NCBI RefSeq assembly: GCF_029360805.1
Contig: NZ_JARKNC010000010.1
Span: 857,287 to 921,286 of the forward strand
Source: Daejeonella sp. JGW-45
GTDB taxonomy: Bacteria; Bacteroidota; Bacteroidia; Sphingobacteriales; Sphingobacteriaceae
Direction of reading: 5' to 3'
Length of the DNA: 64,000 bases
Shown piece after piece: positions 1-64,000 of this stretch (the stretch's first letter is position 1; each line of letters opens with the position of its first letter). Position numbers and translations under genes: made by a program. The notes beneath the pieces are model-generated. The model was not told the origin of the DNA and did no database searches. It was given only the letters and a program-made list of their open reading frames with translations.

Positions 1-2178
1 TTCGAAAATAATTATTCAGGTGATGCTAGAATAATTATTATGGACGATGGGAAAGGAATGGATTATTCCGATTTAATTGATAAGTGGTTGTTTGTAGCTT
101 ATTCTGCAAAAAGAGATGGAACAGAAGATTATCGAAATAATTTAAAAGGTGCCCGCTACTATGCCGGAAACAAAGGTGTGGGTAGATTTTCGTGTGATAG
201 ATTAGGGTCTTCTTTAAGATTAATTACAGTCAAAAATGCCAAACAGGCTAAGATTGAAAGTCTAAAAGTTAATTGGAGAGATTTCGAGGTTGACCAGAAA
301 GAGGAATTTTATAAAATCGCGGTAATACACGACACTCTTGAAAAGAATCCTTATCCATTAAAACACGGAACAATTCTAGAGATATCCGGGGTGAAGGATG
401 GGGAATGGGATCGTGATTCATTCTTAAAATTAAAGGACAAACTTTCTAAGCTTATACAGCCAAATATTAATGTTTCAAATAAGGGTGAAGACTTTCAAAT
501 AATTCTGGAGGTGCCTGAAGAGGAAGAGGCTGATAAACATTATTTGGAAGAATGTAAAAAAGAAGGCAAACAGCCGATATATAGAGATATTGTAAACGGC
601 CAAATTCAGAACTTCATTTTCGGTAGCTTAAATATCAAAACAACGAAAATTATCTCTGAGATTATTGAGGATAGAAAATTCGGCTCTGTCATCAAAACTA
701 AATTGATAGACCGTGATATTGCAATTTATGAGGTAACGGAAAATAATACTTATGAGTATTTACGCAACGTTGATATACATTTATACTTTCTTAATAGGGC
801 TGCTAAACGGACTTTTACCCTGCAAATGGGCATCGAGCCGGTAAACTTTGGAAATCTGTTTGTATACAAAAATGGCTTCAGAGTCCATCCGTTTGGAGAT
901 CCTAGAACTGATCCTTTCGGTATCGATTCTAAAGCCACCCAACATAGATCCAATTTACCTTTGAGGAATTTAATAGGCCAAGTTGACATTTTTGGTGACA
1001 ACCCGTCACTTAGGGAAACAACAAGTCGTGATGGCGGCCTCATTAAGAATAACGCTTACATTGAATTAGAGGACTATTTATTTGAAAAGGTCTTAAAACG
1101 CCTTCAAAAATATGTTGTTGATGTAACTGAATGGGGCGTAAATGATGAAACGCTAGAAAATTTGTCAGGGGATGATTATAAAAAGAATCTGGCAAAATTT
1201 ATATCGAATGTCACCACAGATAAAGAACTTATTGATATCTGGTACAATAAAGACATCCTACAACTTGTCGAAACGAAAGAGGAAAATAGCGCTAAAAAAC
1301 TTGTTAGGAACTTTAAACGTATTGCCAGCGAAACAAACAATAACGAATTACTAGGTGAAGCTAATAAAATAGAAAAACGATTATTAAGCCTTCAGAATGC
1401 GAAAGCAGTAGCAGAGAAAGAAGCCGGAGTAGCTGTAGAAAAAAACATCCAGCTTACTAAAGAGCTTGAAGATCAAATAACAGAAACATTATTCGCTAAA
1501 TCGATTCTAGGAACAGATACAAAAGAAGTTATAGGATTACAGCATCAAATTGACAGATCAACAGATCGAATTAATCGCAGAGTAGTTGATCTGGTAAATG
1601 CCATAAACAGGGGTGAGCATAAAAACGAGCTATTGAGTCTTGTAGAAAAAATAGGACTGGAGAATAAAAAAATCGCAACAATTGCTCAATATGTCACAAG
1701 GGCAAATTTCAACTTACAAGCCTCAGAAATAACAGCCGACCTAATTTCATACATTAAAGAATATGTTCACAATGTATTTAAAGAATCAGCATCATACCGT
1801 CAAAATCATAGACATGTTGCTATCGCCGTAGATAGCGGCAAGAATAAATTTAAAACTACTTTTCGTCCACTTGAAATAATTATCATACTTGACAACTTAT
1901 TTAGTAACTCTGTTAAGGCTGGGGCAAAAAATATCAATATCATCCTTGACATAAAAAATAATGAATTAACTCTACGTTTTATCGACGATGGCAAAGGTGT
2001 GTCTGATGATATCTTACCTAAACTTTTTACGTTGTTGTTTACTACTACCAGGGATCAGGGCGGATCAGGGATAGGTTTATATCAGGTTAAACAAGTTATA
2101 GAACGAATGAAAGGGAAAATTTCAGTAAATAATAAACTTTCAAAAGGAACAGAATTCTTAATTAATGTCCCTAAATGA
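1..2178 (+). CDS. Double GHKL ATPase / histidine-kinase-like protein (5' end missing)
   Basis: The frame is open from base 1, so the start lies upstream; the first ATG at 40 falls inside the first ATP-binding motif (DDGKGM) and is not the real start. The N-terminal half has a GHKL fold of the Hsp90/MutL/MORC kind: G1 box DDGKGM, G2-like segment GNKGVGRFSCDRLG, then GTILEISG. A central helical/coiled region (residues about 430-560 counted from base 40) contains LQHQIDRS, a possible phosphoacceptor helix. The C-terminus is a second ATPase domain of histidine-kinase type: N box LDNLFSNSVKAGA, G1 DDGKGV, G2 GGSGIGLYQVK, and a terminal GTEF motif. The stop overlaps the next gene's ATG (ATGA), implying co-translation with a receiver-domain partner. 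Likely a soluble sensor kinase; no membrane segment is visible. The ligand or trigger is unknown. Confidence 0.8.
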   Translation, partial: FENNYSGDARIIIMDDGKGMDYSDLIDKWLFVAYSAKRDGTEDYRNNLKGARYYAGNKGVGRFSCDRLGSSLRLITVKNAKQAKIESLKVNWRDFEVDQKEEFYKIAVIHDTLEKNPYPLKHGTILEISGVKDGEWDRDSFLKLKDKLSKLIQPNINVSNKGEDFQIILEVPEEEEADKHYLEECKKEGKQPIYRDIVNGQIQNFIFGSLNIKTTKIISEIIEDRKFGSVIKTKLIDRDIAIYEVTENNTYEYLRNVDIHLYFLNRAAKRTFTLQMGIEPVNFGNLFVYKNGFRVHPFGDPRTDPFGIDSKATQHRSNLPLRNLIGQVDIFGDNPSLRETTSRDGGLIKNNAYIELEDYLFEKVLKRLQKYVVDVTEWGVNDETLENLSGDDYKKNLAKFISNVTTDKELIDIWYNKDILQLVETKEENSAKKLVRNFKRIASETNNNELLGEANKIEKRLLSLQNAKAVAEKEAGVAVEKNIQLTKELEDQITETLFAKSILGTDTKEVIGLQHQIDRSTDRINRRVVDLVNAINRGEHKNELLSLVEKIGLENKKIATIAQYVTRANFNLQASEITADLISYIKEYVHNVFKESASYRQNHRHVAIAVDSGKNKFKTTFRPLEIIIILDNLFSNSVKAGAKNINIILDIKNNELTLRFIDDGKGVSDDILPKLFTLLFTTTRDQGGSGIGLYQVKQVIERMKGKISVNNKLSKGTEFLINVPK

Positions 2179-3188
2179 GAATACGCTATAGAATTCTGTG
2201 GTTCGAGGATGATGAACAGTACTTTGAAGAGGATTTGCAGCCCGAAATCAAATCTTTCGTTGAATCAAAAGGCTTTATATACGATTGTACTCATCGAAAA
2301 ACTGGCGCAGATCTCGACACTTTAATCTCTTCAAGTGTTTACGACCTTATTATTTCTGATTTGAATCTTGGAGCAGATGAAACTGGAGAAAAGCTTATCG
2401 AATATATACGTGATGACAAACATGTGCTAACCGAAGTACTTTTGTATTCCGCTAATGAAGCGGCGTTACAACAAATTGTATCTAATAAAGGTTGGATAGA
2501 AAGGGCGTCATTTTCTATCGGCCTTGGCAATCTTCCACCTAAGCTTAAAAGTATTATTCAGTTTAGCATAAGAAAGGTTGAAGACGTTAACAATTTAAGA
2601 GGACTTGTTATTGCAGAATCTATCGACTTAGAGAAAAAAATTGAAAACGTATTGCAAATGTTTTTTGAAGCCGCCGAAGATTTAGTTAGTGCGTCGACAA
2701 AGGAAGAAGTACTTAGTTCTATATATACCAAAAAATTGGAAAACCATAACGAACATGCTAGTTATATAGAGAAGATAAAATTAGGTGATATAAAGGAACT
2801 TATTGACCAAGATGTATTAACAACTAATAACACCTACGAAGCGGTTCAAGGTATATTGAAAAATCGATTAAAAGGAGTTAATGCTCGGCTAAACGGTGGA
2901 GGTATTTCAAATGAAGATAAAGCTGTCTTAGCTGAAAAACAGGCTCAACTTACACAGTTAAGGACAGAATTCATAAATTTTAAAAAGGAAATTATTGACA
3001 TAAGGAATATTCTCGCTCATGTCGAGGAGAAAACAGACGAGGATGGGAAACCCTACTTGCAAAGTATGATGAGAGGTAGAGATCCTATTAAGTTTGATGA
3101 CGGAAAGTATATCGAAGTCCGAAAAAATCTACAAAAACACTCCAACAATTTGAATTTAATAACTGAGCATATTCTGCAAATCATTTGA
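2175..3188 (+). CDS. Receiver-domain protein with C-terminal HEPN-like RX4H motif
   Basis: Starts on the ATG overlapping the stop of the kinase-like gene. Residues 1-130 form a response-regulator receiver: acidic pocket E11-D12-D13, phosphoacceptor D62 in LIISDLNLG, and a conserved YSA stretch near 91. There is no DNA-binding helix-turn-helix. Instead residues 145-337 are helical and contain R277-N-I-L-A-H282, the RX4-6H signature with a polar residue after Arg that marks HEPN RNases. The natural reading is that phosphorylation by the upstream protein controls a HEPN-type effector. Fusion of a receiver to an effector is known from the Detocs phage-defence systems (DtcC); the HEPN output here is inference from one motif plus helical context. 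Alternatively it could be a non-catalytic HEPN-like or dimerisation domain. Confidence 0.72.
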   Translation: MRIRYRILWFEDDEQYFEEDLQPEIKSFVESKGFIYDCTHRKTGADLDTLISSSVYDLIISDLNLGADETGEKLIEYIRDDKHVLTEVLLYSANEAALQQIVSNKGWIERASFSIGLGNLPPKLKSIIQFSIRKVEDVNNLRGLVIAESIDLEKKIENVLQMFFEAAEDLVSASTKEEVLSSIYTKKLENHNEHASYIEKIKLGDIKELIDQDVLTTNNTYEAVQGILKNRLKGVNARLNGGGISNEDKAVLAEKQAQLTQLRTEFINFKKEIIDIRNILAHVEEKTDEDGKPYLQSMMRGRDPIKFDDGKYIEVRKNLQKHSNNLNLITEHILQII

Positions 3189-3255
3189 TAAAATATTAAT
3201 TCAATTCAAATGCATTTAGGTTAAAGTAACTCCATTCTTATCACAACATTTACTT

Positions 3256-3279
3256 AAATATTACAACTATGTAATATTT
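3256..3279. promoter_or_regulatory. Operator palindrome 1 (AAATATTAC-N6-GTAATATTT)
   Basis: Perfect inverted repeat with 9-bp arms AAATATTAC/GTAATATTT and a 6-bp spacer, about 50 bp upstream of the MerR-like gene. An identical repeat follows 36 bp downstream (centre to centre). Two copies of one palindrome around a candidate -7 box (TATCTTTA, 3283-3290) point to a repressor or MerR-type operator. The cognate protein is probably the downstream gene product. Confidence 0.65.
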
Positions 3280-3290
3280 TTATATCTTTA

Positions 3291-3316
3291 CAAATATTAC
3301 ATAATTGTAATATTTG
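3291..3316. promoter_or_regulatory. Operator palindrome 2, abutting the start codon
   Basis: Second copy of the same palindrome, with 10-bp arms (CAAATATTAC/GTAATATTTG) and a 6-bp spacer. It ends 3 bp before the ATG at 3320 and covers the expected transcription start, so a bound protein would block initiation. There is no room for a Shine-Dalgarno sequence between it and the ATG. Confidence 0.65.
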
Positions 3317-3319
3317 CAT

Positions 3320-4162
3320 ATGATTACACAGAAGCAGTTATTAGATTTCCGAAAACATAATTATCACGTTCTCCCCCTGCCAGCTTCTTTTGTAGAGGAT
3401 TTCAACTTATTATTTTACAGTGGGGAGTTGGGAGCGATGTTGGAATTCTTTAAAAAGGAATACAAAGGCAGATTCGGAACTGAAAATATAGACATCACAG
3501 ACCGTGTCCTTAACCATTGGCAAAATCTCAAAGTAATACCTGCAAATAGGACTGTAAAGCGGGGGTGGAGAGTTTGTGGATACATGGACCAAGTCTGGAC
3601 CCTCATGGTCGCACAGCTCCGCTCTTTTGGTTACTCTCTAACATATCTAAAAGATATAAGAGAATACCTAAATATGTTTTCTGATGGCGTTAATGCCGAC
3701 TATCCATTATTAGTACTATTTTTTGGCTATGCAGTTTCTTTCAACGACCTAATATACTTCTTAGCGTATGAGAAGGGCGGACAATTAATATTACGCTCGG
3801 ATTATGTTATAGCATTAGCAGAGGGTAAAGATATCCCTGATCACATAGTAATTAATGTGACAGAAATAATGCGATCTGTTGACGACATTTTTCCAGATAA
3901 ATTAAACACAACCGTACCAAACCTGAAACAATTAAATGAAAAGGAAGGCAGGATAATTGATGTTTATAGAAAAAAGGAAATTACCGAGATTACGATAAAT
4001 AAGAGCGCAAATTCAGATCGGATGACTTATAGTTATAAGTTAAGTCCCAAAGATCGTGCGCTATTTAAAAAGCTACAGAAAGTCGATTATGGCCAACTAA
4101 CTGTCAAGAAAGCCGATGGACAGATCGTAGCCAATGAAATAACAACTACAGAAAAATTATAA
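3320..4162 (+). CDS. MerR-like DNA-binding regulator of the element
   Basis: ATG at 3320 is preferred over an in-frame TTG six bases upstream, which lies inside the operator palindrome. The 281-residue product has, at about residues 55-110, a pattern like MerR winged-helix domains: ITDRVLNHWQNLKVIP, then a basic turn with GWR, then QLRSFGYSLTYLKDIREYL, which matches the LR-x-GFSL-x-I helix of the family. The remainder has hydrophobic helices (LLVLFFGYAVSFNDLIYFL) and a basic tail, without a recognised ligand-binding domain. The two identical palindromes directly upstream suggest autoregulation. It is transcribed towards the recombinase, so it may control excision or the two-gene module. The family call is tentative; the coding status is secure. 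Confidence 0.6.
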   Translation: MITQKQLLDFRKHNYHVLPLPASFVEDFNLLFYSGELGAMLEFFKKEYKGRFGTENIDITDRVLNHWQNLKVIPANRTVKRGWRVCGYMDQVWTLMVAQLRSFGYSLTYLKDIREYLNMFSDGVNADYPLLVLFFGYAVSFNDLIYFLAYEKGGQLILRSDYVIALAEGKDIPDHIVINVTEIMRSVDDIFPDKLNTTVPNLKQLNEKEGRIIDVYRKKEITEITINKSANSDRMTYSYKLSPKDRALFKKLQKVDYGQLTVKKADGQIVANEITTTEKL

Positions 4163-4191
4163 GCTATGAAATAAGTTCAAGCTATCTCAGA

Positions 4192-4203
4192 TCAGTATAC
4201 TGA
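4192..4203. promoter_or_regulatory. 12-bp perfect palindrome upstream of small ORF
   Basis: TCAGTATACTGA is a perfect palindrome between the MerR-like gene and the small ORF at 4239, followed by a short CCGG-N5-CCGG direct repeat. It could be an operator or part of a recombinase site; at this length chance is not excluded. Confidence 0.3.
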
Positions 4204-4238
4204 CCGGACAAGCCGGAGGTGTAGTCATTGAGATCAAA

Positions 4239-4421
4239 ATGTTAACTATTGATGAATGCAACAAAACTTTAAATAAGACAGGTAAAAAATACAAGCAGGA
4301 GGATGTCAAGTTGATAAGGGATTTTCTCTACAACATGGCGCAATTAACTTTAACAGGCTTTTCAGATGAAACAAGAAAGAGCGGTACTTTATACGAGAGT
4401 GTCAACAGACGAACAGGCTAA
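4239..4421 (+). CDS. Small recombinase-associated protein (60 aa)
   Basis: Short hydrophilic protein beginning MLTIDECNKTLNKTGKKYKQ and continuing with an amphipathic helix (VKLIRDFLYNMAQL). Small ORFs with this look (TIDEC..LN..G..Y..E..K.IRDFL) are often seen just upstream of serine recombinases in Bacteroidota elements (recalled, not searched). It overlaps the recombinase start by 56 bp in another frame, consistent with translational coupling. Function unknown; possibly a recombination directionality or regulatory factor, which is speculation. Confidence 0.6.
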   Translation: MLTIDECNKTLNKTGKKYKQEDVKLIRDFLYNMAQLTLTGFSDETRKSGTLYESVNRRTG

Positions 4422-5919
4422 ACATGGCCACAGCCTACCACATCAACTTGAAGTGCTAACCCGGTACTGTGAAATACGAAATATAGAAGTTGTTGCTCAC
4501 TTCCAGGAGGACTATTCGGCTAAGAATTTTAATAGACCGGAATTCATAAAAATGGAAAAGTTCGTGAAAGCTAATAGGAAAACTATAAATAAAGTGCTCG
4601 TTCACAAATGGGATAGATTTTCAAGGAATGTGGAGGAGGCTTTTACGCAAATTAGAAAATTTAAGGAGATAGGTGTCGAAATCAATTCTGTAGAGTCTGC
4701 CGTCGACTTCACAAATCGCGATAGCAAAGCTTTGCTGGCGTTGCATTTAGTTCTTCCTGAGATTGAGAATGACAAGAATAGTGATAGAACAACAGAAGGT
4801 TCACGCAAAGCAAGAAGAATGGGATGTTGGACAGGTCCACCACCATTCGGCTATGTAAATGCTAGGGACGAAAATAATAAGTCGACTCTTGTCCCGAACG
4901 AGCATGCAGTATTGGTCAAAGAATGTTTCGAGCAGCTTGCGACAGGGCTATATTCAGCAGAGGAAATAAGGAAACGGTATTATAATAAAGGGTTAAAATT
5001 ACAAAAGCAGGCTTTCCTAAATCTCATAAGAAACTTTGCGTACACTGGTAAAATCTTTATTAAAGCATGGCGCGACCAGCCGGAAGAAGTTGTAAATGGC
5101 CTTCATGAGGGTATAGTATCCGAAGAACTCTTTAAAACTGTTCAGGATAGGCTTGATGGACGAGTAAAATTCCGAGGTATACCGTCTACTAAGAACGAAA
5201 GGTTTCCCCTGCGCGGCTACCTTAAATGCAATATCTGCGAGAGTAAATTGACAGGTAGTAGATCAAAAAGCAGGAATGGAGATTATCATTATTACTACCA
5301 CTGCCAGAATGGGTGTAAAGAACGCTTTCGAGCAGACATCGCACATGCAACTTTTGAAGAAGGCTTAAAAAGGCTTCAATTTAGTCCAGAAGTTCGAGAA
5401 TTATTTCTTCAAATTTCTAAAGACCTATATCAAAAAAATCAAGGAAATGTGACAAATGAAGTAAATAAGTTACTAGACGAGATAAAGGAAAAAGAAATAT
5501 TAATTGAGTCCGCTGATGACAAGTATTTAAAAGGTGAGCTTAACAAAGAGCGGTATGAAAGTGCGATCAGTCGATATCAGAAAATCATACTCGAGAACAG
5601 AGTCACAATTCAGGAACTTAAAGCGGAGAGTACAGAAATTATTAAATACTTAAAATACAGTAGTAGCCTACTTACGGATATCGCATCTCACTATGAAAAT
5701 AGTTCATTGGAAATTAAGCAAAAGCTAATCGGTTCGATATTTCCCGAAAAACTCATATTTTTTGAAAATAAATATCGAACCAAGAGACTAAATTCTGTAA
5801 TTGGCCTTATTACTATAAGTAATAACGCTTTTGAGGTAGAAGAACCAAAAAAGGCCAGCTCGAAAGCTGGCCTATCCACTAAGGCTCCCGAAGCTGGGCT
5901 CGAACCAGCGACCCTCTGA
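4366..5919 (+). CDS. Large serine recombinase (site-specific integrase), C-terminus fused to host tRNA locus
   Basis: Catalyses integration and excision of the element. The N-terminal resolvase domain has the nucleophile Ser13 in AVLYTRVSTDEQ and the conserved arginine segments (HKWDRFSRN). The central recombinase domain contains the GPPPFGY motif (around 160-166). A zinc ribbon with four cysteines follows at about 285-330 (CNICESKL ... CQNGC), then a coiled coil at about 370-440, as in large serine recombinases; 517 residues is a usual length. The last roughly 25 codons are unusual: they read through the tRNA-Asn terminator hairpin and into the tRNA gene antisense (ending EAGLEPATL), stopping next to the anticodon. 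The C-terminal tail is therefore probably host-derived sequence acquired on integration, or the att site lies further upstream. Confidence 0.9.
   Translation: MKQERAVLYTRVSTDEQAKHGHSLPHQLEVLTRYCEIRNIEVVAHFQEDYSAKNFNRPEFIKMEKFVKANRKTINKVLVHKWDRFSRNVEEAFTQIRKFKEIGVEINSVESAVDFTNRDSKALLALHLVLPEIENDKNSDRTTEGSRKARRMGCWTGPPPFGYVNARDENNKSTLVPNEHAVLVKECFEQLATGLYSAEEIRKRYYNKGLKLQKQAFLNLIRNFAYTGKIFIKAWRDQPEEVVNGLHEGIVSEELFKTVQDRLDGRVKFRGIPSTKNERFPLRGYLKCNICESKLTGSRSKSRNGDYHYYYHCQNGCKERFRADIAHATFEEGLKRLQFSPEVRELFLQISKDLYQKNQGNVTNEVNKLLDEIKEKEILIESADDKYLKGELNKERYESAISRYQKIILENRVTIQELKAESTEIIKYLKYSSSLLTDIASHYENSSLEIKQKLIGSIFPEKLIFFENKYRTKRLNSVIGLITISNNAFEVEEPKKASSKAGLSTKAPEAGLEPATL
5847..5872 (-). terminator. 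Rho-independent terminator of tRNA-Asn
   Basis: On the minus strand a perfect 8-bp stem GGCCAGCT/AGCTGGCC with a TTCG tetraloop is followed by six T. It lies 12 bp beyond the tRNA 3' end and inside the coding frame of the convergent recombinase. Confidence 0.85.
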
Positions 5920-5958
5920 TTAACAGTCAGATGCTCTAACCAGCTGAGCTATTCGGGA
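5885..5958 (-). tRNA. tRNA-Asn (GTT)
   Basis: 74-nt cloverleaf on the minus strand: acceptor stem TCCCGAA/TTCGGGA with discriminator G, D arm AGCTCAGCTGGTTAGAGC, anticodon stem-loop TCTGA-CTGTTAA-TCAGA with anticodon GTT at 5922-5924, and T arm with GGTTCGAGCC. CCA is not encoded. It serves as the integration locus of the element to its left; the recombinase gene overlaps its 3' half antisense. Confidence 0.95.
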
Positions 5959-6010
5959 ATCTTTTACGCTTTTGGGCGTCTGGTTAATAATTCCTTCATG
6001 AATGAAGGAG

Positions 6011-6045
6011 CTCCCTGCCTGCGCAGTGACTGCGCCTTTCGGGAG
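6011..6045. repeat. Nested stem-loop upstream of tRNA-Asn
   Basis: Outer arms CTCCC/GGGAG enclose a perfect 7-bp inner stem GCGCAGT/ACTGCGC with a 1-nt spacer. It lies in the 149-bp gap between tRNA-Asn and the PfkB gene, transcribed divergently. Possibly a 5' leader structure or a decayed repeat. Confidence 0.35.
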
Positions 6046-6107
6046 TGCAATATTCGGGATTTTAAATTATTAATCCAATATTTGCATCAAAATTTTTTTA
6101 AATAAAT

Positions 6108-7028
6108 ATGAGCCTGATAATAATTGGTACCGTTGCCTTCGACGCAATTGAAACTCCTTTCGGAAAAACAGATAAAATTGTAGGTGGTGCGGCTACCTAT
6201 GCAAGCCTTGCAGCTTCTTATTTCTACAACAAAGTAAAGATCGTGGGTGTAGTCGGAGAAGATTTCCATTCCGGTGATATTAAGAGCTTTAATGATCATG
6301 GAATAGATACCGAAGGCTTGCAGATCAAGAAGGGCGAGAAATCTTTCTTCTGGTCGGGCAAGTACCACAACGACATGAACAGCCGCGATACCCTCGTTAC
6401 AGAGTTGAACGTACTGGCTGATTTCGACCCGATCATTCCGGATAGCTATCAGGACTGTGAATACCTGATGCTGGGTAACCTTACGCCGCAGGTGCAGCAG
6501 ACAGTGATCAGCCGTCTCAGGAAACGTCCTAAGCTGATCGTGCTGGATACTATGAACTTCTGGATGGATATTGCACTTAACGATCTTTTAGACGTTATCA
6601 GGAATGTTGATGTGTTAACTATCAATGATGCCGAAGCCCGCCAGCTTTCCGGTGAGTACTCGCTGGTGAAGGCTGCTAAGAAGATCCTTAAAATGGGACC
6701 AAAATACCTGATCATCAAAAAAGGGGAGCATGGTGCACTTCTTTTCCATGACGACCTGATCTTTTCTGCTCCCGCATTGCCTTTAGCTGATGTTTTCGAT
6801 CCAACAGGTGCAGGAGATACTTTCGCGGGCGGTTTCATTGGATACCTCGCGCAGGCAGGTACTATTAACTTTGCGAGCATGAAGAATGCGATCATTTACG
6901 GTTCCGCACTCGCTTCTTTCTGCGTTGAGAAGTTCGGAACGGAAAAGATCAAAGACCTCACAAAAGAACAGATCACCAAAAGGGTTCAGGAGTTTGTAAA
7001 CCTGAGCAGCTTTGTGATTGAGAAATAA
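6108..7028 (+). CDS. PfkB/ribokinase-family sugar or nucleoside kinase
   Basis: 306-residue cytosolic kinase transferring phosphate from ATP to a sugar or nucleoside. Seen in the sequence: N-terminal IIIGTVAFDAIETPFG, glycine motif GGAATYASLAA (about 26-36) and the C-terminal PfkB signature DPTGAGDTFAGGF (about 231-243), whose GAGD aspartate is the catalytic base. Length is typical. The substrate cannot be assigned; conserved Bacteroidota homologues are usually annotated only as PfkB family. A possible -7 box AATATTTG lies about 30 bp upstream. It stands alone, divergent from tRNA-Asn. Confidence 0.9.
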   Translation: MSLIIIGTVAFDAIETPFGKTDKIVGGAATYASLAASYFYNKVKIVGVVGEDFHSGDIKSFNDHGIDTEGLQIKKGEKSFFWSGKYHNDMNSRDTLVTELNVLADFDPIIPDSYQDCEYLMLGNLTPQVQQTVISRLRKRPKLIVLDTMNFWMDIALNDLLDVIRNVDVLTINDAEARQLSGEYSLVKAAKKILKMGPKYLIIKKGEHGALLFHDDLIFSAPALPLADVFDPTGAGDTFAGGFIGYLAQAGTINFASMKNAIIYGSALASFCVEKFGTEKIKDLTKEQITKRVQEFVNLSSFVIEK

Positions 7029-7112
7029 TTCATTGCCCGGCTGTTGAGTATTCAGCATGCCGGGCGTTCCAGTATTTAACGGGGTGGCACACTGGCCACG
7101 ATGAGGGAGTCC

Positions 7113-8258
7113 ATGAAGCTTTTGTATAAAATCTTTAAATATGTCATGATCACCTTAATCTCAATTGCAGTGCTTCTTATCGCGGTTGCCATAATTTTTA
7201 TGCAGCAGCCACACTTCGGCAAAGCGGCCTCCGGCGAACGCCTCGAGCGCATGAAACTGTCGAAGCATTATCGTGATGGTGCCTTTTCTAACCTGAGTTT
7301 CACGCCAAGTCTCACAGAGGGTTATACGTTTACGGGGGTGCTGTACGATTTTATATTTAAGAAGAACCCAAGGCAAAAGCCGCTGAATGCCATCCCCTAT
7401 ATCCAGACCGACCTGAAAAGCCTGCCTGCCGACAGCAATGTGCTTGTCTGGTTCGGCCACTCCTCGTATTATATGCAGGTTAATGGCCTGAAAATACTGG
7501 TCGATCCGGTATTCAGCGGGAACGCTTCTCCTGTTCCGGGAACCACCAGAGCGTTTGCCGGCACTAACACTTATGGAGTTGAGGATTTACCTGAAATAGA
7601 TTACCTGCTGATCAGTCATGATCATTATGACCATCTCGATTATCAGACAATTAAGGAACTGAGCGGAAAAGTGAAAAATGTGATCTGCGGTTTGGGGGTC
7701 GGTGCCTACTTCGAGCAGTGGGGTTACAGGCCTGAGATGATATCGGAGCACGACTGGGATGAAACCATTGCTGTAAATAAAGATGTAAAGATCCACACAC
7801 TCACCGCGCGGCACTTCAGCGGGCGTTCCTTCAAACGTAATAATACATTATGGATGGCTTACCTGATAGAAAGTCCCGGTCAGAATATCTTTATTGGCGG
7901 AGACGGGGGTTACGACAAGCATTTCGCGGATATCGGCAAACGTTTTGGGAGCATTGACCTGGCGATACTGGAAAATGGCCAATACAACGAAGCCTGGCAT
8001 GCTATTCATTGCCTTCCCGAAGAGGTGGTTCAGGCAGGTAAAGATCTGAATGCTGGGCGGATCATGCCCGTACATTCCGGCAAATTCTCCCTGGCCCAGC
8101 ACAGCTGGGATGAGCCCTTTATTGAAGTTTCGCGTCTTGCAAGGCTTCAGAACATCCCGCTTGTTACGCCTGTAATAGGAGAGGTGGTTTGGCTGGAAAA
8201 CCGCGATCAAACCTTTACAGAGTGGTGGCAGGGAGTAGAGAAACTCAGGCTTCCATAA
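7113..8258 (+). CDS. Membrane-anchored metallo-beta-lactamase-fold hydrolase (NAPE-PLD/UlaG-like)
   Basis: One N-terminal membrane segment (residues about 8-30) anchors a metallo-beta-lactamase domain. The Zn motif HDHYDHLDY lies at about 169; upstream is WFGHSSYYMQVNGLKILVDPVF, typical of the NAPE-PLD/UlaG branch, and further metal ligands are likely in TARHFSGR and GGDGGYDKHF. Start at 7113 is chosen because GGGAG lies just before it; an in-frame ATG at 7101 adds four residues. The gene converges with and overlaps by 14 bp the 3' end of the DUF4157 gene. Probably a phosphodiesterase or lactonase facing the periplasm; substrate unknown. Confidence 0.85.
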   Translation: MKLLYKIFKYVMITLISIAVLLIAVAIIFMQQPHFGKAASGERLERMKLSKHYRDGAFSNLSFTPSLTEGYTFTGVLYDFIFKKNPRQKPLNAIPYIQTDLKSLPADSNVLVWFGHSSYYMQVNGLKILVDPVFSGNASPVPGTTRAFAGTNTYGVEDLPEIDYLLISHDHYDHLDYQTIKELSGKVKNVICGLGVGAYFEQWGYRPEMISEHDWDETIAVNKDVKIHTLTARHFSGRSFKRNNTLWMAYLIESPGQNIFIGGDGGYDKHFADIGKRFGSIDLAILENGQYNEAWHAIHCLPEEVVQAGKDLNAGRIMPVHSGKFSLAQHSWDEPFIEVSRLARLQNIPLVTPVIGEVVWLENRDQTFTEWWQGVEKLRLP

Positions 8259-10254
8259 TAGCCGCCCTGATCCTCATCACCATGTTGGCATAACCGTTTA
8301 TCATGGCAGCTTTGGTTAGTTCAATGAACCGGGCTGATGAGCGGTCGTCCCTTATTGCACCTATTACTGTGTTTTTGTTCAGGAAGAATGCCTGGGTCAG
8401 TGAACTAATATGGAAGAGCGGCACTTTACCTTCATGGAAGTTTTGTCTTAGTCCGGCAACGCCAGCTACCCTATCCGTGAGATCGATGTGATAGTTGTCG
8501 GCATACACTTGCGTCATAAAATCCCATATCCCTTGAATCTCGGCATTTTTATCCTGTGCCTCATGGTATTGTGAAATGGAAGTGAGCCAGAATGCAGTGA
8601 CAAATGGATCGGGCGAAATGCGCAGTAAGGAGTCGGCGGCAACTACTGCCCTTATTGGGGCCAGGATAGTTTCGAGGGCACCATCGGTATCCAGGTTCAT
8701 CGTCCGGAATCGTTGTGCCACTTCATCTCCAAGGGCCAGCTTATCCATCACACTCATGGTATGGGTTTGTGCTTTCAGCCAGGCCGGCACCATACTCTGG
8801 ATATTGAAATTGGGTATTTCGTTTGCTGCAGATGCTGTTGCGTAAGTATTCCAGGCGGTTGAGTCGAGCAGGAATTCTGCGTCGATGATATGCTTGGTCG
8901 CTGATCTGCCGTCGATCACGTTAGAGTCGTGCAGGTCGCCGGTGCCTGTCAGAGAAGTGATAGCTGCTGTCCTGGCGGCCGAAACCCAGCCGGCCCTGAT
9001 CTCTTCCGGCCCAATTATAGCGGGTGCCACCGCAGGCCCAACATCGCCGGCCATGTGCTGAAGGCCATTGCTCACGAAACTGTGTGTGCCAACCTCTGAA
9101 GCGGCCGTTGTAGTTGCTGCGCTTCCGAGGGCCGACACGCTGCGGGCGGCACTTACGGCTGAACCGACGAGTGCGTTCTCAACGCTGCCGTCGCGGCCCT
9201 TAAAATATAGAGTGCGGCCGCCCGGGAAGGTTACTTTTGCGGTAGGCAGCGTGTTTGGATGGGCTTCCGCCGGATCGGCCTTGATCTCCGTAGGCGCATC
9301 TGTTGCCAGATTGATCATGTTGCTGGCAGCAAGGGCCGGTCTCGTGTTATTCAGGGTTGTTTCGATCTGCTGCAGGTCTGCAAGTGTTTGAGCGCCCATA
9401 TTAGCGCCGTCTGCGCCGCGAAAGGCCCGGATAGCGATCAGGGTTTTATTGGAATCCTGATCAAGTGCGGGGCTGTTAATCCCGCTTATTGCTGTACTGG
9501 CTTCCACCGCAATATTGTGGAACTCCTGCGGGTTATATTGACGGGTGTACCAGCCAGCTGTACCCTCGCCGCCACCGGCACCCCAGTCCATCGCTTTTGT
9601 AACACTTCCGCTGTAATTTTGCACATTAAAGTAAGTATTTACGGCATCTGTAGGCCAGGTGAACGTATTGCCCGAGCCGATCTCAGTGATCACTTTCATT
9701 TGGTCCATAATGCCGTCGGGGTGCCTGCCTGTGTTGTTTATCTTGCCGATCTCCTTATTCACCAGCTGAGCCACGGGCTCTCCTCCTCCACCTGTTTCGC
9801 TTTTCATCTGCACAGTGGGCTTAACCCTGCCCTGTTTTTGTTGTACCACATGCCATGCTTCATGAGGAAGATGCTTTTCCTGTCCTGAGGCAAGATGTAT
9901 CTCTGTTCCCTGCGCATAAGCATGAGCATTAAGCTGTGCAGGTTTGTCGGAGTTGTATTTTACCCGCACGTCGTCCATCGTTTCGCCCGATAAGCTTTCA
10001 ATGCCGTCTTTCAGTTGGTCGGGCATGCCTGTTTGGTTGGGTGTATCCGCTTTCCCGCCAGATTTCAGCTGGGCTGCGGCAGAACCTCCGCCAAAAGCGG
10101 GCACTGCTGGCAGGGTAAGTGGCCCTTCGCTTCGACGCCCTTCCCCCGATGGGTGATTTCTGGAATCGAATTGTATATCTTCACTATTTCTCTCAGACTG
10201 ATGTGCAGCCGGGCGAGTGCGGTCAGGATCTTTGTCGGCGTGTGTGTTTGTCAT
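8245..10254 (-). CDS. DUF4157 protein with HEAWH motif, possible eCIS-linked or secreted effector
   Basis: 669 residues. The first 60 are charged, proline/glycine-rich and disordered-looking. Residues about 75-145 form a DUF4157 domain: GMPDQLKDGIESLSG, VRVKYNSDKPAQLNAHAYA, GTEIHLASGQEKHLPHEAWHVVQQKQGRVKPT, in which H131-E-A-W-H135 fits the HExxH zinc-peptidase motif. The remaining 500 residues are alanine-rich and not recognised. DUF4157 is known as a frequent N-terminal module in proteins linked to extracellular contractile injection systems; no such system is visible here, so this is an orphan. No signal peptide. GC-rich relative to neighbours. Confidence 0.75.
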   Translation of the reverse strand: MTNTHADKDPDRTRPAAHQSERNSEDIQFDSRNHPSGEGRRSEGPLTLPAVPAFGGGSAAAQLKSGGKADTPNQTGMPDQLKDGIESLSGETMDDVRVKYNSDKPAQLNAHAYAQGTEIHLASGQEKHLPHEAWHVVQQKQGRVKPTVQMKSETGGGGEPVAQLVNKEIGKINNTGRHPDGIMDQMKVITEIGSGNTFTWPTDAVNTYFNVQNYSGSVTKAMDWGAGGGEGTAGWYTRQYNPQEFHNIAVEASTAISGINSPALDQDSNKTLIAIRAFRGADGANMGAQTLADLQQIETTLNNTRPALAASNMINLATDAPTEIKADPAEAHPNTLPTAKVTFPGGRTLYFKGRDGSVENALVGSAVSAARSVSALGSAATTTAASEVGTHSFVSNGLQHMAGDVGPAVAPAIIGPEEIRAGWVSAARTAAITSLTGTGDLHDSNVIDGRSATKHIIDAEFLLDSTAWNTYATASAANEIPNFNIQSMVPAWLKAQTHTMSVMDKLALGDEVAQRFRTMNLDTDGALETILAPIRAVVAADSLLRISPDPFVTAFWLTSISQYHEAQDKNAEIQGIWDFMTQVYADNYHIDLTDRVAGVAGLRQNFHEGKVPLFHISSLTQAFFLNKNTVIGAIRDDRSSARFIELTKAAMINGYANMVMRIRAAIMEA

Positions 10255-10430
10255 AGGAGAAAGTATTGATGCACCTGTTTATACGCAAAGGTTTTCCCGA
10301 AAGTTATCATGCAGTGGGCTTCACCGCCAGACAAGCGTCACACAAATCTTGCGATCCGTTATCCTGGCAGCCTCATCTCGTAATAGAACGAAAGCCGCAA
10401 GAAAACCGCAAACTTTACACCTATTTCCCG

Positions 10431-10485
10431 GCACAGCCTTAACACTGTTTAAGCACTGTCTTAGCACTTCCCAAGCACTTAGATA
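10431..10485. repeat. 11-bp-periodic degenerate array A (5 units)
   Basis: Five consecutive units of exactly 11 bp, core GCACT followed by a degenerate tail: GCACAGCCTTA, ACACTGTTTAA, GCACTGTCTTA, GCACTTCCCAA, GCACTTAGATA. The 11-bp period places the core on one face of the helix. Compare arrays at 10859 and 34641. Confidence 0.6.
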
Positions 10486-10580
10486 GTAGCGCTTGAGATT
10501 TGCGACATTTTGCTGTTCTGGTTTGGGAAGATGCGACATTTGCGGCTTTTATGCACCGGTTTAATGTACAAAGAAAATCA

Positions 10581-10608
10581 TTTTGAGAGTGAAATTTCAC
10601 TCTCAAAA
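10581..10608. repeat. 28-bp perfect palindrome
   Basis: Arms TTTTGAGAGTGAAA and TTTCACTCTCAAAA meet without a spacer. Too long for chance and lacking a loop, so more likely a protein-binding site than a terminator. It lies between the divergent DUF4157 and PAS genes, about 325 bp from the former. Confidence 0.65.
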
Positions 10609-10731
10609 ATTTGGAATTCTCGTCCTAATTTCGTATCTTTTAATAGGCAGGATAGCCTGCCCGTTCTTTGACATCTTGTAAATAAAAGGGGGTTATAACA
10701 CTGGTTAACAGCCGGTTCTATTATATATTTT

Positions 10732-10768
10732 ATTACCGGGAGTGTCCGGGCACTCCCGGTAATTTTTT
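10732..10768 (+). terminator. Strong hairpin terminator with no coding gene upstream
   Basis: 13-bp perfect stem ATTACCGGGAGTG/CACTCCCGGTAAT with a 6-nt loop and a run of T at 10763-10768. No plus-strand gene precedes it for more than 2 kb (the last ends at 8258), so it may end a small RNA starting near 10690. Confidence 0.65.
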
Positions 10769-10858
10769 GGGTACCTTTAAGGGGAGGCTACCACTACGAT
10801 CTGGTTAATAATTTAATTATTAAGAAATATACGAGCATGTAAAACTTGAGAAATGTGA

Positions 10859-10913
10859 GTGAACGGATAGTGAACCCTTAGTGAACCCTTAGTGAATAGA
10901 TAGTGAATGAATT
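10859..10913. repeat. 11-bp-periodic degenerate array B (5 units)
   Basis: Five units of exactly 11 bp with core GTGAA: GTGAACGGATA, GTGAACCCTTA twice, GTGAATAGATA, GTGAATGAATT. Located 140 bp upstream of the PAS gene start, where it could act as a phased regulator-binding array. Confidence 0.65.
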
Positions 10914-11054
10914 GTCCCAGCCTTCCGTTTTCCGTTTTTACCGTTCAAACTGCTCAATCTGGTACTTTATTTGCTCTAAAGTTAAAACATTTGTACTTTT
11001 TCAAAAAAAGAAGACACACGTTAAAATGATGTTTCGTCACTTGTATTACTATAT

Positions 11055-12323
11055 ATGCAATCAAAATCGTTTTGGATACCTGTTGTTTTCCTCTTATTCG
11101 GCTTCTTATGGGCGGTAACAAGTGAATGGGGCATTAATTTGCTCTACACGTATTATAGTTCTGTTTCACCTGTAGTTATCCGGATGCTAAGCAGGATGGG
11201 TTTTGTATTGCTTACAGGAATACTGCTGTTTTTACTGATCAGCAGATCACAACGGAAGTTACAAGACTCGGATCAGCAGTATCGCAACCTTTTCTTCTCT
11301 AACCCCAATCCCATGTGGATCTATCAGCTCGGGGCCTTCAGGATTATCGAGGTGAATAATTCCGCCCTGGCAAAATACGGATACAGCCGGAAGGAGTTTC
11401 TGCAGATGTCGCTCAGCGATATACTTCCACGCGATTATCATGATAAACTGGTCAGCTATATTGAAGCGGGTAAAACACAGATTATTGAGGGTGCCTTGTG
11501 GAAACACAAATTAAAGTCGGGCGAGTTGATAACAGTCTCGGTAGCAACGCACCGTCTGACCTTTAATGGTTTGGAATGCAGCATGGTCATGATTACGGAT
11601 GTAACGCAGTTAGCCGAAAGTAAGCAACAACTGGCGGAGGCGTTTCGTGTGGAGAGGCAATTGAATGATAAGCTGGACCAAAATCTGAAGCTGATTGAAC
11701 GAAGTCATGAAGAAAGCAGGAAGATGGCAGAGGTGATCGACAAAGTAAGTAATCTCGTGATCATTTTTAATGCGGATCATTCTATCTCCTGGGTCAATAA
11801 GGCCTTTACCGAATTCACCGGATATACACTGGAAGAGAGCATCGGAAAGACTCCCGGTGATCTCTTAACAGGCTCGCTGACCAGTGCGGGCACTATCAGT
11901 GCGCTTATCGAAGCCTTAGAAAAACGAAAGTTTATTACGACCGATATCATTAACTACAAAAAGAGTGGCGAACCCTATTGGGCCGAATTGAATATCTCCC
12001 CAATTTTTGATAAGGAGGGTGAGTTCGAGTTCTTTGTTTCCATAGAAACCGTTATCAATGACCGGGTGGAAAAGCAAGAGCTGCTGGACAGGCAATACCG
12101 GGCTTTCCGGGAGATCGCCTGGACTAATTCTCATGAAATGAGGCGCCCGCTGGCAACGCTTCTGGGTCTTGTAGACCTCCTGAAGCAGGCCGGGAGTGAA
12201 GATGAGCGGGCTGAGTATATAGCTCTCCTGGAAAAGTGTTCGCAAGAGCTTGATCAGATCATAAGAGACAGTGCATTGAAGATAAATGCCCTGGAGGATG
12301 AAGTAAATCCTTCCTCAGAATAG
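11055..12323 (+). CDS. Membrane PAS-PAS protein with HisKA-like helix but no ATPase domain
   Basis: 422 residues: two N-terminal membrane segments (about 6-24 and 42-62), PAS domain 1 (about 75-190, QYRNLFFSNPNPMWIY), coiled linker, PAS domain 2 (about 225-340, ISWVNKAFTEFTGYTLEESIGKTPGDLL) and a terminal region with AWTNSHEMRRPLATLLGLVDLL, an H-box-like dimerisation helix. It ends there: the catalytic HATPase domain with N, G1 and G2 boxes is absent, and the sequence downstream is intergenic. Either a degenerate kinase, a phosphorelay dimer that needs another kinase, or a signalling scaffold. There is no adjacent response regulator. Confidence 0.85.
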   Translation: MQSKSFWIPVVFLLFGFLWAVTSEWGINLLYTYYSSVSPVVIRMLSRMGFVLLTGILLFLLISRSQRKLQDSDQQYRNLFFSNPNPMWIYQLGAFRIIEVNNSALAKYGYSRKEFLQMSLSDILPRDYHDKLVSYIEAGKTQIIEGALWKHKLKSGELITVSVATHRLTFNGLECSMVMITDVTQLAESKQQLAEAFRVERQLNDKLDQNLKLIERSHEESRKMAEVIDKVSNLVIIFNADHSISWVNKAFTEFTGYTLEESIGKTPGDLLTGSLTSAGTISALIEALEKRKFITTDIINYKKSGEPYWAELNISPIFDKEGEFEFFVSIETVINDRVEKQELLDRQYRAFREIAWTNSHEMRRPLATLLGLVDLLKQAGSEDERAEYIALLEKCSQELDQIIRDSALKINALEDEVNPSSE

Positions 12324-12363
12324 CAAGGAAGGAAGAAAGAATGTTAAGCGACATTCCCGGGTA

Positions 12364-12385
12364 AATCAGGGACCGACCCCTGATT
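12364..12385. terminator. Weak bidirectional hairpin between convergent genes
   Basis: 8-bp stem AATCAGGG/CCCTGATT with 6-nt loop, between the PAS gene (plus) and a small minus-strand gene whose stop it touches. No long T tract. Confidence 0.4.
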
Positions 12386-12608
12386 AATTATTGCCGATCT
12401 GCCGGCTGATAAAAGCCAATTCTTCGACGGTCAGCGCTTTGCCGGTTTTATTTTGCCATCGTCCGTTAAGGTGCCTTTGTATAACGGATAGCAGTCCGCC
12501 GTCTTTTAATAAATGAAATTCAGAGTATTCTTCCTGGTGCTCAGCGCGGACACTGATGCGGTCACAGGTGTGGAACGACCGCGGGCAGTCAATTTCAAAA
12601 GAAGTCAT
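12384..12608 (-). CDS. Small hypothetical protein
   Basis: The frame is open from 12656, but the ATG at 12608 (MTSFEIDCPRSFHTC) is the likelier start because the upstream part is low-complexity and hydrophobic. The 74-residue product is hydrophilic, with FHLLKDGGLLSVIQRHLNGRW and a helical end LTVEELAFISRQIGN. Small soluble proteins of this kind are common in Sphingobacteriaceae without assigned role. No recognised domain. Confidence 0.55.
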   Translation of the reverse strand: MTSFEIDCPRSFHTCDRISVRAEHQEEYSEFHLLKDGGLLSVIQRHLNGRWQNKTGKALTVEELAFISRQIGNN

Positions 12609-12720
12609 AATGGTATTATTGAGCGTTAACTCAATGATACAGAAATAAAATATCAACAGACGGCCCGGTTCGGAAAAGTTTTACACACTTTATTCACTTA
12701 TCCGGCAATCAGGTTAAAGC

Positions 12721-13215
12721 TTAGTCGACGTATGCGATGCATCCCACTTGTACAAGAATGCCATCTCGTCCCATCTGCGTTACTTTGGAACTGCTGAATG
12801 AGCGCACCGGAGGGTTTTCGGGGAAGAATTCATGAAAAGCCTCGTTAATGAGGCCGAGGTTCTTTTCAGGTTCAGCTATCGTCATAAAGATCTGAAGTAC
12901 ATTTGACATGTTGGAGCCTCCTTCTTCGAGAGATTCTTTCATGCTGGCAAGGGCACTTCTCACCTGTACTTTCGCATCGCCGGGTATTGCCCTGTCTGCT
13001 TCGTACCAGCCGCCAATCCCTGCTACAAATATCAGGTGCCCTGAACGCAGGCATTTAGAAATGAGCGAGCCATTGCGTGAGGCTCCGATCAATTGTTTCT
13101 TGGGTAACCACTCTTCAGCTTCCGGTACTTTGGTTGCATTTGATGGAGAGGACAATGCTGCTGCACCTGCTAAAGGAAGTAAGGTTAAGCCTGAGAGGAT
13201 CTCTAGTCGGTTCAT
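12721..13215 (-). CDS. RidA/YjgF-family protein with N-terminal signal segment
   Basis: 164 residues. An N-terminal hydrophobic signal (LSGLTLLPLAGAAAL) precedes a RidA fold: SGHLIFVAGIGGWYEADRAIPGDAKVQVRSALASMKESLEEGG, then VLQIFMTIAEP and a C-terminal strand VQVGCIAYVD. RidA proteins deaminate reactive enamine/imine intermediates in the cytosol, so an exported version is unusual. The usual arginine near the C-terminus is not evident; function may have diverged. Confidence 0.8.
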   Translation of the reverse strand: MNRLEILSGLTLLPLAGAAALSSPSNATKVPEAEEWLPKKQLIGASRNGSLISKCLRSGHLIFVAGIGGWYEADRAIPGDAKVQVRSALASMKESLEEGGSNMSNVLQIFMTIAEPEKNLGLINEAFHEFFPENPPVRSFSSSKVTQMGRDGILVQVGCIAYVD

Positions 13216-13324
13216 GAAATAAATGTTTCTTAGAGTAAATGTAATAATCAGGAAATTATATTGAGAGTACTATCTGCTAATTCACGCCTTTATTACAAAG
13301 AAGAGGTCATGGGGAGAAGAGGGC

Positions 13325-14011
13325 TTAGTCACAAACAGCCACATCACCCTTAGGGGGAACAGGCGAAGTAATATATGGGACATCCACGTTTAATGCGCGG
13401 ATGATAAGCAGCGATCCGGCGATCACGAATAATGCCGGCATCATTAATCGTGGTGCACGAAAGCGTTTGACAACGGATGAGAACAGCGATACAGCAATAA
13501 GCATAGGCGTGGTACCCAGTCCAAAATAGAGCATGAATTCAGCGCCCTGCAGCGTTGATCCGGCGTTGAGCGATCCGGCGATTGCCACATACACCATTCC
13601 ACAAGGGATAAGCCCATGCAGGAAGCCGGCAAAAAGGGAACCATAAGGTCTGCTCAACATCCTGCCGAGTGATGTTACCAGCGGATTGAACAGCCTGTTG
13701 TAAAAGCCGTTAAGCGGGCGCCATGTGCTTTGTTTAAAATGTGATACAGCAACACCAATCAGCAGAGCACCGGTGACAAGGCTTAGCGCCTGCTGCCAGC
13801 CTGCAAGGGTAAACAGGCCCCCAATTGATCCGGCGATGGCCCCCAGTAATGCATAGGTAAATACCCGGCCAGCCTGATAAATAACTTTTTGAAAAAGGCT
13901 GAACCACATTCCTCCCTGAAAAGGGATTGACATAACCAGGGGCCCGCACATGACCAGGCAATGCAGGCTGCCAAACAAACCGGTGAAAAATGCAAGGCTC
14001 TGGTAACTCAT
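13325..14011 (-). CDS. TauE/SafE-family membrane protein, last gene of the cbb3 assembly operon
   Basis: 228 residues with about six membrane segments. N-terminal motif LHCLVMCGPL (H-C-x3-C-G-P) is the metal-binding-like signature of the SafE/DsbD-related proteins found beside cbb3 oxidases. It overlaps the fixH-like gene by 4 bp (start 14011, upstream stop 14008). Known relatives are linked to copper or cytochrome maturation of cbb3 oxidase; that role is inferred from position. Confidence 0.8.
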   Translation of the reverse strand: MSYQSLAFFTGLFGSLHCLVMCGPLVMSIPFQGGMWFSLFQKVIYQAGRVFTYALLGAIAGSIGGLFTLAGWQQALSLVTGALLIGVAVSHFKQSTWRPLNGFYNRLFNPLVTSLGRMLSRPYGSLFAGFLHGLIPCGMVYVAIAGSLNAGSTLQGAEFMLYFGLGTTPMLIAVSLFSSVVKRFRAPRLMMPALFVIAGSLLIIRALNVDVPYITSPVPPKGDVAVCD

Positions 14012-14433
14012 GGCATTAATATCTTGTCCTGATAAAGGTATTTCTCTTCGCCCGCCTGATAGCGGATCCTTAACAACCAGGAACCGGATTCAAGTTCATT
14101 GGCCGGAATAAATACTTCTTTCGTAGCGAGATCGGTTTTAAACGACCTGTCAAACTTCGAATCCGATAAGCGGCGAAGCTCTATTTGATAAGTAATCTCT
14201 TTTTGGAATCTGATGCTCAGACCCTTACGAGCGGTACTGATTGCCGGGAGCATCCCGTCTTTTTCTGCTGCTTGCTTCTGATTAAAATCAATATCAAAAG
14301 CCTGGCCTTTTTCATAGTAGTCGGCTTCTATCAGCGAGTCAGCCTGATGAGGGGGGATCATCATGATCACCAGGGTGACAATGAATCCCATAAATAAAAG
14401 CAAGCCGGTGATGATCTTTGTTCCCCAGTTCAT
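14008..14433 (-). CDS. ccoH: FixH/CcoH-like cbb3 oxidase assembly protein
   Basis: 141 residues, one N-terminal membrane helix (WGTKIITGLLLFMGFIVTLV) and a beta-rich periplasmic domain (EADYYEKGQAFDIDFNQKQAA). The YYxKG motif after the helix is typical of FixH. It lies immediately downstream of ccoG and overlaps the SafE-like gene, as in many fixGH arrangements. Required for stable cbb3 assembly in studied species. Confidence 0.85.
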   Translation of the reverse strand: MNWGTKIITGLLLFMGFIVTLVIMMIPPHQADSLIEADYYEKGQAFDIDFNQKQAAEKDGMLPAISTARKGLSIRFQKEITYQIELRRLSDSKFDRSFKTDLATKEVFIPANELESGSWLLRIRYQAGEEKYLYQDKILMP

Positions 14434-14438
14434 AGTTT

Positions 14439-15815
14439 TTAATTTGGCGGTGCAATAAATGTTGTTTTTGCGCTGGAAATCGTCCTTCCCCCTGCTGCTA
14501 TTTCCAGGGTGATCCGGCTCTTATATTTTTTCACGGCGTGTTGAGGGCGGATCAGGAAGAATGTAAGTTTGGCGCTTTCTCCCTTGTTAATGATCCCGGG
14601 CTTGTTAATGTATTGTATTTTGGTGTTGTTATCAGGCATTACCAGCGAGAAGCGGATAGGAGCAGTGGTTTTGTTGATCAGTTCCGCATTGTACAGGTTG
14701 CTAACCGTGCCGTCGTCCCGCATCTGATACAGTGTGCCGCCGGCGCGCAGAACCGTTGCACTGATATCCGACCTGGTAATAAGCAGGAAGGTGAGCGTGC
14801 CAAAAAGCACGGCAAGGATAGCAGCATACGCGTAGATTCTTTTGCCGATGGAATGCGGTTTACTTTCAGCTACTCCCTCCTCTGATTTAAAACCGATAAG
14901 CCGCAGCGGCCGGTGTGTTTTTTCCATCACCATGTCGCAGGCATCAATGCAGGCAGTACAGTTTATGCACTCCATCTGAGTGCCCTGGCGGATGTCTATA
15001 CCGGTAGGGCATACATCTACGCATAGATTGCAGTCTACGCAATCGCCCGTTGGTGCTTCCGAATGTTTATTAATATGGCCGCGGGGCTCGCCCCGTGTGT
15101 AGTCATAAGCAACTACCAGTGTCTTGCGGTCGATCAGTACTTCCTGCAGGCGGCCGTATGGGCAGATCACCGTGCATACCAGCTCCCGGACTTTTGTAAA
15201 TACCAGGTAGAAGGCTGCGGTAAATACTACTATAGCAGCGAAGCCAACAAGGTGCAGGCCTACGGGTTCCGTGATTATTTTCAGAAGTGCATCCGAACCA
15301 ATGAAATATGCAAGGAATATATTGGCTATCAAAAAGGAAATCAGGGCAAATATCACATGCTTACTGGCTTTCTTCACAAATTTCGATGCTGATAAAGGTG
15401 CAGCATCAAGTTCTTTCTGCTTTTTGGCATCCCCCTCGATCCAGTATTCGATCTTGCGAAAGACCATCTCCATAAAGATGGTCTGCGGGCAGGCCCAGCC
15501 GCACCAAACCCTGCCGAAAACTGAAGTGAACAAAACAATAAAAACAATAAATGACAGGGTCGCTAATACGAACAGGTAGAAGTCCTGAGGCATGAACACC
15601 ACGCCGAACACAACGAACTTTCGCTCGAGGATATCAAAAAGGAACAGTTGTTCGCCATTTAGCTTGATGAACGGCCCGGCGAACAAAGGGATCAGCAACA
15701 AATAGCTCACCAGGCTCCTGTATTTATACAATCTGCCTTTGATCAGCTTGGGATAAATCCACACCCGCTTATTACCGGGCAGATCTGTTTGCTTGATTAC
15801 TTTAGCTGCTGACAT
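14439..15815 (-). CDS. ccoG: CcoG/FixG polyferredoxin, cbb3 maturation
   Basis: 458 residues. Membrane segments at about 38-56, 85-105, 160-185, 195-212 and 330-350. Cys motifs VWCGWACPQT and CTVICPYGRLQ in the membrane domain, then two [4Fe-4S] clusters: CVDCNLCVDVCPTGID and CINCTACIDACD (about 255-300). The C-terminal Ig-like domain (about 360-458) is typical of CcoG. Proposed to reduce Cu(II) for oxidase metallation. Starts 12 bp after the ccoP stop, in the same operon. Confidence 0.93.
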   Translation of the reverse strand: MSAAKVIKQTDLPGNKRVWIYPKLIKGRLYKYRSLVSYLLLIPLFAGPFIKLNGEQLFLFDILERKFVVFGVVFMPQDFYLFVLATLSFIVFIVLFTSVFGRVWCGWACPQTIFMEMVFRKIEYWIEGDAKKQKELDAAPLSASKFVKKASKHVIFALISFLIANIFLAYFIGSDALLKIITEPVGLHLVGFAAIVVFTAAFYLVFTKVRELVCTVICPYGRLQEVLIDRKTLVVAYDYTRGEPRGHINKHSEAPTGDCVDCNLCVDVCPTGIDIRQGTQMECINCTACIDACDMVMEKTHRPLRLIGFKSEEGVAESKPHSIGKRIYAYAAILAVLFGTLTFLLITRSDISATVLRAGGTLYQMRDDGTVSNLYNAELINKTTAPIRFSLVMPDNNTKIQYINKPGIINKGESAKLTFFLIRPQHAVKKYKSRITLEIAAGGRTISSAKTTFIAPPN

Positions 15816-15827
15816 TGTGAAATGGTA

Positions 15828-16712
15828 TTAACTTTCTTCCTGGCCTTGCGGCGCTTTAGCATTAGGTGGATTGCTGCCTTTGAGGGACATGATATAGTTA
15901 GCCACATCGGCAATCTGTTTGGGGCTTAGGGTTTTTTCCCAGGGGATCATTCCTTTTTCGGGAACTCCGTACTTTATTGTTTTGAAAACATTATTTACAG
16001 TACCGCCATGCAGCCAGAAGGTGTCTGTAAGGTTTGGCCCGACACTTCCCTGTCCCTTATCACCATGGCATGCTACACAATTGGTATTATAAATGGCCTG
16101 ACCGGCGCTGGTTACTTCCGGTGCGAGGTTTTCTTTCACCGAGTTTTCATCAATGTTATTCCCCGCTTTTGCCAGATAAGCGTCCTTGGCTACCTTGGCC
16201 TGGGCCATTTCGATCTCGTACTCTTCTTCCTGCATTTTGCCGTAGTCAAGTACATGAAAATACATCATGTAGCTGAATGCAAAGGCGATTGAGCCGTAGA
16301 AAAGCCACATAAACCAGGCAGGAGTCGGGTTGTCGAGCTCGGCGATGCCGTCAAACTCATGGTGCATGATCAGGTCTTTCTCTTCAGAGATCGGTTTTAA
16401 GCCAAGAAGCCTGGCCCATATTCCGGGTTTAGATTTTTGCTTCTCCAGCCATGCTTCGTAATCGAGCGGCTCGGGAGCCTCCGCGGCAACGACGAAAGGG
16501 GTAGGGTTGCGCATTTCTCTGGCAATAACCTTGAAGGCTTTGAGCATTGCTAAAGAGGCAATAAGAATGATCAGGGCGGTAAGAATGAATACCACGACCA
16601 GTATCTCTGTATAGATGTTGCCGGACGATTGTCCGGCCGGAAGGCTTTTCTCCTGTGCTGATGCAGACAGGGATAGTAAAAGTGCAGGTGAGAGATATAA
16701 TAATTTCTTCAT
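15828..16712 (-). CDS. ccoP: cbb3 oxidase cytochrome c subunit CcoP, apparently mono-heme
   Basis: 294 residues. Signal peptide (LLYLSPALLLSLSASAQ), membrane helix at about 33-52, a second at about 132-152 after HHEFDGIAELDNPTPAWFMW, which is the signature CcoP segment, and a cytochrome c domain with heme site CVACHGDKGQGSVGP (about 212). Methionine ligand likely in KGMIPWEK. Only one CxxCH is present, whereas proteobacterial CcoP has two. Electron entry to the oxidase. Confidence 0.9.
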   Translation of the reverse strand: MKKLLYLSPALLLSLSASAQEKSLPAGQSSGNIYTEILVVVFILTALIILIASLAMLKAFKVIAREMRNPTPFVVAAEAPEPLDYEAWLEKQKSKPGIWARLLGLKPISEEKDLIMHHEFDGIAELDNPTPAWFMWLFYGSIAFAFSYMMYFHVLDYGKMQEEEYEIEMAQAKVAKDAYLAKAGNNIDENSVKENLAPEVTSAGQAIYNTNCVACHGDKGQGSVGPNLTDTFWLHGGTVNNVFKTIKYGVPEKGMIPWEKTLSPKQIADVANYIMSLKGSNPPNAKAPQGQEES

Positions 16713-16744
16713 TTTGCAATGATGCTTAGAGTTCAGGAGATAAG

Positions 16745-16948
16745 TTAGCCGGCGTTAGTGATCGATGGACTATCAGAACGGTTGGTTTCGTCATCGGAAA
16801 GGGGCAAATTGCTCATGTATTCGATGTGTTTCTTTTTCATACGGATCAGCATAACAGCTACCAGAATGAAAAATATAAGAAACAGCCACAGTGACGAAAT
16901 AAGATAGATGCGGCTATCGGCGAAGTTTTGTATGAATTGCTTGAACAT
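16745..16948 (-). CDS. ccoQ: CcoQ-like small subunit
   Basis: 67 residues with one membrane helix (LYLISSLWLFLIFFILVAVML-type, about 16-36), then RMKKKHIEYMSNLPLSDDE. Position between ccoNO and ccoP and the KKKH-x-YMS-LPL motif after the helix match CcoQ. Stabilises the complex in studied oxidases. Confidence 0.8.
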   Translation of the reverse strand: MFKQFIQNFADSRIYLISSLWLFLIFFILVAVMLIRMKKKHIEYMSNLPLSDDETNRSDSPSITNAG

Positions 16949-16952
16949 GTCT

Positions 16953-16994
16953 TTGAGTTATAAGTCTTGAGTTGTAAGTAATGAGTTAGTGATA
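16953..16994. repeat. Three 14-bp degenerate tandem repeats between ccoNO and ccoQ
   Basis: Units TTGAGTTATAAGTC, TTGAGTTGTAAGTA and ATGAGTTAGTGATA, followed by a CGT/ACG-rich stretch with short inverted segments up to the ccoNO stop. The type of simple intergenic repeat seen in Sphingobacteriaceae; may affect mRNA processing between two genes. Confidence 0.5.
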
Positions 16995-17026
16995 CGTTGT
17001 ACGTACAGCGTAGCACGTAAAACGTA

Positions 17027-19135
17027 CTACTTTATATCTGTTCCCAGCCTTTGCAGATAAGCGATCAGGGCAATGATCTCGCGATCGTCCTTGACTTTGA
17101 TATTGTCCTTTTTCAGGTTATCAGCAATTGTTTTCGATTGTGTTGTTAAATCCCTGTTGGCAATCACTTCATAGCCCGGGGCATATGGCACGCCAAGCGA
17201 TCTCATCGCTTTGACTTTGGATACCGTAGTTGTAGTATCCAATTGCTGCTCGATCAGCCAGGGGTAGGGCGGCATGATGCTTCCCGGGCTCATAGTTGTG
17301 GGGTCGAGCATGTGGTTAAAGTGCCATGCATCCGAATATTTCCCGCCTTCGCGATGAAGGTCGGGTCCGGTTCGTTTGGATCCCCAAAGGAACGGGTGAT
17401 CGTATACAAACTCTCCGGCTTTACTATAGTCCCCATAGCGCTCGGTTTCAGACCTGAAAGGTCTTACCATTTGTGAGTGGCAGTTCACGCATCCCTCACG
17501 GATATAGATATCACGGCCCTGAAGTTCCAATGGCGAATAAGGCTTCACGCTGGCTATGGTTGGTACGTTGGATGAGATAATAAATGTTGGCATCATCTCG
17601 ACCATTCCACCGATCAGAATGACAATGACGGAAAAAACCATGAAGGTCATTGGCTTACGCTCCAGGGAGCGGTGCCAGGTATTTTCACCTTTTCCTGCTA
17701 CAAACACGGGGCTGAGGGCAACAGCCTCGGCAGGTTCGTTAGCAAGCAGGCTGCCTTTTTTCATTGTTTTTACCAGATTATAGGTCATGACAATAACCCC
17801 GGTCAGGTACATTACACCTCCTACAGCACGGAACATATGCATAGGAATGATCTCGATAGTAGTTTGCAGGAATGCAGGATATTTAAGCAAGCCATCCGGT
17901 GTAAATTCCTTCAGCATCAGTCCCTGGGCAAAGCCGGCCAGGTACATTGGGATCGCATAGAAAAGGATTCCCAGGGTGCCGATCCAGAAATGGAAACTAA
18001 TCAACTTCTTCGAGAAGATCTCTGTCTGATAAAGACGTGGTACCAGCCAATACAGTATGGCAAAAGTTAAAAAGCCGTTCCAGCCCAGGGCTCCCAAGTG
18101 CACGTGTGCCACGATCCAGTCGGTAAAGTGAGCTATTGCATTCACCTGCTTCAGGGAAAGCATCGGACCCTCGAAGGTGGCCATACCATAGGCCGTAAGA
18201 CCTACTACCATGAATTTCAGGATGGCGTCATCCCGTACTTTGTCCCATGCCCCGCGCAGAGTCAGCAAGCCATTGATCATTCCGCCCCAGCTTGGCGCGA
18301 TGAGCATGATAGAGAAGGCAACTCCCAGCGATTGGGCCCAGCCTGGTAATGAAGAATACAGGAGATGGTGCGGGCCAGCCCAGATATAAATAAATATCAG
18401 CGACCAGAAGTGGAGAATGCTCAGTTTATAGGAGTAGACCGGCCGATTTGCCATCTTGGGAAGAAAATAATACATCATTCCCAGATAAGGTGTGGTTAGA
18501 AAGAATGCAACGGCATTATGCCCGTACCACCATTGTACAAGGGCATCCTGGACACCGGCATAGATATAATAGCTTTTGAATGCAGATATAGGCAGCTGGG
18601 CCGAATTTACAATGTGCAATACCGCTACAGTAACAAAAGTTGCAATGTAGAACCAGATCGCCACATACATATGGCGCTCGCGGCGTTTGATGATCGTACC
18701 AAACATGTTTATTCCGAAGATCACCCAGATCACCGTGATGGCTATATCTATGGGCCATTCCATTTCCGCATATTCATGGGAGGTGGTGAACCCCAGAGGA
18801 AGTGTAATAGCCGATGCCACGATGATCAGCTGCCATCCCCAGAAGTGGATCTTACTCAAAACATCGCTGAACATCCGGGTTTTTAAGAGCCGCTGAAGGG
18901 AATAATAAACACCCATAAATATACCGTTGCCGACGAAGGCAAAGATTACGGCATTGGTGTGAAGGGGACGGATCCTGCCAAACGTAGAGTACTGGCTACC
19001 CAGGTTCGCTTCCGGCTTAAAAAGCTGGAATGCTGCGAGGATCCCAACGGTCATACCTATTATTCCCCAGATGACGGTGGCTATTCCAAAGTTCCGGACG
19101 ATCCGGTTGTCATATTGAAATTTTTCGAGCTGCAT
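17027..19135 (-). CDS. ccoNO: Fused cbb3 cytochrome oxidase subunits I and II (CcoN-CcoO)
   Basis: 702 residues. Residues 1-470 are CcoN, with about 12 membrane helices and heme/CuB histidines seen in LHTNAVIFAF, WWYGHNAVAFFLTTPYLGMMYYFLP, AGPHHLLYSS and IVAHVHLGALGWNG. After a linker and another helix (about 500-520) comes CcoO with heme c site CVNCHSQMVRPF, and later SIMPPYPWL carrying the methionine. Terminal O2 reductase with high oxygen affinity. N-O fusion is common in Bacteroidota. A perfect -7 box and an FNR-like palindrome lie upstream (see 19164-19229). Confidence 0.95.
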   Translation of the reverse strand: MQLEKFQYDNRIVRNFGIATVIWGIIGMTVGILAAFQLFKPEANLGSQYSTFGRIRPLHTNAVIFAFVGNGIFMGVYYSLQRLLKTRMFSDVLSKIHFWGWQLIIVASAITLPLGFTTSHEYAEMEWPIDIAITVIWVIFGINMFGTIIKRRERHMYVAIWFYIATFVTVAVLHIVNSAQLPISAFKSYYIYAGVQDALVQWWYGHNAVAFFLTTPYLGMMYYFLPKMANRPVYSYKLSILHFWSLIFIYIWAGPHHLLYSSLPGWAQSLGVAFSIMLIAPSWGGMINGLLTLRGAWDKVRDDAILKFMVVGLTAYGMATFEGPMLSLKQVNAIAHFTDWIVAHVHLGALGWNGFLTFAILYWLVPRLYQTEIFSKKLISFHFWIGTLGILFYAIPMYLAGFAQGLMLKEFTPDGLLKYPAFLQTTIEIIPMHMFRAVGGVMYLTGVIVMTYNLVKTMKKGSLLANEPAEAVALSPVFVAGKGENTWHRSLERKPMTFMVFSVIVILIGGMVEMMPTFIISSNVPTIASVKPYSPLELQGRDIYIREGCVNCHSQMVRPFRSETERYGDYSKAGEFVYDHPFLWGSKRTGPDLHREGGKYSDAWHFNHMLDPTTMSPGSIMPPYPWLIEQQLDTTTTVSKVKAMRSLGVPYAPGYEVIANRDLTTQSKTIADNLKKDNIKVKDDREIIALIAYLQRLGTDIK

Positions 19136-19163
19136 ATTTATGTATCGGTTTGTTTTACGTGTG

Positions 19164-19171
19164 CAAAATTA
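19164..19171 (-). promoter_or_regulatory. -7 box of the ccoNO promoter
   Basis: TAATTTTG on the minus strand fits TAnnTTTG exactly, 29 bp before the ccoNO ATG. The FNR-like palindrome centre lies 51.5 bp upstream of its first T. Confidence 0.65.
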
Positions 19172-19215
19172 CTTTTGGATGACTCAACAGGGAGTGACGA
19201 GGATTAATTGAAAAT

Positions 19216-19229
19216 GTGATGTTCGTCAC
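19216..19229. promoter_or_regulatory. FNR-like palindrome upstream of ccoNO
   Basis: GTGATGTTCGTCAC: arms GTGA/TCAC of an FNR/FixK-type site. Centre would be about -65 relative to the predicted transcription start, a class I activator position. Confidence 0.65.
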
Positions 19230-19266
19230 TTTTAACTGGGGCGTGAATTTTATTGTCAACGCCCAA

Positions 19267-19428
19267 TTAACTATCAACTTCTCCGGGTTTGTCCTCATCG
19301 AAAAGTATCCTCACTGCTGGAGTATGCATATCATCATTCTGTCCGGTGTTCATTGACCAAAAGAATGCTGCAAGAAAGATCAGCGCAAGTACTATACTGC
19401 AGCCGATAAGGAGATACAAAATGTTCAT
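19267..19428 (-). CDS. ccoS: CcoS, cbb3 oxidase maturation protein
   Basis: 53-residue protein too short for usual ORF cut-offs. Sequence begins MNILYLLIGCSIVLALIFLA, one membrane helix, followed by AFFWSMNTGQNDD and a short acidic tail ending DKPGEVDS. The single helix with FFWS-x-xxGQxDD is diagnostic of CcoS (FixS). Its ATG overlaps the stop of the 34-codon ORF upstream (ATGA). Known to be needed for cofactor insertion into cbb3 oxidase. Confidence 0.9.
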   Translation of the reverse strand: MNILYLLIGCSIVLALIFLAAFFWSMNTGQNDDMHTPAVRILFDEDKPGEVDS

Positions 19429-19529
19429 TTATGGTCTTTTGATCTATAACGGGGGTAAACGATGAATACAGCGAAAAGAATGATTCCCAGCACCAATGGG
19501 GCACCAAGAAGGAGGTTTGTTATGGTCAT
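19425..19529 (-). CDS. 34-residue membrane peptide coupled between ccoI and ccoS
   Basis: ORF MTITNLLLGAPLVLGIILFA... ending YPRYRSKDHK: one membrane helix and a short basic tail. Its ATG overlaps the ccoI stop (ATGA) and its own stop overlaps the ccoS ATG (ATGA), so it is precisely packed between the two genes. Such double coupling argues for a translated gene. Function unknown; probably a small accessory of CcoI/CcoS copper or oxidase assembly. Not a recognised Cco family. Confidence 0.65.
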   Translation of the reverse strand: MTITNLLLGAPLVLGIILFAVFIVYPRYRSKDHK

Positions 19530-21910
19530 GACAGTTTGTTTTTAGCGGCATAGTAACGTGTAAGAGTTGATGTAAACAGGATAACTGAAATGGTGCTTAG
19601 CGGCATGAGCACAGCGGCCAGCAGAGGTGAAAGTAATCCCTGCACTGCAAAATATACTCCCACGAGGTTATAGCTTCCCGAGATCACAAAGCTCATCCGG
19701 ATAGTTTTCAGGGCATCTTTTGACTGCCTGATAAATGCGGGTAGCAGGGAAGTCGATTTTCCGTTCAGGATAGCATCACATGCCGGACTGAAATTATTGA
19801 TATTGTCGGTAACTGCGATCCCAGCGTCGCTTTGTTTTAGCGCCCCTGCATCATTCAAGCCATCGCCAAGCATCATTACGTTTTTACCCTGCTTCTGGAG
19901 ATCCTCTATATACTTGAGTTTGGACAAAGGCGATTGCCGGAAATGCATACCTGAACCTGCGGGAAGGAGCATAGACAGCTTTTTCCTGTCTGCTTCATTA
20001 TCACCAGATATAAGGTGCAGTTCTTTGTCTGCCGACAGCTCATCAAAAAGGGATTTGAGGCCCGGGCGCCAGAACTGTCCGATTCTAAAGCAACCTTTGT
20101 AGTTTCCATTGATCTCAAGGTGCGAAGTAGCTGTGCCGTCAAGGTTCCCGTGTTCGCGGACGTAGTCAGCCCCCAACCTTACCTCATTACCACTTATCCA
20201 GCCATGGATCCCTTTGCCGGGTGTCTCTGTAAAGCTGGAAACGGGCATATATTGCCCTGAGCCTAAATGTTTAATAATTTTTTGACTTAGGGGGTGACTA
20301 GAATTTCTCGCCAGCGACGCTGCCAGTACTTTTTCTTCGCTCGAAAGCTCTCCCGTAAAGTTAACTTCGGCCGTGTCCGGAGATGTGATTGTGCCTGTTT
20401 TGTCAAAAACCAGGGTGTCTATTCGGGCAAGTTGTTCAACAGTATGTGGACTGCGGAGGTAGAACAGATGCTTGTCAAAGAGCGATAGCACTGCGGACAG
20501 GGTGAAGGGTGTGCTTAGGGAAAGCACGCATGGGCAGGCCACTATAAGTACGGCTGTAAAGGAAGTCCAGGCGCGCTCTGAATCTAAAGAAAGAGCCCAG
20601 TATGCCCCGGCCGAAAATGCGATGATCAGGGTAACAACGCTGAAATATTTTGCGATCGAATCATTGAAGTTTTTTCCTTGCGTTTCGCCTCTCGCGAAAG
20701 CCTCATTGTTCCATAGAGTAGTGAGGTAGCTTTGCGATACAGGTTTAACCACTTCCAATTCTATAGCTTCGCCAAGCTGGCGTCCGCCGGCATAAACAAT
20801 CTCGCCAAGGACCTTACGGACAGGGGCGGCTTCGCCGGTGACAAAACTGAAATCAACCAGCGCATCACCTTTCATTAATATAGAGTCTGCAGGGATGATC
20901 TCGTTATTACGGATCAGAGTCCTGTCGCCCACTTTCAGTTCTTCGAGCGCAATGGATTTTTCAACCGTCTCTCCGATCACTGTAACAGCTACCGGAAAAT
21001 ACGAGCGGTAATCCCGCTTGAAAGAAATATGGCTGTAAGTACGTTGCTTGACCCAGCGTCCCATTAATAACAAAAAAACGAGTCCCGTAAGTGTGTCGGT
21101 AAATCCCGGTCCGCTGGAGGTGATGATCTCAAACGCGGATCTCAGGAAAAGAACGGCGATGATCAGAGCCAGCGGGATATCCAGGTTTATATGTTTGTGT
21201 TTTATGCCAGTCCAGGCCGAAGTGAAAAATTCACGGCCGCAATAAAAGGTGACGGGTAAAGCGAACGCCAGGTTCATCCATCCGAACAGAGACCGGAATT
21301 GCACTTCATATGATGACATGCCAAAGTACTCGGGAAAACTCAGCAGCATCACATTACCCATACAGAACCCGGCTACGGCAATTTTTTTAATCAGGTCGCG
21401 GTTTACAGTGTCTTTTTTCTCCTTTACGACATCCTGCAGGCTGATAAGGGGCTCGTAACCAATCGAGATCATCAGGATCACCAGCTTCTTGAAAGACAAT
21501 TCCTTATTACGGAACGTTATAAAGACTTGTTTTTTGAGAAAATCTATGCGTGAGTGAACTATGGCCGGATTAAATTTATGAAGGTGTTCGAGGAGCCAGA
21601 TGCAGGAACTGCAATGAATAGCTGGTACATAGAAAGTAACCGTACTCACCTTTTCGTCCGTATAATCTGTCAGTTTGGAGATAATGGAGGGCTCATCTAA
21701 ATAGTCCAGGTGCTTGACGGATTGTATCTGTGCCTGACCCGGATTGTCATTGTAAGCATAATAGCTGCACATACCCGTTGAGGAAAGTACTTCGTACACA
21801 CTTTTGCAACCAATGCAGCAGAACTTTTTGTCATCGATTACGTAGCTGCTACCGGGTGCTTCGGTTCCGCAATGGTAGCATTTTTCTGTTACTAAAACTT
21901 GAGTATCCAT
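19526..21910 (-). CDS. ccoI: CcoI/FixI copper-exporting P-type ATPase
   Basis: 794 residues. N-terminal Cys-rich metal domain (CYHCGTEAPG, FCCIGCKSVYEVL), then a heavy-metal domain with CSSCIW at about 100. Eight membrane segments, the CPx motif ACPCVLSLS, the phosphorylation motif DKTGTIT, HP motif SSHPLS and hinge GDGLNDAGAL are all visible. Supplies copper for the CuB centre of cbb3 oxidase. First gene of the operon ccoI-34 aa-ccoS, separate from ccoNOQPGH and reading the same way. Confidence 0.95.
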   Translation of the reverse strand: MDTQVLVTEKCYHCGTEAPGSSYVIDDKKFCCIGCKSVYEVLSSTGMCSYYAYNDNPGQAQIQSVKHLDYLDEPSIISKLTDYTDEKVSTVTFYVPAIHCSSCIWLLEHLHKFNPAIVHSRIDFLKKQVFITFRNKELSFKKLVILMISIGYEPLISLQDVVKEKKDTVNRDLIKKIAVAGFCMGNVMLLSFPEYFGMSSYEVQFRSLFGWMNLAFALPVTFYCGREFFTSAWTGIKHKHINLDIPLALIIAVLFLRSAFEIITSSGPGFTDTLTGLVFLLLMGRWVKQRTYSHISFKRDYRSYFPVAVTVIGETVEKSIALEELKVGDRTLIRNNEIIPADSILMKGDALVDFSFVTGEAAPVRKVLGEIVYAGGRQLGEAIELEVVKPVSQSYLTTLWNNEAFARGETQGKNFNDSIAKYFSVVTLIIAFSAGAYWALSLDSERAWTSFTAVLIVACPCVLSLSTPFTLSAVLSLFDKHLFYLRSPHTVEQLARIDTLVFDKTGTITSPDTAEVNFTGELSSEEKVLAASLARNSSHPLSQKIIKHLGSGQYMPVSSFTETPGKGIHGWISGNEVRLGADYVREHGNLDGTATSHLEINGNYKGCFRIGQFWRPGLKSLFDELSADKELHLISGDNEADRKKLSMLLPAGSGMHFRQSPLSKLKYIEDLQKQGKNVMMLGDGLNDAGALKQSDAGIAVTDNINNFSPACDAILNGKSTSLLPAFIRQSKDALKTIRMSFVISGSYNLVGVYFAVQGLLSPLLAAVLMPLSTISVILFTSTLTRYYAAKNKLS

Positions 21911-21978
21911 TGATCTTAAATTGTGGTAAAGGTTAGGGAATCAACCTTAAGGTCAAATGACACTGATTATTGCAAATA

Positions 21979-21992
21979 GTGATTTATATCAC
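21979..21992. promoter_or_regulatory. FNR-like palindrome between ccoI and RIC gene
   Basis: GTGATTTATATCAC, arms GTGAT/ATCAC with a 4-bp spacer. Centre lies 50.5 bp from a poor -7-like element TAACCTTT (21928-21935, minus) of ccoI, matching the spacing at ccoNO. It could also serve the divergent gene at 22122, but spacing there is about 118 bp to the likely start. Confidence 0.65.
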
Positions 21993-22121
21993 GAATACAA
22001 CCAGGTTTTAAATCGAACTCATGACGAAGATCATTTTTTTTAATGCCCGTTTATAATCGAGATCATAGTTTACGATAAATTGTATACCGTCTTTTGTAAG
22101 TATAACAATAATATTTTAACC

Positions 22122-23075
22122 ATGGAAATTTTAGATATTCTCGATGTAACTCAGATAGAGCCCAGGCTTAAGCACCCCCGGATCTTTGAAAAATTTGATT
22201 CTTTAAATGCCGGGGAAGGCTTTATTATAGACAATGATCATGATCCCAAACCTTTGTATTACCAGTTAATCGGTGAACGTGGGCAGGTATTCACCTGGGA
22301 GTATCTTGAAAGTGGCCCGGAATGGTGGAAAGTTAAAATAACAAAGACCGATCCGCAGGATTCGACCGAAACTATCGGTGAGATGGTGTCTAAGGACTAC
22401 CGTAAAGCGCAGATCTTTAAGAAGTTCGGCATCGATTTCTGCTGTGGTGGTAAAAAAACCGTTGAGGAGGTTTGCAGAATTAAGGGGCTGGATGCCAAGT
22501 TGGTGAAGGCAGAATTAGGCGGCCTGGGCGATCAACTGCAAAGCAGTGGTCATAATTTCAACAGCTGGGCGCTTGATTTTCTTGCGGACTATATTGTAAA
22601 TACTCATCACGACTACGTAAAAACAAACGTACCCTTTGTTACCGAATTGGCGAATAAAGTGGCCCGGGTACATGGACAAGCCCACCCTGAAACCATTAAG
22701 ATCGCCTTCATATTCAACGAAACCGGTAAGGATCTGCTTCTGCATATGATGAAAGAGGAAAATGTAGTATTTCCTTTTGTCAGGGATTTGGTTCAAAAAG
22801 GCAAAAATGGAAGAGGAACTCCCGCAGCAACTTTTGATAGCATTGAAACCCCTACTCAGATGATGGAGGTTGAACATGAACATGCCGGAGAAGCCATGGC
22901 TGCCATACGGGAATTAACTTCAGATTACACTCTCCCTGAAGGTGCGTGTACTTCTTACACGCTGTTGTACAAAAAGCTCGAGGAATTTGAAAATGATCTT
23001 TTCAACCATGTACATCTGGAAAATAATATCCTGTTTCCAAAAGCGATCGCTCTTGAAAAAGAATTGAACGGTTGA
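22122..23075 (+). CDS. ric: RIC/ScdA-type di-iron repair protein with N-terminal DUF2249
   Basis: Start at 22122 (MEILDILDVTQIEPR) is preferred: the 14 codons before it are AT-rich leader. Residues 1-80 are a DUF2249 domain (LKHPRIFEKFDSLNAGEGFIIDNDHDPKPLYYQL). Residues 95-150 are the ScdA N-terminal motif GEMVSKDYRKAQIFKKFGIDFCCGG. Residues 160-310 are a hemerythrin domain with iron ligands in NTHHDYVK, LLLHMMKEENVVFP, EHEHAGEA and FNHVHLENNILFP. Repairs iron-sulfur clusters damaged by nitric oxide or oxidants, fitting the nos/cbb3 setting. Followed by DUF1858 gene in the same operon. Confidence 0.92.
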   Translation: MEILDILDVTQIEPRLKHPRIFEKFDSLNAGEGFIIDNDHDPKPLYYQLIGERGQVFTWEYLESGPEWWKVKITKTDPQDSTETIGEMVSKDYRKAQIFKKFGIDFCCGGKKTVEEVCRIKGLDAKLVKAELGGLGDQLQSSGHNFNSWALDFLADYIVNTHHDYVKTNVPFVTELANKVARVHGQAHPETIKIAFIFNETGKDLLLHMMKEENVVFPFVRDLVQKGKNGRGTPAATFDSIETPTQMMEVEHEHAGEAMAAIRELTSDYTLPEGACTSYTLLYKKLEEFENDLFNHVHLENNILFPKAIALEKELNG

Positions 23076-23125
23076 GCAGATATGAAGTGCCCGTGCAGGA
23101 TTGCTGCCGGGCTGACTTAGCAAAG

Positions 23126-23956
23126 ATGATGAACATGCGGATAAACGAAAGAACAAAGATCTCGGAACTGATAAAAGCTGATCCTGGGGTTATTGAAGCT
23201 CTGGCGTCTTTTAACCCTCATTTCAATAAGCTCAGAAATCCTGTTCTTAGAAATCTTCTCGCTAAAAGGGTCAGTATTTCAGATGCTTGCAGGATCGCGG
23301 GGTGCAAACCCCGTGACTTTCTTGACCGGATGGCGAGCATGGGGTTTGAAACAGAAGGGACCGGAATCTCATTAAAAGCTGCTCGCGCAAACCATGCAGC
23401 GCCGGCATCTATCGCCGGCATGCCTACAGTGGAGCTAGACGTAAGGCCTGTTCTGGCGCGCGGGGATGATCCTCTTAAACTTATCCAGGAAACAGTGCGG
23501 GGATTGAGAGCAGAAGAATGTCTGAAGATCGTCAATACATTTGAACCAACACCCCTGATCAACTTGCTTGCTAAGCGGGGTTATGAATCATGGATTGAAC
23601 GGCTTGCGGAAGATTTGTACATAACGTGGTTCGTCAAAAGTGAACCCAGCTCAAATAAGCCCGGTGTATCTGCTGGTATTGAAAGTGTTTTAGAAACAAC
23701 GGGCGAATTTGAGCAAATCTTGCAGTCTTTCGGTACGAGTAAACTGCATACGATCGATGTACGGGATTTGCCTATGCCCTTGCCTATGAGGCATATTATG
23801 GAATGCCTGCCTAAATTAAAGCAGGATGAGGCCCTTTTTGTTTATCATAAAAAAGTGCCTGTTTATCTTTTGCCCGAGCTCAAGGAACTCGGTTTCAGGT
23901 ACTTTATACAGGATTTAGGCGATGGCAGGGTAAATATGCTTATATGTAAAATATGA
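23126..23956 (+). CDS. DUF1858-DUF2249 protein
   Basis: The frame is open from a TTG at 23072 that overlaps the RIC stop; the likely starts are the ATGs at 23126-23135 (MMNMRINERTKISEL). Residues 5-65 fit DUF1858 (ISELIKADPGVIEALASFNPHFNKL then ISDACRIAGC), and two DUF2249 segments follow (LDVRPVLARGDDPLKLI and HTIDVRDLPMPLPMRHIM ... ELGFRYFIQDLGDGRV). Proteins of this set travel with NO-detoxifying and denitrification genes in Bacteroidota; their chemistry is not established. Its stop overlaps the next gene's ATG. Confidence 0.8.
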   Translation: MMNMRINERTKISELIKADPGVIEALASFNPHFNKLRNPVLRNLLAKRVSISDACRIAGCKPRDFLDRMASMGFETEGTGISLKAARANHAAPASIAGMPTVELDVRPVLARGDDPLKLIQETVRGLRAEECLKIVNTFEPTPLINLLAKRGYESWIERLAEDLYITWFVKSEPSSNKPGVSAGIESVLETTGEFEQILQSFGTSKLHTIDVRDLPMPLPMRHIMECLPKLKQDEALFVYHKKVPVYLLPELKELGFRYFIQDLGDGRVNMLICKI

Positions 23957-25233
23957 ATACTTCGGAACGTCCGGCCCTTGATTTATACAAACTGGTTGTA
24001 GTACATTACCTGGTCTCAGCTTTGTGTTTTGTCGGCTTAGCTGTCATGTTAATGATAACTGCAGGAAATTTAACCGGCCATTATTTTCATCCTCAAATAC
24101 TTGCGGTCACACATATGGCAGCTTTAGGATGGGGCACACTGATCGTTTTTGGAGCGATTTATCAATTGCTGCCGGTAATCTTGGAAACAGAGCTCTATAG
24201 TTATAAACTCGGCTGGCTTAGTTTAGGGCTTTTCATACCGGGTCTTACTCTGCTCGTTTGTTCTTTTTGGCATTTCCAGCCGGGGCTGTTGATGCAGTGC
24301 GGAAGTATCTTACTTTTAAGCGGCATTACTTTATTCGGACTTAATGTATTCCTGACCGCAAAACAGAACCGGGATGATATTCACCAGGAGTTTATTATCA
24401 CCGCATGTATATGGCTGATGGCTACAGCCCTTTTAGGAGCCCTGCTGGTTTTTAATTTCCGTTATGCCTTTTTGCAAAAAGACCATCTGTTGTTTCTGAA
24501 GCTTCATGCTCACATGGGGTTAGCAGGCTGGTTTCTGATACTTATAACCGGGGTTAGTTCGAAATTAATACCGATGTTCCTGGTGTCTAAAGTACAAAAG
24601 AATAGCTTGTTGACCTGGAGCTACTACTTAATGAACGCCGGCCTGTTACTGTTTATAACAGATACGTATTTCTTTGGGCTCAATTTAAAAAGCTACGTAG
24701 CGGCCGTCATCGTGTTCGCAGGCATTGTATGCTGGATGCTTTTCCTTTCCCGCTGCTTCCGCTCACGGATCCGGAAGACTATAGATCTGCCAATGAGCCA
24801 TTCGGTACTGTCATTTGTCATGCTGGGCGCTGCCATTATTATACTTCCTGTCATTATTTTTAACGCAGTTAAAGCAGATCAAAAGGCGGTTGACTATACA
24901 ACGTTATACGGTACCTTGCTTCTGATGGGCTGGATCAGCTCACTCATATTAGGGCAGACATTTAAAACCTTACCCTATATCGTATGGACTAGACACTACC
25001 AGCATCTAACAGGAAGCGCCATAACTCCGATGCCGGCTGATCTTTTTAACCACAAGATACTCCGCGCTCAGTTTATACTGTTCCTTTTTTTTACAGTCAT
25101 GTTTTATGCAGGCTTGTTTTATAAATCGGTCGTATGGATCGTCGCCGGACTAGTGTGTATTTTTATGGTAGCCATACTATACTTCATTAATGTCATTGCG
25201 GTTCTGCTTCATTCACCGTCCATAAAAAAATGA
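23953..25233 (+). CDS. Polytopic heme-copper-oxidase-subunit-I-like membrane protein
   Basis: 426 residues with about 12 hydrophobic helices. Histidines placed in helices as in oxidase subunit I/NnrS-like proteins: AVTHMAALGWGTLIVFGAIYQLLP and KLHAHMGLAGWFLI. No full CuB set is obvious, so it may bind heme without being an oxidase. Coupled by 4-bp overlaps both upstream (DUF1858) and downstream (SufT-like). Distantly similar in layout to the protein at 33282. Possibly NO or heme handling; the name NnrS would be over-reach. Confidence 0.7.
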   Translation: MNTSERPALDLYKLVVVHYLVSALCFVGLAVMLMITAGNLTGHYFHPQILAVTHMAALGWGTLIVFGAIYQLLPVILETELYSYKLGWLSLGLFIPGLTLLVCSFWHFQPGLLMQCGSILLLSGITLFGLNVFLTAKQNRDDIHQEFIITACIWLMATALLGALLVFNFRYAFLQKDHLLFLKLHAHMGLAGWFLILITGVSSKLIPMFLVSKVQKNSLLTWSYYLMNAGLLLFITDTYFFGLNLKSYVAAVIVFAGIVCWMLFLSRCFRSRIRKTIDLPMSHSVLSFVMLGAAIIILPVIIFNAVKADQKAVDYTTLYGTLLLMGWISSLILGQTFKTLPYIVWTRHYQHLTGSAITPMPADLFNHKILRAQFILFLFFTVMFYAGLFYKSVVWIVAGLVCIFMVAILYFINVIAVLLHSPSIKK

Positions 25234-25562
25234 ATATGCCCCCAGTAAATATCAGAGAAATCAGTATCCGTTCGAGGGTAATGGAAGTGTTACGGCAGGT
25301 TATCGATCCGGAACTGGGCATTAATATCGTAGACATGGGCTTGATTTATTCTGTGCAGATCGATGAAGACGCCAGGGAAATCCACGTGTCACTAACGCTA
25401 TCCACAAAAGGTTGCCCCATGGGTGCAGCGATATCGGGCGGAGTGGAGAACACGTTGAAGCTTCATTTTGCGGATTATTCCCAAACGGTAAGTATTGTGT
25501 GGGAACCTGCCTGGTCTCCCCAATTTATTTCCGAAAACGGCCAGAAACAGTTAGAACGGTGA
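25230..25562 (+). CDS. SufT/MIP18-family (DUF59) Fe-S assembly protein
   Basis: 110 residues. VMEVLRQVIDPELGINIVDMGLIY is the DUF59 signature; LTLSTKGCPMG contains the conserved cysteine. Assists iron-sulfur cluster maturation or transfer in known relatives. ATG overlaps the upstream stop (ATGA), making it the last gene of the RIC operon and fitting cluster repair under nitrosative stress. Confidence 0.88.
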   Translation: MNMPPVNIREISIRSRVMEVLRQVIDPELGINIVDMGLIYSVQIDEDAREIHVSLTLSTKGCPMGAAISGGVENTLKLHFADYSQTVSIVWEPAWSPQFISENGQKQLER

Positions 25563-25675
25563 CCCATATCATGGTAAGGATGTAAGGTTATCCTAAGCGG
25601 AGATTGGTTCGTGTAATTCACGGGTATCGCTTCTTAATAGAAAGGGCGATTTGAGTCAGAAAGGCCTAAAGTTAT

Positions 25676-26110
25676 TTATTGCAATAAAGCGGCCACCTTA
25701 TTAAGAATTTCAGGACTGCAGCTATGTTCGATAAGTGGAAAGATTTCCCGTTCTTCTGTCCTCACATGTTTTTCCAGAGTTTTGCCTAATTTATCGAGCT
25801 GGGATACCAGGTCGGCGGCGGCTCCTATCTCGCCAAATAAGTAGTGAAGGAGCCCATGTTCTTCTACCATCACGTGCAGCATGCGGTCTAGTTCGGGATT
25901 CACTCCGTTTAGCAAGGGCAGGATCATTTCTTCGCGAGCAAAGTGCTTTACCAAATCCTGCCGGTAAAAATCCAGGGCGTATTCAGCTTTGCCCTGAGGT
26001 TCTGTAGGCAGCCCTTTATAGGGTGGAGCGTCCTTTTGCAGCAACCTGGCTAATATCAGGGCACCATGGTGCTCCCGTGATAATGGTGTGAGTGATAAAT
26101 GCCTTTTCAT
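25676..26110 (-). CDS. Hemerythrin-domain protein
   Basis: Start at 26110 (MKRHLSLTPLSREHHGALILARLL); the longer open frame to 26185 runs into nosY. Iron ligands of a four-helix hemerythrin are seen: REHHGAL, KHFAREEMILPLL, VEEHGLLHYLF, EKHVRTEEREIFPLIE. 144 residues, cytosolic. Placed directly behind nosY with one base between, so probably part of the nos transcript. Likely O2/NO binding or iron delivery. Confidence 0.87.
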   Translation of the reverse strand: MKRHLSLTPLSREHHGALILARLLQKDAPPYKGLPTEPQGKAEYALDFYRQDLVKHFAREEMILPLLNGVNPELDRMLHVMVEEHGLLHYLFGEIGAAADLVSQLDKLGKTLEKHVRTEEREIFPLIEHSCSPEILNKVAALLQ

Positions 26111-26111
26111 T

Positions 26112-26879
26112 TCAGAGATCCTTTGATTTGAACTTTTTTGTGGAGAGCCATATTGGCAATGCAATCCAGAGCAACAACACGGCACACGAAAATACTAAAC
26201 CGGGATAGGTTCCAAAAAAGTCCTTGAATACCGCCCCTGTATATCCCATCATTGCAGATACATCAAGCTGCAATAAAATGAGTATGCGCGTGAGATCTAT
26301 AGGATTCAGTGCACTTATACCGATCATTGGCTTTTCCAGCGGATAGTCGGAGAATTGGAATAGAAGGAAGAGAACGAGCCCGTCGAACAACAGTGAAAAA
26401 TATAGCCACAGCATGATTGCTGCGCCTATTCCCTTTGCCTTATCTCTCGTTTGAACAGCAGACAAGAGGGCTATCGCTACGAAGATGACGCTAAGCACGG
26501 TTCCGGACAGTATCATGGTAAGGCCGATCATATTTGCCTGATAAAGCAGGATGGGAATCCCTGCTCCAATGAAAAAGGCCAGTGCGAGCGAGGAGGCCAG
26601 TCCTGTGAAGATGCTCAGCCAAATCGACTTTCGTCTCAAGGGCTGGCTGACCAGCAGTTCAATGAACTCTGCGGAATTGTAAACATAGATCGTTGAGAAA
26701 ATAATGCTTACCAGCGGAACTACGATCAGGATAATATTGAGCAGGCTTAACAGTCCTTTACTGCTGTTGTCTTCCAGGCTGAATACCGTTAAGGCGGAGG
26801 CCAGCAGAAACAAGGTGTAAATAATTATGATCCTGTTCCTCAGGATATCGGTGATCACGTACTTAACTATCTTATTCAT
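26112..26879 (-). CDS. nosY: NosY, ABC transporter permease of nitrous oxide reductase maturation
   Basis: 255 residues with six membrane helices, ABC-2 type. N-terminal cytosolic stretch NKIVKYVITDILRNRIIIIYTLFLL is characteristic. Overlaps nosF by 8 bp; with NosF and NosD forms the complex that provides sulfur/copper for the CuZ centre of NosZ. Confidence 0.9.
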   Translation of the reverse strand: MNKIVKYVITDILRNRIIIIYTLFLLASALTVFSLEDNSSKGLLSLLNIILIVVPLVSIIFSTIYVYNSAEFIELLVSQPLRRKSIWLSIFTGLASSLALAFFIGAGIPILLYQANMIGLTMILSGTVLSVIFVAIALLSAVQTRDKAKGIGAAIMLWLYFSLLFDGLVLFLLFQFSDYPLEKPMIGISALNPIDLTRILILLQLDVSAMMGYTGAVFKDFFGTYPGLVFSCAVLLLWIALPIWLSTKKFKSKDL

Positions 26880-27582
26880 AATTCATGGCCATTACCTGAG
26901 CAATCGATTTTACAAGACGCTCCTCGCCGGTATCGCGGCGTAATTCTTCGATGCTTTTGTGAAAGATCAGACTACCTTCCTGCATGTATATTACCCGGCT
27001 TACCAGGTCGTCAAGGTCACTGAGAATATGTGAAGTGATCAGCACCAGTTTCCCCTTTTCCTTCTCTGCCAGGATCTTTTCTTTAAACAGTTCTGAGGCT
27101 ATGGGATCGAGTCCTGCAGTGGGCTCATCGAGAATAAGAACTTCCGGGTTAAACATAAAGGCAAGTGCCGCGCTGACTTTTTGAACTGTTCCGCCTGAAA
27201 GTGTCCTCATGCGTTTGTCCAACAGTTTGTCTATGGAAAAGGCGCGGACAAGATCTTCGTCAAGCACAGTTTCCGGACTGCGGATATCCGTCATCATATT
27301 TAACACCTGCCCGATGCTCATATTGTCGGGATATCTTCCGATCTGGGGCATGTATCCTATCTTGCTTCTGTACTGCCAATCGCCGGAGATGTCTTTCCCA
27401 TTAAACGTTAATGTACCGCTGTCCGGCAACACCATACCGAGAATACACTTGATCAGGGTAGTTTTGCCGCTCCCGTTCGGGCCGATAAGGGCGATGCATT
27501 CACCTTTATTACACGAGGTGCTTATATTATTCAGAGCTTTTAGCTTCCCAAATTGCTTACTTATGTTTTTTACGATGATCAT
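26872..27582 (-). CDS. nosF: NosF, ABC transporter ATPase
   Basis: 236 residues. Walker A GPNGSGKTT (about 33-41), Q loop IGYMPQIGRYPD, signature LSGGTVQKV, Walker B VLILDEPTAGLD, H loop TSHIL. Energises NosFY, which interacts with NosD. 6 bp after nosD stop, overlapping nosY. Confidence 0.93.
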   Translation of the reverse strand: MIIVKNISKQFGKLKALNNISTSCNKGECIALIGPNGSGKTTLIKCILGMVLPDSGTLTFNGKDISGDWQYRSKIGYMPQIGRYPDNMSIGQVLNMMTDIRSPETVLDEDLVRAFSIDKLLDKRMRTLSGGTVQKVSAALAFMFNPEVLILDEPTAGLDPIASELFKEKILAEKEKGKLVLITSHILSDLDDLVSRVIYMQEGSLIFHKSIEELRRDTGEERLVKSIAQVMAMNYE

Positions 27583-27588
27583 AGCTTC

Positions 27589-28821
27589 TTAGAAGGCCCT
27601 GTGCATGAGCGGTTCGTTATCTTTTAGGTTCTCGGGGGTTAAACTTGGCAGGATTTTCTCTGTTTTATCTAACAGGGTCGTAATAAAGGTCCGGAATAGG
27701 ATCATGGCAACAGGAAACTTCTCTACGATAACGGAATACATGCTTACAGGCCTGAAGGGAATATCGCCGATCTTATCTTTGTTCAGGTCGTACCCTTCAT
27801 ATTTGTCCCAATAGTTATTTCGAAACGTATTGAGCACGAGCGAACCGTTTGTGCCGACATCAAAAGTGTTTCCAATAAAGTTATTTCGCTCCAGTACAAC
27901 GTCCATACAGTTTGCCTGAATTTTTAATGCCCAGCCGTTGTCCTTAAAGGTATTCTGTTTCATAGAGATCCGGTTGGCGCCTTCCATATAAATAGCACTC
28001 GTGTTCTTAGTAAAATAGTTGCCTTCCATCGTTCCATCGGAGATCTCTTTAAGCAAAATACCGTAGGCTGCATCCCCCCAGTTCTCTTCAAAATGATTGC
28101 TAAGCATTTTTATTCTCTTGGAATACATCACAGACACGCCCGAACCATTGTTTCTGAAAACATTGTCTAAATAGCTGTCATCATTTGAGAACATAAAGTG
28201 GAGTCCATAACGAAGGTTGTTTGCAGCAGTGTTCTTCAGGATAACGGAATTCTTAACAAACTCAAAGTAGATCCCGTCCCGGTGGCCGCTGATACTGTTT
28301 CGGGCGATGTGCATATTTTCGCTCTTCCAGCAATGGATTCCATTTCCACTCCTCTGTTCTTCCAAACTGGTTCCCCTGAGCTGGTTGTTGATTATCCGGC
28401 TGTTCGAGCCGTTCTGTATGTATATGCCAAAGAATGTATCTTCCAGGATATTGTTTCTTATAGTAACATGGCTGCTGTTAGACACCTTGATTCCGCTCAG
28501 GTCTTCCAGACTTGACACTCCGGAATGGATTAATTTAAAGCCCTCAATAGTAACCCCGCTGGTGAAAACAGAAATGATCTCATACTTGCTTTCTCCGTCG
28601 AGAATTGGCCGGTTATTTCCTTTGAGGGTTATCCTTTTATTGATCACGAGGTTTCTCTCGCGATAATGTCCCTGATCCACGCTAACCGTATCGCCGGCTG
28701 CAGCTGCGTTTATCCCGGCTCGCACGGTTTTATGGGTGTGTTTTGAACCAACCCGGATAATTCCAGCAGAAACAGAGACAGCTATAAATAATGCCACGAT
28801 CATTGAAGCCAGGTACTTCAT
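27589..28821 (-). CDS. nosD: NosD, periplasmic right-handed beta-helix copper-site maturation protein
   Basis: 410 residues with an N-terminal signal (ASMIVALFIAVSVSAG). Repeated beta-helix turns such as VTIRNNILEDTFFGIYIQNGSNSRIINNQL and MHIARNSISGHRDGIYFE run from about 75 to 350. CASH/NosD family delivering to NosZ. Start overlaps nosL stop by 4 bp. C-terminal region (SMYSVIVEKFPVAMILF) is hydrophobic, as in many Bacteroidota NosD. Confidence 0.92.
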   Translation of the reverse strand: MKYLASMIVALFIAVSVSAGIIRVGSKHTHKTVRAGINAAAAGDTVSVDQGHYRERNLVINKRITLKGNNRPILDGESKYEIISVFTSGVTIEGFKLIHSGVSSLEDLSGIKVSNSSHVTIRNNILEDTFFGIYIQNGSNSRIINNQLRGTSLEEQRSGNGIHCWKSENMHIARNSISGHRDGIYFEFVKNSVILKNTAANNLRYGLHFMFSNDDSYLDNVFRNNGSGVSVMYSKRIKMLSNHFEENWGDAAYGILLKEISDGTMEGNYFTKNTSAIYMEGANRISMKQNTFKDNGWALKIQANCMDVVLERNNFIGNTFDVGTNGSLVLNTFRNNYWDKYEGYDLNKDKIGDIPFRPVSMYSVIVEKFPVAMILFRTFITTLLDKTEKILPSLTPENLKDNEPLMHRAF

Positions 28822-29831
28822 TTTTGCATGTCTTTCCAGGTGGTTATATTGCCGTAATGGTTAAGAACCGCCTTCTCAAGTGTATCCTGATGTGTAAATG
28901 CAGCAATATTACCATTCATAGGACTCCTGAACGAAGGACTTTGTAGAAAATGTGCTTCTTTCGCATCGATCAGGTTGTGTGGTTTATTGAAATTCGCAAA
29001 GTACACAGAAGCAATATCGTCCCTTTTAATCCTGTCTTCGTTTATAAATGTGATTAAACAATGAGGATCATCGAACTTATAGATCTTGCTTTTTATGGTG
29101 ATGATCTCAGCACCGAAACGTTGGTCGCTAATGGTCATTTTACAGAAGCTGCAGTTATCCTTACCTATTGCAATGGGTTCAGGAGCTGTGCTGCATGCGC
29201 TCAGCATCATCATGCAAGCAAGGATGGCCAGACTATTTTTGTTATAAACCGGATTCTTTTTTTTGGCTTTCCACTCTCTAATTACCAGTGTTAATGATAC
29301 TGCTCCCACAGTAATAAATATCCATCCGCCTATGTCAGGTATTGAATAAGCCCCGAAATTCAGCAACTGCTTAAAGCCAATCAGGGGGGGCTGATAAGCC
29401 ATGCCGGGAACAATAATGGCCGCATTCGGATCAAGGTTATGGCCGTAGTCATATTCCCAACGCCAGAAATCGACCATCGCCAGTACGCCGAAGCATACAA
29501 ACATTGCAAATAAGATATTCATCAATTTTCTTTTTGCCAGAATTGCCGCGCCAATGAAGAGAATGGCAAAAAAGCTGATTATAAACGGAAGGACTTTAAA
29601 CTCGATGAAATCGCCGGTATGCAGGGTTTTCATGCCGATATAATGGTTAAGGCCGTTAATGATATCTACATTTCCGGCTAACTTATCAGCATAGATGAGC
29701 AGATATAAGCCTTCAGGATATTGAGGCGCTGTTAAATCAATTCTCCATATTGGGGTAAATAAGACGGCGAATAAGCTTATACCACAAATCGCAAGCAGGA
29801 TGCGTGATGAATTAGCTATTTTATCATTCAT
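28818..29831 (-). CDS. nosL: Membrane domain-NosL fusion (copper chaperone)
   Basis: 337 residues. The first about 190 contain four to five membrane helices (LLAICGISLFAVLFTPIWRI, FKVLPFIISFFAILFIGAAI, NILFAMFVCFGVLAMVDFW, WIFITVGAVSLTLVI). Residues about 200-337 are NosL: copper motif NCSFCKMTISDQRFGAEI and later DDPHCLITF. Between them lies ILACMMMLSACS, a complete lipoprotein signal with lipobox, suggesting fusion of a membrane gene to a lipoprotein nosL. Supplies Cu(I) to NosZ. Overlaps nosD. Confidence 0.88.
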   Translation of the reverse strand: MNDKIANSSRILLAICGISLFAVLFTPIWRIDLTAPQYPEGLYLLIYADKLAGNVDIINGLNHYIGMKTLHTGDFIEFKVLPFIISFFAILFIGAAILAKRKLMNILFAMFVCFGVLAMVDFWRWEYDYGHNLDPNAAIIVPGMAYQPPLIGFKQLLNFGAYSIPDIGGWIFITVGAVSLTLVIREWKAKKKNPVYNKNSLAILACMMMLSACSTAPEPIAIGKDNCSFCKMTISDQRFGAEIITIKSKIYKFDDPHCLITFINEDRIKRDDIASVYFANFNKPHNLIDAKEAHFLQSPSFRSPMNGNIAAFTHQDTLEKAVLNHYGNITTWKDMQK

Positions 29832-29885
29832 ATGGCAGATGGAAAAATGGACAGGGAATATTGTCCCTGTCCTTGAGTTGATGAG

Positions 29886-31889
29886 TTAATTTTTTGCTTT
29901 GTCAGCCTGAGTTTCATTCTTAGGTGTATTTGTTCCCGTGCTGAAACTTATCGGTACATTACTGCCTCTAGGTGAAACCCTCACGTATCCTGACATTTCC
30001 TGATGCAATGCGCTACAGAAATCTGTACAATACATCGGATACATACCGGCCTTGGTTGGAATCCACTTTAACGTAGTAGTTTCTCCTGGCATCACCAAAA
30101 GCTCGGCATTTAATGCTCCTTTAATAGCAAACCCATGAGGTACATCCCAGTCCTGCTCTAGGTTGGTGGTATGAAAGTATACTTCGTCCCCCACACGTAT
30201 ACCTTCAATATTATCGGGCGTTAAGTGTGAGCGCATCAGGGTCATGTTAACATGAACTTTGTTCCCTTCGCGGAATACCTTGGCATTTCCCTCGCCTTTT
30301 GTTACGTAGGGGTGACTATTTTCTTCGATTTTGAAGAATTTGGCTGAATTGTTTTTAATCCGATCAGCAGCTACAGCCTGTGCATAGTGAGGCTCACCAA
30401 TTGTCGGATAATCGAGAATAAGCTGCATTTTGTCGCCGCTGATATCATATAGTTGCGCACTTTGTGATAATTCAGGTCCCGTAGGTAAATAGCGATCCTT
30501 GGTGATCTTGTTATAGGCGACCATATATTTTCCAGTTGGCTTTTTGCTGTCGCCGCCAGGTATCATCAGGTGACCAACCGAGTAATATGTAGGAACGCGG
30601 TCTAAAACTGTCAGGTCTTTAACGTTCCATTTTACTACCTCACTGGATACGAACATAGACGTGTAAGCATTTCCCTTATCGTCAAACTCAGTATGCAATG
30701 GGCCCAGGCCTGGTTTCTTCACCTCGCCATATAGAGCAGCTTCGTATTTAATAACAGGTATGCCGTCATATTCACCATCGAACGATTTGTTAGCAATGGC
30801 TTTCTGAATTTTGTCGAAACTGAAGACAGGGATCAATGCAGCGAGCTTGCCGCTTCCTACGATGTATTCTCCTGTCGGATCTACATCACATCCGTGTGGT
30901 GATTTTGGGCATGGGATCATATAAACCAACCCTGGATGCTCCCGCATGTCTAATACGGTCACCTCGTTTTTTATGGTAGATGTAGCGGTATGGGTTTTTT
31001 CGTCGAAACGGTTGCTGGCATACTTAACTGCTTGTTTGCGACCTTTACCTTCTTTAATAAGCTTCTCGGCCATCTTCCAGTTTACCGCCATAATAAAATC
31101 CTTATCGCGTTTAGAGGCATTGACTTCCAAAAGCGTATTGGCCTGTTCGGTATTATAGGTACTGAAGAAGAACCAGCCGTTAGATTTACCTTTGCCCGCA
31201 TGGCTCAAGTCGAAGTTGACCCCCGGCCCCTGGAGCTGGAATGCCACATCCATATGCCCTTCTGTTTTATCAACACTAATGAAACTGATCGTACCTCTAA
31301 AATTCTCTTTATAGGTATTAATAGGAACGTCGCCATTTTTGTCGTCGGGAGGTATACTAAATCTTGTACCTGCAACAATGTATTCTGAGTTTTCAGTAAT
31401 GAAAGGAGAGGAGTGGTTGCCACCACTGTTTGGCAGCTCCAGGATTTCGGCTGTTCTGAACGTCTTCAGATCGATACGCGCAACACGAGGGGTGTTGTTC
31501 CCGTTTGCAAATACCCAGCGTCCATCGATCTCTCCATTCGTTTGCGACATAGAGACATGGTGAAGGTCATCCCAAGGCACCTCTCCGTGTGATGTGTTTA
31601 GCATCGGTTTAGTTTCTTCAGAATACCCCCATCCTTTTTCAGGATCGACGGAGAAAACGGGAATGACCCGCAGGAGCCGGCCGCTTGGCAGGCCATACAC
31701 CGAAAGCTGCCCGCTGAAGCCTCCAGATACGAAATTGTAGTATTCGTCATAATTGCCCGGCGCTACGTAGGCTTTAGCGGCGGCATCGCCACTTACAACC
31801 GAGCCAGCGTTCTTTGGTTTGCAGGCGTTGAGGCCCGCCAGTATTGCCAGGGCAGCCATGCCATGTGCAAATTTTGTGTTGATTTTCAT
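29886..31889 (-). CDS. nosZ: NosZ, nitrous oxide reductase, clade II lipoprotein form
   Basis: 667 residues. The leader is a Sec lipoprotein signal (HGMAALAILAGLNAC) instead of a twin-arginine signal, the mark of clade II NosZ. The beta-propeller holds CuZ histidines in DLHHVSMSQTNG, HSSPF, KSPHGCDVDPTGEY and PLHTEFDDKG. The C-terminal cupredoxin has the CuA site CTDFCSALHQEMSGYVRV. Reduces N2O to N2 in the periplasm. Downstream of a cytochrome c gene and upstream of nosLDFY. No nosR or nosX. Confidence 0.96.
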   Translation of the reverse strand: MKINTKFAHGMAALAILAGLNACKPKNAGSVVSGDAAAKAYVAPGNYDEYYNFVSGGFSGQLSVYGLPSGRLLRVIPVFSVDPEKGWGYSEETKPMLNTSHGEVPWDDLHHVSMSQTNGEIDGRWVFANGNNTPRVARIDLKTFRTAEILELPNSGGNHSSPFITENSEYIVAGTRFSIPPDDKNGDVPINTYKENFRGTISFISVDKTEGHMDVAFQLQGPGVNFDLSHAGKGKSNGWFFFSTYNTEQANTLLEVNASKRDKDFIMAVNWKMAEKLIKEGKGRKQAVKYASNRFDEKTHTATSTIKNEVTVLDMREHPGLVYMIPCPKSPHGCDVDPTGEYIVGSGKLAALIPVFSFDKIQKAIANKSFDGEYDGIPVIKYEAALYGEVKKPGLGPLHTEFDDKGNAYTSMFVSSEVVKWNVKDLTVLDRVPTYYSVGHLMIPGGDSKKPTGKYMVAYNKITKDRYLPTGPELSQSAQLYDISGDKMQLILDYPTIGEPHYAQAVAADRIKNNSAKFFKIEENSHPYVTKGEGNAKVFREGNKVHVNMTLMRSHLTPDNIEGIRVGDEVYFHTTNLEQDWDVPHGFAIKGALNAELLVMPGETTTLKWIPTKAGMYPMYCTDFCSALHQEMSGYVRVSPRGSNVPISFSTGTNTPKNETQADKAKN

Positions 31890-31996
31890 TTCTGTGAGTT
31901 GTTTTAACTGTTAATTCTCGTTAGGGTCGGGCAAAGTCGTCCTGGTAAGCACCTTAAACAGATGCTTTGGAACTGAGCCTGATATTTATTGGTTAA

Positions 31997-32473
31997 CTAT
32001 TTAGCCCCGTCGTTTTTCCGCATGAACTCTAAAAGATTTCTTGCGTCATCATCAGAAAGGTTTTGATTCGGCATACGCACAAGGCATAGCTCCAGTTGGG
32101 CCTGCAGTTCGGGATCTTTGTCTATCATCACATCTGTGTTGGTGATAAAGTTCATAAGCCACTCAGGTTTGCGGCGTTCTGTAACTCCAGCCCAGCCTGG
32201 TCCTACAAGTCGTTCGTCGGTTAACTTATGGCAACTGCTGCATTTTACCTGGTAAACCTGATCTCCTAGTTCGGCTTTCTGAGCATCGAGCGGACCGATT
32301 TCCACGGTAGTGAACTTTCCTTCGCCACGGTTTGGATCATAAGAAGGGTTTTCTGTATTGACTTCGGTCTCAGCGGTAGAAGCAGTGTCACGAGTTGTTT
32401 TATTATTACCTCCGCAGGACGCTATGAACCCTATGGCGGCAATTAGCATACTTAAAACAAGGAACTTTTTCAT
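31997..32473 (-). CDS. Lipoprotein cytochrome c of the nos cluster
   Basis: 158 residues. Lipobox GFIASC at about 16-21, then a mono-heme domain with CSSCHKL and likely methionine ligand in RMPNQNLSDDD. Probable electron donor to NosZ, as cytochromes lead many clade II nos operons. First gene of the operon; 108 bp separate it from nosZ. Confidence 0.88.
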   Translation of the reverse strand: MKKFLVLSMLIAAIGFIASCGGNNKTTRDTASTAETEVNTENPSYDPNRGEGKFTTVEIGPLDAQKAELGDQVYQVKCSSCHKLTDERLVGPGWAGVTERRKPEWLMNFITNTDVMIDKDPELQAQLELCLVRMPNQNLSDDDARNLLEFMRKNDGAK

Positions 32474-32506
32474 AATGGTCTGTTAGTTTTGGATTGGTTT
32501 CTTATA

Positions 32507-32514
32507 CAAGTTTA
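32507..32514 (-). promoter_or_regulatory. -7 box of the nos promoter
   Basis: TAAACTTG on the minus strand (one mismatch to TAnnTTTG), 34 bp before the cytochrome c ATG. The palindrome at 32549 is centred 45.5 bp upstream of its first T. Confidence 0.5.
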
Positions 32515-32548
32515 GATATCCTCTTCAGATCCTTTTATGCGTTGAATC

Positions 32549-32570
32549 ATATATGACTAAAGTCATATAT
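32549..32570. promoter_or_regulatory. Crp/Fnr-type palindrome shared by nos operon and regulator gene
   Basis: Perfect 10-bp arms ATATATGACT/AGTCATATAT with AA between. It sits midway between the divergent nos operon and the Crp/Fnr gene; -7 boxes lie 45.5 bp (nos) and 51.5 bp (regulator) away. Core TGACT/AGTCA differs from the GTGAT/ATCAC boxes of the cbb3 genes. Confidence 0.7.
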
Positions 32571-32610
32571 TTCAGTAATGGATGTCACGGCCCATGAGTG
32601 CTCCCATTGA

Positions 32611-32618
32611 TATTTTTG
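32611..32618 (+). promoter_or_regulatory. -7 box of the Crp/Fnr gene
   Basis: TATTTTTG fits TAnnTTTG exactly, 20 bp before the ATG at 32638. Confidence 0.6.
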
Positions 32619-32637
32619 TTTATAAATCAGACAAAAG

Positions 32638-33258
32638 ATGATAGACATTAATTTGTTGCTGGCATGGGGAGCTGTTTATAAGAAAATAAAGGCTGGCGAA
32701 ACGATATTTAATGAGGGTCAATTATGTAACTATTACTTTCAGGTAGTTGAAGGAAGTGTCAGCTGGCTAAATATTGATGAAGACGGTAGAGAGTGTATTC
32801 ATGCTATAATAGGGGCAGGAGAATCTTTCGGTGAATTTCCGCTTTTTGATGACGGGCCATACCAGTCTGATGCTATAGCTAATTCTGAAACCACCCTGAT
32901 TCGTCTTTATAAGCCAGCATTTTTGAACCTGCTGAAAGAGAATCCGGATATTCTTTTTCAACTTACCAGGCTGCTAGGTAAAAGGCTCCGGTATAAATTC
33001 TCTCTTATTCAGTCTATGTCCACAAGCAGTCCTGAAGTCAGGGTAGCTAATCTGCTAAACCAAATGAAGGCTGAGCATAAAAACTTTTGTCCTGACTGTG
33101 GGCAATTAACCCTTACCCGGCAACAGATTGCCGGTATGACAGGCCTCCGGGTAGAAACTGTGATCAGAACTATAAGGAATATGCACAGCAGGGGCGATTT
33201 AGATATTGCGAGGGGAAAGGTTTTTTGTAAGGATATGATTGAAGTCATATCCGGCTGA
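32638..33258 (+). CDS. Crp/Fnr-family regulator, probable nos activator
   Basis: 206 residues. Cyclic-nucleotide-type beta barrel at about 15-115 (AGETIFNEGQLCNYYFQVVEGSV, GESFGEFPLFDDG), dimer helix, and winged helix at about 155-206 (LTLTRQQIAGMTGLRVETVIRTIRNM). Recognition helix reads VETVIR, with Ile in place of the serine of FNR (VETISR). A CPDC pair precedes the HTH and other cysteines lie at 28 and about 52; an FNR-type cluster is not evident. Divergent from nosZ operon with a shared palindrome. Confidence 0.9.
   Translation: MIDINLLLAWGAVYKKIKAGETIFNEGQLCNYYFQVVEGSVSWLNIDEDGRECIHAIIGAGESFGEFPLFDDGPYQSDAIANSETTLIRLYKPAFLNLLKENPDILFQLTRLLGKRLRYKFSLIQSMSTSSPEVRVANLLNQMKAEHKNFCPDCGQLTLTRQQIAGMTGLRVETVIRTIRNMHSRGDLDIARGKVFCKDMIEVISG
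33231..33252. promoter_or_regulatory. Second TGAnT-type palindrome inside the Crp/Fnr 3' end
   Basis: Arms GGATATGA/TCATATCC with a 6-bp spacer TTGAAG; inner pattern ATATGA-N6-TCATAT equals that at 32549. It overlaps the last codons of the regulator and lies 30 bp before the next gene. Confidence 0.6.
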
Positions 33259-33281
33259 TTTCCCCTTACCTAATTTTAAAG

Positions 33282-34520
33282 ATGAATTTTTTGTTGCACT
33301 GGATAAGAATATCTTTTTTCAATCTGCTTCTTGTCTCGTTTCTTGGTTTCCTTCTCCGTTATAAAATAGCTTTCTCGTTGCCCTGGCTTGACCAGAAGAA
33401 TGTTCTTCACAGTCATTCTCATTTTGCTTTCTCGGGTTGGGTAACACAGGTTTTAATGGTGCTCCTTATTTATTACCTGAGCAGGAAGCTTGGCGATAAG
33501 ATATTTGCCCGGTATCGCTGGATCTTATATGCTAACCTCAGTACTTCCTATGGAATGTTAGTTAGCTTTATTGTCCAGGGTTATGCCCTATATTCTATTG
33601 TTTTTTCGACGCTGTCCATTATCGTATCCTTTTTCTTTGCTGTTTATTTCTGGAGTGACCTCAATAAAATACCCGGGGCAATTGTGAGCCATTTATGGTT
33701 CAGATGGAGCCTTATCTTTAGTGTGATCTCTGCATTTGGACCGTTTAGCCTGGCATGCCAGATGATGGCAAAAACAGCCAGCCAGGATTGGTATCTGGCA
33801 TCGGTTTATTATTATCTGCATTTTCAATATAACGGTTGGTTCCTATTTGCCGGTATCGGCTTGCTGGCGGATCAGTTTGCGGGCCTGGAAGCCGTGCAGA
33901 GGAAGCTCAGAAAGGCATTTTTTCTGTTTTGCGGAGCATGTATACCGGCCTATTTTCTTTCAGTGTTGTGGCTGCCGGTTGCTGCAAATATCTACTACCT
34001 CCTCATCGCCGCGGTAATTGCTCAGCTCATCGGATGGGCGTTGATCCTTGATGCTGTTCGAAAGAATATGTCTTTTATTAAGCAGCAATTTTCCGGGTTC
34101 GGAAATGTATTGCTCATATTATCTGCTATAGCTTTTACTATAAAACTGATTCTCCAGACAGGATCTATTCATCCTGGGCTTAGCCAATTGTCATACGGCT
34201 TTAGACCCATCATTATAGGATATCTTCATTTGGTGCTTCTTGGAGTGACTACGATCTTCGTAATCGGGTATATCCTGTCTTTACGGCTGATAAGGGTTTC
34301 AAAAGTGTTAACGCTGGGTGCTGCGGTCTTTGTTGCAGGCGTTATCATTAACGAATTACTGCTAATGGTGCAGGGAGTGGCGGCTTTAAAATATCAGGCT
34401 GTGCCTTATATCCAGATATTTTTGTTCGGAGCCGCAGTAATCCTGATGTTGGGTTTATTGATCATGTTTATAGGCGCTATGAAGCGCCAGGTAGGTGATC
34501 ACGTAACACCAGTGTCTTAA
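33282..34520 (+). CDS. Polytopic membrane protein, cytochrome-oxidase-subunit-I-like
   Basis: 412 residues with about 12 hydrophobic helices and histidines in HSHSHFAFSGWVTQVLM, YYLHFQYNGWFLF and GYLHLVLLGVTT. Layout resembles the 23953 protein; both may be heme-binding NO/N-oxide-associated membrane proteins common beside Bacteroidota nos genes. A TAATTTTA element lies just before the ATG, so the transcript may be nearly leaderless. Function not established. Confidence 0.7.
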   Translation: MNFLLHWIRISFFNLLLVSFLGFLLRYKIAFSLPWLDQKNVLHSHSHFAFSGWVTQVLMVLLIYYLSRKLGDKIFARYRWILYANLSTSYGMLVSFIVQGYALYSIVFSTLSIIVSFFFAVYFWSDLNKIPGAIVSHLWFRWSLIFSVISAFGPFSLACQMMAKTASQDWYLASVYYYLHFQYNGWFLFAGIGLLADQFAGLEAVQRKLRKAFFLFCGACIPAYFLSVLWLPVAANIYYLLIAAVIAQLIGWALILDAVRKNMSFIKQQFSGFGNVLLILSAIAFTIKLILQTGSIHPGLSQLSYGFRPIIIGYLHLVLLGVTTIFVIGYILSLRLIRVSKVLTLGAAVFVAGVIINELLLMVQGVAALKYQAVPYIQIFLFGAAVILMLGLLIMFIGAMKRQVGDHVTPVS

Positions 34521-34640
34521 CACAGGCAAATATGTGAGATATCTAACCCACAAAAAACGGCTGTTGGAATGACTAAATCATTTCTATAATTTGATGCCGC
34601 CAGCACATTTTTTGAACCATAATAAAAAGCGGACTAAAAA

Positions 34641-34757
34641 AGGGGCTTAGAAGGGCTCTCCTAGGGCTCTTGTTGGGCGAAAACCGCGTTTTTATACCAT
34701 TTAGCGCAATCATCGCCCAACAAGAACCCTTTCAGACCCCTTCTAAGCCCCTTCAAG
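34641..34757. repeat. Large inverted repeat made of 11-bp units (array C)
   Basis: Left arm has four 11-bp units (AGGGGCTTAGA, AGGGCTCTCCT, AGGGCTCTTGT, TGGGCGAAAAC). The right arm, read on the other strand, has AGGGGCTTAGA, AGGGGTCTGAA, AGGGTTCTTGT, TGGGCGATGAT. The arms are about 40 bp and nearly complementary, around a roughly 30-bp loop. It lies between convergent genes, so it may terminate both, but lacks a T tract. Confidence 0.65.
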
Positions 34758-34777
34758 GATAGGCGCTGGGCCCAATG

Positions 34778-36574
34778 TCAATCAGCCGACAAAACTGGGA
34801 TCCAAAGGCGCTCTGCCATCCGGCGTACCTGTTTAAGGTCGGTCTCTAATCCCGCCCTGATGTTTTTCTGATAATTGATCAGTTCGGGGAGCAAGGATTC
34901 ATAATATCCAATGCCATTGAGTAGCTGTTCTTTGAACTTTTCAATCTGTTTTGCCTTTTTGTCGCTCATATCACGCAGGCTGTTGTCGATATCCTTTTTA
35001 AGATAACTCAGGTACAGTTTAATTTCGTTAACGAACATATTGGGACGATTAACCCCTTCCAGCAAATTGAGCTTTCCGTAGATATGTTTAATCATTTCAT
35101 CTAATGAGTATGTGCTGGAAAAGTATGCCGTATTTGGTCCCGGACATATAGTTACAGCCGGGTTTTCCTTTGGCTTGATCATGCCGTTCTTTATATATGT
35201 CGATGAACAAAGCCCTTCGCAAAGGCATACTTTCTCAGTGATATCGTTAAACTGTTTTTGATAGTCTGCCGGAGAACAGGCTTTGGTTTTGAGTTCCTTT
35301 ATTTTTAAGCTCTGATATTTTCTGGAAGCTGTGCAAATGGCTTCTTTTGTGAACTCGGTGTTCGAGACGAGATATTTTTTCGTGCAGGGGCTTCCAGGGC
35401 GGCCTTCTTCTATACGTTTGAGTCGTTGGGTTTCGGCAGAGCTATGGCGGAAATTATTGAAAGGTATGCCGAGAGGCGATGAACCGCTGATGTAAAAGTC
35501 ATCTTCTCCCGCTCCGGCCAGCTTCTGCAGGGTATCGTTATCTACATTGGTAGCTTCGGGAACTAATAAAAAGGGACTTCCCCAGCCGGTGCCGTCAAGC
35601 TGATAATGATGTCTCAGAAATTCGTTCTCTTCGGCTGTTCCGATGCCGCCCTGAACTGTTATCCGGGTTGCCGGAACCGTAATGTTTTCGAATCCCTTAT
35701 CTGCCAGGGCAGATCTATAACCATTAAAGAGCTCCACGACCATCTCTGCACGTTTTTGTTTAAACTCCTCCAGGATTGGTCCCAGAAGGTAACCTTCAGT
35801 AGCAAATGCATGTCCGCCGCAGTTCAAGCCCGATTCTATCCTGAATTCATGGATCCAAATACCTTTTTTAGCAAGGAATTTGGCCTGAATGAATGCCGAG
35901 CGATAGTCACTGACTTTGAGTATAACCTTTTTACGTGCAGGCTGGTTATCAATGGGAAAGAAATCTGGGAATTCGTCCAGGTAACCATACAAACGGGGGT
36001 TCATTCCGGCCGATAAGATCAATGAAGAACATAAATTGCTTTCTGCAAACCCTTTTAGTGCTGCAAGCGCGTCCGAAAGCTGGTCTGCACCGGCTGCCCC
36101 ATTCTTTACATGATTGATCTTGTCGACCTTCGACATGATATTAACATCTATCGCGCCTTTCCTCACCATAGTTCTGAGTCTGTTCTGAAGGAAGCTTTTC
36201 TTATAAGGATTTGGCTCCGACAACATCTGCCTGTAAGCAGTGGCTTCGTGTGTATGATCCGGAAGCAGTTCAAAATACCTGGTGATATCAGATTTTGGGG
36301 TAAAGCCTAGTTTCTTTAATTCATGGTGCTGTTTGTCGACCAGTTGATCCAGTAAATTTAAATACGCAGTTATGCGGGCTGGTCTGAAGCCGGGCGCACT
36401 CATTTTTATAGGAATGAAGGTCTCATCCTTGGGGTAATGAAATTCCCTCATTCTTTCGACCAGCTGGTCATCGACAATGGAAACAACCGACGATATCCCG
36501 TAACGGGCGACTTTTAGAGGAGTATCTATTGAGTACCCGAGACCGAGTACCGGAATGTGAAAAGTGTGGCTCAT
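34778..36574 (-). CDS. Conserved protein of unknown function with Cys-rich segment (598 aa)
   Basis: Not recognised. The N-terminal half has TIM-barrel-like phrases (FHIPVLGLGYSIDTPLKVARYGISSVVSI, IPIKMSAPGFRP, LSAGMNPRLYGYL, ESGLNCGGHAF, VQGGIGTAEE) suggesting an FMN-linked oxidoreductase or dioxygenase fold of the nitronate monooxygenase kind. About residues 400-480 have several cysteines (CTKKY, AICTASRKY, VCLCEGLCSSTY, TICPGPNT) that could bind a metal or cluster. The C-terminus is helical. Downstream of hemN by 13 bp, in the operon starting at 38965, so expressed with anaerobic genes. Confidence 0.65.
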   Translation of the reverse strand: MSHTFHIPVLGLGYSIDTPLKVARYGISSVVSIVDDQLVERMREFHYPKDETFIPIKMSAPGFRPARITAYLNLLDQLVDKQHHELKKLGFTPKSDITRYFELLPDHTHEATAYRQMLSEPNPYKKSFLQNRLRTMVRKGAIDVNIMSKVDKINHVKNGAAGADQLSDALAALKGFAESNLCSSLILSAGMNPRLYGYLDEFPDFFPIDNQPARKKVILKVSDYRSAFIQAKFLAKKGIWIHEFRIESGLNCGGHAFATEGYLLGPILEEFKQKRAEMVVELFNGYRSALADKGFENITVPATRITVQGGIGTAEENEFLRHHYQLDGTGWGSPFLLVPEATNVDNDTLQKLAGAGEDDFYISGSSPLGIPFNNFRHSSAETQRLKRIEEGRPGSPCTKKYLVSNTEFTKEAICTASRKYQSLKIKELKTKACSPADYQKQFNDITEKVCLCEGLCSSTYIKNGMIKPKENPAVTICPGPNTAYFSSTYSLDEMIKHIYGKLNLLEGVNRPNMFVNEIKLYLSYLKKDIDNSLRDMSDKKAKQIEKFKEQLLNGIGYYESLLPELINYQKNIRAGLETDLKQVRRMAERLWIPVLSAD

Positions 36575-36587
36575 ATTGGTTGTTAAT

Positions 36588-37940
36588 TTAAACTGCGGAA
36601 CTGAAGATCTGGTTCAGTGGTTCTTTTAACCATAATTTCTGGTCGAAGCACATGCATATATTACGCAGAAATGCTTTCCCTGTACTGGTAACGAGAACCT
36701 CGTCGTCTTTTATGCGAACGAGATCATCTTCTTCGAGAGGCTTGAGCCTTTCCATAAAGTCGTTATAAGACGAATGCTGACTTGAAATAATTGCTTTTCC
36801 CCGGCACATGATATCTAAAATGATCCTTCGGATTAAAAGGTCATCCGGAGTCAGGATATGCCCTTTTATTAGTGGAAATTTGTTGTTGTTAATACTTTTC
36901 AGGTAAGCTTCAACCTGTTTGACGTTTTGCGCAAATCCGTACCAGCTATCGCTGATAGAAGAAATGCCAAGCCCGATCAGGAGCTTAGTATATTCATGGG
37001 TATAACCCATAAAGTTCCTGTGCAATTTACCGTTGCGTGATGCGAGATAGAGCGTGTCGCCCTCAAGTGCAAAGTGATCCATGCCGATATCATGGTATCC
37101 AGCCTGCTGAAGAAGATTCCGTCCCTGTTCGTACAGGGTCCTTTTTTCATCATCCACAGGAAGGTCTTTTTCCGTGAAACGTCTCTGTCCGGGCTTTATC
37201 CAGGGCACATGCGCATAGCTATAATAAGCGATCCTGTCGGGCTTTAGGCGGATCACCTCAGAGATCGTATTGATAACACTGCTCAACTTTTGCAAAGGCA
37301 GGCCATATATCAGGTCATAATTGACTGATGTATAACCTATTTCCCTGGCTGCGGATGTTACTTTCTCCACCTGCCCGACACTTTGCCTGCGGTTGATTAT
37401 CTCCTGAACAGCGGGATCGAAATCCTGGATACCTAAACTAAGTCGCCGGAAGCCACATTGATATAACGTTTTTAAATGTTCTCCAGTAGTATTGGCCGGA
37501 TGGCCTTCGAACGACATATCGGCATCCGGAAGGAGAATAGCATTCGCGGTTATGCCATTTATGAGCCTTGCGAGATTTTCTGCACTGAAGAACGTGGGGG
37601 TACCTCCTCCAAGATGGATTCCGCTAATGCATGGTTTGCCTCCCAATACACGGGTATACATGTCCCACTCTTTTAATACGGCATCAATATAAGGCCCCTC
37701 TACATGATGGTTTTTGGTTATGCGTGTAGTGCAGCCGCAATAAGTACATAAGTTTTCGCAAAACGGCAAATGAATATAGAGACTAATACCATCCCCGCTG
37801 CTTTCATAATATGAATTCCGGGCTGAATTAAACCATTGATCTTCGTCCCATAGCTCCTCGTTCCAATAGGGTACTGTTGGATAGCTGGTGTACCTGGGGG
37901 CAGCTACGTTATATTTTTTTATCAGAGTAGTGCTGCTCAT
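36588..37940 (-). CDS. hemN: HemN, oxygen-independent coproporphyrinogen III oxidase
   Basis: Start at 37940 (MSSTTLIKKYNVAAPRYTSYPT), whose ATG overlaps the stop of the upstream dehydrogenase (ATGA); the open frame extends 25 codons further but without family similarity. Radical SAM motif C-x3-C-x2-C in CENLCTYCGC, glycine motif GGGTPTFF and HemN segments (LGIQDFDPAVQEIINR, YYSYAHVPWIKPGQR). Forms protoporphyrinogen IX without O2, for heme supply under low oxygen. Confidence 0.93.
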   Translation of the reverse strand: MSSTTLIKKYNVAAPRYTSYPTVPYWNEELWDEDQWFNSARNSYYESSGDGISLYIHLPFCENLCTYCGCTTRITKNHHVEGPYIDAVLKEWDMYTRVLGGKPCISGIHLGGGTPTFFSAENLARLINGITANAILLPDADMSFEGHPANTTGEHLKTLYQCGFRRLSLGIQDFDPAVQEIINRRQSVGQVEKVTSAAREIGYTSVNYDLIYGLPLQKLSSVINTISEVIRLKPDRIAYYSYAHVPWIKPGQRRFTEKDLPVDDEKRTLYEQGRNLLQQAGYHDIGMDHFALEGDTLYLASRNGKLHRNFMGYTHEYTKLLIGLGISSISDSWYGFAQNVKQVEAYLKSINNNKFPLIKGHILTPDDLLIRRIILDIMCRGKAIISSQHSSYNDFMERLKPLEEDDLVRIKDDEVLVTSTGKAFLRNICMCFDQKLWLKEPLNQIFSSAV

Positions 37941-38965
37941 AAAGCAATAGTTGACCCGCTGACTGGGGGCGTTTGTAAAACAGCAGCTTCTTTCACCGGA
38001 TTGTTCGCGGTCCATTCGTCAAGATGTTCAATGGTATTCTGCGCGATAACACTTAATGCTTCTTTGGTTAGAAAAGCCTGGTGCGGGGTGAGGATCACCC
38101 GTGAATGTTGAATGAACGACTTTAACAACTTATCGTTTACACGCTGGCGACTATGATCGAAGAAGAATATTTCGTGCTCAAACTCGTAAACATCCATCCC
38201 TATCTTGCTGATCCTGTTGCTTTGCAAGGCATCGTAGACATCTTTTGAATTGAACACTGCACCACGGCTGACGTTGATCAGTATCACTCCTGGCTTCATT
38301 TTAGCGATGCTTTCAGAATTAACTAAATGATGCGTTTGTTCCGTCAGCGGGATATGAAAGGAAATTATATCAGACAGGCGGAGAATATCTTCGTAACTTA
38401 CCTGGATTGCGCCCAGCTGAATGGCTTCTTTTTGTACATCTTCTACATCGCTTATAAGTACATTGGCACCAAATCCCGACAATATCCGGGTTAATGATCT
38501 CCCGGTTTTCCCGAAACCGACTATGCCTATGGTTTTGCCTTTGAGGGTAAAGCCCAATAGGTTATCCAGGGTAAAGTCGTATGTCATGATCTGCCTGTGC
38601 CCGGGGATGAGGTTACGGGCAAGGGCAAGCATCAAAGCCAGCGCATGTTCCGCTATCGATTCGGGCGAATAGGAGGGGATATTAGCCGTTTTGATACCTA
38701 GCCTGGCCGCCTCGGCTAAATCTATATGATCAGTGCCTGTAGAACGGGTGCAGATATATTTTATACCTCTTTTGTACAATTCTCGGATCACCGGCGCAGA
38801 AACATCGTCAGAAGAGAAAACGAGTACCGCCTCTTTACCTTCGGCATATGATACCGTGTTAAGGGTCAGACGGTTCGAGATCAGGGTGATATCGTGCTTT
38901 TTTTTATTGAAGGTGATAAGCGGCTCCTTCTCACACGACTTAATGCTGTATGCGATTACTTTCAT
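37937..38965 (-). CDS. ldhA: D-lactate dehydrogenase-type 2-hydroxyacid dehydrogenase
   Basis: 342 residues. NAD-binding GIVGFGKTGRSL, catalytic Arg in LINVSRGAVF, Glu near IGMDVYEFEHE and His in LTPHQAFLT. The sequence RSTGTDHIDLAEAARLGI and FFFDHS are characteristic of LdhA. Fermentative reduction of pyruvate to D-lactate is the expected reaction. First gene of operon ldhA-hemN-34778 gene, with a perfect -7 box and an FNR-like site upstream. Confidence 0.85.
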   Translation of the reverse strand: MKVIAYSIKSCEKEPLITFNKKKHDITLISNRLTLNTVSYAEGKEAVLVFSSDDVSAPVIRELYKRGIKYICTRSTGTDHIDLAEAARLGIKTANIPSYSPESIAEHALALMLALARNLIPGHRQIMTYDFTLDNLLGFTLKGKTIGIVGFGKTGRSLTRILSGFGANVLISDVEDVQKEAIQLGAIQVSYEDILRLSDIISFHIPLTEQTHHLVNSESIAKMKPGVILINVSRGAVFNSKDVYDALQSNRISKIGMDVYEFEHEIFFFDHSRQRVNDKLLKSFIQHSRVILTPHQAFLTKEALSVIAQNTIEHLDEWTANNPVKEAAVLQTPPVSGSTIAL

Positions 38966-38982
38966 TGCTGGATTCTTTGTTA

Positions 38983-38990
38983 CAAAAATA
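38983..38990 (-). promoter_or_regulatory. -7 box of the ldhA-hemN operon
   Basis: TATTTTTG on the minus strand fits TAnnTTTG, 18 bp before the ATG. The FNR-like palindrome is centred 49.5 bp upstream of its first T. Confidence 0.6.
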
Positions 38991-39030
38991 CCAGCACGCC
39001 GAAAGCTACTCTATGAGCTTAATCAGCAAG

Positions 39031-39048
39031 GAAAGTGATCTTGGTCAC
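39031..39048. promoter_or_regulatory. FNR-like palindrome upstream of ldhA-hemN
   Basis: AAGTGA/TCACTT arms with a 6-bp spacer, inner sequence GTGAT-N4-GTCAC. Lies immediately beyond the stop of the receiver-Crp gene (39049). Confidence 0.65.
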
Positions 39049-40104
39049 TTATTGTTTTACTTTCCGGAGTTTGTCGATGGAAAGAATTTTGATTGAGCTC
39101 GCTTCCTTTTCAATAAGTTTCTCATCTTTAAAATCAGAAAGGGTGCGGCTTATTGTTTCATTTGCGGTACCAACCATAGCCGCAAGGTCGTCTCTTGAGA
39201 TCTTAACCGTCGCCTGATCCTGCCCCCCCGGATCAACTTTCCCTGTCAACGCTACCAACGCATCAGCAACCCGTTTGCGGACGGAGTTATACGCCATCTT
39301 CAATAGCTGATCCTGTTTCTCCTGCAAATTGCCAGACAGTAATTCGATGAATTTCTTAGATATCCCCGGGTTTTTAAAGATCACCTCTTTAAAATCATCC
39401 CTGCTTATCAAATGCAGTTCGGTATTTTCGAGTGTCTCGGCATTGTCGGTAGACGCTTTGTTCAGAAGTACGGAGTCATATCCGAAAAACTCGCCAGGGC
39501 CATACATGCCGGTTGCTATTTCACGTCCATCCTGATATACCATATAGGATCTTACTGCCCCGGCCTTTATCATAAAGGCATGAAGCAGATGGTCGCCCTC
39601 TGAAAAGATCACCTGTTTCTTTTTGTAAGTGCGCACCCGGCTGCTCTCTACCAGCTCTGTGAGGATGCGGGCAGTTTTTGTTTTATCGTCAAAGGATGAG
39701 TCGTCGGTATTTTTCTTCAGGCCTTCACCTTTTTTTAACCTTGTCTCTACGGTATTAAGTAACTCCATATCGCCGAAAGGCTTGGTAAGGTAATCATCCG
39801 CGCCCATTTCCATTCCTTTACGGATGTCGGCCCGCTCCGTCTTCGCTGTGATAAAGATAAAGGGAATGTTCGCGGTCTGCTCATTCTTGTTCAGCAGGTA
39901 GAGCACGCCATATCCATCAAGCTCAGGCATCATGATATCGCAAAGGATCAGGTCTGGCAGCTGCTTGGCAGCTATTTCCACTCCCTTTCTGCCATTTTCA
40001 GCAGAGTATACTTCATAGTCAGCTAATTCAAGGATTTCAGCTGTGCTTTCGCGGATATCCTGGTTATCTTCAATGATTAATATAGATTTTGCTGCTTTAG
40101 ACAT
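39049..40104 (-). CDS. Receiver-Crp/Fnr fusion regulator
   Basis: 351 residues. Residues 1-125 are a receiver (phosphoacceptor D56 in LILCDIMMPELDG, K in YLTKPFG). Residues about 150-260 are a cNMP-type barrel (KKQVIFSEGDHLLHAFMIKAGAVRSYM). Residues about 280-345 are a winged helix with recognition helix TANETISRTL, carrying the E-x2-S-R set that in FNR reads TTGAT/GTGAT. This combines FixJ and FixK functions in one protein. Its ATG lies 8 bp inside the 3' end of the upstream sensor kinase gene, forming a pair. Expected targets: the GTGAT boxes in this window. Confidence 0.88.
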   Translation of the reverse strand: MSKAAKSILIIEDNQDIRESTAEILELADYEVYSAENGRKGVEIAAKQLPDLILCDIMMPELDGYGVLYLLNKNEQTANIPFIFITAKTERADIRKGMEMGADDYLTKPFGDMELLNTVETRLKKGEGLKKNTDDSSFDDKTKTARILTELVESSRVRTYKKKQVIFSEGDHLLHAFMIKAGAVRSYMVYQDGREIATGMYGPGEFFGYDSVLLNKASTDNAETLENTELHLISRDDFKEVIFKNPGISKKFIELLSGNLQEKQDQLLKMAYNSVRKRVADALVALTGKVDPGGQDQATVKISRDDLAAMVGTANETISRTLSDFKDEKLIEKEASSIKILSIDKLRKVKQ

Positions 40105-41287
40105 GTCTTCTGAAAATTAAAGTTATTGTAGTTCCCTGGTTCTCCCTGCTTATAAAAGAGACTTCTCCGCCCATTAAACCTACGTAACGTTTTACGATAT
40201 TCAATCCAAGGCCCGTACCGGGAATGTTCCCGGTATTATGGGCTCTGAAGAATGGCTCGAAGAGATTCTTTTGTTCTTCGTCAGGGATCCCGATACCGTT
40301 GTCTTTCACAGTGATGATCAGCCTGGAATTATCCAGTTCACTGTTAAATTCAATAAAGGTGTTCTCTCCTGAATATTTGATGGCATTAGAGATCAGGTTA
40401 ATAATTGAATTCTTTAAGAGAGCAGGATCAAGATTTACGCGTGCGGATGTACCCGTATGCTGGTAAACAATATTCTGGTTTTGCTTTGCGATAAGCTGCA
40501 TCTCCTCAATGAGATCTTCCGAAAATTTAACAATATCAAATTCTTCAAACCGGGCCTCAGTTTTACCCGCCTCAAGCTTCTCGAGCGACAGGAAATCGTT
40601 TAATATCCCTGTGAGCTGTCCAACTGAGTTTTTGATCTTCCCTGTATGCTTGATCACATGTTCAGGATCTTTCTTTTGCGTATATTTTTCAATCAGGGAT
40701 GCAGAAAGCTGCACGGAGCTCAGGGGTGTTCTGAACTCGTGGGAAGCCATGGAAACAAACCTTGTTTTTAACTGGTTCAGTTCCTTTTCTTTTTCCAGGG
40801 ACATACTGACGTCCTCTTTGGCTTTTTCCAGTTCATTGACCAGGGTTTGCAGAACCTCAGTTCTTTCCTTTATTCGTATTTCCAGTTCTTCCGTATACTC
40901 TTTTAACGACCTCTCTGCAGCTTTTTCTTTGGTCAGGTCGTGAACAAAGCCCGTATATATCTGTCTGTTTCCGTATTCTACCTCACTTACCGCGAGCCTG
41001 AATGGAAAAGTTGTTTTATCCTTTTTCAATCCGAGAACTTCGCGGCCGATCCCTATGATCCTCCGCTCGCCGGTAGCCTGGTATCGCTGCAGGTAAGAAT
41101 CATGAGCGCTTTTGTCAGGTTCAGGCATGAGCAAAGAGATGTTCTTTCCTATCACCTCTGATTCAGCATAACCAAAAAGCTGGCAGGCAGCCGGGTTTAT
41201 CGATTCAACAATACCCCTGTTATCGATGGTAATGATGCCGTCAATTGCCGTATTAATGATCGCATTTAGGAGGTTTATCTTTTCCAT
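40097..41287 (-). CDS. FixL-like PAS sensor histidine kinase
   Basis: 396 residues, no membrane segment. PAS domain 1-125 contains H62 in SAHDSYLQRYQATGERRIIGIGREV; R68 and R82 are at +6 and +20, matching the heme ligand His and the distal Arg residues of FixL (H200, R206, R220 in B. japonicum). Coiled linker, H box H183 in MASHEFRTPLSS, N box NLISNAIKYSG, G1 DNGIGIPDEE, G2 GTGLGLNIVKRY. Expected heme-based oxygen sensing and phosphotransfer to the adjacent receiver-Crp protein; the heme claim is inference from these residues, and many non-heme PAS share this pattern. Confidence 0.85.
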   Translation of the reverse strand: MEKINLLNAIINTAIDGIITIDNRGIVESINPAACQLFGYAESEVIGKNISLLMPEPDKSAHDSYLQRYQATGERRIIGIGREVLGLKKDKTTFPFRLAVSEVEYGNRQIYTGFVHDLTKEKAAERSLKEYTEELEIRIKERTEVLQTLVNELEKAKEDVSMSLEKEKELNQLKTRFVSMASHEFRTPLSSVQLSASLIEKYTQKKDPEHVIKHTGKIKNSVGQLTGILNDFLSLEKLEAGKTEARFEEFDIVKFSEDLIEEMQLIAKQNQNIVYQHTGTSARVNLDPALLKNSIINLISNAIKYSGENTFIEFNSELDNSRLIITVKDNGIGIPDEEQKNLFEPFFRAHNTGNIPGTGLGLNIVKRYVGLMGGEVSFISRENQGTTITLIFRRHV

Positions 41288-41372
41288 ATCGCTGTTAAAT
41301 TATAAAATCCTGCGCACTTTCCGTATCAGATTTCCTTCCGGCAAGGAATTTGGTGCAAGATCAATATTTTCT

Positions 41373-41386
41373 GTGATACAGATCAT
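41373..41386. promoter_or_regulatory. FNR-like half-conserved box upstream of 41438 gene
   Basis: GTGATACAGATCAT: GTGAT/ATCAT arms with a 4-bp spacer. A GAACTTTG element (41409-41416, near TAnnTTTG) is 29.5 bp from its centre, giving about -43 to the start, a class II position. It could also affect the divergent sensor kinase gene. Confidence 0.5.
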
Positions 41387-41437
41387 TTTCTTCAGATCAT
41401 TTGATGAGGAACTTTGTCATAACAAAACACAAAGATC

Positions 41438-41797
41438 ATGGCAACACATAAAATTTCAACTTCATTTATTTCAAATTCTATTCCGGCTCATACTCAAAAT
41501 GAAGGATTTGCATCAAAATACCTGGATTTTGTAGATGGTCAGAAAGCTAATTCTATCGCATGGTGGCTGGGTTCATTATTGCTTCACGGATGCATATTGG
41601 TGCCGCTTACCTTTCTTTTTGTTTATTCAACCGGCGGCCCTACGGGATTGTTCTTAGCGATTAGCATGTTAGCTTTTTTCGTGAACGTTATTGCTAATAT
41701 GGGAGGCGCAGGTTTCCGGTTTACATTTAACTCCCTGGTGGTGAGTGTTATTATTCACCTGGTTATGATAGGCTTAACTATTATAAATATACTTTAA
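41438..41797 (+). CDS. Small polytopic membrane protein
   Basis: 119 residues. A hydrophilic N-terminus (about 40 residues) precedes three helices (SIAWWLGSLLLHGCILVPLTFLFV, LFLAISMLAFFVNVIANM, LVVSVIIHLVMIGLTIINIL). No recognised domain. Placed divergent from the FixL-like gene, behind an FNR-like box, so probably induced at low oxygen. Confidence 0.65.
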   Translation: MATHKISTSFISNSIPAHTQNEGFASKYLDFVDGQKANSIAWWLGSLLLHGCILVPLTFLFVYSTGGPTGLFLAISMLAFFVNVIANMGGAGFRFTFNSLVVSVIIHLVMIGLTIINIL

Positions 41798-41802
41798 TGG
41801 TT

Positions 41803-41829
41803 AGTGTGCACCGGCTGCCGGTGCACACT
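41803..41829 (+). terminator. Long hairpin after 41438 gene
   Basis: 12-bp perfect stem AGTGTGCACCGG/CCGGTGCACACT with a 3-nt loop, 6 bp after the stop. The T tail is weak (gatttata). Remaining sequence to 42053 shows no gene. Confidence 0.6.
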
Positions 41830-42053
41830 GATTTATACCCCTTCCCTAATTCTAGCGTTTCGATATGCTATCATGCCGAGCCTTTCCCCGGCTGAATCGT
41901 AAACCTACCCATCTCCAGTCTATAATTATTAATCTGTAACACAGGCATCTTATCCCGATCAAACAGGTTAGATCAGAATTTGAAAATAATTTAAAATGTT
42001 TTCAATAGCTGCTCGTCTTCTTTAATAAACCTGATATTTTGATCACAGCAGCA

Positions 42054-42605
42054 ATGCCCAAAGAAAAGAACAGCCACATACTCCAAACGATAAGATCGTA
42101 TGGTAAAGGGCTTATGGGCTTCATTCGCAGCAGGGTTAAAAGTGAGGAAGATGCGGAGGATATTATACAGGATGTCTGGTATCAGTTAAGCGCTATAGTG
42201 AATTCTGAGCCTATTGAGCAAACAGGCGCCTGGTTATACCGGGTGGCTAAAAATAAGATTATCGACAAGCATAAAAAGAAAAAGGAAGCGCTGTATGAAG
42301 ATAGTTTTAACGGAGAGGATGAAGATGTTTCTGATATCCGGGCCATGTTGCTGACAGAGGCAAAGACACCCGAAACTGAATTTATCCGAAACCTGTTCTG
42401 GGGACAATTATTCCGTGCACTGAATGAGCTTCCTGAAGAACAGAAGCAGGTGTTTATCTGGCAGGAACTGGATCATATGTCATTCCAGGATATCGCTGAA
42501 AATACCGGGGCGAATATCCAGACCCTGGTCTCACGCAAACGGTATGCTGTTCTGCATCTCCGGAAAAGGTTAAAACAATTATATAAGGAACTTAATGATT
42601 ATTAG
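42054..42605 (+). CDS. ECF-type RNA polymerase sigma factor
   Basis: Start at ATG 42054 (MPKEKNSHILQ) rather than the upstream TTG. 183 residues: region 2 with YGKGLMGFIRSRVKSEEDAEDIIQDVWYQL, region 4 with ALNELPEEQKQVFIWQELDHMSFQDIAENTGANIQTLVSRKRYA. No anti-sigma gene follows; instead two small genes, a membrane protein and an HMA-like protein, in tandem. Confidence 0.92.
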   Translation: MPKEKNSHILQTIRSYGKGLMGFIRSRVKSEEDAEDIIQDVWYQLSAIVNSEPIEQTGAWLYRVAKNKIIDKHKKKKEALYEDSFNGEDEDVSDIRAMLLTEAKTPETEFIRNLFWGQLFRALNELPEEQKQVFIWQELDHMSFQDIAENTGANIQTLVSRKRYAVLHLRKRLKQLYKELNDY

Positions 42606-42616
42606 ATTTTACGATT

Positions 42617-42928
42617 ATGAAAGAGATATTTTATAAAGGACGGTTTATATTTTTTCCGCTTATCGGGGCTGCGCTTCTCTCATTGGTGAGTTTCGTGGTG
42701 ATGCTGCTCTGGAATAACTTGTTGCCGGAAATATTGAATGTAAACGCGATCACTTTTTGGCAGGCAATGGGAATATTCATTTTGTCCAAGATCCTTTTCG
42801 GCTTTGGGGGCAAGGGAGGCAAAATGGGCGGTAACTGGAAACGCCGGAGAATGGCGGAGAAATTTAAAAATATGACTCCCGAAGAAAGGGAGTTGTTCAA
42901 GGAAAGAATGCAGCAATGGAAATGCTAA
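42617..42928 (+). CDS. Small membrane protein with MTPEERE motif
   Basis: 103 residues: two membrane helices (FIFFPLIGAALLSLVSFVVML, ITFWQAMGIFILSKILFGFG), a glycine-lysine turn (GGKGGKMGGNWKRRR), then the MTPEERELFKERMQQW helix, a motif reminiscent of the Spy/CpxP LTxxQ-type helices. 11 bp behind the sigma factor. Possibly sigma-controlled envelope or metal stress protein; not assigned. Confidence 0.7.
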   Translation: MKEIFYKGRFIFFPLIGAALLSLVSFVVMLLWNNLLPEILNVNAITFWQAMGIFILSKILFGFGGKGGKMGGNWKRRRMAEKFKNMTPEERELFKERMQQWKC

Positions 42929-42948
42929 TCTGATTTATATAATACGAT

Positions 42949-43164
42949 ATGGAAGTATTAGTTTTTAAAACCAGTGTTGCAGAGCAATCTGAAGTAAACA
43001 AACTTTACGCTTTATTGATGGGCTTTGCTGATATCAAACAGGTTACTGTCGACCTGGAAGATTGCGACAGGGTACTGAGGATTGTTGGAGAGAACCCGTC
43101 GGCCAGTTTAATTAAATCGCTGGTGCGTTCGCTTGGGGTGTCGTGCTCTGAATTGGAGGGATGA
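42949..43164 (+). CDS. HMA-like (heavy-metal-associated fold) small protein
   Basis: 71 residues with the beta-alpha-beta pattern of copper-chaperone folds: EVLVFKTSVAEQSEVNKLYALLMGF, VTVDLEDCDRVLRIVGE, SLIKSLVRSLGVSCSEL. The usual CxxC metal motif is replaced by SVAEQ, so metal binding is doubtful. Probably last gene of the sigma operon. Its stop lies in the left arm of a 17-bp inverted repeat. Confidence 0.7.
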   Translation: MEVLVFKTSVAEQSEVNKLYALLMGFADIKQVTVDLEDCDRVLRIVGENPSASLIKSLVRSLGVSCSELEG

Positions 43165-43222
43165 GGTCGGAAGTCTGAGTACCTCATACCTCATCTCCTC
43201 GGGCCTCCGACCTCATCCCTCC
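43155..43222. repeat. REP-like element with 17-bp inverted arms
   Basis: Arms GGAGGGATGAGGTCGGA (43155-43171) and its exact complement TCCGACCTCATCCCTCC (43206-43222), loop 34 nt rich in CCTCAT. The left arm overlaps the stop codon of the HMA-like gene. May be a repeated palindromic element or mRNA-stabilising hairpin; no T tract. Confidence 0.65.
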
Positions 43223-43249
43223 TGCCTCACAAATCTTCACAAAACAATA

Positions 43250-43277
43250 AATACTAAAAATATTAGTATTATGTTTG
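43250..43277. promoter_or_regulatory. imuA operator and -7 box
   Basis: Inverted repeat AATACTAA-N5-TTAGTATT (43250-43270) sits directly on the -33/-7 spacer, and TATGTTTG (43270-43277) fits the -7 box. The imuA ATG lies 15 bp after it. The operator placement fits repression, as expected for a LexA-type damage regulator, but its identity is not known. Confidence 0.65.
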
Positions 43278-43292
43278 TAGTAAATATTCATC

Positions 43293-44033
43293 ATGAGTAT
43301 GCTGCAGACAAAAAAGGATATCATCAACAAGCTCCAGAAGAGCATTTTGTTGTTGCAGGGATTAAGACCTGCAGCAATAAATGGGGATGAATCTGTTGGC
43401 CTGGGCCCTGTAGAGTCTGCTTTCCCAAACGGCATTTTCCCAGTTGGCGCAATTCATGAATTTCTTAGTGTTGAACCTGAGCAGGCGGCAGCCAACGGTG
43501 GCTTTATAGGTGGGATATTAAACCCGCTGATGCAGCGTGGGGGTGCTTGTTTGTGGATCAGCATGTCGAGAAAGCTTTTCCCTCCTTCTCTCAAAAGCTT
43601 TGGTATTGAACCCGACAGGATCATCTTTGTTGATCTGAAACGTGAAAGGGATGTACTGTGGGTTACCGAAGAAGCGCTTAAGTGTCAGGGTCTGGCTGCC
43701 GTTGTCGCCGAACTTAAGGACATCAGTTTTACTCAATCAAGAAGGCTGCAGCTTGCAGTTGAGCATAGCCGGGTAACCGGATTTATTCTGCGCAGCGATC
43801 CGCGTAAATCAGGTGCAACAGCCTGTGCTGCGCGATGGAACATTAGCACATTGCCAAGTGAACTGCAGGATGGAATGCCTGGCATAGGTTTGCCCCGCTG
43901 GAAGGTCGAGCTTTTAAGAGTACGCAACGGTAACCCGGGTTCCTGGAAAATGGAATGGGCAGCGGGCCGCTTTAGTCAAATTGCTGAACTGACCGGGATA
44001 CCGGTATTAACAAAAAGCCTGAAGACGGGATGA
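43293..44033 (+). CDS. imuA: ImuA, RecA-like protein of the mutasome
   Basis: 246 residues. RecA-like fold without a clear Walker A: FPVGAIHEFLSVEPEQAAANGGFIGGILNPLMQRGG, WISMS, PDRIIFVDLKRERDVLWV and FILRSDPRK. Bacteroidota-type ImuA is known to precede imuB and dnaE2. Starts at 43293 or 43299. One base separates it from imuB. DNA-damage-induced mutagenesis. Confidence 0.9.
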   Translation: MSMLQTKKDIINKLQKSILLLQGLRPAAINGDESVGLGPVESAFPNGIFPVGAIHEFLSVEPEQAAANGGFIGGILNPLMQRGGACLWISMSRKLFPPSLKSFGIEPDRIIFVDLKRERDVLWVTEEALKCQGLAAVVAELKDISFTQSRRLQLAVEHSRVTGFILRSDPRKSGATACAARWNISTLPSELQDGMPGIGLPRWKVELLRVRNGNPGSWKMEWAAGRFSQIAELTGIPVLTKSLKTG

Positions 44034-44034
44034 T

Positions 44035-45537
44035 ATGCAGAAACGTTATGTTGCCATATGGTTCCGTCATTTACTGACTGACTGGCTGATCCTCCGCCGG
44101 CCTGAACTTCGTGAGATACCTTTTGTTCTTACGGTCAAGGATCATAACCGGCTGCTGATCACCGCAGCTAATAGTCGCGCAGAAAACCAGGGAATATTTC
44201 CGGGGATGCCGGCAGCCGACGCAAAAGCGCTTGTTCCGGTACTGGAGCTTATAGACGAAATTCCCGGAAAGAGAGCAAGGCTTCTCCGCAGTTTAGGTGA
44301 ATGGTGTATTCGTTATACCCCGTATATCGCAGTGGATGCTCCCGACGGCCTGCTGCTGGACATTTCCGGATGCGCACATCTCTGGGGCGGGGAACTGCCT
44401 TACCTGAAGGAAATCGTTAAACGCTTAAGAAGCAAGGGTTATGATGTACGCGCTGCAATGGCTGATACAGTTGGTACGGCCTGGGGAATAGCCCGTTTCG
44501 GAAAAGTAAGTCCGGTCATCGGTAATAATGCCCAGGCTGAAGCTCTAATGCCTTTGCCGCCAGCTGCTTTAAGGCTGGATCCCAGCATACTTGAGCGGCT
44601 CCGGAAGCTTGGGCTTCGTACCATCAGCAGTTTTATTAGCATGCCACGGCCGGTGCTGCGCAGGCGTTTCGGCCAGGATCTGATCAGGCGGCTAGATCAG
44701 GCCCTGAATAATGAGGAGGAATATATTCAACCTATCCATATCCTGGACCCTTACCATGAACGTTTACCCTGCCTGGAGCCGATCAGAACAGCTGTGGGGA
44801 TCGAAATTGCGGTGCAAAAGCTACTGGAGATACTCTGCCTTCGCCTGCAGAAGGAGGGTAAGGGAATCAGAACGGCTATATTTAAAGGTTATCGCCTGGA
44901 TGGCAAAGTTGTGCAGATGGGAATCGGCACAAACAGGGCATCACACAATACAGATCATCTTTTTAAACTTTTTGCACTCAAGATAGCTACGTTTGAACCG
45001 GCGTTGGGGATAGAGCTTTTTACGCTTGATGCTCCGAAAGTGGAAGATGTCCAACCCGGACAGGAAACATTGTGGGCAGAAGATGCCGGCCTGGAAGATA
45101 TAGCCCTGGCAGAGCTGCTGGACAGGCTTGCAGGGAAAGTAGGGGCCGATGCAATTCGCCGTTATCTGCCAGCGGAGCATTACTGGCCCGAACGATCCAT
45201 CAGGGCTACCTCTTCTATCCGCGAAAGGGCTCCTGTAAAATGGCGAACAGATAAGTCCAGGCCAGTTCAGCTTCTGACTAAGCCGGAGCTTATTGAGGTA
45301 ACCGCCCCAATACCAGATTACCCGCCAATGTTATTTCGCTATAAAGGGAAAGTTCATCAGATAAAAAAAGCAGATGGGCCCGAACGTATTGAACGTGAAT
45401 GGTGGCTGGAGAAGGGGCAGCACCGGGATTACTACCAGGTTGAAGATGAAAATGGCAGGCGTTACTGGCTGTTCCGTTCGGGGCATTATAATGCTGAAGG
45501 GGCTAATGAATGGTTTATACATGGATTTTTTGCGTAA
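44035..45537 (+). CDS. imuB: ImuB, Y-family polymerase-like clamp-binding protein
   Basis: 500 residues. Y-family palm/finger features (VAIWFRHLLTDW, ITAANSRAENQGIFPGMPAADAKAL, GLLLDISGCAHLWGG, DVRAAMADTVGTAWGIAR). ImuB proteins are known to lack polymerase activity and to bridge clamp and DnaE2. Stop (TAA) overlaps the dnaE2 ATG by one base, confirming the operon. Confidence 0.92.
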   Translation: MQKRYVAIWFRHLLTDWLILRRPELREIPFVLTVKDHNRLLITAANSRAENQGIFPGMPAADAKALVPVLELIDEIPGKRARLLRSLGEWCIRYTPYIAVDAPDGLLLDISGCAHLWGGELPYLKEIVKRLRSKGYDVRAAMADTVGTAWGIARFGKVSPVIGNNAQAEALMPLPPAALRLDPSILERLRKLGLRTISSFISMPRPVLRRRFGQDLIRRLDQALNNEEEYIQPIHILDPYHERLPCLEPIRTAVGIEIAVQKLLEILCLRLQKEGKGIRTAIFKGYRLDGKVVQMGIGTNRASHNTDHLFKLFALKIATFEPALGIELFTLDAPKVEDVQPGQETLWAEDAGLEDIALAELLDRLAGKVGADAIRRYLPAEHYWPERSIRATSSIRERAPVKWRTDKSRPVQLLTKPELIEVTAPIPDYPPMLFRYKGKVHQIKKADGPERIEREWWLEKGQHRDYYQVEDENGRRYWLFRSGHYNAEGANEWFIHGFFA

Positions 45538-48500
45538 TGAGCTATACAGAACTTCAGATAACGAGCAATTTTAGCTTTCTTCGGGGTGCTTCACATCCCG
45601 AAGAACTGGCAGAACAGGCTGAAGCTTACGGTTATTCTGCATTCGCTATTACCGACCGGAATAGCTTTGCCGGCATTGTCAGGGCCCATGCTGCTGTTAA
45701 AGGAAAGGATATCCGTTTGATCCCGGGCTGCCGTTTAGATCTTCTCAACGGTCCGAGCTTATTAGCCTATCCAACAGACCAGGAAGCATACAGCAGGCTA
45801 TCAGGATTATTAACTGCCGGAAACCTGCGCGCGGAAAAAGGCGAATGCCATTTGTATAAAGCCGATGTGTATGAACACAGCAAAGGCATGAAGTTTATTG
45901 TGATCCCTCCTTCATCTTTGACGGAAGCTTTTGAGTTTGATGCATCCTTTCATCAGGACCTTAAAGAATATCATGAAGCGCTTGGGACTGAACTTTATAT
46001 GGCAGCATCCCGTTTGTACCTGGGGAATGATCAAAAGAGGCTCTTCCGGCTTTCCCAGCTCTCATCAGAATTTGATGTTCCTCTGGTTGCCACTAACGAT
46101 GTGCACTATCACACCCTGGCACGCCGTGAGCTTCAGGATATACTCACCTGTGTGCGGGAAAAATGCACCATTCATACAGCCGGCTTCCGTCTGCACCAGA
46201 ATGCCGAAAGGCATCTCAAACCGATAGATGAAATGCTGCGGCTGTTCCGTCTGTACCCGGATGCTATTGCCCGAACGCAGGAAATAGCTGAAGCATGTCA
46301 GTTTACCCTTAGCAGCCTTAAATATGTTTATCCTGAAGAGCTCACCAGGGAGGGTAGGACACCTATGGAGGAGCTGGAAATGCTCACCTTTGAAGGTGCT
46401 AGGGAGCAATTCGAAGGAACTATTCCTGAGAAAATAGAGAGCCAGATCAAGGACGAGCTGAAATTTATGAAGGAAAAGAACCTGGCAAGCTACTTCCTGA
46501 CCGTTCATGATTTTGTGCGCTTTGCACGGAGCAAGAACATCCTGTGCCAGGGCCGTGGTTCCGCGGCTAACTCGGTGGTATGCTATTGCCTGGGTATCAC
46601 TTCAGTTAACCCAGCCAAATTCAACTTGCTTTTTGCCCGCTTTATGTCGGATGCCCGGGATGAACCGCCTGATATTGATGTCGACTTTGAGCATGAACGC
46701 CGGGAAGAAGTGATCCAGTATATTTATAAGAAGTATGGGCGGGACAGAGCGGCTATTGTAGCTACAGTAACCCAACTGCATTTTAAAGGCGCGGTAAGGG
46801 ATGTTGCCAAAGTTATGGGCCTGTCGGTCGATACAATTAACCGTTTATCTTCCACTGTGTGGCATCATGAAGATGCCTTCGATGAACATCATATTGCTAA
46901 ACAAGGCCTTAACATTCATGACCCGCATTTACGCAAGACGCTCGAACTGACCAACCAGATGATCGGCTTTCCGCGCCAATTGGGCCAGCATACCGGCGGC
47001 TTCGTGATCACACAGGGCAGCCTTTCAGATCTCTGCCCCATTATGAATGCCCGGATGGAGGAGCGGACTTGCATTGAATGGAATAAGGATGATATAGATG
47101 CCCTGGGCTTTCTGAAGGTGGATGTGCTTGCTTTGGGCATGCTTACCTGTATCCGCAAAGGGTTTGATCTTGCAGAAAAGCATTATGGTGAAAAATATAC
47201 GCTGGCTAACGTCCCTCAGGATGATCCAAAAGTTTATGAAATGATAAGTCATGCCGACACCATCGGCGTGTTCCAGATCGAAAGCCGGGCACAGATGTCT
47301 ATGCTGCCGCGTCTGCGCCCTAAAGAATTCTATGACCTGGTTATAGAAGTGGCTATTGTTCGCCCGGGGCCTATACAGGGGGATATGGTACACCCTTATT
47401 TAAGAAGGCGTAATGGCGAAGAGCCTGTTGAATATCCTTCACCGGAATTAGAAAAGATATTAAAACGCACATTGGGTGTTCCCTTATTTCAGGAACAGGC
47501 TATGGAAATAGCTATTGTGGCTGCTGGTTTTACTCCTGCTCAAGCGGATGGGTTAAGACGCAGCATGGCTACATTTAAAGCTCACGGACAGGTTACCCGT
47601 TATAAGGAGATGCTTGTTGAAGGGATGATCGCTAAAGGCTATGAAGAAGCTTTTGCCCAACGCATCTTTAAACAGCTGGAGGGTTTTGGCAGTTACGGCT
47701 TCCCGGAAAGCCATGCTGCCAGTTTTGCCTTGCTGGTTTATGTTTCTTCCTGGATGAAGTGCCATTACCCGGATGTATTTGCCGCGGCCCTCCTGAACAG
47801 CCTGCCTATGGGATTCTACCAGCCTGCACAGATCGTGATCGATGCCCGCAAGCATGGGGTGGAAGTGCGGCCTGTTGACATCAATTATTCTATGTGGGAT
47901 AATATACTGGAAGAAAAGGCAGGGAAGTACCACGCACTAAGGTTAGGCTTCCGGCAGGTAAGCGGTCTGTGTAAGGATGATGCTGAACTATTAATTAATG
48001 GAAGGACCGGCTTATACGAACAAATTACAGCGCTTCGCAATGCAGGTGTTTCACAAGCCACACTTGAAAAGCTGGCTGATGCGGATGCCTTTCGTTCTAT
48101 TGGTCTCGACCGTCGTCAGGCATTGTGGGAAGTGTCCGCACTGGCGGATACACCAGAAGCTTTGTTTGCCGGTCAGCCATCGGAGAGTGTAATGGAGGGT
48201 CAGATCGAGCTTCCTTTCATGGCTGACTCAGAACATGTTATCCAGGATTATGCCGCTACATCTTTGTCTTTAAAAGCCCATCCGGTTAGCTTTGTACGCG
48301 AAAAGTTAAGCCTGCTGCACGTACGTTCTGCAGAAGACCTTGCAAAAGCAAAGGATGGTGATCTGGTAAAAGTAGCAGGACTTGTGCTGGTGCGGCAGCG
48401 GCCCGGAACTGCCAGCGGCATTTGTTTTATTACCATCGAGGATGAAACAGGCAATACCAATCTGGTAGTCTTTCAAAAGCTTTTTGATCAGTACCGCAAA

Positions 48501-48776
48501 GAGATCCTTGGAGCAAGGCTCCTGATGGTGGAAGGGAAATTGCAAATAGAAGGAGAGGTGGTCCATGTGATTGTTAAGCGCTGCTTTGATCTTACCAGGC
48601 TGCTCAGGGATTTAACTCCGTCGGATAGTGAAAACCTGCCGGTGTTAACGTTATCCAAGGCCGATGAACGCAGCGAACCGGTTTCGGGAGGCAATAAAGG
48701 AGTAGAAGAGATGCGGGCAGCGCGCGCGGGCAACGGCAGGAAGGAAGTATTTTATAAGGGGAGGAATTTTAAATAA
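45537..48776 (+). CDS. dnaE2: DnaE2 (ImuC), error-prone DNA polymerase III alpha
   Basis: 1079 residues, start at 45537 (MSYTELQITSNFSFLRGASHPEE), not the upstream in-frame ATG inside imuB. PHP domain at 1-200 (AFAITDRNSF), polymerase core with CQGRGSAANSVVCYCLGI, DEPPDIDVDFEHERREEV (catalytic acids), FPRQLGQHTGGFVIT and VPLFQEQAMEIA, then an OB domain near 980 (VKVAGLVLVRQRPGTA). Catalytic subunit for translesion synthesis with ImuA/B. Confidence 0.95.
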   Translation: MSYTELQITSNFSFLRGASHPEELAEQAEAYGYSAFAITDRNSFAGIVRAHAAVKGKDIRLIPGCRLDLLNGPSLLAYPTDQEAYSRLSGLLTAGNLRAEKGECHLYKADVYEHSKGMKFIVIPPSSLTEAFEFDASFHQDLKEYHEALGTELYMAASRLYLGNDQKRLFRLSQLSSEFDVPLVATNDVHYHTLARRELQDILTCVREKCTIHTAGFRLHQNAERHLKPIDEMLRLFRLYPDAIARTQEIAEACQFTLSSLKYVYPEELTREGRTPMEELEMLTFEGAREQFEGTIPEKIESQIKDELKFMKEKNLASYFLTVHDFVRFARSKNILCQGRGSAANSVVCYCLGITSVNPAKFNLLFARFMSDARDEPPDIDVDFEHERREEVIQYIYKKYGRDRAAIVATVTQLHFKGAVRDVAKVMGLSVDTINRLSSTVWHHEDAFDEHHIAKQGLNIHDPHLRKTLELTNQMIGFPRQLGQHTGGFVITQGSLSDLCPIMNARMEERTCIEWNKDDIDALGFLKVDVLALGMLTCIRKGFDLAEKHYGEKYTLANVPQDDPKVYEMISHADTIGVFQIESRAQMSMLPRLRPKEFYDLVIEVAIVRPGPIQGDMVHPYLRRRNGEEPVEYPSPELEKILKRTLGVPLFQEQAMEIAIVAAGFTPAQADGLRRSMATFKAHGQVTRYKEMLVEGMIAKGYEEAFAQRIFKQLEGFGSYGFPESHAASFALLVYVSSWMKCHYPDVFAAALLNSLPMGFYQPAQIVIDARKHGVEVRPVDINYSMWDNILEEKAGKYHALRLGFRQVSGLCKDDAELLINGRTGLYEQITALRNAGVSQATLEKLADADAFRSIGLDRRQALWEVSALADTPEALFAGQPSESVMEGQIELPFMADSEHVIQDYAATSLSLKAHPVSFVREKLSLLHVRSAEDLAKAKDGDLVKVAGLVLVRQRPGTASGICFITIEDETGNTNLVVFQKLFDQYRKEILGARLLMVEGKLQIEGEVVHVIVKRCFDLTRLLRDLTPSDSENLPVLTLSKADERSEPVSGGNKGVEEMRAARAGNGRKEVFYKGRNFK

Positions 48777-48850
48777 AGCACTTCGCCCTAAAGATCAATC
48801 ATAAACTGATTTCTGTCGCTGAAAAACCAATCCTATGATCATGTCCTTTA

Positions 48851-48868
48851 AATGTCAAGTCTGACATT
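48851..48868. promoter_or_regulatory. Palindrome upstream of the 48-codon gene
   Basis: AATGTCA-AGTC-TGACATT, perfect 7-bp arms, 27 bp before the -7 box at 48896. Operator of a dimeric regulator; related GTCAGAC lies between -7 and ATG (48910). Confidence 0.5.
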
Positions 48869-48895
48869 CCATTACCTTATCTGCAATAAAAGCAT

Positions 48896-48903
48896 TATGT
48901 TTG
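48896..48903 (+). promoter_or_regulatory. -7 box of the 48-codon gene
   Basis: TATGTTTG fits TAnnTTTG; the surrounding TTATGTTTGTA is shared with the imuA promoter. Confidence 0.6.
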
Positions 48904-48934
48904 TAATAGTCAGACGTTTGTTTTAGAAAAAGAC

Positions 48935-49081
48935 ATGGAACTATTAAATTTATTTTCAGCTTATATGAGGCAATTTGCATCAGACGTGCAAACCGCTGCC
49001 CGTTTAACGGCTGTAATATTCTGTTCTGGCTATTCCTTCGGCTTTTCTTTCCAGTCAAGCAGCAAAGACTTTATTAAGTAA
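48935..49081 (+). CDS. Small protein (48 aa) with own promoter and terminator
   Basis: ORF begins MELLNLFSAYMRQFASDV and ends FQSSSKDFIK; middle TAARLTAVIFCSGYSFGFS is hydrophobic. A -7 box lies 32 bp before the ATG and a strong terminator 16 bp after the stop, so this is a monocistronic unit of about 200 nt. Unrecognised. The shared promoter words with imuA suggest damage induction, an inference. Might alternatively be a regulatory RNA whose ORF is incidental. Confidence 0.5.
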   Translation: MELLNLFSAYMRQFASDVQTAARLTAVIFCSGYSFGFSFQSSSKDFIK

Positions 49082-49096
49082 GCCCCGGCGTATTAC

Positions 49097-49120
49097 GACC
49101 GGGGCACCCCGGTCTTTCTT
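49097..49120 (+). terminator. Terminator of the 48-codon gene
   Basis: Perfect GACCGGGG/CCCCGGTC arms (functional stem about 7 bp with GCAC loop) followed by TTTCTT. No further gene until 49292. Confidence 0.75.
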
Positions 49121-49291
49121 ATTGAACAGGATCAATGTTCCTGTTAATACTCGCCTTAAATAATACCTGAGTATCCTCCCTCTAAGATCCGCCGGATAAC
49201 CACCAAATATTTCTAATAACATTTAACGATACAGCCAGGCAGATGCGCACGTGCGATACCTGCCAACTGAACGTTACTCAAAAAATTTATA

Positions 49292-49468
49292 ATGAAAATA
49301 ATGTGTCCAGAACATCAGGGTATCGTCGAGGTAACGGGAACACCCTATACGAATGTAAAAAATGTATTGTTTGAAGATCTTGTAGTTGAATGCCCTGTTT
49401 GCGACGATGAAGTGATCATCAATGGGAAGTTTGATTACGATGAGAACGGCAATCCGTCAACTATGTAA
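49292..49468 (+). CDS. Small Zn-ribbon-like protein (58 aa)
   Basis: Two ligand pairs, CPEH near residue 5-8 and CPVC near 34-37, in MKIMCPEHQGIVEVTG and VVECPVCDDEVIING. The acidic tail is YDENGNPSTM. The spacing fits a small treble-clef or ribbon zinc fold. Too short for common cut-offs, but bounded upstream by a terminator and downstream by hairpins. Function unknown. Confidence 0.6.
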   Translation: MKIMCPEHQGIVEVTGTPYTNVKNVLFEDLVVECPVCDDEVIINGKFDYDENGNPSTM

Positions 49469-49492
49469 TAAATAAATTAAATGAAACCTGTT

Positions 49493-49534
49493 GGCCGACA
49501 GGCCTGTCCGGCCGAAGCCGTTCTGACGGGCTTC
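49493..49534 (+). terminator. Two stacked hairpins after the Zn-ribbon gene
   Basis: GGCCG-ACAGG/CCTGT-CCGGCC followed by GAAGCC...GGCTTC. Tail not strongly T-rich. Probably end of the 49292 transcript. Confidence 0.45.
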
Positions 49535-49563
49535 ATTGCTATTAAAAAAAACAAAATATATAA

Positions 49564-49959
49564 ATGAAAAACGCACAACTTATTCTTTCAGCAAGTGATT
49601 ATGAGCTTTTGAAGAATCACCTCAAATTGAGTGCTAATTTATCCGAATTCAATAAGTCAAAACTTAGTATTGAATTAAAGACCGCGCGTGTGGTATCGAC
49701 AGAAGATATGCCGGACGATGTCGTTTCTGAAAACTCTTATGTAGAGATACAGGATATTGAAAGCGGGAGAACATTTGATTTTCATCTTGTGAATCCCAAG
49801 GATGCAGATGTTAAGACTAACCGTTTATCAGTTCTTGCTCCGATCGGAATCGCCTTGTTAGGATACAGGCCAGGGGTAGAAGTCGAATGGGATATGCCGA
49901 ACGGCCTAAAAGTGTTTCGCATCATGCGTGTTGAAAGACACGTTAAGACGGTTGGCTGA
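49564..49959 (+). CDS. GreA/Rnk-type C-terminal-domain protein
   Basis: 131 residues. N-terminal short helix (LSASDYELLKNHLKLS) and an FKBP-like GreA C-terminal domain: VSENSYVEIQDIESGRTFDFHLVNPKDAD and LSVLAPIGIALLGYRPGVEVEWDMPNG. No long N-terminal coiled coil, so it is of the Rnk kind that binds RNA polymerase without cleavage stimulation. The family is clear; the target gene effect unknown. Confidence 0.87.
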   Translation: MKNAQLILSASDYELLKNHLKLSANLSEFNKSKLSIELKTARVVSTEDMPDDVVSENSYVEIQDIESGRTFDFHLVNPKDADVKTNRLSVLAPIGIALLGYRPGVEVEWDMPNGLKVFRIMRVERHVKTVG

Positions 49960-49963
49960 ATTT

Positions 49964-49989
49964 AAACGAATTTGTATATTTATTCGTTT
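49964..49989. promoter_or_regulatory. Inverted repeat upstream of PhyH gene
   Basis: Arms AAACGAAT/ATTCGTTT with a 10-bp spacer, 54 bp before the ATG at 50043. Operator or weak terminator of the gene before. Confidence 0.4.
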
Positions 49990-50042
49990 TACTAAAGTTA
50001 GACAATGAATCCCTGCAACGTTTATCTGCTATAGTCTTTAAT

Positions 50043-50939
50043 ATGGAATATCAAGATCTCTCAAAAATTCACACTCAGATAAGTGATATGTTCAGGTGGC
50101 CCGAAACGGCTTCTCAATGGAAGCAATACTTGCTTACGCCTGAGCAGGTAGCGTCTTACAAAGAACTGGGGTATGTCAGTAACATTAAGTTCCTGAATGA
50201 CGAGCAGGTAGATTTTCTGAATGAAGAGCTTGCCGGGCTGGTCGATCCGCAACATCCCGGGAATTCATTATTCCATGAATACCACTCGAATGAGTCATAC
50301 GACCCCAACGTTATCCTTTTCCATGCCTTGGGTGCCTGGCGGGTTACGCCGGGCTTTCACGACGTTCTATGGAACCCGGCTTTCGTCATGGCGGCGTCGC
50401 AGCTGCTCGGCGATAAAGCCGTACGTTTCTGGCACGATCAGCTGTTTTATAAACCTGCCCTGCATGGCGGCGTTGTGGCCTGGCACCAGGATTACTCCTA
50501 CTGGACACGTACCATCCCCATGCACCACCTCACTTGTTGGGTGGGGCTGGACGATGCAACTGTTCAGAACGGTTGTTTATATTATGTCCCGGGGAGCCAC
50601 CGCTGGGGCTTGCTCGATAAGCCGGATCTTGCCGGTGATATGGAAGGACTGATGCAATACCTTACTGAGGAGCAAAAGGCAGAGTTTAAACCTGTGCCGA
50701 TAGAGCTGAAGAGAGGGCATGGAACATTCCATCATCCCCTTCTCGTTCATGGCTCTTATGAGAACAAGTCTGAGAAGATGCGGCGTGCCTTTGTGCTCAA
50801 TGTATTTTCAGATGGTACGCTGTCTGATACCGACAATGAACTGATGCAGGGAGCCGCTCCGATACCAAAAGGCCAGAAGATGGGCGGGCAATTTCATCCG
50901 TTGTTATTTGACCCTCAAACGGTTGACGCTTTAGTTTAA
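50043..50939 (+). CDS. Phytanoyl-CoA dioxygenase (PhyH) family protein
   Basis: 298 residues. Fe(II)/2-oxoglutarate fold with HxD motif in VVAWHQDYSYW, WVGLDDATVQNGCLYYVPGSHRWG, and distal His in FHHPLLVHGSYENKS. Hydroxylates an unknown small molecule. Followed after 21 bp by a sugar isomerase gene, suggesting a catabolic pair. Confidence 0.9.
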   Translation: MEYQDLSKIHTQISDMFRWPETASQWKQYLLTPEQVASYKELGYVSNIKFLNDEQVDFLNEELAGLVDPQHPGNSLFHEYHSNESYDPNVILFHALGAWRVTPGFHDVLWNPAFVMAASQLLGDKAVRFWHDQLFYKPALHGGVVAWHQDYSYWTRTIPMHHLTCWVGLDDATVQNGCLYYVPGSHRWGLLDKPDLAGDMEGLMQYLTEEQKAEFKPVPIELKRGHGTFHHPLLVHGSYENKSEKMRRAFVLNVFSDGTLSDTDNELMQGAAPIPKGQKMGGQFHPLLFDPQTVDALV

Positions 50940-50960
50940 CCGGACCTCTGTCAGAATAGC

Positions 50961-51773
50961 ATGAAGATTTCTTATTTCTGCACTACCTGGGGCCAGAAAA
51001 CCGATAGCTGGGACGCTTTCATGATGAAAGTCAGGAATGCAGGGTATGATGGAATAGAAACCAGCTTCCCACCTTCGGGCGAGGAAAGCGAATTTCTCGA
51101 ATGCCTCAATAAATACGGGCTTTATTTTATAGGCCAGCACTGGGAAACCAGCAGCGCCGATTTTGAGCTTCACAGGGCTGAATACATTAACCGTCTCCGG
51201 TCGCTGACATCATTGGCCCCCATTTCTATTAACTCGCATACAGGTAAAGACTACTTTAGTTTTGAGCAGAACAAGGCTTTACTCGATGTTGCTGCTGAGA
51301 TTGCAGCCGAAACAGGTATCCCAATATTTCACGAAACTCACCGCGGCAGGTTTGCTTTTGCCGCTCACATTACCCGTTCTTATCTTGAACAAACTTCCGT
51401 GGAGCTCACTCTGGACGTTTCACATTGGTGCGCTGTGGCAGAAAGCCTCTTGCAGGATCAGGCGGGAGCGCTCGGCGCGGCATTAGATCGTACACGGCAT
51501 ATTCACGCAAGGGTAGGATTTGAACAAGGCCCCCAGGTGCTGGATCTTACTTCTCCTCAATACAATAGCGCTTTGCAATTTCACCTGGAATGTTGGGACA
51601 GGGTAGTTCTGCAGCTAAAGGACCATGGCAGGCCTATGCTTCCCGTTACCGCAGAATTCGGTCCTCCGCCTTATATGCAGCTCTATTCAGCTCCTGAGGC
51701 GGCTGACAGGCAATGGCAAATGAATGTTGATATGATGAACCTGCTGAAGAGACGATATAGCGCAATTATTTAA
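50961..51773 (+). CDS. Sugar phosphate isomerase/epimerase (xylose-isomerase-like TIM barrel)
   Basis: 270 residues. DGIETSFPPSGEESEFLECLNKYGLYFIGQHW, SINSHTGKDYFSF, IFHETHRGRFAF, ELTLDVSHWCAV, HIHARVGFEQGPQV and VTAEFGPPPYMQ: metal-ligand Glu/Asp/His pattern of the AP_endonuc_2 family. Substrate unknown; coupled with the PhyH gene. Confidence 0.87.
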   Translation: MKISYFCTTWGQKTDSWDAFMMKVRNAGYDGIETSFPPSGEESEFLECLNKYGLYFIGQHWETSSADFELHRAEYINRLRSLTSLAPISINSHTGKDYFSFEQNKALLDVAAEIAAETGIPIFHETHRGRFAFAAHITRSYLEQTSVELTLDVSHWCAVAESLLQDQAGALGAALDRTRHIHARVGFEQGPQVLDLTSPQYNSALQFHLECWDRVVLQLKDHGRPMLPVTAEFGPPPYMQLYSAPEAADRQWQMNVDMMNLLKRRYSAII

Positions 51774-51847
51774 AGGTCAACGGCGGTTAACGACTTCATC
51801 TAAACACATGCCGGCAAAATGCGTTCTTATATAGAAACTGATGATTT

Positions 51848-53005
51848 ATGCCAGACTGGAAAAAGCTCTTTAACGACTCCACATCGCTTGTAGAAGGTAA
51901 ATTCGACGATCTTTTTTTCAAACTGCGGAAACGTTTGAAGTTAAATGATCCGCTGCAGATCGTTACCTACCGGAGTTACGGTACCGTGAACCGGCTTTAT
52001 ATTAAGGGGCGGGTACTCGAAGATAAAGGGATTAATGCGGCGACCGACCGGGATACAATTCTCAATAACCTGGTTAACATGTATCATCGTTTCCAAAGCG
52101 ATGAGATACCTGGCGCCTGTTTAAAGGTCAATTTCCAGGATCAGCAGCACATGATGATCACCGATGATGAAGGCTATTTCATGCTGAACCTGGCGCCCGG
52201 CACTCCCATAAGTCCCACCGATATGTGGCATGAGATTGAGGTTGAGCTAACGGATGCGCCTGTCGCATTCCCACCGGGACTGAAATGCATGGCACAGGTA
52301 TTGGTGCCTCCTGCGGATGCGGAATACGGCATTATCAGTGATATTGACGACACCATTATACATACCAGCGCTACCGATATCCTGGCCATGTCCCGTAAGG
52401 TTTTTCTGCATAACGCCCGCACACGGCTTCCCTTTGCCGGTGTTTCTGAGTTTTATAAGTCCTTGCAGCTCGGCCGTAATGGGAAGCGGAATAATCCTTT
52501 CTTTTATGTCTCCAGCAGTCCCTGGAACCTGTACGACCTGCTGAAAGATTTTCTGGACCTTAACGAGATTCCCGAAGGACCACTACTGCTTCGTGATTTC
52601 GGCCTTCAGGATAATAAATTCATCAGCTCGGGCCACATGGGGCATAAGTTCAGCGAGATAGAGAATATCCTGCTTACCTACCCCTTGCTGAATTTCGTAT
52701 TGATCGGCGATAGCGGGCAGGAAGACCCGGTGATTTACCGCGAGATCGTAAAAAAGTTCCCTGGCCGTGTACTGGCAATCTATATCCGTGACGTACAGCT
52801 CGCCGACCGGGAAAAGATAGCAATAGATATCTCCGCCGAATTAAAGGACCATGTAGACCTGGTGATAGTAGACAATACTGTCGAAGCAGCTGAACATGCC
52901 GCTAAAACCGGGCTGATCTATACGGAGGCAGTTGCTGATATCGAAGAGGATAAGAAACAGGATAAAGGAGAAGCTGCGGGGAAAGAGGAAGCAAGTATTG
53001 TCTAG
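51848..53005 (+). CDS. App1-type phosphatase (DUF2183)
   Basis: 385 residues. HAD-like catalytic motif EYGIISDIDDTIIHTSATD (about 155-173) and VLIGDSGQEDPVIYREI; YVSSSPWNLYDLL and FGLQDNKFISSGHMGHK are hallmarks of the App1 phosphatidate phosphatase family. The N-terminus is beta-rich (Ig-like, about 35-150). C-terminal 25 residues are Lys/Glu-rich. Likely acts on phospholipid or lipid phosphates. Confidence 0.88.
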   Translation: MPDWKKLFNDSTSLVEGKFDDLFFKLRKRLKLNDPLQIVTYRSYGTVNRLYIKGRVLEDKGINAATDRDTILNNLVNMYHRFQSDEIPGACLKVNFQDQQHMMITDDEGYFMLNLAPGTPISPTDMWHEIEVELTDAPVAFPPGLKCMAQVLVPPADAEYGIISDIDDTIIHTSATDILAMSRKVFLHNARTRLPFAGVSEFYKSLQLGRNGKRNNPFFYVSSSPWNLYDLLKDFLDLNEIPEGPLLLRDFGLQDNKFISSGHMGHKFSEIENILLTYPLLNFVLIGDSGQEDPVIYREIVKKFPGRVLAIYIRDVQLADREKIAIDISAELKDHVDLVIVDNTVEAAEHAAKTGLIYTEAVADIEEDKKQDKGEAAGKEEASIV

Positions 53006-53084
53006 CTGAAAAAGATCATTATGGTGATGTTGCGTTTCTGCTGATCTCTTCGTATTGTTTATAAATTATCCTAAATCTGGACAT

Positions 53085-53234
53085 ATGAAACTGTCAAAAG
53101 CATTAATAGGGGCCATGCTGATCGGAATTACCATTCAGGCCACGGGTTGCGATAAGGACGACACCACTAAACCCGACAAAGAAGGGAAGAAAAAGAAGGC
53201 TGTATATAATTGCCCTGCGTGCGGAATGGGATAA
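53085..53234 (+). CDS. MNIO-type RiPP precursor-like lipopeptide (49 aa)
   Basis: ORF begins MKLSKALIGAMLIGI with a lipobox-like ATGC at 19-22, then a Lys/Asp-rich linker, and ends YNCPACGMG. The terminal CPAC-GMG is the type of core seen in chryseobasin-related peptides modified by DUF692 (MNIO) enzymes. The next gene, 9 bp away, encodes such an enzyme. Chryseobasin ChrA is known to receive heterocycles on its cysteines; the exact modification here is unknown. Note the lipoprotein-type leader. Confidence 0.75.
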   Translation: MKLSKALIGAMLIGITIQATGCDKDDTTKPDKEGKKKKAVYNCPACGMG

Positions 53235-53243
53235 GCCCCGGCT

Positions 53244-54374
53244 ATGCCTGCAATAATTCCTTCTATAGCGTGTAACCTGGATGCAGATATCCTGTCTGCC
53301 TCATTACCCTTATTTTCCGAGCACAGGGTGGGCGGCATCGAATGGTCTTTCGACGCCCTGTACGGGATTGAGCAAGTACCGGAATGGTTCACCGAGTTAT
53401 TGACGGCTTATAGTAATGAACGCAGGCTGGTAGGCCACGGTGTTTATTTCTCGATATTCTCAGGCAGGTGGTCTGAGGACCAGCAAAACTGGCTGAACGA
53501 ATTAAAGCTGCTTTCCCAAAAATTCAAGTTCGATCATATCTCGGAGCATTTCGGCTTTATGACCGGAAAGAGCTTCCACCACGGAGCTCCTTTAAGTATC
53601 CCATATACCGGGAGCACCTTACGTTTAGGTAGAGACAGGCTTTCGCGGATCTATGATGCCTGCCGATGCCCTGTAGGACTTGAGAATCTGGCTTTTTCGT
53701 ACTCGCTTGATGAGGTAAAAAGACATGGCGAGTTTTTGGAGAAGCTGGTTGAGCCGCTAAATGGATTTATTATCCTTGACCTTCATAATTTATATTGCCA
53801 GGTACATAATTTCTCTGCCGACTTTGAAGATCTGATCAAGCTCTATCCTCTCGATCGTGTTCGCGAGATCCATATTTCGGGCGGGAGCTGGGAGCAGTCG
53901 GTTCTAACGGGTAAGCAGGTAAGAAGAGACACCCACGACGAATCTGTTCCGGATGAAGTGTTTGACTTATTGAGAAAGACACTCAGCCGCTGCCCTAACC
54001 TGAAATATGTGGTGCTTGAGCAGCTTGGCGATGCGCTGAAAACATCCGGCAGCAGGAAGGCTTTTTATTCGGATTTTATTGAAATGGAAAGTATTATCGC
54101 AGCAGGCAGTAAGTCGCGGCCAGACACCCAGACCAACCTGTTTTCCCCGGACTATAACCTGGTCTCCGACCAGGTGGCTGAAGATCATGACCTCTATCTG
54201 CAGCAACGTGAGCTTTCTGGGATCCTGGAAACTTCTGGTTCGTATGAGCAAGCCGTCGACCGATTGAAATTATCTTCCCTGCATAATTCGGAGTGGGATA
54301 CGCAGAACTGGCAGCCATATATGCTCGAGACCGCTATGAACATCGCACAGAAATGGAAAAGTACTGATGATTAA
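53244..54374 (+). CDS. DUF692 multinuclear non-heme iron oxidase (MNIO)
   Basis: 376 residues, longer than the usual about 280-300. TIM-barrel core to about 285 with metal residues in VGHGVYFSIFSG, HISEHFGFMTG, LENLAFSY, DLHNLYCQVHNFS, EIHISGG, DTHDESVPDEVFDLL and YVVLEQLGD. Then a C-terminal helical region of about 85 residues (QRELSGILETSGSYEQAVDRLK) may act as a peptide-binding partner like ChrI, fused in cis (inference). Oxidises cysteine in the adjacent precursor. Confidence 0.85.
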   Translation: MPAIIPSIACNLDADILSASLPLFSEHRVGGIEWSFDALYGIEQVPEWFTELLTAYSNERRLVGHGVYFSIFSGRWSEDQQNWLNELKLLSQKFKFDHISEHFGFMTGKSFHHGAPLSIPYTGSTLRLGRDRLSRIYDACRCPVGLENLAFSYSLDEVKRHGEFLEKLVEPLNGFIILDLHNLYCQVHNFSADFEDLIKLYPLDRVREIHISGGSWEQSVLTGKQVRRDTHDESVPDEVFDLLRKTLSRCPNLKYVVLEQLGDALKTSGSRKAFYSDFIEMESIIAAGSKSRPDTQTNLFSPDYNLVSDQVAEDHDLYLQQRELSGILETSGSYEQAVDRLKLSSLHNSEWDTQNWQPYMLETAMNIAQKWKSTDD

Positions 54375-54520
54375 AGCAGTATCAATTCATTCCCTGTGAT
54401 CTCAATTCCATATATCCACAAACTTTCTGGCAAAATGACCGCAAGCCAGCACTCCTTAAAACCTATCCTGTAAAATGGTGTTATCCAGCATTGAAATCAC
54501 CGGGATAATAAGACGGATTT

Positions 54521-56236
54521 ATGCGCATAGCTTTATTGGGAGGCGGTCCGGCCGCGCTGTTCATGTATAAGAGATTGACCGAGTCAGGTCACCCCGGCCT
54601 GGAGATTGATATATTCGAAAAGAAAGAACATTTGGGGAATGGCATGCCCTATAGTACCGAGGGCGCAAACGACGAGCACATTACCAATGTATCTGACCAT
54701 GAGATCCCTGAAATAGTTATGTCGATTGAGGACTGGGTAAAGGTTGCACCTAAGGAGCTGCTGGCCCGGTTTGCTATCACTCCGGAGAATTTTAACGAGT
54801 TTAAAGTACTGCCGCGTTTGTTTTTTGGACAGTATCTTTCATCACAGTTTAAGCTTTTAATAGACCGGGCAACGAAGGCGGGGATAAAGACTGCCGTTCA
54901 TCTCAATAGTAATGTAATTGACGTGGCTGACCACCCAGGGCAGGACGAAGTTTCGGTAGAAACTGCGGATAAAGAGGTGATGAGATTCGACAAAGTGGTT
55001 ATTTGTACAGGGCATAGCTGGCCCGTGACTTATGAGGGCAGGGTTGCCGGCTATTACGACTCGCCCTATCCGCCGGCGAAACTGAAATTGAAACTAAACC
55101 ATCCTGTAGCAATTAAAGGCTCTTCTTTAACCGCTATTGATGCTGTCAGGACGCTTGCGCGAAACAACGGAATGTTTATAACCGGGGAGAATGGCAGCCT
55201 TACATTTCAAATATCAGAAGAGAGCCGGGATTTTAAACTGGTTATGCACTCCATTGATGCGCTCCTTCCCGGCATCAGGTTCCACCTGGAAGATACGCAT
55301 CTTGCGAACGATTCATTGTTGACGCCCGGAGAGATTAAGGAACACAGGGAGGCCAATAATGGATTTTTGTCTCTTGATTTTGTGTTCGAGAAGAACTTCA
55401 AGGAAATCTTCAGGGATAAAGATCCCGCGTTTTACGATCAGATTAAGGATCTAAGCCTTGAGGAATTTGTCGAATCAATGATGGCTCTCCGTCAGCGTCT
55501 GGATCCATTTGTGCTGTTCCGTGCTGAATATAAAGAAGCAGAAAAGTCCATCAGGCGCCAGGAACCGGTTTATTGGAAGGAAATGCTTGCTGTTCTGAGC
55601 TTTACAATGAACTATCCGGCCAAGTATTTGTCTGCCGAAGATATGCAGCGTTTGACTAAAGTACTGATGCCGCTGATATCCATTGTTATAGCCTTTGTTC
55701 CACAAAGCTCTGCCTGTGAGATGCTTGCGCTTTATGAGGCAGGGATACTTGAAATTGTTGCGGTAGACCAGGCAAGTGAGGTGGTGCCTGGAGAAAAGGT
55801 GGGGGGTATCTATCGTTACACAAGCGAAGATGGCGCCCGGCGGCAAATCCCATATACGACGTTCGTCAATTGTATAGGGCAACCCCGGCTGTCGTATGAG
55901 GACTTTCCTTTCAAAAGCCTGATAAATAGCAACACCATCAGCCCGGCACACGTAAAATTCCAGTCGCCCACAGCCGGTCTGATAGCTCTGAAGGAAGGGA
56001 GCGGTGATGTGACAACCGACGGGCAGGGTAATTATTATTTGAAGGTGCCCGGCATTACCATTAACGACAACTTTCAGGTTGTAGATCTCTATGGCATTTC
56101 CAGTAAGAGGATCTATATTATGGCGGTGCCTTACATAGGGGGGTATAATCCGGATTATTCAGGACTGGATTTCTGTGAGGAAGCATCGGGTCTTATTCTG
56201 GAAAGGATCCTTGATGATACTGCACCCGGTATCTGA
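54521..56236 (+). CDS. FAD/NAD(P)-binding protein (NAD_binding_9 type)
   Basis: 571 residues. Rossmann motif IALLGGGPAALFMYKRL with ADP-ribose residues, YSTEGANDEHITNVS and VVICTGHSWPV (second nucleotide motif). Family members are flavin oxidoreductases of unknown substrate. It follows the MNIO gene by 146 bp in the same orientation and may belong to the same RiPP or redox unit, unproven. Confidence 0.8.
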   Translation: MRIALLGGGPAALFMYKRLTESGHPGLEIDIFEKKEHLGNGMPYSTEGANDEHITNVSDHEIPEIVMSIEDWVKVAPKELLARFAITPENFNEFKVLPRLFFGQYLSSQFKLLIDRATKAGIKTAVHLNSNVIDVADHPGQDEVSVETADKEVMRFDKVVICTGHSWPVTYEGRVAGYYDSPYPPAKLKLKLNHPVAIKGSSLTAIDAVRTLARNNGMFITGENGSLTFQISEESRDFKLVMHSIDALLPGIRFHLEDTHLANDSLLTPGEIKEHREANNGFLSLDFVFEKNFKEIFRDKDPAFYDQIKDLSLEEFVESMMALRQRLDPFVLFRAEYKEAEKSIRRQEPVYWKEMLAVLSFTMNYPAKYLSAEDMQRLTKVLMPLISIVIAFVPQSSACEMLALYEAGILEIVAVDQASEVVPGEKVGGIYRYTSEDGARRQIPYTTFVNCIGQPRLSYEDFPFKSLINSNTISPAHVKFQSPTAGLIALKEGSGDVTTDGQGNYYLKVPGITINDNFQVVDLYGISSKRIYIMAVPYIGGYNPDYSGLDFCEEASGLILERILDDTAPGI

Positions 56237-56526
56237 CAGCAGGGTGCAAGTTGATATCCCTTAAAGGTTTTACTCACAAAAAGCACGAATGGATCTGTTC
56301 CGGCTTTACTCGGTTTGGCAGATCGGCGCCGCGGGTATAAAATGCGCTTATTCGTAGTGCTCAGCTGCTTAGGGCATGATCTTCGCGCGGAAACCTCAAA
56401 GAATGGGTGGCACCTGGTATTACAGAATTATCCGGGAGCGTATTTTACTCCCGCAGATGTGGAAAACGCTTTCTTGCCACCCTTAATGCTTTCTGTTAGT
56501 TTAGCTTTTTAACAAAAAGCTTTTAA

Positions 56527-57129
56527 ATGAGAACTTCCTTTAACAAACTACCGATCCTTACACTTGTAATTGTATTAGCCTTATTCGCTGCCTGTAAACC
56601 TAAAAAGCTCATCACCCAGGCGCCGCCTGTTCCGGTTGAAGCTCGTCCTGCACAGGAGCCAGCTAAGCCTGCACCGGTTGCAGAAGCCGATACTGATGGC
56701 GACGGGATTGTAGACTCCAAAGATAATTGCCCGAATAAAGCAGGCAGTGCTTCCAACAACGGATGTCCGGAGACAGCAATAGCTGCTGAACCCTCGTTCA
56801 ACTATAAAAACATTCTTTTCGAATTCAACTCATCCGTCCTTAAGACTTCTTCCTATTTAACCCTGGACGACATCGTACGGGAAATGAAGAAATATCCTGA
56901 CATGAAATTCGCCTTAAACGGCCACTCATCTTCTGAAGGAACTGAAACAAGGAATATGACCCTTTCTATCGATCGCGCTACTGCAGTAAAAAGTTATCTT
57001 ATTACGGCCGGGATTAATGGAAGAAACCTTGAGGTAAAAGGCTTCGGTGAATCTATGCCTGTTAATACGAATAATACGGAGGCAGCAAGGCAACAAAACC
57101 GCCGGGTAGAAATAAAGAAACTTAATTAA
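56527..57129 (+). CDS. OmpA-family lipoprotein with thrombospondin type-3 repeat
   Basis: 200 residues. Lipobox LFAACK, proline/alanine linker, calcium-type repeat DTDGDGIVDSKDNCPNKAG, and OmpA peptidoglycan-binding domain ILFEFNSSVLKTSSYLTLDDIVREM, LNGHSSSEGTETRNMTLSIDRATAV, ARQQNRRVEIKKL. Tethers outer membrane to wall. Followed after 69 bp by a sigma factor gene. Confidence 0.92.
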   Translation: MRTSFNKLPILTLVIVLALFAACKPKKLITQAPPVPVEARPAQEPAKPAPVAEADTDGDGIVDSKDNCPNKAGSASNNGCPETAIAAEPSFNYKNILFEFNSSVLKTSSYLTLDDIVREMKKYPDMKFALNGHSSSEGTETRNMTLSIDRATAVKSYLITAGINGRNLEVKGFGESMPVNTNNTEAARQQNRRVEIKKLN

Positions 57130-57198
57130 TAATAATTAGGAATCTTCATCTGAAATTCATCTTCTGATATCAACTTTATACTATCAAAGTATAAGAGG

Positions 57199-57795
57199 AT
57201 GATGTCACTGGTGTTACCTATCGAAGATGCACAAGCCGTCAGTAAGAAAAGAAGCAGGAAGCTTCGTTTGTCTGAAGATATGCTTGTAGTGGGCCTGAAG
57301 AATAATGATAGCTTAGCTATGTCGGCCCTGTATCAGATGTATTCAGATTCCCTGTATAAAATTATCTCGACCATTGTTGTTGTTGAAGAGGTAGCTCAGG
57401 ATCTGTTGCAGGAAACGTTCATTAAGATCTGGAATTCGTTTAAGATGTACGATGCAAGCAAGGGACGCTTGTATACCTGGATGGCCCGGCTAGCACGTAA
57501 TTTGTCTATCGACTACCTGCGGAGCTCAAATCACAGGAATGCTTCCGTGTGCGAAGATCTGTCGGAGGTGACCCAGCAGGTTGATATGACCTTTCAGACG
57601 AATTATAATCCTGAGCTGATAGGTGTTAAGGAAATGACCCGTATCCTCAATAAGGATCAGAAGTCTGCCCTGGAGCTGGTGTATTTTCAGGGATATACCC
57701 ATGTGCAGGCAGCAGAGGAGTTAAATATTACCTTAGGTATCCTGCGTTCGCGATTGCAGTCATCGTTAAGCGAATTGAGGAAGGCGTACGCTTAA
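57199..57795 (+). CDS. ECF-type sigma factor
   Basis: 198 residues. Region 2: ALYQMYSDSLYKIISTIVVVEEVAQDLLQETFIKIWNSF; region 4: ILNKDQKSALELVYFQGYTHVQAAEELNITLGILRSRLQS. No anti-sigma gene is adjacent; a strong terminator ends the unit before the fibre locus. May control the neighbouring surface genes, untested. Confidence 0.9.
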   Translation: MMSLVLPIEDAQAVSKKRSRKLRLSEDMLVVGLKNNDSLAMSALYQMYSDSLYKIISTIVVVEEVAQDLLQETFIKIWNSFKMYDASKGRLYTWMARLARNLSIDYLRSSNHRNASVCEDLSEVTQQVDMTFQTNYNPELIGVKEMTRILNKDQKSALELVYFQGYTHVQAAEELNITLGILRSRLQSSLSELRKAYA

Positions 57796-58107
57796 CTGCT
57801 GCGAATTATGAAATGATATTACAGGTTCTTGTTTAGATGGTAGGGAGGGGCTCAACTTAGTTGAGCCTCTTTTTTGCTTTTAGTCCATGCCTTCATTTCT
57901 CAGCTTATACCTTCATCACTCAGCCCCCAAATTTGTCCCTTCAGTTCCCCAACTGGGGAAGAACATCCCGTTTTTGTTTTGGCATTATACACTGGAAAGG
58001 CTGTTTTTACATATTTGAGGTGCATATTCCGGTTTGGACTCTCGTTTGTCTAAGTATATCCAAACACAGACAGACTAAAAACTAAAAAAGCATTATAAAA
58101 CCAGAAC
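57796..58107. other. Intergenic region before fibre locus
   Basis: After the terminator it contains a 14-bp direct repeat with period 20 (CCTTCATTTCTCAG at 57890, CCTTCATCACTCAG at 57910), a hairpin TTCCCC-AACT-GGGGAA (57945-57960), and an AT-rich leader with TTTG-type elements. No gene seen. Confidence 0.45.
57849..57875 (+). terminator. Terminator of sigma gene
   Basis: GGCTCAAC/GTTGAGCC stem, 3-nt loop TTA, followed by TCTTTTTT. Confidence 0.85.
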
Positions 58108-58644
58108 ATGAAAAAAGTATTATTCCTAATCGCATTCGTTACCGTATCAATTATCAGCAGCAGCTCATTCGCCCAGACGGCGAACGTGAATATCACATTG
58201 TCTGATGTATTATCATTCTCAGTAACACAGCCGGGATCGCTTGACGTAAACTTCAACACGGAAGAAAAATATAATAATGGTATCACTTCACTGGCAACGG
58301 ACCACATCAGCGTGATCTCCTCCAGAGGTTATGTAGTTAAGGCGATCGCAGGAACGGTAACAGGTACTGCAGCATTAGCTCCCGGTTCAGTAAAGTTAAC
58401 TCCGGCAATCGGAGCTACTAACGGCGGTAACGCAGCAGGCATCACTTACGGATCGTCAGTTACCTTACCGGCAGCAGGCGGAACAGCAGCCACTGTTATC
58501 ACAGCAACCAACACTTCATGGAACGGTGCAGTATCAGCCAACAAGTTCAACGTTTCTTACCTGATCGGTGCCGGTGGTACGTACGCCGGTAAAGCTACCG
58601 GAACAAACGTTATCCCGGTTGTTTATACAGTAACACAACAATAA
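58108..58644 (+). CDS. Secreted pilin-like protein 1
   Basis: 178 residues. Signal peptide ends SSFAQ; mature N-terminus TANVNITLSDVLSFSV has alternating hydrophobics, as for a donor strand. Beta-rich body with VNFNTEEKYNNGITSLATDH, SSRGYVVKAI, SWNGAVSANKFNVSYLIG and terminal strand NVIPVVYTVTQQ. No cysteine pair. Paralogous to the next gene over its whole length. Not recognised as a known fimbrillin; structural subunit role is inferred from neighbours. Confidence 0.7.
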   Translation: MKKVLFLIAFVTVSIISSSSFAQTANVNITLSDVLSFSVTQPGSLDVNFNTEEKYNNGITSLATDHISVISSRGYVVKAIAGTVTGTAALAPGSVKLTPAIGATNGGNAAGITYGSSVTLPAAGGTAATVITATNTSWNGAVSANKFNVSYLIGAGGTYAGKATGTNVIPVVYTVTQQ

Positions 58645-58742
58645 TTCTTAGGAGTAAAAGAATAACGCACTCTTTATTATTTATAAAGGGAAAAGAGCCG
58701 CAATAGATTTGAGAAGCATAAGGAAATAACCAGGAAAACGAC

Positions 58743-59279
58743 ATGAGAAAGGGATTATTTTTATTTGTATTCATCTCGCTCTCTCTAATGAGTACAGCCA
58801 TATTCGCCCAGTCTGTGAATATGGCTATTACTTTAATGGACGCACTCAGCTTTACGGTTAACCCGCCGGAGTTTCTCCCGGCAGATGAAGTTAAAAAAAG
58901 GAAGAATGATAATCGTTTTGAAGCTATAGCCAGTGATCATATCAGCGTAGTTAGCTCCAGGGGTTATGTTGTTAAAGCAATTTCGGGAGTACAAGCCGGT
59001 GCAGGACCCGGCCTCGAAGGACTGGTTCAGCTTAGTTCGCTGATCGGTACAACAAACGGAGGAAATACCGCCGGACTCGTCTTGAAGTCAGATGTGGTTC
59101 TTCCCCCTTCCAACGGCAACCCTGCAACGGTGATCTTCGCAGCTAACTGCTCATGGAACGGCCCGGTCTCAGCAAACAAGTTTAATATCGCCTACAAAAT
59201 AGGCAGCCAGTTTGCTTATATTGATAAAAAAGCGCCCCCCAGTATTATACCGGTTATATTTACAGTCTTGCAACCATGA
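58743..59279 (+). CDS. Secreted pilin-like protein 2
   Basis: 178 residues, same length and pattern as the 58108 protein: signal ending IFAQ, mature SVNMAITLMDALSFTV, SDHISVVSSRGYVVKAISG, TNGGNTAGL, SWNGPVSANKFNIAYKIG, terminal SIIPVIFTVLQP. It has one cysteine (AANCSWNG). A tandem duplicate that has diverged, as for major and minor pilins. Confidence 0.7.
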   Translation: MRKGLFLFVFISLSLMSTAIFAQSVNMAITLMDALSFTVNPPEFLPADEVKKRKNDNRFEAIASDHISVVSSRGYVVKAISGVQAGAGPGLEGLVQLSSLIGTTNGGNTAGLVLKSDVVLPPSNGNPATVIFAANCSWNGPVSANKFNIAYKIGSQFAYIDKKAPPSIIPVIFTVLQP

Positions 59280-59395
59280 TTAAAAGACAGGCATACCTGG
59301 CGTAACCAATCAGACACGAAAACGTAAAATCCAACATAACTCGCATTTACACGTTACAGTACAGGCTTCTGCAAAGCCTTGTTTATATTTACCAT

Positions 59396-60214
59396 ATGAA
59401 AAAACTAATTTGCTTCTTATTTATCGTAGCTCTTGTCAGCCCCGTAAAAAGTGTGATGGCACAGGCTGGTATGACCGTTAGTCCGGGGAAGCTGTATTAT
59501 AAGCTTGCACCAGGGGCATCAGCAACTCAGAAAATAGTTATTAGTAATCCTAATAATAAGGAACTTGAGATAGGTGTATCCATGAACGACTGGGATTATG
59601 ATACACTGGGGAATAACCAGACGCATGATGCGGGGACCCTGAAAAACTCCGCAGCAGCGTGGGTGCAGGTGATGCCGGGTTCATACTTTACTCTTCAGCC
59701 TAACGAAAAGCGCGAGCTTGATATCATCTTTACAGTGCCGGCTGGTGCCAATACATCTATACCTGTCAACACTGCGATGCTATTTCTTACCCAGTTAAAT
59801 CCGGGTGATGCGAAAGCACAGGATGGTACTTCTATCAAAGTCAGCGTCAGAATGGGTGTTAAGATCTATCACAGTTTCACCCAGGCAGAGGAGCGGGATA
59901 TAGAAGTGACCAACTTTACTGATATCCTCCCCGCTAAAGATGATAAAACAACGGGGGGCTTCCTCGAGCTCAGCCTGCACAATACCGGTAAGACCTGGAT
60001 GGAAGGTAAGGTTAAGTGGGAGCTGCTGAATACGCAGACCGGTGCCAAGACAAAACTGGATGACCAGGATATCTTCTCACTGCCTGGTGATAAGCGGATT
60101 GTGCGGCAATCGTTGCCAGCCAACCTGGCGAAGGGAAAATATACGGCGACAGCTGTGATCAATTATGGGAATAAAGATGAGCTTAAACTCGTTGAGCTGG
60201 AGTTTGCCCGATAA
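59396..60214 (+). CDS. PapD-like periplasmic chaperone candidate
   Basis: 272 residues. Signal peptide ending VMAQ; two Ig-like domains, first MTVSPGKLYYKLAPGASATQKIVISNPNNKELEIGVSM (about 24-140), second EVTNFTDILPAKDDKTTGGFLELSLHN (about 170-272). This COG1470/PapD-like layout fits a fibre-subunit chaperone. Classical PapD Arg/Lys residues cannot be confirmed by eye. Located between pilin-like genes and the adhesin and barrel genes. Confidence 0.62.
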   Translation: MKKLICFLFIVALVSPVKSVMAQAGMTVSPGKLYYKLAPGASATQKIVISNPNNKELEIGVSMNDWDYDTLGNNQTHDAGTLKNSAAAWVQVMPGSYFTLQPNEKRELDIIFTVPAGANTSIPVNTAMLFLTQLNPGDAKAQDGTSIKVSVRMGVKIYHSFTQAEERDIEVTNFTDILPAKDDKTTGGFLELSLHNTGKTWMEGKVKWELLNTQTGAKTKLDDQDIFSLPGDKRIVRQSLPANLAKGKYTATAVINYGNKDELKLVELEFAR

Positions 60215-60218
60215 AAGA

Positions 60219-61748
60219 ATGAGATTTTTAGAACAGAAATCTTTAAGTAACAAGACGATTTTTACGGTGCTTGTTTTTGCACTGATCACCTGTTATTCAA
60301 AGTATAGTTTCAGTCAGTCATTAGATTTTTACAAAGGATCTGATTGTACGATTACAACTTCATCTGATGTGCTCTCAGGCTGTACATCAAACAACTACAT
60401 ATTCGTTCAGTATCAGAACTTTCCGGGAACAGGACTTAATTTATCCGCAGGCTGGACATTAAAAGTACAGGCCAATGGTGATTTCTCGAATGGTATAAAT
60501 ACGATCCCCGCTCAATATGTGTCTATCGGCTTTAGTTCTGTTGATGGCGGACCTTCAGGTGTGAGCGGTACAGGCAATAAGGTCTTGAGTAAAACTACTG
60601 CCCAGCCATTAATAATCACCTCGACGGCACTTCAATCGCCGCCGCATTATTATTTTGTACATAAACTTAATATGATAGTGTCAGGCGGTAACCATTTACT
60701 GGCCGGCTCGGGAACCTATAGCACTTCCTTGACACTGACCTTGGTTGATGCTAATGGTATAATCGTATCTACCAACAGCAATGTTCCGGTTTCATTTGTA
60801 GTAAATTTTAATAATACATGCAGCGGGGCGACGCTGAATTCCTATTTCGGAAACCAGCCCGTGTTTACAGATTATGCGGCACTGATGGCCGGCCGGACCG
60901 TTACTGACGCATTAAGTATCCAGTACGCGCCGAATCAGGCAGCCTGTTCAGGCTGGACGCTAAAAGTCAGGGCCAATACTAATTTCATAAATGGAAGTAA
61001 CTCAGTGCCCGCACAGTATTTTTCCATGCGCTTTAACCGGGTAGCCGCAGGTTCACCTTCAGCAGCGCAAATAGGTGTTACGAATAATATCGTTCCGCTA
61101 TCGTTTACGGATGCTACGCTCATCGATCAGTCGAACGCCGGCTTTACACCCTATGCGGGTACGGAACATAAGTTTGATATGATAATAAGTGGTGGTAACC
61201 ATTTGCTGGTACCAAACGGAACCTATACCGCAAACCTTACGTTTACTTTATATAATCAGGCTAATGAGGTCGTGTCGACTAAAACACAGGATGCGTCCTT
61301 CCAGATCAATTCCAGCACAAATAGTTATACGGTTGTACTTCAAAATTCTGCGCACGTGGTTGATATGGTATTTAATACCCTGGCAAGTTACCAGACAGGA
61401 GTATCGGTTGATAAACCAAGAGGATTGAAAGTTACCGGCTACAACGGCTACCAGATCCTGATAAAAACGAGTGGTGCAAATCTTCAGAATGAGGAGGATG
61501 TAACCATTCCTGTTTCGGTAGTAAATGTTCAAACCACAAAGCATACCAATACCTCAGGTAATATCACCACGTTTACAAGGGCTTTATCTGTCGCAGATCA
61601 GATCATAATAAATAATCCCGTGAAAAATTCCTCGATGCACGTGGTCGAATATAATCTCCGGTATTATACCACACCCGGTGATGCCAGACTGTCGGGTAAG
61701 GGCGGGACCTTTAATACAACAGTTCTTTTTGTGGCAATACCACTATAA
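60219..61748 (+). CDS. Adhesin-like protein: two related beta domains plus pilin-like end
   Basis: Start at 60219 (MRFLEQKSLSNKTIF), 4 bp after the chaperone stop. About 509 residues. After a signal-like helix (FTVLVFALITCYSKYSFSQ) come two homologous units of about 150 residues with SAGWTLKVQANGDFSNGINTIPAQY / CSGWTLKVRANTNFINGSNSVPAQY and IVSGGNHLLAGSGTYSTSLT / IISGGNHLLVPNGTYTANLT. The C-terminal 140 residues (VDMVFNTLASYQTGVSV, GYNGYQILIKTSG) resemble the pilin-like proteins (VNFNTEEKYNNGITS, SRGYVVKAI). That is a tip-adhesin domain logic. Confidence 0.65.
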   Translation: MRFLEQKSLSNKTIFTVLVFALITCYSKYSFSQSLDFYKGSDCTITTSSDVLSGCTSNNYIFVQYQNFPGTGLNLSAGWTLKVQANGDFSNGINTIPAQYVSIGFSSVDGGPSGVSGTGNKVLSKTTAQPLIITSTALQSPPHYYFVHKLNMIVSGGNHLLAGSGTYSTSLTLTLVDANGIIVSTNSNVPVSFVVNFNNTCSGATLNSYFGNQPVFTDYAALMAGRTVTDALSIQYAPNQAACSGWTLKVRANTNFINGSNSVPAQYFSMRFNRVAAGSPSAAQIGVTNNIVPLSFTDATLIDQSNAGFTPYAGTEHKFDMIISGGNHLLVPNGTYTANLTFTLYNQANEVVSTKTQDASFQINSSTNSYTVVLQNSAHVVDMVFNTLASYQTGVSVDKPRGLKVTGYNGYQILIKTSGANLQNEEDVTIPVSVVNVQTTKHTNTSGNITTFTRALSVADQIIINNPVKNSSMHVVEYNLRYYTTPGDARLSGKGGTFNTTVLFVAIPL

Positions 61749-61757
61749 AATGATCCT

Positions 61758-64000
61758 ATGTCAATAGGTTCCGGAATGCTGATGTTAAAAAAAGAAAGAC
61801 ATGACTTCGCTCGCTTAACGATATTTCAACGAGGGCTACGTGTGAAGTTCAGTTGCTGGCTTCCAGTGTGTAGAGCTGCATTTCTGTTCCTTCTTTTTTT
61901 CTTCGTTCGCGAGAAAGCCAATGCTCAGGCCGGATCGCCGATAGTATTCCAACCCACGGTTACCACGATAAGTTCCTCGAATGAAGAGTTGACGGATTTT
62001 ATGATTAAGATCGTCAATAAACAGGCAATACCCTTACTTGGTGTGATGAACGTTAACCTCCCGGCAAGCCTGGACTTGATCAGTAAAAATAAAATCGCTG
62101 TTAACCTGCAGCCCGGCGACAGCACCTTTGTTCCTGTTAAAATATTTATCACCAAGCGTACTGCTTCGGGTAAAGAGCATATTATTCGTTTTTTACTTAC
62201 CGATCGGGAAAACAACGCCCTGGCAGCATCCGAAATTCCACTCCGGGTATCGGTGAAAAGAAATGTAAACATGTACTCGTTGCTTACCAATATATTGCTC
62301 GACCCGTCTTCTGATTCGATCAAGATACCGATAAGGATAACTAACCCCGGTAATACAGCGCAAAAGATAACAGTTATTAATCGCTACCCGTCTATCTTCC
62401 AGGATGATGCATTCCATATTACCCGGCAATTTACTATTCAGCCTTCTGCCGATACCATCATCACCTTTACAAAGCCGATAGTAAAGAAAATGCTCAGTTC
62501 TGAAGGTTTCGATGTTACTTTCAGCGGTCTTTACGATAACGGCGATATATTCGGCATGGCCTATATCAGGATACAGAGCGCCAGGAACCAGCGCGCTTAC
62601 CGGGATGAGTCATTAAGCGACTCCTACAACCTGAATAGTATTACCCTGAGTTCCCAAAGCATGTTCTCGCCAAATCAATCTTACCTTTTAACGGGAAGAG
62701 GGAATCTCGAACTGCCCAAGGGCATGGTGGGTTACAATCTGGACTTTACGACGTGGAGGAATTCTTACTCGCCACCCATGGCAAGGAGCACATATTTATC
62801 TTACTCCAATCAGAAATTCGGGATAACTGCAGGAAATATTAATAAGAATATTGATATCAACCTCAGTGGAAGGGGTGGCAGCATTTTTTTAAATGATACA
62901 GCGTCCAATAACTCCTATGAGGTTGGATTTATCGACGGGAACGCTAACCTGCTGGGAAACAGGTTTAACACTTTCGTGCCCTCGGGAAATGCTGGCTGGG
63001 GTAGCTTTACGCATACAGGAGAATCCTGGGAGCTGGCGACGTCGGCAGTTTATGAAGCTAATCCGGTTTTTAATTCGAGAAGCGCGATAGTCGGCAATAG
63101 TTTCACATTCACAAAGGTGAAAGGGCTGCGGATGACGGCATCCGCTAGCGGAGGATATACTACCGAATATGAAAATGGTACTACTTTCAAGCCAAGTATT
63201 GCGGGAGGCGTAAACATCAACGGTACCCTGAACAAGATCCTGATTAATAGCCAGAACTACTATAGCTCCGCCTATTACCCGGGAATGAGACGGGGTGCTC
63301 TGTCGTTCAATGAGCGCATAACCTGGCTGCGGGAAAATTCGAATATCTGGGGCGGTGTCGATTATAATCATTACGAACCTAAGACTCTTTCGTCTTTTCA
63401 GACCTTCATGCCGGTATTCAGCACGATGAGGGTGGAAGCGGGAATGTCTGGAACTATTTTCAAGAAGCTTAATGTATCGGTCGCACCGGTGTATACCCGC
63501 GAAACTAATAATGCCTACAAGTTTTCGGGTTTGGCGGACGAAAGGCATTCGATGGAAGCCTGGAATGTGAACAACTCCTTTAATTTTTCACTATCAGATA
63601 ACCAATACGTTTCCCTCAATACAGAGACGGGGTTTTATAGTTCTACCTTTGATTCGCAGAAGCGTTTTCATTTTCGCTCTAATTTGAATTACAGAAGAGG
63701 GATGTTTAATCTTAGTTCGACTGTGCAGTCGGGCACGTTTTATATTGGCGAAGCAGCTAATAACTTTCTTCGTGATGTCGAGTCGCCAAGACTGATCAAT
63801 ATTATCCCCTCTTTCCAGAAGAGTTTTTACCGTAATAAACTTCGGACTGAACTAGGGCTGGCATTCATCAATAGCAGTCTTTTTGGCAGCAGCTCATATT
63901 TAACTGGCCGCGCGGAGTATGATCTTACTCCTAAAACAAGTGTTTACTCTGCAATTAACCACAACCGCTACGGCGACTATAACCTTAGTATCCTTGAAAT
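61758..64000 (+). CDS. Large outer-membrane beta-barrel protein, usher-like (3' end outside window)
   Basis: The frame is open from ATG 61758 to the window end without a stop (747 complete codons seen), so it is truncated by the window. A basic N-terminus and hydrophobic signal (CRAAFLFLLFFFVREKANAQ) precede about 250 residues of Ig-like beta domains (SPIVFQPTVTTISSSNEEL, ITNPGNTAQKITVINRYP), then a long series of amphipathic strands (DFTTWRNSYSPPMARSTYLSYSNQKFGITAGN, FNSRSAIVGNSFTFTKVKG). Role as a secretion pore for the fibre subunits is inferred from synteny and architecture; it could also be another barrel type. Confidence 0.68.
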   Translation, partial: MSIGSGMLMLKKERHDFARLTIFQRGLRVKFSCWLPVCRAAFLFLLFFFVREKANAQAGSPIVFQPTVTTISSSNEELTDFMIKIVNKQAIPLLGVMNVNLPASLDLISKNKIAVNLQPGDSTFVPVKIFITKRTASGKEHIIRFLLTDRENNALAASEIPLRVSVKRNVNMYSLLTNILLDPSSDSIKIPIRITNPGNTAQKITVINRYPSIFQDDAFHITRQFTIQPSADTIITFTKPIVKKMLSSEGFDVTFSGLYDNGDIFGMAYIRIQSARNQRAYRDESLSDSYNLNSITLSSQSMFSPNQSYLLTGRGNLELPKGMVGYNLDFTTWRNSYSPPMARSTYLSYSNQKFGITAGNINKNIDINLSGRGGSIFLNDTASNNSYEVGFIDGNANLLGNRFNTFVPSGNAGWGSFTHTGESWELATSAVYEANPVFNSRSAIVGNSFTFTKVKGLRMTASASGGYTTEYENGTTFKPSIAGGVNINGTLNKILINSQNYYSSAYYPGMRRGALSFNERITWLRENSNIWGGVDYNHYEPKTLSSFQTFMPVFSTMRVEAGMSGTIFKKLNVSVAPVYTRETNNAYKFSGLADERHSMEAWNVNNSFNFSLSDNQYVSLNTETGFYSSTFDSQKRFHFRSNLNYRRGMFNLSSTVQSGTFYIGEAANNFLRDVESPRLINIIPSFQKSFYRNKLRTELGLAFINSSLFGSSSYLTGRAEYDLTPKTSVYSAINHNRYGDYNLSILE

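What the first reader, a model, noticed from the sequence alone, without database searches (positions are those of the whole stretch)
58108..64000. Chaperone-usher-like surface fibre locus in a Bacteroidota genome
Five co-directional genes encode two paralogous secreted pilin-like proteins, an Ig-fold chaperone candidate, a multi-domain adhesin-like protein and a large outer-membrane barrel protein. This order mirrors chaperone-usher pili, which are not known as a normal feature of Bacteroidota (their type V pili use a different assembly). The pilin-like N-termini have a hydrophobic alternation suited to donor-strand exchange. The identity of each part is inference, since sequences do not look like classical members.
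Basis: partly seen in the sequence, partly recalled or inferred. Interest (0 to 1): 0.8.

Follow-up and report, generated by a model that had tools for sequence, protein, structure and literature searches.

The report
Chaperone-usher-like fibre operon in Bacteroidota
This operon appears to build a sticky surface fibre by the strand-swapping trick of chaperone-usher pili, in a bacterial phylum not known for them, and its chaperone also resembles a cell-surface protein of Gram-positive bacteria, hinting at a shared origin.

The parts
58108..58644 (+). pilin-like subunit A (178 aa)
   Evidence: ORF; A4 profile family; N-terminal extension with hydrophobics at residues 27, 29, 31, 37, 39 in 25-26 of 26 sequences
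58180..58224 (+). predicted donor strand (N-terminal extension) of pilin A, residues 25-39
   Evidence: function inferred
58743..59279 (+). pilin-like subunit B (178 aa), paralogue of A
   Evidence: ORF; 49% identity to A
59396..60214 (+). periplasmic chaperone, two Ig-like domains (272 aa)
   Evidence: model pLDDT 88.1; Foldseek and VIA-align matches to WxLIP and PapD-type chaperones
59834..59866 (+). predicted G1 donor strand of the chaperone, residues 147-157
   Evidence: I147, V149, V151, M153, V155, I157 positions hydrophobic in 14 of 14, intervening positions in 0 of 14; R152 and K156 invariant
60165..61748 (+). adhesin-like protein (527 aa; start probably 60219): two copies of a front module, then a pilin domain
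   Evidence: ORF; homologous gene at the same place in 13 of 13 loci; modules 36% identical over 156 aa, E 5.4e-27
61293..61745 (+). C-terminal pilin domain of the adhesin, residues 377-527
   Evidence: profile-profile match to the pilins, probability 98.6, E 9.2e-16; pilin profile hit E 6.0e-6 in the own genome
61758..64000 (+). usher-like outer-membrane barrel (963 aa; ends at window-equivalent 64649): two N-terminal Ig-like domains, about 26 barrel strand elements, two C-terminal Ig/transthyretin-like domains
   Evidence: model of the Daejeonella homologue; profiles
57199..57795 (+). ECF sigma factor directly upstream; possible regulator (inference)
   Evidence: Pfam Sigma70_r2 E 2.4e-14; neighbour also in L002

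Best explanation
A divergent chaperone-usher-type operon that makes an adhesive fibre. Pilins and adhesin are exported to the periplasm with an Ig fold that lacks a strand. The chaperone (59396) fills the gap with its alternating G1 strand, its invariant Lys156 and basic residue 32 probably holding the pilin C-terminus. The adhesin, whose pilin domain follows other domains and so has no free donor strand, enters the outer-membrane barrel first and becomes the tip. Each later pilin swaps its N-terminal extension into the previous subunit, displacing the chaperone, while the fibre is extruded through the barrel. Shown: gene order, chaperone fold (predicted model), both alternating strands, pilin domain in the adhesin. 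Inferred: the incomplete pilin fold, the complexes, the exchange, the barrel acting as usher, and the fibre itself.
Confidence: 0.77

Rival explanations
1. A WxL-like surface complex rather than a pilus: the WxLIP-like protein stays bound to pilin-like subunits and the adhesin, displaying them on the outer membrane together with the barrel, without a polymer.
Against: No C-terminal transmembrane helix on the chaperone (sequence; strand to the end), unlike WxLIP; a large barrel gene sits beside it in 13 of 13 close loci; pilins have their own alternating N-terminal extension, best explained by polymerisation (inference).
Confidence: 0.1
2. Type V (FimA/Mfa1-type) pilus variant of Bacteroidota.
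For: Phylum; one Deinococcus relative of the chaperone just passes the Mfa2 Pfam cut-off (21.7 bits against 21.2); one distant pilin has a weak FimA-like_C match below the cut-off (L036, E 0.013).
Against: No FimA/Mfa1 family in the Pfam list for 26 pilins at E up to 1; no cysteine next to the cleavage site, whereas type V pilins are lipoproteins (PMC5789003, passages); chaperone and barrel present, for which the same passages say no genes had been described in P. gingivalis.
Confidence: 0.03
3. The barrel is an unrelated transporter or secretion barrel and the other genes make a secreted adhesive complex exported some other way, such as type IX secretion.
For: BtuB tops the Z list; C-terminal CarboxypepD_reg-like domain, also common in transporters (commonness recalled); close barrel family does not match ushers.
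Against: Barrel beside chaperone and pilins in 13 of 13 close loci and in most distant ones; global profile match of the wide family to ushers but not to TonB receptors; no T9SS sorting-domain match in the five window proteins.
Confidence: 0.1

Closest known systems
Classical and archaic chaperone-usher pili (Fim, Caf1, Csu)
   Same: Gene content, two-domain Ig chaperone with alternating G1 strand and a basic residue at the Lys112 position, N-terminally extended pilins, multi-domain adhesin ending in a pilin domain, large barrel
   Different: No sequence-family match for any window protein; barrel with two N-terminal Ig-like domains and no inserted plug domain in the predicted strands; host phylum (the introduction of PMC4654587, seen as passages, lists archaic systems in Proteobacteria, Cyanobacteria and Deinococcus-Thermus)
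WxL / WxLIP clusters of Gram-positive bacteria (PDB 9i1y, 9i25; PMC10599100)
   Different: WxLIP has a C-terminal membrane helix; window chaperone below the Pfam cut-offs; no barrel mentioned in the parts of the paper seen
Type V pili (FimA, Mfa1) of Bacteroidota
   Same: Phylum, surface fibre, strand exchange proposed
   Different: Type V pilins are lipoproteins cut by proteases, with no chaperone or usher described (PMC5789003, passages)

Membership tests
Chaperone-usher pathway | Two-domain Ig periplasmic chaperone of PapD fold | tested here: met
Chaperone-usher pathway | Chaperone G1 strand with alternating hydrophobic residues | tested here: met
   six positions hydrophobic in 14 of 14, intervening positions in 0 of 14
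Chaperone-usher pathway | Basic cleft residues that anchor the pilin C-terminus (classical type) | tested here: met
   By profile alignment only: K/R32 and invariant K156 opposite FimC Arg8 and Lys112 (their roles recalled)
Chaperone-usher pathway | PapD_N (PF00345) match of the chaperone | tested here: not met
   0 of 14 close-family members at E up to 1; of the distant ones one passes the cut-off (L037, 8.2e-8)
Chaperone-usher pathway | Usher (PF00577) match of the barrel | tested here: not met
   Own genome none; 0 of 296 genomes over the cut-off, 3 of 296 weak hits, all beside this chaperone family
Chaperone-usher pathway | 24-stranded usher barrel | tested here: inconclusive
   About 26 strand elements in a low-confidence model; FimD first by Foldseek, BtuB first by Z
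Chaperone-usher pathway | Pilins with N-terminal donor extension | tested here: met
   sequence pattern only
Chaperone-usher pathway | Pilin Ig fold that lacks a strand | not tested
Chaperone-usher pathway | Tip adhesin with C-terminal pilin domain and no free donor strand | tested here: met
Chaperone-usher pathway | Fibres on the cell surface that need chaperone and usher | not testable with these tools
   needs an experiment
WxLIP | PF06030 and PF11797 over cut-off | tested here: not met
   Window protein 16.8 bits against 27.3 for PF06030, no PF11797 at E up to 1; relative L038 passes both, L043 passes PF06030
WxLIP | C-terminal transmembrane helix | tested here: not met
   Protein ends in a beta-strand
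Type V pilus | Lipobox cysteine and FimA/Mfa1 family match of the pilins | tested here: not met

The most novel reading that the evidence does not exclude
The Bacteroidota and Deinococcus systems are a third branch of strand-complementing assembly, and their chaperone is the evolutionary link between Gram-negative PapD chaperones and Gram-positive WxLIP: chaperone-usher pili and WxL clusters would descend from one ancestral pilin-adhesin-chaperone set, with the barrel kept only where there is an outer membrane.
Probability: 0.45. Interest if true: 0.82.

Novelty: new variant of a known kind. Interest (0 to 1): 0.66.

Why it matters
If right, an assembly pathway described mainly from Proteobacteria occurs in about a fifth of sampled genomes of one order of Bacteroidota (chaperone in 42 of 201 genomes) and is scattered through the phylum (15 of 296 with the close-family profile). 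It would give environmental Bacteroidota a second, chaperone-dependent fibre type beside type V pili, offer ushers of a different build for comparison, and make testable the idea that Gram-positive WxL complexes and Gram-negative pili share an ancestor.

Tried and rejected
Pfam and NCBIfam on the window proteins gave nothing useful for the five genes; PDB sequence profiles gave no chaperone or usher at E up to 10. The one A2 match of note, NOMO2, concerns only the C-terminal transthyretin-like domains (E 4.8e-4). HHalign of the close chaperone family looked encouraging (87.3%) but fell to 10.1% without signal peptides; only the widened family holds. PapD against WxLIP directly: 0.2%, inside the shuffles. 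The adhesin against WxL domains: 8.1%, rejected. The close barrel family against ushers: 4.2%, rejected. I expected DUF4402 (recalled); the window pilins do not match it, but 2 of 10 distant neighbours tested pass its cut-off (both L039). Deinococcus neighbours called pilin-like rest on size and position: the pilin profile does not support them (E 11 or worse), and whether they are the archaic Deinococcus-Thermus systems of PMC4654587 was not checked.

Distant loci: of 13 further chaperone loci (L033-L045), the A2 barrel profile supports a barrel gene in 6 (E 3.4e-8 or better); L038 and L042 are supported only in a search of 11 sequences with filters off (19.3 and 11.7 bits). L035, L037, L039 and L041 have a large adjacent ORF without profile support (L035 cut by the contig end, L041 split in two); L040 could not be resolved. 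In L034 the barrel is on the other strand and in L044 it precedes the chaperone. The barrel set left out L035, L039, L040, L041 and Deinococcus L061. One of the ten 'chaperones' scanned (L035) was in a wrong reading frame, found on checking, so that call tested nine. Niallia (L068) was fetched but not put into the WxL sets. The A1 profile missed the three genomes with usher hits; their chaperones were found with the wide profile.

Papers: the titles and abstract starts listed (20 of 30; 1 of 1; 12 of 38) describe no such system; the library holds open-licence papers only. No paper in it holds the word DUF4402.

Full report
Setting. The nearest named relative of the chaperone is Daejeonella lutea, 89% identical, so the organism is probably in or near that genus (inference). 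The five genes stand on one strand directly after an OmpA-family gene and an ECF sigma factor. The barrel gene continues past the window end to window-equivalent 64649; a 126-aa mini-pilin follows at 64980-65360.

Conservation. Thirteen loci from the public genome collection carry the chaperone, and all thirteen show one or more pilins, then chaperone, adhesin and barrel in that order (the L009 pilin, without a BLAST hit there, is confirmed by profile at E 6.7e-34). The adhesin is long (500-529 aa) in 7 of 14 sequences and short (335-348 aa) in 7; in the window's protein the front module is duplicated, 36% identity over 156 aa. In a draw of 296 genomes of the phylum the chaperone is in 15; in 201 genomes of the order it is in 42; the own genome is counted in both. 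More distant relatives in the same phylum, and on Deinococcus plasmids, also have the chaperone beside a large gene with CarboxypepD_reg or SdrD_B domains, with variations in order and strand.

Pilins and adhesin. The pilins have an alternating N-terminal extension (hydrophobic at 27, 29, 31, 37 and 39 in 25 or 26 of 26) and a conserved C-terminal strand. The adhesin's last 150 residues are a pilin domain (probability 98.6; profile hit E 6.0e-6), preceded by other domains. In known systems this is how a tip adhesin is built (recalled). The genome holds three further pilin genes away from the locus and a single chaperone.

Barrel. The model of the Daejeonella homologue has pLDDT 79.7 and pTM 0.49, with two N-terminal Ig-like domains, about 26 barrel strand elements and two C-terminal domains (count and domain limits mine). 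FimD and PapC fill 11 of the first 13 Foldseek ranks (1-3, 5-10, 12, 13), but TM-scores are 0.30-0.40, and by Z BtuB (16.6) is ahead of FimD (14.3). The close family does not match K-12 ushers. A profile of 25 barrels including distant ones aligns with ushers globally over 746 columns (94.8%, score 46.4), against 0.1-5.6 for eight shuffles and 18.5 for a four-sequence TonB-receptor control; in local mode it reaches only 59.3% over 94 C-terminal columns. Separately, PF00577 gives weak hits below its cut-off in 3 of 296 genomes (E 1.9e-5, 5.4e-5, 7.4e-4), and each hit lies in the barrel ORF beside a member of the wide chaperone family (E 9e-28, 1e-40, 1.4e-38). Scanned as whole proteins, 1 of 13 distant barrels lists PF00577 at E up to 0.1 (L071).

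The bridge. Of nine distant chaperones scanned (a tenth was in a wrong frame), one passes the PapD_N cut-off (L037), two pass WxLIP_PGBD (L038, L043) and L038 also WxLIP_HBD. Without signal peptides, the 28-sequence profile scores 62.5 against 12 K-12 chaperones and 88.8 against 7 WxLIPs, maxima of 15 shuffles 15.5 and 14.5; PapD against WxLIP scores 15.4, inside its shuffles. The caution is a control: the barrel's own tandem Ig domains reach 42.8 (79.8%) against the same profile, so part of the score is common Ig character, or those domains are themselves relatives. Pilins against WxL domains give 80.6% over 84 columns, the adhesin 8.1%, suggestive only. The common ancestry is therefore a supported hypothesis, not a result.

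Verdict. It works like a chaperone-usher system in every part that could be tested except the barrel, whose support is indirect. Formal membership is not claimed, because the usher and PapD family profiles are not met by the window proteins. On checking, confidence was lowered by 0.01 for the L070 barrel, which does not list PF00577 when scanned whole. Papers: PMC10599100 (outline, abstract, part 1 of 2 of the Results, passages), PMC4654587, PMC4793230 and PMC5789003 (passages); all others were seen only in search listings.

Noticed in passing
L001:11267-11647 (window-equivalent 64980-65360, outside the window): A 126-aa secreted mini-pilin follows the barrel: the donor-strand-like N-terminus matches the pilins (probability 95.7 over 73 columns, signal peptide included) but the body is short. 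Also in L002 and L003. Possibly a terminator or anchor.
   Followed up: partly
G000 C1:455520-456053, C3:57332-57859, C4:407114-407632 (L046-L048): Three further pilin genes far from the operon; the C1 copy is identical to pilin A in the 50 residues printed.
   Followed up: partly
L071:1-4588 and L073:8012-13019: In two distant genomes of the phylum, MotA-, MotB- and FliG-type genes (one also with a weak FliF-type hit) lie directly downstream of the chaperone and barrel. A flagellar-motor-like module beside a chaperone-usher-like locus is unexplained.
   Followed up: partly
L059:7004-7774: A Deinococcus plasmid relative of the chaperone is annotated as FimB/Mfa2 fimbrial subunit, on a Pfam match barely over the cut-off; perhaps a misannotation.
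   Followed up: partly
control genomes: The WxLIP domain PF06030 also rings in Thermotoga maritima, a bacterium with an outer sheath (recalled); worth checking for a similar cluster.
   Followed up: no
57199-57795: ECF sigma factor next to the operon, also in Daejeonella L002; possible regulator.
   Followed up: no
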